Shown piece after piece: positions 1-36,975 of a stretch of 36,975 nt of DNA. Made by a program: the position numbers and the translations under genes. Location of the stretch: contig WJJV01000094.1 in assembly GCA_014729495.1 (NCBI GenBank), positions 1-36,975 of the forward strand, in the 5' to 3' direction. Numbering within the stretch: the first letter of the stretch is position 1; every line of letters begins with the position of its first letter. The notes beneath the pieces are model-generated. The model saw nothing but the letters and a program-made list of their open reading frames with translations, made no database searches and was not told the origin of the DNA. This DNA is from Candidatus Woesearchaeota archaeon (GTDB lineage Archaea; Nanobdellota; Nanobdellia; Woesearchaeales; UBA12501).

Positions 1-7
1 GGTTTAC

Positions 8-410
8 TCCTAGCCTCTCCGATACGGTGCTGCTATCCCTATGTCGGAGAGGTGGCGCTCAACTTTGGGCTCTGTTAGGCAGCAACAAGGACGAATACTG
101 AGTGTAGAGGGAAAACCAGTTACGTAAGTTCTGGTTTTCCCTTTACGAGTAGGGCAAATTGCGAAGCAATTTGACCGTGTATGAGTCCATTGTTGTTGCT
201 GCCGTAAAGACAATAGAATATCACTGATGATATATGAATCCAATGTTGCTGCTGCCTCCCTATAAGTTATAAGATTTCCTTTTTGGCCGTCTGCTGCCAG
301 TATTGTTGTTGCAAATGCAGAGCTTTTGCAACTAAGAAAATGCAAAGCATTTTCTGTTGCTGCCTACTTTAAAATAGAACTATCTCCACTTCCATTGTTG
401 CTGCTGCCAG
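8..410 (-). repeat. Composite hairpin-repeat element, copy A: GGCAGCA modules, two-slot scaffold, first unit of a hairpin array (continues off the left edge)
   Basis: Reverse complement contains GGCAGCAACAACAATGGACTCATACACGGTCAAATTGCTTCGCAATTTGCCCTACTCGTAAAGGGAAAACCAG...CTGGTTTTCCCTCTACACTCAGTATTCGTCCTTGTTGCTGCC, nearly identical to 26416-26610. Confidence 0.9.
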
Positions 411-431
411 AATATAGTTTAAGAAGATACA

Positions 432-1421
432 TCAAATCTTACTGATCTTGACATCAGGACAATTCTTCATGTCCTTCAAGGCCTGGCTCCATGAGAGCAG
501 CCTGTTCTTTGCGCCATGGTGCTGAATGACGCTCTCTGCCTGGACAAGCCCCAGCTTCATGCAGAACTCAATATCCTTATCCTTGATTATTCCTGTGACA
601 AAGCCTGATGCGAATGCGTCTCCTGCTCCAGTTGTCTCTACAACCTCTATGTCTCTTGACTTTATGGAGTAGATGTTGATGCCATCAGAACAGAATGCGC
701 CTTTTGAGCCCTGTGTTATGACTAAGATCTTAGGTCCGAGCTTCCTGATCTCAGATAGCAGTGTGTTGATATCAGTATCATAATCCATACCAGCAAGTAT
801 CGAAGCCTCTTCCTTGTTGAATATCAGCACATCTGTCTTCTTGAGGCAGGGCTTGAGCTTGCTCTTGCCTTTCTCTACCTCATATGTGCTGGGATTGAAA
901 GCTACCTTTATCTTGTTACCCAGGGCATATTCCATGAGCTTAAGGGATGTCTGGAATGATTTTCCAATCATTGAAGAGAAATAGAAGCACTTTGCCTTAA
1001 GCTTATTCTTGTTCAGTCTGCTGAGGTCAAGCTTGCTGCTCGCCTCCTTGTAAGCAAGGATGGTGCGGTCATGTTTCACACTGTCAAGGATGACAGAGTA
1101 ATTTGTCTTGTCATCTGATTTTGTTCCTATGAAATCAATGCCATGCTTCTTCAGGTCCTGGACAACCATCTCTCCATTCATGTCATCTCCTATATTGCCG
1201 CAGTATGCTGTCTTAAGGCCCAGTTTGGAGAAACTCGCAGCAGTATTGGTTCCACCTCCGCCTGTGGTGAAGTTGAGATCCTTTATGAGCATCTTTGATC
1301 CAAGAGGATAACATGTCAGAAATTCCTCTGTCTTGTGGTGCTTTGCCTTAACAACCTTATCCTTGTGGGTGTTCACAAATACATCAACAGTCGCAGAACC
1401 TATTGTTATTACATCATACAT
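432..1421 (-). CDS. PfkB-family carbohydrate/nucleoside kinase
   Basis: 329 aa ORF; N-terminal GGGGTNTAASFSKLG and C-terminal ETTGAGDAFASGFV signatures of the PfkB/ribokinase family. Confidence 0.9.
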   Translation of the reverse strand: MYDVITIGSATVDVFVNTHKDKVVKAKHHKTEEFLTCYPLGSKMLIKDLNFTTGGGGTNTAASFSKLGLKTAYCGNIGDDMNGEMVVQDLKKHGIDFIGTKSDDKTNYSVILDSVKHDRTILAYKEASSKLDLSRLNKNKLKAKCFYFSSMIGKSFQTSLKLMEYALGNKIKVAFNPSTYEVEKGKSKLKPCLKKTDVLIFNKEEASILAGMDYDTDINTLLSEIRKLGPKILVITQGSKGAFCSDGINIYSIKSRDIEVVETTGAGDAFASGFVTGIIKDKDIEFCMKLGLVQAESVIQHHGAKNRLLSWSQALKDMKNCPDVKISKI

Positions 1422-1517
1422 ATTGAGCCTCTTTTATTGCTTTGCTGGAGATGAAGAGAGAAGCATACTTTAAAAAATTTATGAAAAAAAGAAAAAAATG
1501 GTATCTTCCATCCGTGT

Positions 1518-1952
1518 CTATTTCTCCTCAGCCAGCTCCACAATCACCTTTACAGCGACTATAAGAACTGCAGGCACGAGGAATATTATCAGGTATGTCA
1601 GCATTGACCTGAGGAATGCTCCGCTGCCGAACACGAACTTGTCTATTGTCAGTGAGACAACATTCATTGCAGGCGCGACAACCATCAATGCTATGGCTGC
1701 AATCAGGAATTCAGACATTTCCTTGTGCTGGATGTTAAGCAGACCTATTATCAGTCCGAGTATAACCAGGACGAACATTATCCTAAGGCTCCAGCTTGGA
1801 GATATCTGCTCTGAGAAAAGTCCCAGAACTAAAGCCAGAATCACTCCGATAAGAAAGGAGTAATGGCCCACCTTCCTGTTGACTCCTAGAACAGACGGTT
1901 TACTCTTTTTCTTGGCCAAATTATCACCTCTATTTGTTTGTTGAAAACACAA
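1518..1952 (-). CDS. Small multi-pass membrane protein, unknown function
   Basis: 144 aa ORF with about four hydrophobic segments; an internal Met (MSEFL..) or the upstream start is possible. Confidence 0.65.
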   Translation of the reverse strand: MCFQQTNRGDNLAKKKSKPSVLGVNRKVGHYSFLIGVILALVLGLFSEQISPSWSLRIMFVLVILGLIIGLLNIQHKEMSEFLIAAIALMVVAPAMNVVSLTIDKFVFGSGAFLRSMLTYLIIFLVPAVLIVAVKVIVELAEEK

Positions 1953-2171
1953 TTATCAATGATTAAGCTGCTGTTGTTTATAAATATTTTGCAAATGCCG
2001 GGTGTGTGTTGAAGCCAGAGTCAATCTCATCAGATCAGCTGCAGGCTGGCTCAAGCAGCCCAAGCGATTGATATCAGCACTTATTGCCATCATGAAATAT
2101 ATACTCAAAAATACATAATCCAAAAGTTTTTTATATCAAGCCCTAAATTCCTTGATTTCTGGTGAGATAAT

Positions 2172-4403
2172 ATGTCTTACGAACTCATAATAACAGAGAA
2201 GCCGCAGAGTGCCAAGAAGATCGCTGATGCTCTTTCTGACGGCAAGCCTATAAAGAAAGACATAAACAAGGTTCCCTATTATGAGATTACTCATGGCAAG
2301 GATGATATTGTCATAGGTTCTGCAGTAGGACATCTTTACGCGCTTGAGGAAAAGGACAAGAAAGGCTGGACATATCCTGTGTTTGATGTTGAATGGAAGC
2401 CAGCATACAAGGTCAACAAGGCAGCCAAGTTCTCTTCAAAGTATGTCACTGCATTGAAGAAACTCTGCAAGGATGCAGACAAGATAACAGTCGCTACAGA
2501 CTATGACATTGAAGGAGAAGTGATAGGGCTTAATGTTGTCAGGCATATCTGCAAGAAGAAGGATGCCAGAAGGATGAAGTATTCAACCCTCACTAAGGAA
2601 GAGCTGAGGAAATCATATGATGATGTATCCCCCCATCTTGACTGGGGCCAGGCAAATGCAGGAGAGACAAGGCATATGCTTGACTATTATTATGGAATTA
2701 ATCTCTCAAGAGCGTTAAGCCTTTCAGTAAAGGCAGCAGGAAGCTTCAAGATTCTCAGTGCAGGAAGGGTGCAGGGGCCTGCGCTCAAGATAGTGGTTGA
2801 TAGAGAGAAGGAGATAAAAGCATTCAAGCCAGAGCCTTTCTGGCAGATAGAGCTGCACGGAAAAACAAAAGAGACTCCTATAACAGCCAATCATATTGAG
2901 GACAAGTTCTGGGACAAGAAGAAGGCTGATGATGTCATGAAGAAAGTGGACGGCCAGAAGGCATTCATAGACAAGACAGACAAGAAGCAGTTCAATCAGG
3001 CACCTCCAAACCCGTTTGATCTTACATCAATGCAGATTGAGGCGTACAGGACAATGAAGATGTCTCCTAAGGAGACTCTTGCTATTGCACAGGAGCTGTA
3101 TCTTGCAGGACTCATATCCTATCCAAGGACATCTTCCCAGAAGCTTCCTCCAAGCATAGACTACAGAAAGATACTCACAAACATCCAGAAGCAGCAGTTC
3201 TACAAGGCATTTGCTGACAAGCTTCTATCAAAGTCAAGTTTAAAGCCTAATGAAGGAAAGAAGTCAGATCCTGCGCATCCTGCAATATACCCTACAGGAA
3301 ATATAGCCCACATTGACGGAAGGAAGGCAAAGCTGTATGATCTCATAATGAGAAGGTTTCTCGCTACATTCGGGGATCCTGCTGTAAGAGAGACTGTCAC
3401 AATAACAATAGATGTAAACAACGAGAAGTTTATAACAAAAGGCACAAGGACAATAGAGAAGGGATGGCATGAGTTCTACGGCCATTTTGTCAAGATTGAG
3501 GAAGAGGAACTGCCTGTTGTTGAGAAAGGTGAGGAGATCCAGGTAGATGATATTGAGATGCTGGAGAAAGAGACCCAGCCGCCGAAGAGATACACACCTG
3601 CTTCCATTATCAAGGCGCTTGAGAAGAAAGGTCTGGGAACAAAAGCGACAAGAGCATCCATAGTTGATGCATTGTATGGCAGGGGATATATCATTGACAA
3701 GGCAATAAAAGCGACAGACCTTGGCATAAAGACCTGCGAGACATTGCAGAAGTACATGCCCACAATCCTTGACGAAGAGCTTACAAGGTATTTTGAGGAA
3801 GAGATGGATCATATAAGGGAAGGCGAAAAGAAGGGACAGAAAGTTCTTGATGAAGCAAAGACTATGCTCAATGAGGTGCTGACAGATCTTAAGACCAAAG
3901 AGAAGCAGATCGGCAAGGAACTTCTTGAATCCCATAAGGAATCTCTTGCCAAAGCAAGCTATATCGGGCCCTGCCCTAACTGTAAGGATGGGATCCTTGA
4001 GATCAGGAAGGGGAAGTTCGGAAGGTTCATAGCATGCAACAATTATCCTGATTGCAAGACAACATTCTCCCTGCCGAACAAAGGCATGGTGAAATCACTC
4101 AAGAAGGAATGCCCTGAATGCGGGATGGCTTTGATAAGCATACAGTATCCAAGGAAAAGGCCTCAGGAAGTATGCATAAACCCCGAATGTCCTTCAAAGA
4201 AGATTGATGAGGAAAAGGCAAAGGCAGAGGAAAAGCCATGTCCTAAATGCGATGATGGAAAGCTGATAGTCAGGAAGTCTATGTACGGCTCATTCTTAGG
4301 GTGTTCTAACTATCCAAAGTGCAGGTACACAGAGAAGCTTACTGAGATTGCAGAGAAGCAGGAGAAGGAAAAGGTTGAGAAGGCTGTTGAGGATAGCAGT
4401 TAG
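2172..4403 (+). CDS. topA: DNA topoisomerase I (type IA) with C-terminal zinc fingers
   Basis: 743 aa; TOPRIM N-terminus (LIITEKPQSAKKIADAL, ATDYDIEGEVIG), catalytic region GLISYPRTSSQKLP, C-terminal CPNC..CNNYPDC, CPEC..C and CPKC..CSNYPKC fingers. Confidence 0.96.
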   Translation: MSYELIITEKPQSAKKIADALSDGKPIKKDINKVPYYEITHGKDDIVIGSAVGHLYALEEKDKKGWTYPVFDVEWKPAYKVNKAAKFSSKYVTALKKLCKDADKITVATDYDIEGEVIGLNVVRHICKKKDARRMKYSTLTKEELRKSYDDVSPHLDWGQANAGETRHMLDYYYGINLSRALSLSVKAAGSFKILSAGRVQGPALKIVVDREKEIKAFKPEPFWQIELHGKTKETPITANHIEDKFWDKKKADDVMKKVDGQKAFIDKTDKKQFNQAPPNPFDLTSMQIEAYRTMKMSPKETLAIAQELYLAGLISYPRTSSQKLPPSIDYRKILTNIQKQQFYKAFADKLLSKSSLKPNEGKKSDPAHPAIYPTGNIAHIDGRKAKLYDLIMRRFLATFGDPAVRETVTITIDVNNEKFITKGTRTIEKGWHEFYGHFVKIEEEELPVVEKGEEIQVDDIEMLEKETQPPKRYTPASIIKALEKKGLGTKATRASIVDALYGRGYIIDKAIKATDLGIKTCETLQKYMPTILDEELTRYFEEEMDHIREGEKKGQKVLDEAKTMLNEVLTDLKTKEKQIGKELLESHKESLAKASYIGPCPNCKDGILEIRKGKFGRFIACNNYPDCKTTFSLPNKGMVKSLKKECPECGMALISIQYPRKRPQEVCINPECPSKKIDEEKAKAEEKPCPKCDDGKLIVRKSMYGSFLGCSNYPKCRYTEKLTEIAEKQEKEKVEKAVEDSS

Positions 4404-4495
4404 CATTAGATTTCTAAGAGATTATCATGGGTCTTATAAGTGTATTAACTTTTTCTATCTCTAAGGAAAAAACTAAAAAAAGAAAACAAAGATTA

Positions 4496-5884
4496 TCAGC
4501 TTACCTCAAGATTGGATACAATCACAGAATTGTTGAACAATCCAACTCCAATCACTCCCATCTCTCCAAGGCTTATGCTTCCGCTGGAATATTTCATGTC
4601 ATCATAGGCTTTTGCATAAGTCAGATCCCTGATATCAACAGTCTCTGTCTGAGGAGTTATGCTTGCGATCTCAAGTATGTGGGTGCTTCCATCATAGCAT
4701 GCCATAAGCATAACCTGTTCAAGATCACTCATTGCTGTTCCGCTGCAGGTTGAATTAGGAGCATAGAGCAGTCTCCCGTTGCAGTTGCCTGCAGTGTAGT
4801 CATCTCCAACAGTTATTGTGCTGTTGAAAAGGTAGAATGGTATTGTGACCTTCTTGTTCTCCAGGTTAAGGAAGCTGACTTCAGCATCATTGCCGTAAGC
4901 ACCAAAGCTTATGTCAGAAGAACTTCCTGTTGCAGTAAGAGATCCATTCAGTGTCTGAATTGTTACAAGGTTTTCTCCTACATAGACCTTGGCTGAACTT
5001 CCGCCAATGCTTATCCGGACATCACTGCAACTGAAGGTAGCTGTGTCATTGACTTGGGTGGTGTTCTCCTCAGATGTTGCATTTCCTATGCAAGCACCTC
5101 CCTCACAGCCGTATGGGCACTCAACCAGAGTCTTGTTGTAGTCACCCTCTTTTGTGCATGTGAACTCATAAAGTTTTCCTGTAGCAGGGTCACAAGCATC
5201 CCACATAGCAAAGGTGCCCTCTGAATCTTTTGTCAAACCCTGTGTGTAGATTTCAAATCCTCTGTCAGAATCCTTGCATTCGGTTAAATTGGTTGTTTCA
5301 TTCACTTCAGTGGAGTTTGTTGTTTCCTGGCAGCTCTGATTGTATTCTGCCACATAGCTGTCATATTCTGTCTTTAAGCTCTCTGCTTCAGCAATAGCTT
5401 TGTCATAAGCAGTCTTAAGCTCTGATATCTTGTTTTTTATAAGTGTGCAATCATCTATATCTGTGCCAGGACATCCCTTGCTTGCCATCACATCAAAAGT
5501 GACATTTGTCCTTCCAAGATGCCTTGTGAACTGCTCGTAAAGGAAAGCGCAGTTATATCCCCTGCTTATAAGCAGATTCCTGAATGAACTATAGGTATCT
5601 GTGTAATAATCATTCTTAGGGGCAATACCTTGGGGAACAGCAGACGGGGTGCTGCAGTCTTTTGACAGCATTACATCCTTTGTCGCAGCAAATCTTCCAT
5701 AATGTATTGAGTAAGTTCTTACCAGATCTTCGCATGTGAATGTGCTGTATCTTTCAAAAATAGTATCATATTCTATTGAAGTGAATGCATCTCCTGCGAT
5801 ATCTTCATCTGTCTCGCAGCCAGATGTCATAAACATTCCAATAAGAACCATGCAAGAAATAATCATCAATCCTATTCTTTTCAT
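4496..5884 (-). CDS. Secreted lipoprotein-like protein with Cys-rich domain
   Basis: 462 aa; N-terminal signal and lipobox-like MKRIGLMIISCMVLIGMFMTSGCETDED; Cys-rich segment CKDSDRGFEIYTQGLTKD...CPYGCEGGACIG. Confidence 0.75.
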   Translation of the reverse strand: MKRIGLMIISCMVLIGMFMTSGCETDEDIAGDAFTSIEYDTIFERYSTFTCEDLVRTYSIHYGRFAATKDVMLSKDCSTPSAVPQGIAPKNDYYTDTYSSFRNLLISRGYNCAFLYEQFTRHLGRTNVTFDVMASKGCPGTDIDDCTLIKNKISELKTAYDKAIAEAESLKTEYDSYVAEYNQSCQETTNSTEVNETTNLTECKDSDRGFEIYTQGLTKDSEGTFAMWDACDPATGKLYEFTCTKEGDYNKTLVECPYGCEGGACIGNATSEENTTQVNDTATFSCSDVRISIGGSSAKVYVGENLVTIQTLNGSLTATGSSSDISFGAYGNDAEVSFLNLENKKVTIPFYLFNSTITVGDDYTAGNCNGRLLYAPNSTCSGTAMSDLEQVMLMACYDGSTHILEIASITPQTETVDIRDLTYAKAYDDMKYSSGSISLGEMGVIGVGLFNNSVIVSNLEVS

Positions 5885-6008
5885 AAAAACACCTCGTTTG
5901 TAGTTTAATTATAGCTGGTCTGATCTTATTATTGATATTAAATATCAAAAATGTCCAGACCATAAAAGAAAATATTAATATGTTATTTAAATTTTTCTTA
6001 AATCCTGC

Positions 6009-6839
6009 TCAGATAAGGCTCTGCTCTATTGCAGCAGCAAGCACAACAAGGATGACTCCCACTGTGAGCAGGATGAGCGCGTCAGTCAGAACATGGTAGA
6101 ATCTTTTTGAGTGAAGCTTCTCCCTCAGCACTGCTTTTGAGACAACCCCTCCGACAATCGCTGCAGAAAAATAGCTTACTGCTTCAGTTACCAGATGAGG
6201 CAGTGAAGGAAGCAGGATGAGAAAGAATGCAATGAATGGATTTGTTCCTTCGATGAAAGCTGATTCTCTTGCGATATAGCCAAAGACAATCCCCCATACA
6301 CTCGCATTCCATGTTATGAATAGTATGGCTCCTGCGCCATAGATAAGAGAAAGGAGCAGGCATACAAGAAGCACAAGGAGATTGTTGAGAAGTATTGACA
6401 TAAAAACTCCTGAATTGAATGCCTGGCCTGTTATGCCAGCCACTCTAAGCTGTGCAGGGAAAAGCTTGATCACAAGCATATCCGGAAGCACAACTGCTGT
6501 GAATGCATAGACAAAGAACACTCCAAGGAACATGAATATGTATATTATGAATATGTCCTTATGGTCCTTGAACAGCTGCCAGATATTGAGCTTCTTCTCT
6601 CTTATCTCTACATTCTCCTCATCCTGCAGAAGCCTGTTCAATGAGGGAATCAATAATATAGATGTGAATGCGACTGCCATAAGGCCTGTACTTGCTCCGA
6701 ATATGAGCCTTGCGCTCACTATCCCAATCAATGAATAGGCCACTCCAAGAAGAAAAGCAGAGCTGGGCTTCTTCTCTATCCACGAGGCCTTGAATATCTG
6801 CTCAAACACCATCTTTTGACTGAAGTGGGTATAATTCAT
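6009..6839 (-). CDS. SpoIIM/DUF95-like integral membrane protein (paralog 1)
   Basis: 276 aa; 5-6 TM segments; SWIEKKPSSAFLLGVAYSLIG, LLSLIYGAGAILFITWNASVWG and FSAAIVGGVVSKAV match the paralog at 9726-10568. Confidence 0.75.
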   Translation of the reverse strand: MNYTHFSQKMVFEQIFKASWIEKKPSSAFLLGVAYSLIGIVSARLIFGASTGLMAVAFTSILLIPSLNRLLQDEENVEIREKKLNIWQLFKDHKDIFIIYIFMFLGVFFVYAFTAVVLPDMLVIKLFPAQLRVAGITGQAFNSGVFMSILLNNLLVLLVCLLLSLIYGAGAILFITWNASVWGIVFGYIARESAFIEGTNPFIAFFLILLPSLPHLVTEAVSYFSAAIVGGVVSKAVLREKLHSKRFYHVLTDALILLTVGVILVVLAAAIEQSLI

Positions 6840-6975
6840 ATATAACTCTTTCTTAAAAAAAGAGACAACCGAAAGATTTAAATACTACATCTACTATTCT
6901 AGTATACGAAATCGTAAACTAGGGTATTATTGTTAAAGAAAAGTTTTGGGTTTGCGGTCTTGAGGAAGCTAAAAA

Positions 6976-9693
6976 ATGGGGAGAAGAGGTGATTTAGCGT
7001 ACATTATCTGTCTTGTTCTAATCCTTGCGCCATGCGCATTTGCATGGGAATCAGAGGTCAGTTCAAATGTATATTCTATCTATGAGACCAATTCTGCTGA
7101 TTTTGTAGTCAATGTGGACAATCCTCAGGAGAACAATGAGTCAATAAACACAGTATCTATAGAGGCCTCAGGATTCAGCATAAACTCAGCAGAGGAATCA
7201 AGCGGATGGAGGAACATGATTCAGGGAATGGATATTATGTGGGATATATTCATTCCATTCGGCGACCAGTTTGACTGGATAGAAAACCTTCCTTTCATAG
7301 ATCTCGGAATCAGCTCAGATGCGAATCAGAATTTCAGGTTCAATGCTTATGCTCATAAAGTAGATGATGACACAACATACAACTGGCCTGTGTCAAGCGA
7401 ATTCCATGATGACACAGATGACACTGAAGTCTTGACAATAACAGTGCTCAATGACTACACAGGCCCAGTTCTTTCCAACTGGACACCCGAGGATGGTGAC
7501 TTTGTAAAGCAGGGAACAGAGGATCTGCCAGCAAGCATCAATGCAACTGATCCTGAGACTGGAGTCAAACAGGTTTTCTTCAATTATATTGACTGCGCTG
7601 AAGCAGGCAACTCAAGCCAGAAAGTGTCAATCAATCTTACACATGACAGAGACATCTGGAGTGATATGACAGATGTATCACAGTATGATGATTCAACAGA
7701 AGTATGCTTCACATTCTTTGCAGAGAACAATGGCGGAGCAAGAAGCAATGTGTCAGGAGCCTTTATGATCGATGGCATTGCTCCTGAGATCACTCTTGTC
7801 GCTCCAGAAGATAATGCCAGGATGAACAGCCAGTCAGATTTTGAGTTCATAGCTGATGATAATCTTGCTGAGACAATGGAATGCGAGCTTCTTGTTGACA
7901 GCCAGGCGGAAGTGCAGGTCACAGCCATTGATGAGCAGGTCACAACTGTCCCTGTTACCAATGTGTCAGAAGGCCAGCATGAATGGGCAGTAAGGTGCAC
8001 TGATCTTGCTGGATGGGAAACAACAAGCGAGGCAAGAACTTACATACTTGACAGGACACCTCCAGAGATTGTCATGGATTCTCCTGAAAGCCCGATAATC
8101 GCAGAAAATACTGATCTAGAATTCACTGCAACAGATAATTTTGAGCTGGATGCTGTCGGCTATGTTGATCAGGCATGGAATATCATAGTCATTGACAAGT
8201 CAACCTATGCATCAATAAATGAATCACACTTCACAATAAGCACATCTGGCTGGTCTGAAGGGTACCATGAAGTATGGGTAGGAGCAAATGACACAGCAGG
8301 AAACAATGTGACCCAAAGGCATGACATAATAATTGACAAAACAGCGCCTGTTGTGAATCTCATAAGTCCGGCAAATCAGTCAGAATCAACAACACCAACA
8401 CCATTTACATTTGATGCTGATGATGATTATGATACAATGATTGACTGCACACTCTATGTTGATGATGCAGATACAGGGACAACAGTGGTGAATACAAGTC
8501 AGAATACAACATCCTTTATTGAAGGCGACATGATACCAGGAGACTATTACTGGAGAGTTGAATGTGAGGATGATGCAGGAAATATGGGAATAAGTGAAAC
8601 CTGGCTTGTAACTATAATTGACATAACAGGGCCTGAAATAACAATACATGATCCAGGCATGACAGTGAGAGGAAACGCAGTCAATCTCAATATAACTCTC
8701 TGGGACATAAGTGGAATAGATGACAGCTCAATAGCTGTTGAAGTTACAGATCCAAACGGCATTGTAATACCAATGACTGTCACAGAACAGGATGGATACT
8801 ACACTGGAAGCCTTATAACCACAGTAAACTCAGCCATAGGAGAATGGGATATATCAGTCTATGCAGAGGACACAGCAGGCAACGGCAACACACAGACTGG
8901 AGTGTTTGATGTAACATATGGCTATGAGGTGACAATAAACGCAGATCCAAGCTCTGCTCTCACAACAGATACAGTGAATGTATCAGGCTCAGTGAGGTTT
9001 GACAATGGAAGCACAGTGCCAGAGGAGTTTGTCACTCTTGTGCTGCCTGGCAATACAATACAGACAGCACTTGATGCTTCAACAGGAGCCTACACTATTT
9101 CAGATAACTTCCCTGCAGGAAGCCATGATCTCATAGCAACAATAACAGCAGGCAATGGATTCACATTCAATGCAACAACAGGCATCAGCATAAGCAATCC
9201 TTCAAGCGGCGGAGAAACAGAAGGGGGCGGAGATGATGATGACGATGATGATGACGATGATGGAGGATCAAGCGGATTCCAATGCCCAGTGAACGAGTGC
9301 TATGAGGACGGCGAGTGCGTGCAATGCTCAGAATCGGATGATGGCATAGAATCAAAGATTGAGGTGAGCAATGAAGGAACACCACCTTCAGATGGCAGCT
9401 CTGGTCTTGTGTATTACTGCGGAGACGCAGACTGCGATTACTCAGAGGATTGTGAGAATTGTCCAGAGGACTGCGGAGAATGCGAGGATGAATCATTGCC
9501 AGCAACTGGAAAAGCAACAGGATTCTTCAGCTTTGAGAAGATAAGCTCAAACCTATTCTGGTGGGTGCTGCTCATGCTGCTATCAATAATGTTCATGCTG
9601 GCATACATGAAGAGAAAAGGCCCTCCAGGATTCAGCAGAGATGACACTCTTGGACTTGATGATTACCTTGAGAGAATGAACAGAAATCAATAA
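6976..9693 (+). CDS. Large secreted/surface protein with Ig-like repeats, poly-Asp linker, Cys/Asp-rich motif and C-terminal TM anchor
   Basis: 905 aa; signal peptide; repeated ...APEITLVAPEDNARMNSQSDFEFIADD / APVVNLISPANQSESTTPTPFTFDADD units; DDDDDDDDDD; CGDADCDYSEDCENCPEDCGEC; TM near the C-terminus. Confidence 0.85.
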   Translation: MGRRGDLAYIICLVLILAPCAFAWESEVSSNVYSIYETNSADFVVNVDNPQENNESINTVSIEASGFSINSAEESSGWRNMIQGMDIMWDIFIPFGDQFDWIENLPFIDLGISSDANQNFRFNAYAHKVDDDTTYNWPVSSEFHDDTDDTEVLTITVLNDYTGPVLSNWTPEDGDFVKQGTEDLPASINATDPETGVKQVFFNYIDCAEAGNSSQKVSINLTHDRDIWSDMTDVSQYDDSTEVCFTFFAENNGGARSNVSGAFMIDGIAPEITLVAPEDNARMNSQSDFEFIADDNLAETMECELLVDSQAEVQVTAIDEQVTTVPVTNVSEGQHEWAVRCTDLAGWETTSEARTYILDRTPPEIVMDSPESPIIAENTDLEFTATDNFELDAVGYVDQAWNIIVIDKSTYASINESHFTISTSGWSEGYHEVWVGANDTAGNNVTQRHDIIIDKTAPVVNLISPANQSESTTPTPFTFDADDDYDTMIDCTLYVDDADTGTTVVNTSQNTTSFIEGDMIPGDYYWRVECEDDAGNMGISETWLVTIIDITGPEITIHDPGMTVRGNAVNLNITLWDISGIDDSSIAVEVTDPNGIVIPMTVTEQDGYYTGSLITTVNSAIGEWDISVYAEDTAGNGNTQTGVFDVTYGYEVTINADPSSALTTDTVNVSGSVRFDNGSTVPEEFVTLVLPGNTIQTALDASTGAYTISDNFPAGSHDLIATITAGNGFTFNATTGISISNPSSGGETEGGGDDDDDDDDDDGGSSGFQCPVNECYEDGECVQCSESDDGIESKIEVSNEGTPPSDGSSGLVYYCGDADCDYSEDCENCPEDCGECEDESLPATGKATGFFSFEKISSNLFWWVLLMLLSIMFMLAYMKRKGPPGFSRDDTLGLDDYLERMNRNQ

Positions 9694-9725
9694 ATATTTA
9701 ATATTTCTTCATTTTTCATGATCAA

Positions 9726-10568
9726 ATGGTGCTTGAATCAATAAACATAAAGTGGATTGAGCACAGGCCTTACATAGCTTTTGTGTTCGGACTGATATAC
9801 ACTGTAGTGGGTTATTTCGCAGCATTGGTCTTCTTCAGTGGATACATATCAATAGCCATGCTGTTCCTTTCAACGCTTCTTGTAGTGCCTTCGCTTGTCA
9901 AGCTTCTGGAGGTTGAGGAGAAAAGAGAGAGCAGGTATGGCCTGAAGCACTTCTTCAGGGAGCATAAGGACATTGTAGAGGCCTATATTTTCCTGTTCAT
10001 AGGAGTATTCATAGGTTATCTTATACTGGGATTCTTCATGTCAGAGACACAGTACCTTTCAGCATTTGAGTTCCAGAGGAACTTCCTCATAACTCAGGAA
10101 GGCCTTAGCGGAGATCTTATAGGCAACTTCATGAACACTCCATTTGAACCCAGCATGGCTGATGTAATGAGCGTGATAACAAATAATCTCATGGTATCAA
10201 TAATACTTTTCATTCTTTCTCTCCTATACGGTGCAGGAGCGATATTCCTTATAGTGTTCAATGCAAGCATATTCGCAAGCTTCATAACATTCGTGATAGA
10301 GTATCTTGCCCAGAAAGTGTCCACAGCTTTTGCGATACTTGGGGTTTTCTCTATACATATGGTCCCTGAAGTCTCAGGATTTCTCCTAGCAGCAATCTCA
10401 GGAGGTGTTGTGTCCAAAGCCCTTATGATGGAGAAGATAGGCGGAAAAGGATTCTCGCATGTCATAGAGGATGCAACAATACTTCTTTTTGCAGCCTGCC
10501 TTTTGATCATAGCTGCTGCATTCCTTGAGGTCTTTGTGACACCAGGCCTCTTCAAGATGATAGGATGA
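9726..10568 (+). CDS. SpoIIM/DUF95-like integral membrane protein (paralog 2)
   Basis: 280 aa; KWIEHRPYIAFVFGLIYTVVG, LLYGAGAIFLIVFNASIFASF and LLAAISGGVVSKALMMEKIGGKGFSHVIEDA align by eye to the 6009-6839 product. Confidence 0.78.
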   Translation: MVLESINIKWIEHRPYIAFVFGLIYTVVGYFAALVFFSGYISIAMLFLSTLLVVPSLVKLLEVEEKRESRYGLKHFFREHKDIVEAYIFLFIGVFIGYLILGFFMSETQYLSAFEFQRNFLITQEGLSGDLIGNFMNTPFEPSMADVMSVITNNLMVSIILFILSLLYGAGAIFLIVFNASIFASFITFVIEYLAQKVSTAFAILGVFSIHMVPEVSGFLLAAISGGVVSKALMMEKIGGKGFSHVIEDATILLFAACLLIIAAAFLEVFVTPGLFKMIG

Positions 10569-10644
10569 AGGGATAATCATCAGATATTCCATCTCAGGAC
10601 ATGAGATAATAAGCTTTTTAAAAGAAAGATTTCTTTAAGTTATT

Positions 10645-12555
10645 ATGAATAGCAAGCGCCTTAAGAAAATAAGCATTATTGGCATGATTACCATGATTAC
10701 CATCATGCTGATGATTCTTGCTTCAGCATCCCCTGTGCTTGCACAGTCAGGCAGCATAAAGCTGCTGGCAGTCTCTGAGAGCACAGGAGGTCTTGTCGGA
10801 AGCATAGCGCATCTCTATCTTGATATTGAGCCTGGCCAGGGAAGGATTTTCATAGACACTCTGCCTACTGCAAAGATTGACACCCAGCTTTCAACAAGGT
10901 TTGCAAAGGACATGGCCTGCAAATACCTCAATCTGGACTGCTCTAATCTGGATTTCTTCTATACAATAAGGGCTGACTCGCCCATTGTAGGCGGCCCTAG
11001 CGCAGGAGCAGCTATAACAACACTCACAATATCCCTTCTTGAAGGGATAGACCTTGATGAGGATACTGTGATAACAGGCACAATAAACTCAGGAGAGCTA
11101 ATAGGTCCTGTGGGCGGAGTGAAAGAGAAGATAGATGCTGCAGCAAGAGAGAATCTAAGCAAAGTGCTTATCCCTGCAGGAGAGAGGCATATTAATTATG
11201 TTAACAGCACAAACAGCATGAATAATACGAATAACAGAAATAATCAGAATAATAGGAATAACACGAATAACACTCTTGATGTTATTGAGTATGGACAGAT
11301 CATAGGCATAGATGTTGTTGAGGTCAGCACAATAGATGATGTCCTCTATCATTACACAGGAAAGATATTTGATGAATCTGATGATAATGTGAGCATAAGC
11401 CCAATGTACAAGGATACTATGGGTTTTCTTGCAGAGAGCCTGTGCGAGAGAAGCATTGACCTAAAGAAGCAGGTAAGCGCTTACAAGGTATCTGACATCT
11501 CAATAATAGACGCTGATTTCTCTGAAGACAAGAAGAGAGCAGAGAACCTGACCCAGGAAGGCATTGACGCATTCAGCCAGGATACATTCTATTCAGCAGC
11601 CAGCTACTGCTTTGGAGCTAATGTCAGGTATAAATCCCTTATCTATAAGATGAGGGATATGGATCGCGAGGAAGCCATATCAGAGATAGAGGATATCAAA
11701 GAAGAGGTGGAAGACCTGAAAAAAGAAGTCAGTAATAGGGAGATAAGGACCATAACAGACCTTCAGGCATACATGATTGTCATGGACAGGATAGAAGAGG
11801 CAGAAGACTACCTCAATCTCAGCAGGATAAATGCCAACAACAATTCATCAAGGCTTCCTGATAATCTCGCATTCGCTCTTGAGAGATACAACAGCGCCAT
11901 CTCCTGGTCAAAGTTCTTTGGCCAGAAAGGCAAGAGATTCAGGATCAGCGATGCAGAGATAATGAGATCCTGCATAAACAAGATATCAGAGGCAGAGGAG
12001 CATCACAGCTATATTGACTACCTTTTCAGCGGACTGCTGGCTGACACAAAAAAGGAGATATCCAACGCCAGAAAGAAATATAATAACGAGGAGTATGTCC
12101 TGTGCCTTTACAAGGCAACTCTTGCAAAAGCGAATATAGGGGTTGTATCAAGCACTATAGGCATTGAGAAGGAAGGGCTTCAGGATCTTCTTGACAGGAA
12201 ACTGAAGGCAGCAGAGAAGTCAATAGCAGAACAGCAGGATGGAGGAATATTTCCTATACTCGGTTACAGCTATTATGAGTATGCGCAGAGCCTTAGAGAC
12301 AGGGACATATTCTCTGCACTCCTCTATTCAGAGTATGCACTGGAGCTTTCAACACTTGACATATACTTTGAGCCGGAAAAGATAAGCCTTGGCAGATTCA
12401 ACAGCAGTGATACAGTGATATTCTTCTCAGGTATGGCTCTGGGCATAATGTTCGCTGTGATGGTGATGGTTCTTGAGAAGGTCAACAACTGGAGAAAGAG
12501 CAAAAGAAAGAGCCCAAAGCACAAGAAGATAAAATTCAAGTTCAGGAAGAAATAA
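10645..12555 (+). CDS. Secreted/membrane-anchored Lon-type (S16-like) serine protease
   Basis: 636 aa; signal peptide; DSPIVGGPSAGAAITTLTISLL (Ser) and GPVGGVKEKIDAA (Lys) Lon catalytic motifs; C-terminal TM and basic tail. Confidence 0.85.
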   Translation: MNSKRLKKISIIGMITMITIMLMILASASPVLAQSGSIKLLAVSESTGGLVGSIAHLYLDIEPGQGRIFIDTLPTAKIDTQLSTRFAKDMACKYLNLDCSNLDFFYTIRADSPIVGGPSAGAAITTLTISLLEGIDLDEDTVITGTINSGELIGPVGGVKEKIDAAARENLSKVLIPAGERHINYVNSTNSMNNTNNRNNQNNRNNTNNTLDVIEYGQIIGIDVVEVSTIDDVLYHYTGKIFDESDDNVSISPMYKDTMGFLAESLCERSIDLKKQVSAYKVSDISIIDADFSEDKKRAENLTQEGIDAFSQDTFYSAASYCFGANVRYKSLIYKMRDMDREEAISEIEDIKEEVEDLKKEVSNREIRTITDLQAYMIVMDRIEEAEDYLNLSRINANNNSSRLPDNLAFALERYNSAISWSKFFGQKGKRFRISDAEIMRSCINKISEAEEHHSYIDYLFSGLLADTKKEISNARKKYNNEEYVLCLYKATLAKANIGVVSSTIGIEKEGLQDLLDRKLKAAEKSIAEQQDGGIFPILGYSYYEYAQSLRDRDIFSALLYSEYALELSTLDIYFEPEKISLGRFNSSDTVIFFSGMALGIMFAVMVMVLEKVNNWRKSKRKSPKHKKIKFKFRKK

Positions 12556-12578
12556 TCAATTCAGGAAGAAATAATCAA
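12541..12578 (+). repeat. Exact 19-bp tandem duplication at a gene junction
   Basis: TTCAGGAAGAAATAATCAA at 12541-12559 and again at 12560-12578; the first unit spans the stop codon of the protease ORF. Confidence 0.95.
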
Positions 12579-12584
12579 ATAATC

Positions 12585-13253
12585 ATGAGGGATCAGATGC
12601 TTAAGATAGACCTTCATACTCATGCAGGAAAAGACAGGGATCACGCTCTTGCTTATTCTCCAAGACAGCTCATTGACAGGACAGCAAAGCTTGGATATGA
12701 TATCCTGTCAATAACAAACCATGAAACCTTAACATTCAGCAAGGACATTAAGGATTATGCCAAGAAGAGAGGCATTCTGCTGATTCCAGGGATTGAGAAG
12801 AGAATTGAGAACAAGGAGGTCATAATACTGAATGCAGACAAAAAGGCTGAGAACCTGAGAACATTCAGGGATCTCAAGAGATACAGGGAAACAAAGGATG
12901 TGTTTGTGATGGCGCCCCATCCTTTCTATCCTGACCCAAAAGCCCTTCACTCAAGGCTTGCTGAGAACATAGAGCTTTTTGACAGCATAGAGTTCTCTCA
13001 TTTCTACCTCAGCTGGTGGACATTCAACAGCAGAGCAGCAGAAATTGCAGAGAAGCACAGGCTTCCTCTTATAGGGACTTCTGACTGCCATATGTTTGAG
13101 CAGCTCAACAGGACATACACCCTTGCAGAATCAGAAAAGAATATTCAGTCTCTTTTTGAGAGCCTGAGGAAAAGGAAGATAAAGCTTGTCACAGAACCGC
13201 TGGGTTTGATCGAAGCAATAAGGATTATCACTGCGCTTTATCTTAAGTACTGA
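12585..13253 (+). CDS. PHP-domain metal-dependent phosphoesterase
   Basis: 222 aa; IDLHTHAGKDRDH, LSITNHETLTF, LIPGIE, VMAPHPFYPD and GTSDCHMFEQL motifs. Confidence 0.88.
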   Translation: MRDQMLKIDLHTHAGKDRDHALAYSPRQLIDRTAKLGYDILSITNHETLTFSKDIKDYAKKRGILLIPGIEKRIENKEVIILNADKKAENLRTFRDLKRYRETKDVFVMAPHPFYPDPKALHSRLAENIELFDSIEFSHFYLSWWTFNSRAAEIAEKHRLPLIGTSDCHMFEQLNRTYTLAESEKNIQSLFESLRKRKIKLVTEPLGLIEAIRIITALYLKY

Positions 13254-13355
13254 TGCTCTTTTCAGATACTTTTTATATGATGCTCTGCTGTATGGTGCGG
13301 TAATCTGAACAGCATCAGCACAATATTTATAAATGAAAATTGATTCAGAATAATC

Positions 13356-13946
13356 ATGTCTGTCAAAATAAAGGGGTTGAAGACCAGAGTCAAGTATTTT
13401 GGCATATTTGACTTCAAGCAGATCTACAGGGACGTAAAGGAGAAGCTCCAGGACATAGGTTATCTCAATTCTAAGGAAGGCGCAAAGAACATGATGGAGA
13501 CATATTATTCTGAGAAGAGATCATCTGATCCGAGAGAGGCAAAGACAATGTGGCTTTGGTGGAGGATGCCGAAGAGAGAGGAAGGGTCGCCGTTCTATGA
13601 GCAGAGGTTAGGGATTGACTTCCATCTCAGGTATATCAAGGATGTTGAGGTAATGCTTGACGGAGAGAAGAAAAGGGCTCAGCAGGGAGAGATAGAGGTC
13701 TGGATCAATGGCGATCTTATAATAGACCCTGATGATGAATGGAAGAACCACTGGCTCATGAATCACTTCCTTGATTTCATGATAAGGAGGGTGTGGAGAA
13801 AGCAGAGAGAAAGCAGGAAGAACAGCACCATAACCGATGTCCTCAAGATGCAGGCGTTTGTCAAAGAGTCATTTGAGGTACTGCATTTCATGCCTCTAAA
13901 AGGAGAATCATTCTATGACAGCATGGGTTATAAGCCCAGGCCATGA
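13356..13946 (+). CDS. Conserved hypothetical protein
   Basis: 196 aa ORF with normal codon texture and no strong competing ORF; no family recognised. Confidence 0.7.
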   Translation: MSVKIKGLKTRVKYFGIFDFKQIYRDVKEKLQDIGYLNSKEGAKNMMETYYSEKRSSDPREAKTMWLWWRMPKREEGSPFYEQRLGIDFHLRYIKDVEVMLDGEKKRAQQGEIEVWINGDLIIDPDDEWKNHWLMNHFLDFMIRRVWRKQRESRKNSTITDVLKMQAFVKESFEVLHFMPLKGESFYDSMGYKPRP

Positions 13947-14033
13947 AGCATGCCATGATATTGCTTATGGGTTGACCTATCAGCAGCATATTCAAGCATA
14001 AAATATTTAAATCAGGCTGAAAATATTCATAAA

Positions 14034-14279
14034 ATGGCAGAAAAAGCAAGCAAGGATGAACAGGTAGGCTTCCACAAGGGAGCGCTGAGCACTCTGGCAA
14101 AGGAGAGGGAGGAGATGATGAAGATCCTCAATATTGTCGAGCAGCTCATGCAGATGCATGTCAAGGCACTGAAGGACCTTGGAGTTGATCTTGCCAAAGA
14201 GGCAGAGAAGCTCAAAGGAGGAACAGGACAGAGCGAACAGGCAGCATCAAAAAAGCCCATAGAAGACATCCTTAAGTGA
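14034..14279 (+). CDS. Small helical hypothetical protein
   Basis: 81 aa ORF downstream of AAAATATTTAAAT promoter-like sequence; the antisense ORF looks spurious. Confidence 0.6.
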   Translation: MAEKASKDEQVGFHKGALSTLAKEREEMMKILNIVEQLMQMHVKALKDLGVDLAKEAEKLKGGTGQSEQAASKKPIEDILK

Positions 14280-14320
14280 ATTCTGATAGTGATGGGTAAT
14301 CGCACTAGCTAGGCCTTGCC

Positions 14321-14776
14321 TCATTCGCCGAGTATCCTTCTGGTCTTTGGGACATAATTAAGTATCTCTCCCTGCTTCACCTTTCCGCATCCCATGAAGT
14401 CATCATTGTTCTTTATGATCACAAAGCCAGATTCTTTGATCACTTTCCTGAACAGATTATGGCCGTGCAGCCATATCTTTGTCTCGCCATCGCTTATGTC
14501 AAGAACATTCTTCTTTGCGACAGGGCCTACAATCTGGCTTCCTTCAATGCTCAGCCTGACCTCCTTGTTCTTCATGACCTCTCCAAAGTACATTCCCATC
14601 TTGTCTATGTGCAGCTTTGTCTCGTCAAGCGTGGAAAAGTCCTTGTTCATGAGATAAAGCTTGAACTTTGAGCTCAGGAGAAATACCAGGTCTGTCTTTA
14701 GATCAGCATCCCACTGTTCCTTTATTGATTTGAGTATTGCTTTCTTCTCTCTGGTGTTCAGTATATTGAGTTTCAT
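14321..14776 (-). CDS. PUA-domain RNA-binding protein
   Basis: MKLNILNTREKKAILKSIKEQWDADL...; C-terminal GPVAKKNVLDISDGETKIWLHG...VIIKNNDDFMGCGKVKQGEILNYVPKTRRILG is PUA-like. Start placed at the internal Met. Confidence 0.65.
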   Translation of the reverse strand: MKLNILNTREKKAILKSIKEQWDADLKTDLVFLLSSKFKLYLMNKDFSTLDETKLHIDKMGMYFGEVMKNKEVRLSIEGSQIVGPVAKKNVLDISDGETKIWLHGHNLFRKVIKESGFVIIKNNDDFMGCGKVKQGEILNYVPKTRRILGE

Positions 14777-14813
14777 GAGAAAAAGAGAAAAAAAAGAACA
14801 ATAAAAAGGTTTC

Positions 14814-15134
14814 CTAAATGTCGAACTTGTCTCCATATTTTCCTATCAGAGGCACTGGTTTCATCTCTCCTGAGACTGAGTAAATCAGACCCATTATCCA
14901 AAGCACGAACACTATAAGACTTCCTATAGGCAGCACTATGAACCATCCTATGAAAGGCACTATGCTTCCTACCACTGACACAACAACTGATGCTATGAAA
15001 ATGATAAGGCTCTGCTTAGCATAATACATCACATACTTGTCATCTTTCTTCACAAGAAGAGCTATTATGAATCCTATTATGCTCAAGAAAACTGCCAGAA
15101 AAGCCCAAAGCTTCTGATCTCCTTTATTTGCCAT
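14814..15134 (-). CDS. DUF4870-like small membrane protein
   Basis: MANKGDQKLWAFLAVFLSIIGFIIALLVKKDDKYVMYYAKQSLIIFI...; three TM pattern typical of this family. Confidence 0.7.
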   Translation of the reverse strand: MANKGDQKLWAFLAVFLSIIGFIIALLVKKDDKYVMYYAKQSLIIFIASVVVSVVGSIVPFIGWFIVLPIGSLIVFVLWIMGLIYSVSGEMKPVPLIGKYGDKFDI

Positions 15135-15202
15135 TATTTCACCCCCATCTGTTTTATAAATATTGATTACCTTAAAACACATCTAATATATAAATACTTT
15201 GC

Positions 15203-16969
15203 TTAAACTCCCCAGACAGCATTGTTTTTCCTCTTTATAAGGGCTATCTCCTTTATGGCCTCTATTTCGTCCTCACTGAGGTATTTCTTCAGATACTTCA
15301 TCTTCCTGAAGTCATCTTCTGGCACTGCGCTGTATAATACGCTTCCTTCATCTATCTGCCTTCCCACAGTCACTCCAGGGAATGACGCAGCCACCTGCTT
15401 GCCTTTCTCTGCCTCGCTCACGTTCTCTTTCTCAAGCTGTATTGTCTTGACTTCTGTAATCTCTTTTCCTTCATCATTCATGATCGGCATGCCTGTCTTC
15501 AGCTTTCCGGCAAGGATCTCCACTCCAACTATTGCAGGATTGCTCTGCCTGAATACATAGCCTTGAAGGACTTTTATCCTGCAGGGCCTCACAAGAGTGT
15601 CAAGCTTCATGGCCTCAATGTTCTTTGATGACTCATCTGCCCATTTCTCATAGTCCTCAATTATCCTGTATATGACATCATTTGTTATTATCTTGACCTT
15701 CTTGGGAACATGGATATCCTCAGGCACCATTACATTGAATCCAAGTATCGCGCTCTGAAGAGGATCCTTCTCAAAGCTACTTTCAGCATCTGCGATGTCC
15801 TTCTTTGTTATATTTCCTATAGATGCTTTTCTGATAGCTATATCCTTCTCCTTGAGCAGCTGGACAAGAGCCTCAAGTGATCCTATGTTGTCCGCCTTTA
15901 TCACAACACCTTCAGAGCCTTTCTCAATAAGGACTTCTCCAACTGTCTTCTGGACATCATGTATTATCTCATCTGTATCCTGCTGTTCACCTACAGCAAC
16001 TACTGGCATGCCTGCAATAGCTTCCTCCACATCAGGTGCTGATATCTTGACTCCAGTAGCAGCTTTAACTTCCTTGACTGACCTGAACTTGGCCTTCTTC
16101 TCCCTCATCTCTGACAGGGGCATTGGTTCAAACAATGCCCTGACCTTTGTCACAATAGGCTCGTTTATTCCGCCTATGACTATAGTATCATTGACCTTAA
16201 GTGTTCCATCATACAATATGACATCAATTGTCTTGCCTAGTCCTTTCTCTTCCTTTACTTCCATGACAGTGCCTTTTGCAGGACCTGATACATTGCAGTC
16301 CAGGCATCTTTCAAGGAATCTTTGGGCCAGTCCAGCCACCATCATTATGAGCTCAGGTAGTCCTTCGCCGGTCTTTGCAGAACATGGCACAATAGCCACT
16401 TTCTTGCTGAAATCATCCACCCTGTCAAATCTTTCAGAATCCATCTGGAATCTCTCATGGATCTGGCCCACAAGCTCATAGAGCTTCTGGTCAAGAGCAG
16501 CGGCAACATCAGGAGACTGCTCTTTCAGATTGGCAAGGGCTCCTTTGTCTGAGGATTTCCAGCCAGGCACAAGATCCAGTTTGTTGGCTGCGATCACAAA
16601 AGGAGTCTTGTTGGATCTCAGTATCTCTATAGCCTCAATAGTCTGCGGCTTGAACCCCTCATTTATGTCAACCACAAGTATGGCTATGTCAGCAAGCGAG
16701 CCGCCTCTTTTCCTGAGGCTTGTGAATGCTGCATGTCCAGGAGTGTCGATGAACAGCAGGCCTGGAATGGTCAGCTTCATGTTCAGGCTATCAAGAAGCT
16801 CTCCGCATCTATCATTTATTACTTCAAGAGGTATTATTGAAGCGCCTATTGCCTGGGTTATTGCTCCTGCCTCGCCCTTGACTATACAACTGCCTCTGAT
16901 AGAATCAAGAATGCTTGACTTGCCATGGTCAACATGGCCCAAAACAGAGCATATAGGGCTTCTTAGCAT
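15203..16969 (-). CDS. infB: Translation initiation factor aIF5B/IF-2
   Basis: MLRSPICSVLGHVDHGKSSILDSIRG, IDTPGHAAFTSLRKRGG and ANKLDLVPGW GTPase motifs. Start placed at internal Met 16969, because the longer ORF runs into the repeat element. Confidence 0.95.
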   Translation of the reverse strand: MLRSPICSVLGHVDHGKSSILDSIRGSCIVKGEAGAITQAIGASIIPLEVINDRCGELLDSLNMKLTIPGLLFIDTPGHAAFTSLRKRGGSLADIAILVVDINEGFKPQTIEAIEILRSNKTPFVIAANKLDLVPGWKSSDKGALANLKEQSPDVAAALDQKLYELVGQIHERFQMDSERFDRVDDFSKKVAIVPCSAKTGEGLPELIMMVAGLAQRFLERCLDCNVSGPAKGTVMEVKEEKGLGKTIDVILYDGTLKVNDTIVIGGINEPIVTKVRALFEPMPLSEMREKKAKFRSVKEVKAATGVKISAPDVEEAIAGMPVVAVGEQQDTDEIIHDVQKTVGEVLIEKGSEGVVIKADNIGSLEALVQLLKEKDIAIRKASIGNITKKDIADAESSFEKDPLQSAILGFNVMVPEDIHVPKKVKIITNDVIYRIIEDYEKWADESSKNIEAMKLDTLVRPCRIKVLQGYVFRQSNPAIVGVEILAGKLKTGMPIMNDEGKEITEVKTIQLEKENVSEAEKGKQVAASFPGVTVGRQIDEGSVLYSAVPEDDFRKMKYLKKYLSEDEIEAIKEIALIKRKNNAVWGV

Positions 16970-17039
16970 TTTAGACACCAGATCTGAAGAAAAAAAGACT
17001 GTATTTAAAGGTTTGGGTGGTAATATTATAATGATATTA

Positions 17040-17400
17040 TCTGCAACAACTATAATGGGCTCATACACTGTCAAGAAGAAGGGTTTATTATTATGCAGGC
17101 AGCAACAGAAAATCTAAGATTTTCTTAGTTACAAAAGCTTCGCATTTGTAACAACAACAATGGACTCATACACGGTCAAAAAGGAAATTTTCTATCTTTA
17201 CGGCAGCAGCAACAGTGGACAGATTGATAAATTAATGTCGGCAACAACAATAATGGATTCATACACCGTTAAAAATTTGCTTTGCAAATTTTTACCTTAT
17301 TCGTAAATGCTAAAAATTTACTATGTAAATTTTTACCATCTACACTCAGTATTCATCCCTTGTTGTTGCCTCAAAAAAGTTATGTTGCTGCCTCAACTAT
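17040..17400 (+). repeat. Composite hairpin-repeat element, copy B: modules and scaffold
   Basis: CAACAACAATGGACTCATACACGGTCAAA (17152-17180), GGCAACAACAATAATGGATTCATACACCGTTAAAA (17240-), TCTACACTCAGTATTC, TTGTTGTTGCC; same order as copies A and C. Confidence 0.9.
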
Positions 17401-17423
17401 TCTGCCTGGCTAAAGCCAAAAGA

Positions 17424-17800
17424 TAGCGCCACCTCGCTGATGTCACTAGAGCAACATCTTATCAGCGAGGCTAGGAATATGTTGCAAGAGAATAAACCAA
17501 AAGGAATAGCCACCTCTCCGATGTCAGGGTAGCAGCATCTGATCGGAGAGGCAAGGAGTTTAAATGTTTTGAAGAATTCATATAATGCCATAGCCACCTC
17601 GCCAACATAGCATTAGCAGCATCTTATTGGCGAGGCTAGGAGAAGAGTGCAATATAATCCTCTTAAAGCCATCCACCTTTCCGTGGTCTGGTTTATGGCG
17701 CTTATAAGAGAGGCTAGGAATAAATTACAATATAATCCCAAAAATCTATCGCCATCTCTCAGACATAGGACTATCAGCATCCTTTTTCGAGGCAAGAATG
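17424..17800 (+). repeat. Tandem array of about five hairpin units, about 80 bp period (last two degenerate)
   Basis: Stems: CCTCGCTGAT/ATCAGCGAGG (17432/17461), CCTCTCCGAT/ATCGGAGAGG (17513/17542), CCTCGCCAA/TTGGCGAGG (17597/17627), plus decayed units near 17676 and 17754. Confidence 0.88.
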
Positions 17801-17952
17801 ATACATCTATACATCAGATAATCAAGAGCTGACTATGCTATTACTTCATATTGATTCAGATTCTCAATCAAAACATTTATATATCTCTTAACCATTCTGA
17901 AATAGTAATATTTGAGATAGTAATATTAATAATTTTAAAGCGGGGTGTTGAT

Positions 17953-18333
17953 ATGAAAAAGGGACTGACAGGATTCTTTGCTGGAATCATCATGATGATT
18001 CTTATATCTACTATTGCATGCGCTGTGCCTGGTTATGACCTGCAGCTGAGCACATTCAGGTTCGGCGGAGTGTATGATGATCAGCTTGAGATGCACTATA
18101 ATGTATACAACTCAGGCCTTGAGAACATTGAGGACGCCACTGTCACACTATGGATACCTGATGCAGGATATTATGCTGCCTCAGGAGGATTTGACATAAG
18201 CGACGGCGAGAAGCACGGCCATTACTTCACTCCAGGCCTTGACAGCCTTGAGCCTGGCTGGCATTTTGCAAGGATAATGGTGTCAAGCGATTACTCAAGG
18301 GATATCATGTGGAGATGGATAGAGATAGAATGA
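17953..18333 (+). CDS. Small secreted protein with CARDB-like beta-sandwich
   Basis: MKKGLTGFFAGIIMMILISTIACAVPGYDLQLSTFRFGGVYDDQLEMHYNVYNSGLENIEDATVTLWIPD: signal peptide plus CARDB-like pattern. Confidence 0.7.
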   Translation: MKKGLTGFFAGIIMMILISTIACAVPGYDLQLSTFRFGGVYDDQLEMHYNVYNSGLENIEDATVTLWIPDAGYYAASGGFDISDGEKHGHYFTPGLDSLEPGWHFARIMVSSDYSRDIMWRWIEIE

Positions 18334-18363
18334 TCTGTGTGGGGCAGAATCTGATAAAGTAAA

Positions 18364-18987
18364 ATGCATGGGCATTCAGCTGATCTGATTGAGAGAGAAC
18401 TAAGAAGATATCTCTGTAAGGATGGTTTTGATGAAAAAAGAACTCTTGATGATGTCAGGAAGGTCTTGTATTGGATCAATGAAAAGCAGCCAAGGATTCC
18501 TGCTGAAGTTAATCCGAGAAACCTTGAGGGTATTTCTACAGATTTCCATTACAAAAAGAGATATGTCTGCACTGATGATACTGGAATTGTAGTCAATAGA
18601 AGAGTGGATCTTAGAAGAATCATCAGGCAAGGAAAGCCTGCCATTGCTTTACCTCAGGATCTCTACATAAGACTGGCTAACCTGAAGACAAATCATTTCT
18701 TCAGCTCTTCATGGCTTGAGAATATCGCAAGGAATGATCCTCTGGTCACTGATGCAATAGCATCAACTCTGACTGGTTTCGGAGTGCTCGCAAAACAGAC
18801 CGATACTAAGCTCTCAGTCTATGGGGACAGCGAGATAATAAGCCCTTTGCTGATAATACCTGGTGTTGATATGGAAACTTATGGGCTGTTAAGGCAATGG
18901 GAAAAAAGGTTCTCTGTTGACAGGAACCTGAAGTATGGTTTCTTTGGCATTGCTTCACCAGAAAAACCAGGAAAGTACGCGGCTTAA
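18364..18987 (+). CDS. Hypothetical protein
   Basis: 207 aa ORF; no family recognised. Confidence 0.55.
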   Translation: MHGHSADLIERELRRYLCKDGFDEKRTLDDVRKVLYWINEKQPRIPAEVNPRNLEGISTDFHYKKRYVCTDDTGIVVNRRVDLRRIIRQGKPAIALPQDLYIRLANLKTNHFFSSSWLENIARNDPLVTDAIASTLTGFGVLAKQTDTKLSVYGDSEIISPLLIIPGVDMETYGLLRQWEKRFSVDRNLKYGFFGIASPEKPGKYAA

Positions 18988-19023
18988 TAAAGCGTTGTTC
19001 TCAAAAGAATAATTGAGCTTTCT

Positions 19024-19665
19024 TCAATGCATCAGTCCTTTCAGATACTGCTGCCTTATTGTCTTGAAGCCTTTTTCTGTCACGCAGACAAGGGTCTTTC
19101 TTCCCTGTTTCTGCCTCTCCATAAGGCCGATTTCCTCAAGCTTTGATATGCATCTTGAGACAACCCCTGACTTGCCTGCCTGATTGACAGGATACAGCTC
19201 TTCTACAAGCATCTTCATGGGTATGAAATCGCTTCCGCTCTCCTTTGACATCTTGTATGTCAGGATAAGTATCTTCTTCTCATGATTGGTAAGCTCGTAT
19301 TTTATGCTTATTGACCTCTGGCCTGAAGACTTTGGATTCATAAGCTCCACAAGCTGGTCAAATATCTCTATGAATTCCTTGCCCCTGTTGGTTATGCTCA
19401 TTATATAGTCATTGTCAACCGAGTCCAGGGCTATAAGATTATAGGATGACAGCTTTTCAGCTGCTTCTGTGCCTCTGCTTTTGAGCCTGGCTTTTGAGCC
19501 TACATCAGAAAGCTTTGTTGTATAGGACTTCTTTTCCAGCACCTCGTTGTCATAGAGCGCTTTCAGTAGATTGATAGCATCCTTGTCTGTAAGCAGGGGG
19601 TAGAGTTTCATATATGATTCTTGATTTATGAGCTTGTTTATAATTTTTGTTGTACTTCTTTGCAA
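19024..19665 (-). CDS. Winged-helix transcription regulator-like protein divergent from cdc6
   Basis: 213 aa; LTNHEKKILILTYKMSKESGSDFIPMKMLVEELYPVNQAGKSGVVSRCISKLEEIGLMERQKQGRKTLVCVTEKG resembles wHTH; alternative start MKLYPLLTDKD at 19611. Confidence 0.7.
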   Translation of the reverse strand: MQRSTTKIINKLINQESYMKLYPLLTDKDAINLLKALYDNEVLEKKSYTTKLSDVGSKARLKSRGTEAAEKLSSYNLIALDSVDNDYIMSITNRGKEFIEIFDQLVELMNPKSSGQRSISIKYELTNHEKKILILTYKMSKESGSDFIPMKMLVEELYPVNQAGKSGVVSRCISKLEEIGLMERQKQGRKTLVCVTEKGFKTIRQQYLKGLMH

Positions 19666-19730
19666 CTATTCCACCAACCAGTATACTTTTCCCCATATTG
19701 GAATACAAGTTAGTATCGGAAGCATCGGAA

Positions 19731-21008
19731 ATGAGGGAAACAAAAACCGAAAAGTATATAAAGGACTTGCGCAATACTATGGTTAAGGTGTTTGGAAGAA
19801 ACAAACGGTTCTTCCAGGGGTGGTTTGAGAAAATGGAACCAATGACTTTCGCTTCAGTGCTGAAAAATCCAATATACAACAAAAGGGATGTGCTCTATTC
19901 TTTGGAGCCGCCCACTGGATTTCTGCACAGGACGGGTCAGAAGAACGAGCTCATAATGGAGCTGGCGCCTATACTCATGGGCTCTGCTGTGAGCTGCGTT
20001 TTTGTTTACGGAGTGCCTGGAACCGGCAAGACAGGCCTCATATTTGATCTGATGAAAGAGCTTGAGCAGGAAGCAGACAACAAGGAAGTGGAGCTGAAAA
20101 CAGCTTACATAAACTGCTCAGAGAACAGGACAGAGACAGTGATCCTGATAGGCCTGCTGAACCAGCTGAATCCTGAAAGGGAGTACCCAAGGATGGGATG
20201 GACAAGGGCAAAGGCCCTCAGCGAGTTCAACAATCTGCTTGAGGATGAGTCAAAGCAGGTGCTGGTGATACTTGATGAAGTAGACTATGTGCTCAAGGAA
20301 AGCGGTGATGACATATTATACAGGCTCAGCAGGATAAACAACAGCGTGAAATCAAAGGTTTCCACTCTTGTAATATCAAATGATGTTAGGGTGGGAGATT
20401 ACATAAAACCTCGGACCCAGTCGGCATTCGGCAGGGTAAAAGTAATCTTCTCTCCTTACACATCAGATGAGCTCTTTGACATACTCAAGGAAAGGGCAAA
20501 GGTGGCATTCAAGCCAGGAGTGATAACAGATGCAGTGATAAAGAAGGTTGCAGAGATAGAGGCCCAGAGGAACGGAGATGCGAGAAAGGCGCTTGAGCTC
20601 ATGGATTCATGCGCAAAGATAGCGATAGCAAAGAAGAGAAACAAGATAACACTTGACCTTGTTGAAGAGGCTGACAAGAACCTTGAGAGGGACCAGATGC
20701 TGGCAATAGTGCAGACACTCACGCAGCATCAGAAACTTATCTACCTCTCAATCCTCAAGAATGAGGAGAAAGTGATGGCTGGATCAGATATCTACAGGAT
20801 ATACCTTGAGGAGTGCGAGTCACTCAACATAAAGCCATTGTCAGAGAGAAGGGTCAGGTCATTCCTCATAGAGCTGACAGAGATGGGGCTCATAGAATCA
20901 GAGGTAGGATGGCTTGCTTCAGCAAAGAAGAAGACAAGGAAGATATCACTCAATCTTGACAAGGCAGTAAAGAACAAGGCAATAAAACTCATAAGGGATT
21001 CAATCTGA
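19731..21008 (+). CDS. cdc6: Orc1/Cdc6-family AAA+ replication initiator
   Basis: FVYGVPGTGKTGLIFDLM (Walker A), LVILDEVDYVL (Walker B), GDARKALELMDSCAKIA (sensor 2), C-terminal wHTH. Start placed at MRETKTEKYI. Confidence 0.92.
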   Translation: MRETKTEKYIKDLRNTMVKVFGRNKRFFQGWFEKMEPMTFASVLKNPIYNKRDVLYSLEPPTGFLHRTGQKNELIMELAPILMGSAVSCVFVYGVPGTGKTGLIFDLMKELEQEADNKEVELKTAYINCSENRTETVILIGLLNQLNPEREYPRMGWTRAKALSEFNNLLEDESKQVLVILDEVDYVLKESGDDILYRLSRINNSVKSKVSTLVISNDVRVGDYIKPRTQSAFGRVKVIFSPYTSDELFDILKERAKVAFKPGVITDAVIKKVAEIEAQRNGDARKALELMDSCAKIAIAKKRNKITLDLVEEADKNLERDQMLAIVQTLTQHQKLIYLSILKNEEKVMAGSDIYRIYLEECESLNIKPLSERRVRSFLIELTEMGLIESEVGWLASAKKKTRKISLNLDKAVKNKAIKLIRDSI

Positions 21009-21238
21009 GAATCAGATCAGATAAAGAATCCAATCATAAGAGATCATGCTCACTTCGTTTGTGGGGGGAAAGAGGTGATTCCAGGCACGGCATAGCCGGG
21101 CCTGCGATCTTTCTCCTTTTGAAATAAAGTTTTTGAAAGGTTTTGGCAGAAGAAAGAGTGATTTAGCATAGCGAAAGCTGCGCAGAATAGACAAGAAACA
21201 GAATTGACTTAGCAAAAGCTATGATGGGGTGATGAGAA

Positions 21239-22366
21239 GTGGAATACTTGATAGTTGGAAAGCACAAGATACCAAAAGACAAAATAAATCCTGAAAATTT
21301 CGGGCTTTGGGGAGGCTACACTCCACTGACTCTTGTTGAGAAGTCAAGGGAGAGCAATGTATCCTCAAATGATTCAGGTCTAAGATCAAAACTTTTTGAG
21401 ACAGCTGAGAATGACAAGTATGTCCAGATGGCTGTTCAGAGGCTTGACAGTGCTTTCCACCAGCTTTCAGAGCACAAGGACTGGTCTGGCGTCCATTCGC
21501 TCAGGCAGCTTGCTGAAGAGCTTTACTCTGAAATTGAGGCCAGCAGACCCATAGTCTTTGATCTGCTGGGCGCGATGGATTATCTGCAGACCGAATTTGA
21601 GTCCGAGAATATAGCTCTTACAGGAAGGGACAGGCTTCTGGTGCATTCCCTTGATGTGTGCATGCATGGCTGCATGGCTGCAGTGGAGGCCAATGCTTAT
21701 CATATGAAAAAAGGCATGGAGCCGCCTTATGACAAGAAATCAATGAGAAAGATAGCAATGGGAGGCCTTCTCCATGATATCGGAAAGCTTGAGAAGCAGA
21801 TGATGGAATTATGGACTCTTCCAAGAAAGCTTACTGATGACGAAAGGGAGGAGATGAAGCTCCATACTCAGTATGGCCTGATAATACTTCAGGAGTATCA
21901 GGATGTGCTTGGGAGCGATCTCCTGGACTGCGTAGCATTCCACCATGAAAAGCCTGATGGCAGCGGGCATTTTCATGTATCAGATGATGATTATGCAAGC
22001 GATGAATCAAAGGTAATATCAGTAGCTGACAAGTTCGCTGCTATGTTCACAGAAAGAAGAAGATACCGTGATGAGCCTGTGCCTAACTTCTGGAATGGAG
22101 CATTCCTTGCAGAGGTATTTGGATACAGGATCCAGGAGGGCAAGGCATTGGTGGAAGTGCCTGAAAATTATCCTGAGAATCCATGGGGCAAAGTAACCAG
22201 CGCTTTTGAGAGGCTCTTTAGGAATGGGGTGCATTCGCATCCTGACAAGGATTTTTACAGCACAGAGCTTGTGCTTGGAGGCAGTAAAAGGATGTGCGTC
22301 TTTTACCAGCCAGAGGAGAAGGAAAGAATAATCCCTGCCAATATTGAGGAAGGGTATCACGCTTAA
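21239..22366 (+). CDS. HD-domain (HD-GYP-like) phosphohydrolase
   Basis: 375 aa; GGLLHDIGKLEK, HTQYGLIILQEY, VAFHHEKPDGSG and ISVADKFAAMFTERRRYR. Confidence 0.85.
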   Translation: MEYLIVGKHKIPKDKINPENFGLWGGYTPLTLVEKSRESNVSSNDSGLRSKLFETAENDKYVQMAVQRLDSAFHQLSEHKDWSGVHSLRQLAEELYSEIEASRPIVFDLLGAMDYLQTEFESENIALTGRDRLLVHSLDVCMHGCMAAVEANAYHMKKGMEPPYDKKSMRKIAMGGLLHDIGKLEKQMMELWTLPRKLTDDEREEMKLHTQYGLIILQEYQDVLGSDLLDCVAFHHEKPDGSGHFHVSDDDYASDESKVISVADKFAAMFTERRRYRDEPVPNFWNGAFLAEVFGYRIQEGKALVEVPENYPENPWGKVTSAFERLFRNGVHSHPDKDFYSTELVLGGSKRMCVFYQPEEKERIIPANIEEGYHA

Positions 22367-22434
22367 CCACGGGGGTGGTTAGGAGATGCAGGCTGCCTGT
22401 TTGTTGGGGGGCAGGCAGCTGAAGCATCTTCCTA
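22364..22434 (+). repeat. Adjacent and nested palindromes at the 3' end of the HD gene
   Basis: TAACCAC-GGGG-GTGGTTA (22364-22381, includes the TAA stop); outer TAGGAGATGC/GCATC(T)TCCTA enclosing GCTGCCTG/CAGGCAGC. Confidence 0.85.
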
Positions 22435-22468
22435 TCCAGTATTTTCATAGATAAGTTTGGGGGATATT

Positions 22469-22765
22469 ATGGAAGACTATGTGTTTATGGATGTCCTGCA
22501 GAGGAAACAGCAGGAGATCAATGATGTCATGGAAAAGTTTGAGTCTTATGAGAAGAAAAAGACAAAGACTGAGAAGGCAAGATCTTATTTCAGGGAACTC
22601 AGTAAAAAGGCGCTCTTCATCACCTCAGTGCCTTTTTACTGGTTCATCCTGTTCAAATATGTTGTGGGGTCCTTCAATCCAGCATTCTTTGTTTTTGTTG
22701 TGCTGGCTTCAGGACTGCTTTCATTCACAGGAAGCAATTGGGGTGTGCTGAACGTACTGAGATAG
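22469..22765 (+). CDS. Small membrane protein
   Basis: MEDYVFMDVLQRKQQEINDVMEKFESYEKKKTKTEKARSYFRELSKKALFITSVPFYWFILFKYVVG...; coiled coil plus two TMs. Confidence 0.6.
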   Translation: MEDYVFMDVLQRKQQEINDVMEKFESYEKKKTKTEKARSYFRELSKKALFITSVPFYWFILFKYVVGSFNPAFFVFVVLASGLLSFTGSNWGVLNVLR

Positions 22766-22796
22766 AATCATGCATGCAGAAAGATGACAATGGAAC

Positions 22797-22824
22797 AAGG
22801 ACAAGAGAATAAGGACAAGAGAAT
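22797..22824 (+). repeat. Exact 14-bp tandem duplication
   Basis: AAGGACAAGAGAAT twice in succession. Confidence 0.95.
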
Positions 22825-22836
22825 AAGAGGGATAAT

Positions 22837-22977
22837 ATGAAATTCAACTACATGAAGATAAGGAACAATGTCTTCACATGGAGACAGATAGAGAGAAAAG
22901 ATGGAATGACATTCATGAGGGCCAAGAGCAGGCCGTTCATCTCAATCAGGGAGGCTGGTCTGAGTGGACATGCATGA
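22837..22977 (+). CDS. Possible 46-aa basic micro-ORF overlapping the next gene start
   Basis: MKFNYMKIRNNVFTWRQIERKDGMTFMRAKSRPFISIREAGLSGHA; preceded by GAGGGATAAT; overlaps GTG/ATG starts at 22964/22970. Confidence 0.4.
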   Translation: MKFNYMKIRNNVFTWRQIERKDGMTFMRAKSRPFISIREAGLSGHA

Positions 22978-23374
22978 ATCAGGTCATTATGATATTCCCA
23001 GCAGTTTTGACCTGGGACTTATGAAATCTCCATTAGGTTTTGCTCTAAGCAGTCATGATACTCAGAAGGATTTGTATCATAGATGTGTCACTAAGGCAGA
23101 TGAAGAAGGGATTCAGGGCCATGAAAGGATGGTATTACAGCTTTCTGCAGCTGTTATTAACAATACTGCAGTTTATGATGATGCGCAATCAAGAATGACG
23201 CAGAGAAAGTCAACTCTTGGGAAAGCAGGCCAGGAATTCTTTTATAGTGTTCTTGAGAGGGTTGCCCATGGAGACCTCAGAGGGCTGCCTGAAGCTGTTG
23301 CAGGCATACTTGAAGAACAGGTCTTCTCTGAAAGAGGGCATTATGTTCCGCAGGATTCACAGTATCTTATGTGA
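22964..23374 (+). CDS. Hypothetical protein
   Basis: 136 aa ORF; no recognised family. Confidence 0.55.
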   Translation: MDMHESGHYDIPSSFDLGLMKSPLGFALSSHDTQKDLYHRCVTKADEEGIQGHERMVLQLSAAVINNTAVYDDAQSRMTQRKSTLGKAGQEFFYSVLERVAHGDLRGLPEAVAGILEEQVFSERGHYVPQDSQYLM

Positions 23375-23473
23375 TCCCATATATGTAAAAACGATAAATT
23401 TAAATACTACTCTATTTTCTTTAGATAACAATAATCAGAGGGTTTGGTTGGGTAACAGAAAAAAGAGGATACT

Positions 23474-24700
23474 ATGACCACACCCCAACAAGAACCGCAA
23501 AGCATGGATTTCAAGGGATTCAACCCTCATTTTGATCTAGGATTTCTGGCAGAACACGCTGTCAAAGCAGGAATGAAACAGCAACATTCTTTTGTGCCTA
23601 TGGTGAGTGTTCCTCAGCTTCAGGACATTGCTGATAAGACACTTGACAAAGCTATTGACGGATTCTCTGTAAGATATGATGATGCACTTGAGTTTGCTGC
23701 TGAAAGTGATTCAGAGACCCAGCCTGTCTCTGTGATGATAGAAGGATCAGAGGACATGTATCATGTCTCTGTGGCTGTGGACATGAACAGGATAAACGGA
23801 GATTTTGAAGATCAGGCAAGACAGTTCTTCTCAATAGGCAGTTATGTATCTGAGATTGTCTCAGCTGTGCTGACTGGAGCGCATTACGCAGATATCAATT
23901 CCTTGTTCAATCCTCAGCTTGGAAGGACAGTAGCTGAGATAATGGAAAGAAACTCCAGGCTTGCGAATCCTGATGACCGGATACTACATGTAGACCTTGT
24001 AGGGTCAGAGGAGAAGATATTCCTTGCTGTGTACAATCCAGGAAAAGAGCACAAATCCCTGGATGTTCCTGACCTTGAGGTGCTTGCAGAGCCAGGTTAT
24101 TCTGTTCCTGATGGAGCTTATTCAATAGAATTCAGGCAGTATCTTATTGATCAGGCTATCGACAGGCCGCAGGAAGATAGCAAAGCCATAGTAGGGTCAC
24201 TGCTCACAAACCTTGATGTGAACTATGCAATGGCAGACTGCTATGAAAGAGGAGGGTACTGGGGCGCAGCAGCCAGACAGCTCAATTCATGGTGTGATTA
24301 CACAGATGAAGTATCCAATGAATTCTGGCATATGATGGATAACCAGGCTATCGAAAGCATCCATTCTCTGATTATAGAAGCAAGAGACATCTCAAGGCTA
24401 TACATGGCTATAGAGCTCGCCAGAACATCAAGGGATGCGAAAAAAGCACTCGGTATGGGCTGTCAAGATCAAGAGAGTCTTATAGATAATGCAGGTTCCT
24501 TGCTGGTCTATTGTAAGCAGAGTTTCTCATTGTATAAAGAGAGAGTCAACCATGAGCATGCAGACCTGACAGCATCGCTTGAGGACATCTCAATGATACA
24601 ATCTGCTATGAACATGCCTGTTGTTGCAAAGAGGGATCATGCAGCACTGCCTAGCGCTGAGAAAACAGAGGGGGAAGATTTTACAGCATATATTCCCTAG
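23474..24700 (+). CDS. Hypothetical protein
   Basis: 408 aa ORF; AT-rich TTTAAATA promoter-like sequence about 75 bp upstream. Confidence 0.7.
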   Translation: MTTPQQEPQSMDFKGFNPHFDLGFLAEHAVKAGMKQQHSFVPMVSVPQLQDIADKTLDKAIDGFSVRYDDALEFAAESDSETQPVSVMIEGSEDMYHVSVAVDMNRINGDFEDQARQFFSIGSYVSEIVSAVLTGAHYADINSLFNPQLGRTVAEIMERNSRLANPDDRILHVDLVGSEEKIFLAVYNPGKEHKSLDVPDLEVLAEPGYSVPDGAYSIEFRQYLIDQAIDRPQEDSKAIVGSLLTNLDVNYAMADCYERGGYWGAAARQLNSWCDYTDEVSNEFWHMMDNQAIESIHSLIIEARDISRLYMAIELARTSRDAKKALGMGCQDQESLIDNAGSLLVYCKQSFSLYKERVNHEHADLTASLEDISMIQSAMNMPVVAKRDHAALPSAEKTEGEDFTAYIP

Positions 24701-26190
24701 ACCTCTTTCTTATGAAGACTGTAGAGCGCGATATAGATGAAGTATATTCCTCCTATTGAATAGAAAAGCATTGTAGCAGCGAGGAATATCAAAAAATAGA
24801 ATTTTGCCAGTGCAGGTATGCCATTGAAAAGAGCATTGATATAGAATGCCACTATATCAAAGGAGAAGAGATAGATGTAATATCCAAAGAACATTGCTAC
24901 CAATGAGAATATTATATATTTCAGGCACCTTCTTAAGACATGCATATAGGTCAGCGCAAATGCAGTCATTCCTGCAGCAATGGCGATCATTGTGTACAGC
25001 TGGATATTCTGCATACCCAGGCTGGTTGTTATGATATCCACTCCAGCAATCCTCTCTATGAGTATCCTCTTCATGCTGAACACAGGATTCATAAGCAGAT
25101 ATGCGATTGAAGAGAAGAAAAGGAAGTATGCTATCCTTGGAATGCCCTTTCTTTCTCCTGAGTAAAGCTCATACCATATGAATGCAGGGCCAATGAAGAG
25201 GAACAAGGCAGCAAGTACATTGAACAGATATCCTATAATTACAAGAGCCTTTGCCAGGCCTGCCTGGACAGATGCCAGAGATGCTGAGGCAAGGGTGATT
25301 ATTGTCTCATGCCCTGCTCCCAGCGCAGTGAAATAGCTTATCTCCTTGCCTGTTATGTAAGGCAGTATGAATATGCCTGCGTCTGTGATGAGATGGAGAA
25401 CGAGGATGCCTGATACAGCTATCATTATTGTGTCCTTTGAATGGAACAGCCTGATCGCATTCCTGTAGAAATCGCTTCCTACATTTCCAACTTTGTAGAC
25501 AAAGTTCTCTGCATCAAATTTCCTGGAGTATTTTATGAAGAAAAAGAAGTAGAAGAATATTGCCAGTACAAGTATCGAGCTGTCTATTGCCCAGGCTAGC
25601 CATTCCATAATGAGGTTGAAAACAACTATAAAGAAGGTCACAAAGATAAGGAATGATGTTATGGTTCTCCCTATCCTCTGGCCAATGCCTTCAGACATAC
25701 CTTCAGAGTGTATCATGGCCATGATGCTTGGAGCCTTGATATCAACATTCAGGAACAGGTTGAAGCAGGCCACAATGATAAGGAGTATGGCTCCAATGTA
25801 GAATGTTATGATCTCAAATGCAAGGGCATGGTCAAGTATGAAGATATAGAGTGGCATGAGGAATGATCCTTCCAGAGATCCTATAGCATCAACTGCTGTC
25901 TTTGAAAAGACAATAAAATTCTTCATGATGATGAGGAAGTAAGCCAGTATCAGCAGGGTATCAATGAGCTTGTCCTTATAGCCGAATATTATCTCTGTGA
26001 GATCAGCCTTGTAGAGCAGATAACCAAGAGCAACCCAGGATATTATCTTCTTAAGATAGTCAAGGTCATGAGGAAGCAGTCCTGCGAACTCAAGGATGTT
26101 CAGTGCTATGAGGAATAAAAGAAGTATCTCGCCTGCTCCGAACTCAAGCTTTTTCTCTACCTCTTTTATGGCCTCGCCGTCCATAAGCAA
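24697..26190 (-). CDS. Large polytopic membrane protein, unknown function
   Basis: 497 aa with roughly 12 hydrophobic segments; no recognised family. Confidence 0.75.
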   Translation of the reverse strand: MLMDGEAIKEVEKKLEFGAGEILLLFLIALNILEFAGLLPHDLDYLKKIISWVALGYLLYKADLTEIIFGYKDKLIDTLLILAYFLIIMKNFIVFSKTAVDAIGSLEGSFLMPLYIFILDHALAFEIITFYIGAILLIIVACFNLFLNVDIKAPSIMAMIHSEGMSEGIGQRIGRTITSFLIFVTFFIVVFNLIMEWLAWAIDSSILVLAIFFYFFFFIKYSRKFDAENFVYKVGNVGSDFYRNAIRLFHSKDTIMIAVSGILVLHLITDAGIFILPYITGKEISYFTALGAGHETIITLASASLASVQAGLAKALVIIGYLFNVLAALFLFIGPAFIWYELYSGERKGIPRIAYFLFFSSIAYLLMNPVFSMKRILIERIAGVDIITTSLGMQNIQLYTMIAIAAGMTAFALTYMHVLRRCLKYIIFSLVAMFFGYYIYLFSFDIVAFYINALFNGIPALAKFYFLIFLAATMLFYSIGGIYFIYIALYSLHKKEV

Positions 26191-26249
26191 ATATGAAATC
26201 TTTTCTGTTAATAAATCTTATGGTGATTATTTGTATTTTCATTAAACAT

Positions 26250-26610
26250 CTGCAGCAACAGAAAATCATAGATTGTTCATGAATTCTGAACATAGTGAAG
26301 AATTCTGAACTAGAGAAATCAGATTGATTTCTCGTTTTCTTAGTTGCAAAAGCTCCGCATTTGCAACAACAATATTGCCGGCAGACGGCCAAAAAGGAGA
26401 TTCTATAAATTATAAGGCAGCAACAACAATGGACTCATACACGGTCAAATTGCTTCGCAATTTGCCCTACTCGTAAAGGGAAAACCAGAACTGCGTAACT
26501 GGTTTTCCCTCTACACTCAGTATTCGTCCTTGTTGCTGCCTAACAGAGCCCAAAGTTGAGCGCCACCTCTCCGACATAGAGATAACAGCACCGTATCGGA
26601 GAGGCCAGGA
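26250..26610 (+). repeat. Composite hairpin-repeat element, copy C: modules, scaffold and first array unit
   Basis: 26416-26610 matches the reverse complement of 8-203 with about five visible differences by eye. Confidence 0.92.
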
Positions 26611-26695
26611 AGAAAAAGCGCAAAGTAATTCTACTTAAAGCATTAGCCACCTCGCCAATATCACAAGAGCAACGTCTTTATGGCAATGCCAGGAT
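26561..26695 (+). repeat. Two units of the hairpin array (second degenerate)
   Basis: CCTCTCCGA/TCGGAGAGG (26566/26596); GCCACCTCGCCAAT...AACGTCTTTATGGCAATGCCAGGA (26650-). Confidence 0.85.
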
Positions 26696-26745
26696 CACCT
26701 TCTAAAACCAATAAATTTATCAAGAGCTGATTCTTATCATATATC

Positions 26746-27300
26746 ATGATAGAAGTAGAGATAAAAGCAAGAATCAAAGATATTAGAGCTATCAAAACCC
26801 AGTTAGATCAGCTAGGTGCTGAGCGCATCAAGACTTTGAAACAGGTAGACAAAGTTCTTCTTCATCCTGATTTTCTGGATCATGAGGGCAAAGTGATTGA
26901 AGGTGGAGTTGTTTCCAGAATAAGGACTGTTGATGGCAGGCACTGCTTTGAGATGAAAGAGATCAGAAGAAAAGCAGGAGGAATTGAGATCAAGTCTGAT
27001 GTCTCTTCTCCTGAAGCAGTTGTGGCAATCCTTGAGAAGCTCGGCTTCAGGGAGGAATTCACTGTCAGGAAACAGAGGACAAAATATACATACAATGGAT
27101 TCACTATCGCTCTTGATGATGTTGATACTCTTGGCCACTTTATTGAGATTGAAAAGATACTTGACAACAAGGACAGTGAAGAGTCTGTCATGCAGGCCTG
27201 CCGGGAACTATTGGAAGCTATAACAAAAGATTATGAGATTGAAGACCAGAAATATGGTGATCTGATAATTGAGAAAATGAATGAAGCATCAAAAAAATAA
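26746..27300 (+). CDS. cyaB: CYTH-domain protein / class IV adenylate cyclase-like (CyaB)
   Basis: MIEVEIKARI (ExExK), RIRTVDGRHCFEMKEIRR, VRKQRTKYTYNGFTIALDDVDTLGHFIEIE. Confidence 0.9.
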   Translation: MIEVEIKARIKDIRAIKTQLDQLGAERIKTLKQVDKVLLHPDFLDHEGKVIEGGVVSRIRTVDGRHCFEMKEIRRKAGGIEIKSDVSSPEAVVAILEKLGFREEFTVRKQRTKYTYNGFTIALDDVDTLGHFIEIEKILDNKDSEESVMQACRELLEAITKDYEIEDQKYGDLIIEKMNEASKK

Positions 27301-27303
27301 TTC

Positions 27304-27468
27304 TCACAAGAACACAGCAGCTATAAGGAACCCGATTATTATCCCTATCAGCAGGCCTGTTATGAGCTCCTTTGTTCCGTAGTGGATATCCTGCTCTATC
27401 TTCCTGAGCTCAGCAAGCTCTTTCTTCTCCATGCCTTCCAGCTCTTTCATCGCGCTTTTCTTGGCCAT
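27304..27468 (-). CDS. 54-aa small membrane protein
   Basis: Not in the supplied ORF track; MAKKSAMKELEGMEKKELAELRKIEQDIHYGTKELITGLLIGIIIGFLIAAVFL on the minus strand, immediately downstream of the 27469-27729 ORF. Confidence 0.65.
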   Translation of the reverse strand: MAKKSAMKELEGMEKKELAELRKIEQDIHYGTKELITGLLIGIIIGFLIAAVFL

Positions 27469-27729
27469 CTAATCCCTCCTTATCCTTCCAGGAATAGCTT
27501 CCTTGATCTCGATCTTCCCCAGCTCCCAGAGCACGGCTCCAACACCATAGAACAATGGGAAAAGTATGAACTCCTTTCCCTTGAGGAAGTACTCAGTTGA
27601 CTGCCTCAGCAATGGCCTGCCTATAGCACCCATCAGGGTCAGGTAGATGCCAATGCCTATGCATGTCGCAGCAAGAAATATGAACAACAGGCCCATGATT
27701 TCATGCCTTCTAAGATTGTGCTGTACCAT
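27469..27729 (-). CDS. Small membrane protein
   Basis: MVQHNLRRHEIMGLLFIFLAATCIGIGIYLTLMGAIG...; TATA-like TTTAAA at the right distance for a leaderless start. Confidence 0.6.
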   Translation of the reverse strand: MVQHNLRRHEIMGLLFIFLAATCIGIGIYLTLMGAIGRPLLRQSTEYFLKGKEFILFPLFYGVGAVLWELGKIEIKEAIPGRIRRD

Positions 27730-27770
27730 AATAGCACAGTTGGCCAATGTATGTATTTAAAGATTGTTAA

Positions 27771-28655
27771 TCATTGCTGGGTAGTGTTTGGGTCTTTCAA
27801 GGCCTTTCTGCTGAATTTCAGCTTCTTTCTTTTTACAGCCTCAGGTTCTTCAAGATAATTCTCTTTGGATAAAACACTCCTGCCTAGCTTGTTCTCAATG
27901 TTCTTCCTGGTGTCGCCTGCAATATCCCCGCCATCTTTTGCATCTTCTTTGAGTTCTGGAATGTTCAGTGAATCTCTGTCTCTTGTGAATCTTGTTGTTG
28001 CAGCCTCGCCAAGCATTGTGAGGATAAGCTCCATGTCATCCATATGATCCCTCAGGTTATGCTGTTCAAGGCTCTTGAATCTCTTGTATTCATCCGGGTT
28101 CATGCCAAATGCTGCCTGAGAGATCTCAGCTGTCAGTATGGAATAATCCTTCCTGCTCTTTGCACCTCTATTCTTCCACTCATCTGTGAGCTCGTCCCTT
28201 ATGGCGATGCCTCTTATCCTCTTCTCAATCCATTGGTCAGAATAGCCCTTCTTTCTGTATAATTCTTTCATGCGTTTCTGGGCAAGCTCAGGATCCTCTA
28301 TCTCCTGCACTCTCTCGTAGCCGATTTTGGCAAGCCATAGCTTGAATGGCTCTGCTTTTTTTGAGGGTATTGACTGCACTATCCTGAACAGGGCTTCTGT
28401 ATTGGCAGCATCTGTATTGTAATATTTGCCATCTGAAGCAAGCAATTTCAGTTGGTTACATTTTGTAACCACCCCACTACTTTCTTGTTTTAACCTGTGC
28501 TTGAGGACTTTCCAGTAATTTCTTGCATCTTCACTGTCAGTTAGAGCTGCCACCACATCAACTACAGAAAAATACCACTCATCCTTATACCATACTCTTC
28601 TAATGCGTTTTCCCTCAAACACAGCCAATGCCTTTTCTGGATGTTCTGTTTCCAT
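27771..28655 (-). CDS. DinD-like / Bro-N antirepressor-family protein
   Basis: METEHPEKALAVFEGKRIRRVWYKDEWYFSVVDVVAALTDSEDARNYWKVLKHRL...WLAKIGYERVQEIEDPELAQKRMKELYRKKGYSDQWIEKRIRGIAIRDELTDEWKNRG: typical DinD/Bro-N pattern. Confidence 0.88.
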   Translation of the reverse strand: METEHPEKALAVFEGKRIRRVWYKDEWYFSVVDVVAALTDSEDARNYWKVLKHRLKQESSGVVTKCNQLKLLASDGKYYNTDAANTEALFRIVQSIPSKKAEPFKLWLAKIGYERVQEIEDPELAQKRMKELYRKKGYSDQWIEKRIRGIAIRDELTDEWKNRGAKSRKDYSILTAEISQAAFGMNPDEYKRFKSLEQHNLRDHMDDMELILTMLGEAATTRFTRDRDSLNIPELKEDAKDGGDIAGDTRKNIENKLGRSVLSKENYLEEPEAVKRKKLKFSRKALKDPNTTQQ

Positions 28656-28852
28656 GAAGAAATGGGAGATCAGGAAATTTAAATAACCTCTGTGCAGGCA
28701 TGTCCAGTGGGTTGTGGAAGAATTTGCGGATATTCTGGAAGAATTGTGTGGGTGGGGATTGAGAGGGAATATTCTTAAGAGGATTTGATAAATCTTGTAT
28801 CTCCAAAGAAGCAGAATAAATAGAACCAAAAAGATAAAACAGTGATAACCTC

Positions 28853-30265
28853 TTAGGATTTTCTCCTCTCAAAATACTCCTTGGCTGTCTCAACAAACTT
28901 CTCCTCGTCTGCTGTCTTTATCACAGCGCCTGCTGCAAACATATGGCCTCCGGCCTCTCCGCCTGCTTTCTCTGTTAGAGCCCGCGCAACTTCAGTGAGG
29001 TCAACCTCATTGTCCCGGCCGGCAACTCTCAATGATATCTTAGTGGTATTCTCTTTCTGCCTGGCCATTCCCATGACCAATGTGCCATCCTCAAACTCAT
29101 TTGACTTTGTGAGTATTGATGCCACAGTCCCTATCATAGAAGGTATTATCTGATCCTTGGCATCTATTATCACATAACCATTGCCTTTTGTGAGCAGGCC
29201 ATTCTCCTTGTTCTCCCTGAACCAATTCATTGCCTTGACTATCTCTTTCCTGTAGCCCTGCTGATGCTGGACAGCCTTCCTTTTCATGTCATCATCGCCT
29301 ATGCAGGCGCCTATGCCTAGAGATGCCTTCTCAAGCCTTCCGCATGCATTCAGCAGGGTGGCGAACTCTTTAGCATCCCTCAGAGGCGAGCCTGGCTTCT
29401 CTTTCTTAAGAACATAACTGCACCCTATCACATCATCAGGATTATTCTCCTCAACGCGCTTCATTATCACTCCTGCTATGAGCCTCTGCATCTCTTCGTC
29501 TGTGAGGTCTGCCATTGTCCTCCATGCATTGCCTTTCTTTGGATCAATGCCAAGCTGGCTCAGGAACTCAAACGCCCTGCTTTCATTACCTGACACTCCA
29601 GGTATGTAAGGGTCAGAGCAGTACTCAAGCACTTTATGGAGTGGTCTTGTCTGGAATCCGAAGACCCTCAAGCCTTCTTTCACCTCTATGAGGTTCTGGT
29701 TTATCGCATCATTGAGTATCTCATTGTTCAGCTTGAGAAATCCCTTGTTCTCCTGTATGTCTCCAATTGCTCCGACCACTGCTATATGAGCCATATCCTG
29801 ATTCCTCTCATCAAGCTCCTTGGCAAAAAGATATACTACTCCAGAACCGCTGATCTCATCTCCGCCGTCTATATCATAGATATGAGGATTGACAAAAACA
29901 AAATCATCGTTTGCACCCTGATCATCATATGCTGGGTCAATATCGTGATGGTCAAGCACAAATACATTCTTTCCTGCAAGATTCTTCTTTATGTCTGTGA
30001 GAGATCCGCTTCCAAGATCAGTGAAGATATATGTGCTGCCACTGTCACTCATTATCTCATGAAGTATGTCTGCGTTTATCTGCTGGACTATGGATATAGA
30101 ATACTTGAGATTCATCCGGTCAAGAGCCTTTATCAGAATGGAGATTGCGCTAATGCCATCTGCATCAAGATGACTGACAATCTTTATGGACTCATTCTTG
30201 TTGAGGGTCTTGAATCTTTCAGCAGCTTTCTTGACGCTGCTCTTGAAGAGTTCGTAATTGTCCAT
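28853..30265 (-). CDS. DHH-family phosphoesterase/exonuclease (archaeal RecJ-like)
   Basis: SHLDADGISAISILIKAL, VLDHHDIDPAYDD, GGEAGGHMFAAGAVI (DHH and DHHA1 motifs). Confidence 0.9.
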   Translation of the reverse strand: MDNYELFKSSVKKAAERFKTLNKNESIKIVSHLDADGISAISILIKALDRMNLKYSISIVQQINADILHEIMSDSGSTYIFTDLGSGSLTDIKKNLAGKNVFVLDHHDIDPAYDDQGANDDFVFVNPHIYDIDGGDEISGSGVVYLFAKELDERNQDMAHIAVVGAIGDIQENKGFLKLNNEILNDAINQNLIEVKEGLRVFGFQTRPLHKVLEYCSDPYIPGVSGNESRAFEFLSQLGIDPKKGNAWRTMADLTDEEMQRLIAGVIMKRVEENNPDDVIGCSYVLKKEKPGSPLRDAKEFATLLNACGRLEKASLGIGACIGDDDMKRKAVQHQQGYRKEIVKAMNWFRENKENGLLTKGNGYVIIDAKDQIIPSMIGTVASILTKSNEFEDGTLVMGMARQKENTTKISLRVAGRDNEVDLTEVARALTEKAGGEAGGHMFAAGAVIKTADEEKFVETAKEYFERRKS

Positions 30266-30300
30266 GAGTATGATTCATGACAATGGCAGTAATGCCATCA

Positions 30301-30756
30301 TCACTGCTCTGCATAGATCCTTAGGCTCTTTGCATCGAACTTCCAGTTCATAGGAAGGACTTTCTGCTCCTTGTAGTATTTTATGAGCCTTCTTATCTTG
30401 GATTCTGTGAGTTGCAGCCCTCTGAGAGCTGTCTTGTCAGATCTGTTCTCCTCAATGTGCTTCCTTATCTGGACTGACCTTCTTATGAGGTTGAGGAGGT
30501 CTTCTGGAATCTCTTTTGCAAGCCCTTTCTCCTTGACTATGTCTGTTATCTTCTTCTTTGTGATGAACTTTGAGTCAGGGATTCCATAAGTGTCCCTAAG
30601 GACAAGGCCTATCTCTGATGATGACTTGCCTTCTTTTGCGAGCTTCATTATCAGAAGCTCCACTTCCTTTGGCTTGTATCTTATCCATGTCCTTGACTTG
30701 TTGACAGGCTTATTTGATCCTGACTGTCCTTTTTTCCTTGAGTACATCCTTGCCAT
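30301..30756 (-). CDS. rps15: Ribosomal protein S15 (archaeal uS15)
   Basis: MARMYSRKKGQSGSNKPV...TWIRYKPKEVELLIMKLAKEGKSSSEIGLVLRDTYGIPD...SKIRRLIKYYKEQKVLPMNWKFD. Confidence 0.95.
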   Translation of the reverse strand: MARMYSRKKGQSGSNKPVNKSRTWIRYKPKEVELLIMKLAKEGKSSSEIGLVLRDTYGIPDSKFITKKKITDIVKEKGLAKEIPEDLLNLIRRSVQIRKHIEENRSDKTALRGLQLTESKIRRLIKYYKEQKVLPMNWKFDAKSLRIYAEQ

Positions 30757-30936
30757 TCTATTGTTCCTCCAGGAGAATAAGATTTTTATGATCTCTCATC
30801 TCCAGCATAAGCAAGCCCTTAGACCGGCTTATCCATTGATATCATATATTGGCAGCCTACTTATTTATAAATGTTGTGGTGAAAAAACCAGAAGATTTAC
30901 GCAATATTTATATATTCTCAGCACTATATATGATGT

Positions 30937-31089
30937 ATGATAGATTTCCTGATAATGGCAATAATTGTGCTGATAATAGTGCTCATAGCTGTGTCCATAA
31001 TAAGGGTTGCGGCAAGAGTCCTGCTCAGCCTGGGAATCTTCGCGCTTCTGATATTCCTTGTTCTTGAGCTTATGCATTTTGTGAGATGA
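30937..31089 (+). CDS. 50-aa small hydrophobic protein
   Basis: Not in the supplied ORF track; MIDFLIMAIIVLIIVLIAVSIIRVAARVLLSLGIFALLIFLVLELMHFVR, with TTTATATATT promoter-like sequence about 25-30 nt upstream. Confidence 0.55.
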   Translation: MIDFLIMAIIVLIIVLIAVSIIRVAARVLLSLGIFALLIFLVLELMHFVR

Positions 31090-31171
31090 TCTATTAGCTG
31101 TATAGAATGATTTTCTGCTAAGAATAAGAAAGAAATAGAAAAGAGAATAAAAGAGTTATAGTTATGCTTGT

Positions 31172-31792
31172 TCAGTCCTCATCCCTGTCAGCACATCTTC
31201 CTCCTGAACATCTGTACCTGCACTCATGCTCTTCAGTAAGCCCTCTTCCAAACTCTCCATTGCTGCAGTAACGCTCAAGAAGAACATCCTCATCCTTGCA
31301 CTGGTCATTGAATACCTCAAGCAGGCCGTCTGTGACCTTTCCCTGGGTATCATAATCCTTTCCGCCGTCAGTGTCATTGCATGGCTGCTGTGCAGTGACA
31401 AGGCATTCTCCATCCCTGCAGAATTCTCCGCTTCCGCAAAGTGTTGTCCTGTCCTTGCTCTCCATCCTGCAGTATGAGTTTATTGTTCCAGGATAGACAC
31501 ACTTTGGTATATTCCTTGGCGTGAGAATATTTCCCTGGAAGCAGTAAGGCTCGCCTATCACTTCCTGTCCGCAGTCTGCATCACTATTGCATTCCACTTC
31601 TGTGCCTGAATCATCAACCACAATTATTGTATTGCCTTCATCTTCTTCCATGCTGCTGTCATCTGTTCCGGTTTCCTCATCATCTGCGCCAGAGTTTCCT
31701 GTCTGCTCCTGCACAGAGCATGCTGATAACATAACAGCAAAAATTACAGCCAATAAAAGAAAAATATCTCTCATCTCAATCTTATTATCCAC
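31172..31792 (-). CDS. Cys-rich lipoprotein
   Basis: 206 aa; lipobox-like VMLSACSVQ; domain CNDTDGGKDYDTQGKVTDGLLEVFNDQCKDEDVLLERYCSNG..EHECRYRCSGGRC. Confidence 0.78.
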   Translation of the reverse strand: MDNKIEMRDIFLLLAVIFAVMLSACSVQEQTGNSGADDEETGTDDSSMEEDEGNTIIVVDDSGTEVECNSDADCGQEVIGEPYCFQGNILTPRNIPKCVYPGTINSYCRMESKDRTTLCGSGEFCRDGECLVTAQQPCNDTDGGKDYDTQGKVTDGLLEVFNDQCKDEDVLLERYCSNGEFGRGLTEEHECRYRCSGGRCADRDED

Positions 31793-31969
31793 TATGACCT
31801 CACCCCTGTATCCTTTATTAGATTGCTTGTTTAGTGACTAATATATTTAAAGGTTATGGAAATCAGGGTTTCCGTGACCTCAAAAATGCTTTTCGCTTTT
31901 TTGTTGTTTTTGCTTTGTTGTCTTCAATGCCAACAAAATTTATATAGTTCGCTGGTTTATCTTTTTCCT

Positions 31970-32021
31970 GAAAAGAGGTGCCCGCAGGCCAGGTCACTGG
32001 CCTGGCTTGCGCCTTTCTTTC
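31970..32021 (+). other. Strong nested stem-loop in the leader of the 32096 gene
   Basis: Inner CAGGCCAG-GTCA-CTGGCCTG (31985-32004); outer GAAAAGAGGTGC / GCGCCTTTCTTTC; TTTATATA TATA-like box about 30 bp upstream. Confidence 0.7.
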
Positions 32022-32095
32022 ACAAGCATGATGGTCTGATCATGATTATGGACTGATTATACTAAGATATTATAAAGGATAAAGAAGGTGAATCA

Positions 32096-32836
32096 ATGAG
32101 AAAAAGACCCTCAATAATCATGGCATTAATGATTGTGATACTGCTTCTGATGCTGTCAACAGGATGCCAGGAATCTGATGATAAGGATGAAGAAGAAAAC
32201 TTTTCTGAAGATCAGGCTGCAGAAGAAAATACTGGTGGTGGGGCTGATGAATCAGTAAATGAGACCGGTGATGAAGAGCCTCAAGAGAATGAAACCTCAG
32301 ATGTTGCAGATGATGAAGATGATGCAGAGCCTGAACCTCAGCCAGACCCTGAGCCAGAATATGAGCTTGTGCATACTCTTGCTGACATTGATGAGATATT
32401 CCAGGATGATTTCTTTTTCATAGTCGGAAACCAGGCACCTGCAATGGATGTTGTGACAATATCAGAGATCCAGGTGGCATTGAGGGATCTTGACATACAG
32501 ACAGGCACAGCAGAGCTGGCAGATGAAGTGGATGATATCAGCGCAAAGAATTACATTGTTGTAGGCAATCCATGCGACAATCCAGCTGCTGCAGAACTTA
32601 TGAGTGATGAGATAGAAGAGCAGGATGACTGCAATGTCCTTGAGTCAGGCACTGCGCAGATAAGGTTGTTCAAGACCTCGCCGGACAGCATTGCTATACT
32701 TGTCTCAGGAGATAGGCCGGTCTATACCAGGATAGCTGGGGATGTGCTCGGCAATTTTGATGAGTATCCTCTGACAGGCACTGCAGTGGAGATCAGAGGT
32801 CCTGCAGACAATCCTTCTCTGAACCTTATAGAATGA
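32096..32836 (+). CDS. Acidic lipoprotein with S-layer-like domain
   Basis: Lipobox-like LSTGCQESDD; acidic linker; KNYIVVGNPCDNPAAAELM...IAILVSGDRPVYTRIAGDVLGNFDEYPLTGTAVEI resembles domains in archaeal S-layer-type proteins. Confidence 0.75.
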   Translation: MRKRPSIIMALMIVILLLMLSTGCQESDDKDEEENFSEDQAAEENTGGGADESVNETGDEEPQENETSDVADDEDDAEPEPQPDPEPEYELVHTLADIDEIFQDDFFFIVGNQAPAMDVVTISEIQVALRDLDIQTGTAELADEVDDISAKNYIVVGNPCDNPAAAELMSDEIEEQDDCNVLESGTAQIRLFKTSPDSIAILVSGDRPVYTRIAGDVLGNFDEYPLTGTAVEIRGPADNPSLNLIE

Positions 32837-32842
32837 TCACAG

Positions 32843-33043
32843 GTGGCAATCATTGAATGCATAATAGATGAGAACAAGGCAGAATGCTCATGCACTTATC
32901 CAGGCTGCCCAAGAAAAGGCAAGTGCTGTGAGTGCCTGAAATATCATCTTGCGAACAATGAGCTTCCTGGCTGCTGCTTCTCTCCAGAAGCAGAGAAGAC
33001 CTATGACCGGAGCTTCCAGAAGTTTGCTGAGGATAGATTATAA
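32843..33043 (+). CDS. Small Cys-rich protein (DUF6485-like)
   Basis: ECSCTYPGCPRKGKCCECLKYHLANNELPGCCFSPEAEKTYDRSFQKFAED; GTG start. Confidence 0.75.
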   Translation: MAIIECIIDENKAECSCTYPGCPRKGKCCECLKYHLANNELPGCCFSPEAEKTYDRSFQKFAEDRL

Positions 33044-33069
33044 TTCTGAAAAGATACTCCTAAAATCAT

Positions 33070-33257
33070 AAAAATCCGAGCAATCGCCTACCTGAAACCT
33101 AAAGGTTTCAGTTTGACGGCGATTGTATCTAATATCGGATTTTTAGGATGCGGAAAACCAAAGGTTTTCAGCACCGTCAGAAATGCATAAGCATTTCTGA
33201 GGTTTCCAAAAGCCTTCATCTGAAACATAAATGTTTCAGTTTTCGGCTTTATGGAAA
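33070..33257. repeat. Cluster of nested perfect palindromes (at least three composite hairpins)
   Basis: AAAAATCCGA(CAATCGCC(CTGAAACC-TAAA-GGTTTCAG)GGCGATTG)TCGGATTTTT; GAAAACC-AAA-GGTTTTC; CAGAAATGC-ATAA-GCATTTCTG; AAAGCC(CTGAAACA-TAAA-TGTTTCAG)GGCTTT. Confidence 0.92.
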
Positions 33258-33264
33258 TAAACAT

Positions 33265-33380
33265 AGCCCTGCTCGGACTCGAACCGAGGTCTTCGGACGT
33301 TTTCGATGAAATCGAAAATTGTTCAAAATCTTGATGTCCATCACCAAAATCCGAAATGCTTGCCACTACACCACAGGGCT
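33265..33380 (-). tRNA. tRNA-Gln (anticodon TTG) with canonical-position intron
   Basis: Minus strand AGCCCTG TG GTGT AGTGGCAA GCAT T TCGGA TTTTGG [intron ~45 nt] G TCCGA AGAC CTCGG TTCGAGT CCGAG CAGGGCT; all arms pair and TTG falls at positions 34-36. Confidence 0.92.
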
Positions 33381-33508
33381 GTGTATCATATTCTAAGGCT
33401 ATTGATTTATAAAATTTGTTGAAAAAAGCATTCCTGCTCATTGTATTGCCCATGACTTCAGTCTGAACTGAACAAAACAAAAAATATATAAATCCCCTGA
33501 ATATCTTT

Positions 33509-34093
33509 ATGCATACAATGAAAAAAGCGGTTATACTTATATTGGTGCTTGCTATGATGGTCATAGGCATAAGCGGGTGCAAACAGGACAACGGGACTGG
33601 GGTTGTGATACCTTCAGAGCCAAGCGATGGAGCTGATTCTGGAACAACAGATGATACTGGCACAGATGATGATGCTGATGATTCAGATGACACTTCAGAT
33701 GATACTGGAGATACAGCTCCTCCAGGAGAGAAGACAAAGATAGACCTGACTGTTTCAGACTCTTACTTCAGTCCAGCCTTCCCTGATGAAGGAGAGGATG
33801 TCACTTTCAAGATAATATTCAAGAACCAGGGAACAGAGGATTCTGGAAGGTTTGATTATCAAGTGAAACTCTACAAGGACAGCTCTGTATGGAAGACTGA
33901 CACTTACTCAACTGACAGCGGACTGAAAAGGGGTGAAGAAGAGAAGATAGAGACAATGTATGTCTTCTCTGACTCAGGCACATACTATGCAGAGATATTT
34001 GTTGATCCTGACAACGAGATTCCAGAACTGATAGAGACAAACAACTACAAGAGGACAAAATCTGATGCAGTTGTCTCATCACCTTCAGACTGA
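33509..34093 (+). CDS. CARDB-domain lipoprotein
   Basis: Lipobox-like IGISGCKQDNG; acidic linker; IDLTVSDSYFSPAFPDEGEDVTFKIIFKNQGTEDSGRFDYQVKLYKD...VDPDNEIPELIETNNYKR. Confidence 0.85.
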   Translation: MHTMKKAVILILVLAMMVIGISGCKQDNGTGVVIPSEPSDGADSGTTDDTGTDDDADDSDDTSDDTGDTAPPGEKTKIDLTVSDSYFSPAFPDEGEDVTFKIIFKNQGTEDSGRFDYQVKLYKDSSVWKTDTYSTDSGLKRGEEEKIETMYVFSDSGTYYAEIFVDPDNEIPELIETNNYKRTKSDAVVSSPSD

Positions 34094-34207
34094 TAATCAA
34101 TATTTTAAGATTTCTTTATAATCTCTTTTTTTCCTATAATTCTTATGATTCATATATGTTTTTTCAAAAGATTTAAATACTAATGTCCTTTTATATACTT
34201 AAAAAAG

Positions 34208-36646
34208 ATGGCGAATGAAGGCGAAGTTCGAACAGATGTAGATAGGCTTCTTGAGCTGGTAAAGCAATCAAAAGAGATTTCTGTTGACGAGGCTGCCAAG
34301 AAACTCGGCGTGCCTGCGAATACTATTGAATCATTGTCAGACCTTCTTGAGGAAGAGGGCATGCTCCACATAAAATACAAGTTTACCACACCATACCTGA
34401 CTTCTGAAGTGCCTAAAGGAAAAGGAGAGAAAAAGAAGCCTGAAGAGCTTGTTGTAGAGAAAGAGGAAGAGAAAGCTGAAGTTAAGGTTCCTGAAGGATC
34501 AAAGAAGGAGATAAAAGACATGGGCAAGGCAAAGCTGTCTCCAGAGAAGAAGGTAGAGCCTGAGAAGAAGACAGTCCATGCAAAAGAGATAACCACTGAG
34601 CAGAAGCCCGGAGAGATGGGCTGGCCAGAGGAAGGCAAGGAAGAAAAGGAAGAAGAGAAAGAAGAGGGGAAGGAAGAGGAAAAAGAGAAAGAAAAGCCTT
34701 CTCCTGAAGAGCCTGAAGCAAAGCCCGAACAGCCAGAGGCAAAGCCAGAGGCTCCTGAAGCAAAGCCTGAAGAGCCTGAGATAAGTATTGATGCTGAGAA
34801 GATCACAACTGAACAGGCAAAGCCAGGAGAGAAGATAACGCCCGAGCCTCTGAAGAAGAAAGATGGTTTGGAGATACCTGAGACAGATGATATAGATATT
34901 CTCATAAAGAAAGCAAATGAGTTCATAGCAAGAGGCGACTTTGAGAGCGCCAGAAAGATATACCTCAGGATAAGGAAGATCAAGGATGAGATACCTGAGA
35001 AATTCATAGAGAAAGAAAAGAAAGCAGAGTCAGGACTGGTTGACCTTAACAAGAATCTCATGGGAGGCATAGACAAAGCATTGTCCACTGACTTCAACAA
35101 GAAGATATCTGAGATCGAATCATTGTTCAACAAAGTAGAGGCCCATATGCGGTCAGGCCAGATACAGACTCTCAAGGATCTTGAGTTCATAGAGAATACT
35201 TACCATGAGATCAAGGAGCTTTACCTCTCTCTTCCAGCAGGATTCATGGAGAAGAAGGTCTCCATACAGGACAGGATGCTGCAGCTTTACAGGAATATCC
35301 TCACAAGCAAGAAGAATATCCTATCAACTGAATTCAGCAAGAAGTCTGAAAGCATAGTCAAGCTCATGGACAGGCTTGTGAAGGAAATATCCTCAAGGAA
35401 GATAAATGAGGCAAACAGGACATTCACAGAGATAACCCATCTTTACAGGACACTGCCAAGAGGATTCCTCAAAGAGAAGACAGACCTGCAGAACAGGATA
35501 CTCTCAATGTACCAGAAGCTCATAGTGAGCAAGGAGGAAGTGTACACAAAAGACCTTAAGCACAAGTCAGAGATGATAAAGGACATGATACATGAGGCCA
35601 TGGCTGATGTAAGCAAGGGCAGGCTGGGAAAAGCCCAGGCACTCTATCGCAGGATAACTGAGATGTATGCAAAGCTTCCTGAAGGATTCTATGATATAAG
35701 GGCAGACCTTGAGATGAAGATACTGGACCTGCATCACCTTATTGTGCTCAAGCACAGCAGGGCCACAATAGATGATATGAACTCAAAATCAAATGAGATA
35801 GAGACGCTGATACAGAGCGCGAACAACTACCTCAAGGACAGGGAGACAGACCTTGCCAAGGAGGCTTATCAGGAGGCAACCAGCATCTATAATACCTTCC
35901 CTGAAGGATTCATTGACGTGAATCTGAAGATAAGGGACAAGATAGTCAAGCTATACAAGGACATACTCTCACAGGAGACAAGACCACTCATAGGCGAGGT
36001 AGACCGCCAGACAGAGAAGATATATGTGGAGCTGCTGAAGCTGCTTGTCAACATACATGATCTCATTAAGAAGAAGCAGTTTGACAAGATAAAGGATAAG
36101 TACATGCTGGCATACAAGCTGTATCATGAGCTGCCGCTGAACTTCCTTGAGAAGAAGACAAGCCTGTACAGCGAGCTCTTCAAGTACTATGAGGAGCTGA
36201 AGCTATACAGCGAGGTAATGAAGCTGTCAGAGTACGCGAACAACAATGAATACGGCAAGCTCAAGGATCTGCTGAGTCTTGTCATAGACACGCATAGCAA
36301 GCTGATCAGGAAATATCCAGAGGACATAGAGATCTTCAGGTTCATACACGGCAAATGCCTGATATACATGGACCTGCTGAAAAGAGGGATGAAGGCAAAG
36401 AACGGCAGGGATGTGAGAGAAAAGGTGCAGGGAATGGCTGAGAAGAAAAAGAAGCCTGAGATAGAGAAATCCAAGGAGCTCAAAGAGCATGAGAAAGGCA
36501 AGGCAGCAAAGATACCTATAGAGCAGACAATGCCTGGAGTTCATCCTGCGAGTACAGTCCATGCTGAGACAAAAAAACCGCAGGAGAAAGAAGCGCTTAT
36601 CAGCGCAAAGGATTACCTGCAGAAGAAGTACCATCCTCTGGGATGA
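34208..36646 (+). CDS. Helical repeat protein with N-terminal wHTH-like domain and charged linker
   Basis: 812 aa; about six repeats ending LP(x)GF...K..LQ.RIL.LY..I (SLPAGFMEKK, TLPRGFLKEK, KLPEGFYDIR, TFPEGFIDVN, ELPLNFLEKK); EEPEAKPEQPEAKPEAPEAKPEEPE linker. Confidence 0.85.
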   Translation: MANEGEVRTDVDRLLELVKQSKEISVDEAAKKLGVPANTIESLSDLLEEEGMLHIKYKFTTPYLTSEVPKGKGEKKKPEELVVEKEEEKAEVKVPEGSKKEIKDMGKAKLSPEKKVEPEKKTVHAKEITTEQKPGEMGWPEEGKEEKEEEKEEGKEEEKEKEKPSPEEPEAKPEQPEAKPEAPEAKPEEPEISIDAEKITTEQAKPGEKITPEPLKKKDGLEIPETDDIDILIKKANEFIARGDFESARKIYLRIRKIKDEIPEKFIEKEKKAESGLVDLNKNLMGGIDKALSTDFNKKISEIESLFNKVEAHMRSGQIQTLKDLEFIENTYHEIKELYLSLPAGFMEKKVSIQDRMLQLYRNILTSKKNILSTEFSKKSESIVKLMDRLVKEISSRKINEANRTFTEITHLYRTLPRGFLKEKTDLQNRILSMYQKLIVSKEEVYTKDLKHKSEMIKDMIHEAMADVSKGRLGKAQALYRRITEMYAKLPEGFYDIRADLEMKILDLHHLIVLKHSRATIDDMNSKSNEIETLIQSANNYLKDRETDLAKEAYQEATSIYNTFPEGFIDVNLKIRDKIVKLYKDILSQETRPLIGEVDRQTEKIYVELLKLLVNIHDLIKKKQFDKIKDKYMLAYKLYHELPLNFLEKKTSLYSELFKYYEELKLYSEVMKLSEYANNNEYGKLKDLLSLVIDTHSKLIRKYPEDIEIFRFIHGKCLIYMDLLKRGMKAKNGRDVREKVQGMAEKKKKPEIEKSKELKEHEKGKAAKIPIEQTMPGVHPASTVHAETKKPQEKEALISAKDYLQKKYHPLG

Positions 36647-36787
36647 GAAGATTCCATAATGATTTCATCATAAGATTCAGGATTGATATGGCAGCTGATA
36701 TGCATCATAACTTTCATCATCATCATCATCATTTCGCTTGTCTTATAACAAGCGCATAAAAAAGAGTCATAAAAAAAGAGGTGGACA

Positions 36788-36975
36788 ATGCCTGATACAC
36801 AAGGTAATGCAGATAATCTTGACAGCTACGAGATTAGGCTGGGCAATCTTATCACAAAGGTCAATATCTTTGAGAAAGAGGAGGATTTCGTCCCTGTCTA
36901 TCACATATCCATATCCAACATAAGCGAGACAACAAAGCTGATTCTTGAGAAGATAAGAAAGGAGTTCATATCACA
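36788..36975 (+). CDS. N-terminus of a truncated ORF, possibly a type II/IV secretion-system ATPase
   Basis: MPDTQGNADNLDSYEIRLGNLITKVNIFEKEEDFVPVYHISISNISETTKLILEKIRKEFIS..., running off the window; AAAGAGGTG SD-like sequence upstream. Confidence 0.5.
   Translation, partial: MPDTQGNADNLDSYEIRLGNLITKVNIFEKEEDFVPVYHISISNISETTKLILEKIRKEFIS

Follow-up and report, generated by a model that had tools for sequence, protein, structure and literature searches.

A dispersed non-coding repeat with a conserved fold and exchangeable hairpins in DPANN archaeal genomes

Two perfect hairpins in a 36,975-base stretch of an archaeal genome (the window; contig C74 of the host genome, G000, which comprises 134 contigs and 1.35 Mb) belong to an element of ~125 nt that folds as a three-way junction and has ~55 copies, full or partial, in this DPANN genome. 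The analyses established the copy number, the fold and its strand, the block replacement of hairpins between orthologues, their reassortment among copies and the presence or absence of the element at one orthologous site. We interpret the feature, copy B, as one unit of a dispersed, non-coding, structure-selected DPANN repeat with the behavior of a non-autonomous mobile element (REP/REPIN- or MITE-like), and give this interpretation an even chance of being correct. No transposase partner has been shown for the element, and an RNA function is not excluded. The element was previously uncatalogued and unannotated, and is widespread in a large archaeal order.

Results

Copies in the window

Three cores, copies A, B and C, were identified in the window together with adjoining repeats, as follows.

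17240-17370, minus as the inferred folded strand (plus in the orientation of the earlier note): core of copy B, a type 1 element (covariance model R1 match, E 6.5e-29; nhmmer)
17270-17294, minus: slot 1 of copy B, the P3 hairpin (direct sequence, 11 perfect pairs)
17311-17335, minus: slot 2 of copy B, the P4 distal hairpin (direct sequence)
78-203, folded strand plus (earlier orientation minus): core of copy A (R1 match, E 4.6e-36)
26416-26540, folded strand minus (earlier orientation plus): core of copy C (R1 match, E 5.1e-37)
17042-17239, approximate, minus: tandem partial copies adjoining copy B (direct repeats; nhmmer partial match 17148-17184)
204-421, approximate, plus: tandem partial copies adjoining copy A (sequence; inverted-repeat pairs I1-I3, I5, I6)
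26250-26415, approximate, minus: tandem partial copies adjoining copy C (sequence; BLAST pieces 86-201 of query)
17428-17800, plus: 81-84-bp repeat array adjoining copy B (repeat family D1/D2, sequence)
26562-26694, plus: two units of the 84-bp hairpin repeat adjoining copy C (repeat family D1)
6-56, minus: one unit of the 81-84-bp hairpin repeat adjoining copy A (inverted pair I4, 82%)

The hairpins of copy B had been placed correctly to the base in the earlier note: slot 1 is TAAAAATTTGC-TTT-GCAAATTTTTA and slot 2 is TAAAAATTTAC-TAT-GTAAATTTTTA, each with 11 perfect pairs. Copies A and C likewise carry the hairpins quoted for them (direct sequence). No other perfect 11-bp hairpin with a loop of 3-8 occurs in the window, and the two of copy B are far beyond chance expectation, 12 order-1 Markov controls having 0 or 1.

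Slots 1 and 2 of copy B are near-identical to one another (22 of 25 bases) and the same near-identical pair occurs on G000:C21, hinting at slot-to-slot copying behind the matching slots in both. The tandem partial copies beside copies A, B and C are arrays of one outer arm (~32 nt) whose units are parted by AT-rich spacers of ~25 nt; such arrays are found in the host genome and are apparently absent beside the copies of its sister species (G001). The 81-84-bp repeats have their own hairpin, CCTCNCC...GGNGAGG, with covarying arms, and in G001 single units of this repeat occupy the place where an inverted element of the second type (see below) would stand.

Copy number and distribution

BLAST of the host genome with the element returned ~90 pieces. 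The covariance model R1, built from 42 cores, had 56 matches in the host genome, 20 in Nanoarchaeota archaeon Modern_marine.mb.317 (G001, of the same genus), four in G003 and one in G002, and no match in six other genomes of the family; copies per genome within one family thus ranged from 0 to ~55. A 16-mer scan of genome contigs gave mostly chance matches, plus two contigs of the G001 MAG. Twenty pattern matches in viral contigs were considered to be chance because none matched the model. Many copies are located at contig ends, and copies coincide with many contig breaks, so the copies probably break the assembly. The genomes were mostly fragmented assemblies, genes were called mechanically as open reading frames, and the E-values of the covariance models are rough.

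A second type of the element, ~107 nt in length, was defined from weaker matches and from a module often positioned head to head with the core. Its model, R2, had matches in 57 of the 193 genomes sampled from the order, in a search that scored only 20 candidates per genome, and in 43 of 279 genomes of a phylum-wide draw, every one from the same order. Fuller counts for eight genomes were 1 to 45 copies. The second type has the same topology, 'GAGUA-GG.C[hairpin]G.CC-GU' with tandem G.A, but its P4 is different and its outer stem varies freely. Its 31 pairs were standard in 97.5% of cells. In both types the outer stem was paired in ~97% of cells with no conservation of sequence, so that terminal inverted repeats are present. 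In G119 and G003 most copies were head-to-head doublets, which either had 18-21 nt of outer arm in common or were 9-14 nt apart.

Several variants were observed. Two giant forms of 194-195 nt (L121, G000:C62:6110-6303 plus; L122, G001:C215:4675-4869 minus) have a core1 shell and several extra domains with common conserved blocks, e.g., GATGGCGGGATCAAGGAACAAGACCCTTG. In addition, two second-type elements (L062 and L059, on G001:C40 and G001:C173) contain the same multi-hairpin module of ~150 nt in the P4 loop, which is a nested insertion.

Fold, covariation and strand

The alignment of 42 copies contained 45 pairs in four helices, with 97.8% of pair cells standard and both-side changes at 25 of the 45 pairs. 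The covariation score was 0.358, versus 0.138 for shuffled and no more than 0.105 for slid controls; as related copies are not independent, these shuffle statistics are not probabilities. Thirty-one pairs were kept in 104 further copies. The description of slots that vary fully and yet remain paired was upheld by many more copies than the three on which it had been made.

In the orientation of the earlier note, the fixed mismatches of the fold are U.C, C.U and A.C. On the opposite strand there is instead a tandem G.A/A.G in 42/42 copies, a G.U in 42/42 copies, and G.A or A.G at the base of P3, and junction columns 23-27/71-75 also pair, including A.A or A.G beside G.A. Cells with G.U outnumbered those with A.C (101 versus 21) in 104 copies from seven genomes. 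Based on the mismatches becoming G.A and G.U, and on the excess of G.U over A.C, the functional fold is most likely on this opposite strand, where it is better formed. Plain double-stranded palindromes had been suggested by the G.U count on the strand first read; scoring of the opposite strand overturned this candidate.

The fold comprises the outer stem, a stem with the tandem G.A motif, P4 (slot 2) and P3 (slot 1), with only GU as free junction bases. In core1, 27 of 29 distinct P3 loops were triloops, 23 of the 29 being C(purine-N-A)G, and purine-N-A triloops made up 51 of 88 distinct P3 loops in core2. Extraordinarily stable DNA mini-hairpins result when GNA or GNNA loops have a G-C closing pair (PMC4686876), and the purine-N-A triloops of the element resemble these. 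The hp2 (slot 2) tetraloops were GNRA in 8 of 10 cases, and RNA fold z-scores of the element were as low as -9.7. Its covarying helices, tandem G.A and GNRA loops are features of structured RNAs in Rfam, but it matched none of the 4,227 families on either strand at gathering or permissive thresholds.

Exchange of hairpins between copies

The earlier note had called the slot contents of different copies unrelated. Their variation is indeed full, but they are not wholly unrelated, since separate families can be told apart among them, along with graded compensatory variants. Its proposals of whole-hairpin replacement and of strong structural selection both gained support. Among 30 host-genome copies there were 28 copy pairs with exactly the same slot 1, and slot 2 differed in 25 of them. 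Sister-species orthologues showed block-wise change of P4/P3 between near-constant flanks: at two loci of G119 and G061 with ~90% identical flanks the outer stems were kept and P4/P3 were replaced or extended, still paired, and three loci common to G000 and G001 (the IF-2 locus, which is copy B, C127/C273 and C57/C173) differ in slot contents. The slots are swapped as blocks. Structural selection is supported by the graded compensatory variants, the near-absence of unpaired slots and the fixed non-canonical pairs. Outer arms were strongly correlated with each other (Mantel r 0.71) and weakly with slot 2 (0.14), and the outer stem of relatives, like the slots, varies while remaining paired.

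The gradual unpaired divergence that would have refuted the earlier proposals was not seen. There were a few chimeric or mispaired slots: slot 2 of G001:C273 combines a 5' arm matching one type with a 3' arm matching another, G000:C40 shows a similar mixture, and G000:C126 has a mispaired slot. The idea that free mobile palindromes enter the slots was not supported, as all 10 genomic occurrences of the copy B hairpin type were inside slots of this element; the reversed control pattern had 0 matches in the genome. We infer that hairpins move between paralogous copies through recombination or gene conversion. If this exchange is anchored on the conserved flanks, as we suppose, both arms would travel together, and misfolded recombinants would presumably be lost.

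Genomic context and mobility

The copies were strictly intergenic, with no fixed orientation relative to genes. A simple pooled count gave a weak excess co-oriented with neighboring genes (116 versus 75), a slight bias that leans toward RNA. The copies also lacked the constant placement and orientation upstream of one class of genes expected of a riboswitch or leader RNA, and a regulatory leader, terminator or divergent-promoter element was rejected because the gene context was inconsistent.

The element at G119:C6:68845 is absent at the orthologous site of G061, where the flanks join cleanly. This was the only clean empty site, and deletion is possible. The copy is flanked by an 11-12-bp AT-rich repeat, the one candidate for a target-site duplication; such duplication was not general, with repeats scoring at least 8 at 3 of 39 loci versus 1.4 expected. 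In the sister species, the spot matching G119:C6:664208 holds another subtype, and the counterpart of G119:C6:440485 holds 2.3 kb of different DNA. Together, these three loci indicated gain, loss or replacement of the element at a scale of ~10% divergence.

Y1 HUH transposases were more common in genomes with the element (33/57 versus 36/136; odds ratio 3.8, p 6e-5), in a comparison uncorrected for phylogeny or genome size. None was found in the host genus or in several high-copy genomes (G012, G173 and G061), no element was present within the 4 kb read around the Y1 gene of G119, and across the listed positions no Y1 gene adjoined the element (not every genome was read). A Y1 transposase was rejected as the partner based on its absence from the host genus and on an order-wide association without adjacency at the listed positions, as was a tyrosine recombinase, G000 having a single one and the search of G001 yielding none.

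A separate locus of G119 (L239, C6 near 65,950-66,110) contains a pair of palindromic units whose hairpins are of the kind GGCTAAAGCC..GAGGTATT and look like the hairpin upstream of the Y1 gene of that genome. This spot is the site where G061 carries the element.

Discussion

The closest known system is that of the REP/REPIN/BIME repeats with their RAYT (TnpA-REP) HUH transposases (PMC3733652, PMC6006769, PMC3116915). Like these, the element is high-copy, intergenic and palindromic, frequently forms head-to-head dimers, and has stems and loops that differ among members. For the REP-type tag, GTAG or GTGG, the evidence is mixed, with GTAG located at the P3 5' foot in 50/104 core2 and 6/42 core1 copies. 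However, REPs are single hairpins of 20-40 bp, whereas the element is a three-way junction of 105-130 nt with a variable outer stem, and no transposase gene flanked by the element was found. Its size, its topology and the lack of a flanking transposase argue against REP membership; by analogy, the element may work like a REP without being classed as one. It also resembles MITEs in being short, non-coding and intergenic, with terminal inverted repeats and presence/absence between relatives. In contrast to MITEs, its terminal repeats pair without conserved sequence between copies or genomes, and there is no consistent target-site duplication.

In this reading, one strand of each unit folds to give a long outer stem, the tandem G.A stem and the three-way junction with P4 and P3, and what is retained is the shape: stems, purine-purine mismatches, junction GU and GNA/GNNA-type loops, in units often arranged head to head as inverted doublets. 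We infer that the fold is recognized in single-stranded DNA exposed in replication, and that the element is copied or moved by an enzyme supplied in trans, which does this recognition. Whether such repeats form an order-wide archaeal class, recognized purely by the folded single strand, with every stem and hairpin an exchangeable cassette, evolution by the swapping of entire hairpins among copies and no dedicated neighboring transposase, is a broader proposal that we make only tentatively.

The strongest rival, which we consider possible though somewhat doubtful, is a multicopy structured RNA family, acting in cis in read-through transcripts or as small RNAs, in which covariation reflects RNA-level selection. 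The covariation of the helices, the tandem G.A motifs, the GNRA tetraloops, the excess of G.U over A.C, the low z-scores and the slight co-orientation with genes are all consistent with it, and RNA folding would explain the strand asymmetry and the GNRA loops equally well. Against it, place relative to genes is not fixed, triloops outnumber tetraloops, G.U is rare for RNA (101 of about 2,960 standard pairs), overlapping head-to-head doublets have no space for their own promoters, and copy number is erratic within one family. Based on the purine-N-A triloops, the rarity of G.U, the doublets without promoter space and the erratic copy number, we modestly favor single-stranded DNA over RNA.

Palindromes free of selection, perfected from quasi-palindromes by template switching during replication and spread by recombination only, would account for both arms changing together, the few wobble intermediates and the perfect, AT-rich palindromes of copy B. 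This origin is improbable, as template switching would erase the fixed G.A, G.U and opposite-strand pyrimidine mismatches, all constant in 42/42 copies, and would favor neither one strand nor one loop type. An identity as integron attC sites, belonging to gene cassettes of archaea, can be largely discounted: a conserved structure of free sequence folded from a single strand is the attC principle, and archaeal integrons include Nanoarchaeota (PMC9668308), but the element branches at a three-way junction where attC forms one imperfect hairpin, its copies are scattered among ordinary genes in both orientations without cassette arrays, and the one tyrosine recombinase of G000, whose identity as IntI is itself untested, had no equivalent found in G001.

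The literature on Nanoarchaeota repeats contained nothing relevant that we could find, and in some genomes of this barely studied order the element occupies dozens of intergenic spaces. It offers a natural experiment in shape-only selection, with hundreds of solutions to one fold and hairpins exchanged as modules, and allows a direct test of what recognizes a folded strand independently of its sequence. With the alignments and covariance models, the family can be annotated in other genomes.

Two other features of the window were noted. An Orc1/Cdc6-like gene (19647-21008, plus) is located ~2.3 kb from copy B, and its region is a possible replication origin. A tRNA of 117 nt (33264-33380, minus) was matched by Rfam and missed by ARAGORN, and therefore probably contains an intron.

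Follow-up and report, generated by a model that had tools for sequence, protein, structure and literature searches.

The palindrome-rich DNA between a gene for a Cys-rich protein and a tRNA-Gln gene in the window (the whole stretch of 36,975 nucleotides of a Candidatus Woesearchaeota contig that was analysed) is, to judge from sequence, very probably one copy of a mobile family of structured hairpins. The family itself is quite probably a non-autonomous, gene-less mobile element in archaea of the DPANN/Woesearchaeota type, one that consists of two hairpins, H1 and H2, with a conserved linker between them and AT-rich termini, and whose copies are entered by smaller hairpin modules. All the stems named in the first-pass annotation are present in the sequence where it had placed them, and its neighbours are also borne out, the Cys-rich ORF encoding a DUF6485 protein and the tRNA-Gln gene following the palindromes. 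The features are these:

32843 to 33040, plus strand: Cys-rich ORF of the DUF6485 protein (Pfam PF20095, 1.8e-8), a host gene outside the element.
33063 to 33260, plus strand: whole type-1 hairpin element, 198 bp, oriented by its AATCATAAAAAT end; the span is the extent common to the second copy on contig C66, and the family ends are AATCATAAAAAT ... ATAA.
33070 to 33144, plus strand: H1, three nested stems, from sequence and fold; the same tiers, with covarying stems, are found in 17 genomes.
33070-33079 / 33135-33144: H1 outer stem, AAAAATCCGA / TCGGATTTTT.
33081-33088 / 33118-33125: H1 middle stem, CAATCGCC / GGCGATTG.
33092-33111: H1 inner hairpin, CTGAAACC-TAAA-GGTTTCAG, with the stem at 33092-33099/33104-33111 and the loop TAAA.
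33145 to 33151, plus strand: inter-hairpin linker AGGATGC, conserved; filled/empty pairs in genomes G121 and G173 lie exactly here.
33152 to 33202, plus strand: double-hairpin module, read as inserted: GGAAAACC-AAA-GGTTTTC, a GCAC-type linker and CAGAAATGC-ATAA-GCATTTCTG.
33153-33169: module hairpin 1, GAAAACC-AAA-GGTTTTC.
33178-33199: module hairpin 2, CAGAAATGC-ATAA-GCATTTCTG.
33203 to 33257, plus strand: H2, nested hairpin, TTTCC > AAAGCC > CTGAAACA-TAAA-TGTTTCAG, from sequence and fold.
33203-33207 / 33253-33257: H2 outer stem, TTTCC / GGAAA.
33209-33214 / 33245-33250: H2 middle stem, AAAGCC / GGCTTT.
33220-33239: H2 inner hairpin, CTGAAACA-TAAA-TGTTTCAG.
33264 to 33380, minus strand: tRNA-Gln gene with an intron (Rfam tRNA, 51.8 bits), overlooked by ARAGORN.
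13254 to 13355, no strand assigned: intergenic site, empty in the window, at which the relative G002 holds a type-2 element (alignment of the window with locus L258).

The mobility of the window element is indicated by two observations taken together, namely a nearly identical copy with other flanks and the absence of the element from the orthologous tRNA-Gln locus of a relative. Searching the genome with the element region recovered the second copy (G000:C66:13050-13247), which is 99% identical over 198 bp and lies between dissimilar flanks. The comparison of syntenic tRNA-Gln loci that the first-pass annotation had suggested also came out in favour of insertion: G002, a genome of the same genus, has the orthologous tRNA-Gln gene, interrupted by an intron at that position too, and, upstream of it, orthologues of the window's two upstream genes, but what follows the tRNA gene is other DNA, without the element; this empty site is not base-exact because the contig stops about 100 bp past the tRNA. 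G002 in turn carries an element of the sister type (type 2, described below) between two genes whose orthologues in the window, at 12585-13253 and 13356-13946, have no element between them. Furthermore, three type-1 copies in G121 are letter-identical over 144 nt at unrelated sites with different flanks. The copies are intergenic, stand in both orientations relative to the neighbour genes and contain no ORF; type 1 has fixed 5' and 3' ends, and no target duplication was seen in the flanks of about 30 of its copies. Between the window element and the 3' end of the tRNA-Gln gene lie 3 bp.

Some features of the surroundings deserve mention in their own right. Beside the second copy (L016, 3258-5115) lie an HD-domain-like ORF and an ORF with a GGEEF motif (diguanylate-cyclase-like), as judged from translation only; signalling genes of the HD/GGEEF type are uncommon among archaea. 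The intron of the tRNA-Gln gene (window 33264-33380; L261) contains a hairpin of its own, TTTTCGATTTCATCGAAAA, and the G002 intron, at the same position, has another inner sequence; palindromes are also found in introns of other tRNAs (L138), so that hairpins may target tRNA introns or originate in them.

Chance palindromes are ruled out by the shuffled folds and by a hairpin census. The element region (203 nt) folds at -85.9 kcal/mol; dinucleotide shuffles give -39.6 on the minus strand (z = -11.2) and -37.4 on the plus strand (z = -12.8), and 0 of 200 shuffles were equally good. A sample of 437 kb of stretches of the window's genome, drawn by contig number, contains 23 hairpin clusters vs 4 in shuffles (about 6-fold) and 15 stems of at least 10 bp vs 3.5 expected (about 4-fold); the shuffled null against which the first-pass annotation had proposed to set its palindromes is thus exceeded. 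The only four-hairpin cluster in this census is that of the window. In G007, a control relative with no match in the element searches, 80 kb (six short contigs reading N were left out) yielded 1 cluster vs 1 expected. An element-rich relative yielded 12 vs 1 expected, a figure biased upward by the choice of stretches that hold matches.

The type-1 pattern AATCATAAAAAT-H1-AGGATGC-H2-ATAA is represented by 33 copies in 17 of the 288 genomes of the order, in several families (the pattern searched was AATCATAAAAAT-H1-ATTTTTAGGATG, and a reversed-pattern control gave 0 matches). Nearly all copies that were read out have the three-tier H1, a TAAA-type loop, AGGATGC and H2, followed by (G)CATAA. The termini, linker and TAAA-type loops are conserved and the stems differ by compensatory substitutions: H1 shows 88 double changes among 27 sequences (shuffled mean 25, maximum 39), a count to which the middle stem hardly contributes because MAFFT aligned it poorly, and which, as all covariation counts here, is not a probability, the rows being kin and not independent. 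The identity of the family appears to reside in the unpaired motifs and the fold and not in the letters of the stems, which drift in a paired fashion. The H2 strands TTCATC and GTTTTC of the window element also occur in other copies (e.g., L273; compare L271).

These observations bear on the view, put forward in the first-pass annotation, that the region grew by stepwise insertion of palindromes into palindromes. For the three stems at 33070-33144 we reject it: the same three-tier nest, with the same loop type, flanking motifs and ends and with differing, covarying stems, is present in 17 genomes. The idea is nevertheless partly right, given that the H1 nest belongs to the shared architecture of the family whereas the two middle hairpins, 33152-33202, look inserted. 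The possibility that the region is conserved as one known ncRNA is ruled out: it is one conserved structured unit but has no match at the Rfam gathering score, at which the tRNAs alone match. Viral spread was considered as well and rejected, two scans of viral contigs for the element having given no match.

Filled and empty copies indicate that double-hairpin modules use the linker AGGATGC as a landing site. Three of the G121 copies have the string AGGATGC|TAAAAGC, whereas another has AGGATGC[53-nt double hairpin]TAAAAGC, with TGC repeated (string check), and in G173 another filled/empty pair has an unrelated double hairpin at the same linker position; in G177, a module is located in H2. The window module, 33152-33202, is missing in all other type-1 copies that were read out, save two that have unrelated double hairpins there, and modules related to it occur in type-2 elements. 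In the type-2 elements of the window's genome, InsA (repeat TTA) is found at two different element positions, InsD lies within the loop of InsC (repeat AT), and both filled and empty copies exist for each of InsB, InsC and InsE (string check); G001 and G008 provide more such cases. That hairpins enter hairpin elements, as first proposed, has therefore been verified string by string in filled and empty versions. The small modules repeat 2-3 bp at entry (TGC, AT, TTA), which are apparent duplications. The InsD remnant reflects a later loss, by deletion between two ATCAA repeats, and because some empty versions are such deletions between short repeats, the direction is not proven for every case. 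It is best shown by InsA, given that this hairpin occupies two places in the element and also has separate copies elsewhere, and insertion is the likely direction for the other modules.

InsA-type hairpins (GATAATCCCAGACGAGCTTGCGAGTCGGGATTATC and similar ones) also directly adjoin tRNA genes (L152, 150-330 and 480-650, in G008; L123 and L138 in G001), where they are nested in a second hairpin and, in L152, flank one tRNA on both sides; tRNA flanks seem to be favoured.

The sister subfamily, type 2, has the architecture ATAATAAAAA-H1-AGTC-H2-TAA, with the ends ATAATAAAAA...TTTTCAATAA and the linker ATTTTTAGTCTTGAAAAT; judged by eye, the two types appear related through a common ATAAAAAT...ATTTTTAG, TAAA loops and the ATAA end. 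Type 2 occupies about 24 places in the window's genome and is commoner there than type 1. The exact 15-mer TTTTTAGTCTTGAAA, a match to the linker, occurs 17 times in this genome, and 7, 7 and 9 times in three same-family relatives; of the order's 284 other genomes, 9 have a single occurrence each. One of those nine, L235, is a true element, with the same sequence as locus L159 of AR15, and the others that were listed have no hairpins around the match. The named carriers are Archaeon GW2011_AR15, Nanoarchaeota MAG Modern_marine.mb.317 and Ca. Woesearchaeota CG10_44_13, which puts the window among DPANN archaea of the Woesearchaeota type; four bacterial records that match the bare type-2 pattern are probable chance matches. 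Over 20 distinct rows of type-2 ends, 94.8% of the cells are paired, a value inflated by the admission of rows with at least 8/11 and at least 9/13 pairs, and 11 pairs are altered on both sides; there are 52 double-changed cells vs 17.7 in shuffles (0 of 500 shuffles as high), and sliding the partners by one column lowers the pairing to 46-58%. About nine of the 24 main copies, that is, about a third, lie at contig ends (C22, C20, C130, C37, C72, C60, C104, C111, C50), so the elements interrupt the assembly, and more copies probably exist than were counted. Type-2 elements range in length from 66 nt for the smallest copy (G002) up to 359 nt (G008). The G008 copies L259, L247 and L111, which have several extra hairpins in H1, are the most heavily nested seen.

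So by what route could such elements be mobilised? To our knowledge, how gene-less hairpin elements move has been an open question since their mitochondrial description. The fixed ends, the lack of duplication and of an internal ORF, the outcome of the searches for Y1 and reverse transcriptase genes and the lack of strand bias, the latter two detailed below, favour a DNA-level route with recognition of structure, and we tentatively propose insertion of folded single-stranded DNA by an enzyme acting in trans. Under this proposal, the element would move as a folded single DNA strand, exposed, for example, during replication; the enzyme would recognise the unpaired ends, linker and loops and would join the strand into AT-rich intergenic DNA, including DNA immediately downstream of tRNA genes. 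Small double hairpins would then parasitise this or a similar machinery and find in the exposed linker a safe place to land. All the genomes are drafts, so the mobilising enzyme could sit in a gap.

A rather doubtful alternative is an RNA route, in which a transcript of the element would fold and then be returned to the chromosome through either a reverse transcriptase or reverse ligation with repair. The strong covariation in both types, the absence of target duplications and the location of some copies just downstream of tRNA genes would all fit, and such a route has been suggested for the hairpin elements of Allomyces for the very reason that they lack the typical target duplication (PMC2800124). 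Against it, the search for RVT_1 found no reverse transcriptase in the window's genome, on which ground mobilisation by that enzyme was rejected, and the copies stand in both orientations relative to genes. Moreover, departures from pairing over both alignments comprise 34 G-T and 24 A-C; with no clear bias of the former over the latter, no single RNA strand appears clearly constrained, and this comparison gave no strand of action.

It is unlikely that the element is a miniature of the IS200/IS605 type, in which H1 and H2 would be the left and right end hairpins and a Y1 (HUH) transposase would act through single-stranded DNA, with AATC as the 5' target side. The two subterminal hairpins, the fixed ends, the missing target duplication and the AT-rich sites are as this scenario would have them, and Y1 genes are found in 6 of 16 type-1 bearers tested, including G121 with its identical copies, and also in G008. 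Among 7 genomes without the pattern, however, 2 have such genes as well, whereas Y1_Tnp (PF01797) is absent from G000 (the window's genome, a draft, 91% complete), G001 and G002, which nevertheless contain many copies. The element ends are lacking at every Y1 locus, that of the G121 IS605 included, and no parent autonomous transposon with the same ends was found among these loci. Mobilisation by RAYT or IS200/IS605 was rejected on these grounds, the lack of a Y1 gene in the window's genome and of element ends at Y1 loci elsewhere.

It is also improbable that arm-to-arm correction, i.e., template switching in quasi-palindromes, and not selection produced the paired changes in the stems, in which case covariation would say nothing on recognition of the fold. 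The many perfect stems and the slippage-type losses between short repeats (the InsD remnant with its ATCAA repeats) are compatible with such a process, but it leaves the dispersal, the fixed ends and the conserved unpaired linker and loops unexplained, and serves more to supplement the main explanation than to replace it. Finally, a multicopy structured regulatory RNA or terminator that is not mobile, although consistent with the conserved architecture, the covarying stems, the intergenic location and a copy just behind a tRNA gene, is most improbable in view of the letter-identical, sharp-ended copies at unrelated sites that differ between genomes of one genus, the variable gene orientation, the lack of an Rfam match and the absence from most genomes of the order.

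Returning to the insertion of a folded DNA strand, one may go further and imagine a distinct class of mobile elements, recognised by fold and unpaired motifs and spread order-wide in DPANN archaea, which would be served by an enzyme that is neither Y1 nor a reverse transcriptase, and whose linker smaller double hairpins would parasitise, a true nested insertion convergent with that in fungal mitochondria; as a whole, this remains a somewhat doubtful possibility.

The likeness to mitochondrial double-hairpin elements, to which the first-pass annotation had pointed, is apt. Like those of Allomyces and the repetitive hairpin-forming elements of sponges (PMC2800124), the present elements are short, gene-less and mostly intergenic, have two hairpins joined by a short linker, and differ in presence between close relatives. 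Unlike them, they reside in an archaeal chromosome (the contig has a topoisomerase, a DHH protein and archaeal-type genes, and the relatives are Woesearchaeota/Nanoarchaeota), their linker, loops and termini are conserved across families of an order, H1 has three tiers, and modules are inserted in the linker. The yeast mitochondrial GC clusters, e.g., GC42, are mobile palindromes bounded by short repeats (AG or ACT), and they merge and shuffle into larger composites (PMC4478555), and the archaeal inserted modules likewise merge and have flanking repeats of 2-3 nt; there is no sequence relation, and the archaeal host element has ends fixed without duplication and stems wholly different between genomes.

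The prokaryotic MITEs, known in archaea from Sulfolobus and haloarchaea (PMC10969869), are similarly small, multi-copy, non-autonomous, AT-rich and intergenic, with stable folds. In the present elements, however, the two termini, AATCATAAAAAT and GCATAA (in type 2, ATAATAAAAA and TTTTCAATAA), do not form an inverted repeat, the element has no target duplication (the small modules alone repeat 2-3 bp) and no parent transposon was found among the Y1 loci. With the REP/RAYT system and CGTC-tagged palindromes (PMC3733652) they share hairpin DNA scattered between genes and a presumed recognition of single strands, but they have no GTAG/CGTC foot, the archaeal feet being AATCATAAAAAT, AGGATGC and ATAA or ATAATAAAAA, AGTC and TAA; the unit consists of two compound hairpins, and no RAYT is present in the window's genome (a draft, 91% complete). 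Rickettsia palindromic elements, of about 150 bp, are palindromic and mobile, too, and insert in frame into genes (PMC10969869), whereas the archaeal copies lie between genes. A double hairpin, TCAGAAATGC..GCATTTCTGAGCATGCTCAAAAACC..GGTTTTTGA, in apparent coding sequence of G059 (L024, about 1500-1560) recalls these Rickettsia elements and is related to the modules.

Our searches of the open-access literature turned up no account of elements of this kind in DPANN archaea. The ingredients are known elsewhere; the combination, the host group and the conservation of shape over letters appear to be new, within the open literature. Covarying stems are usually taken as proof of a functional RNA; where they occur in mobile DNA, as here, RNA-discovery pipelines could be misled. 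With many copies, recent ones that are letter-identical, filled/empty pairs and conserved unpaired motifs in a cellular lineage, it becomes possible to test the ends, the target rule and candidate enzymes. For the archaea concerned, the element family accounts for a class of intergenic DNA in their genomes and, probably, for some of the breaks in their assemblies.
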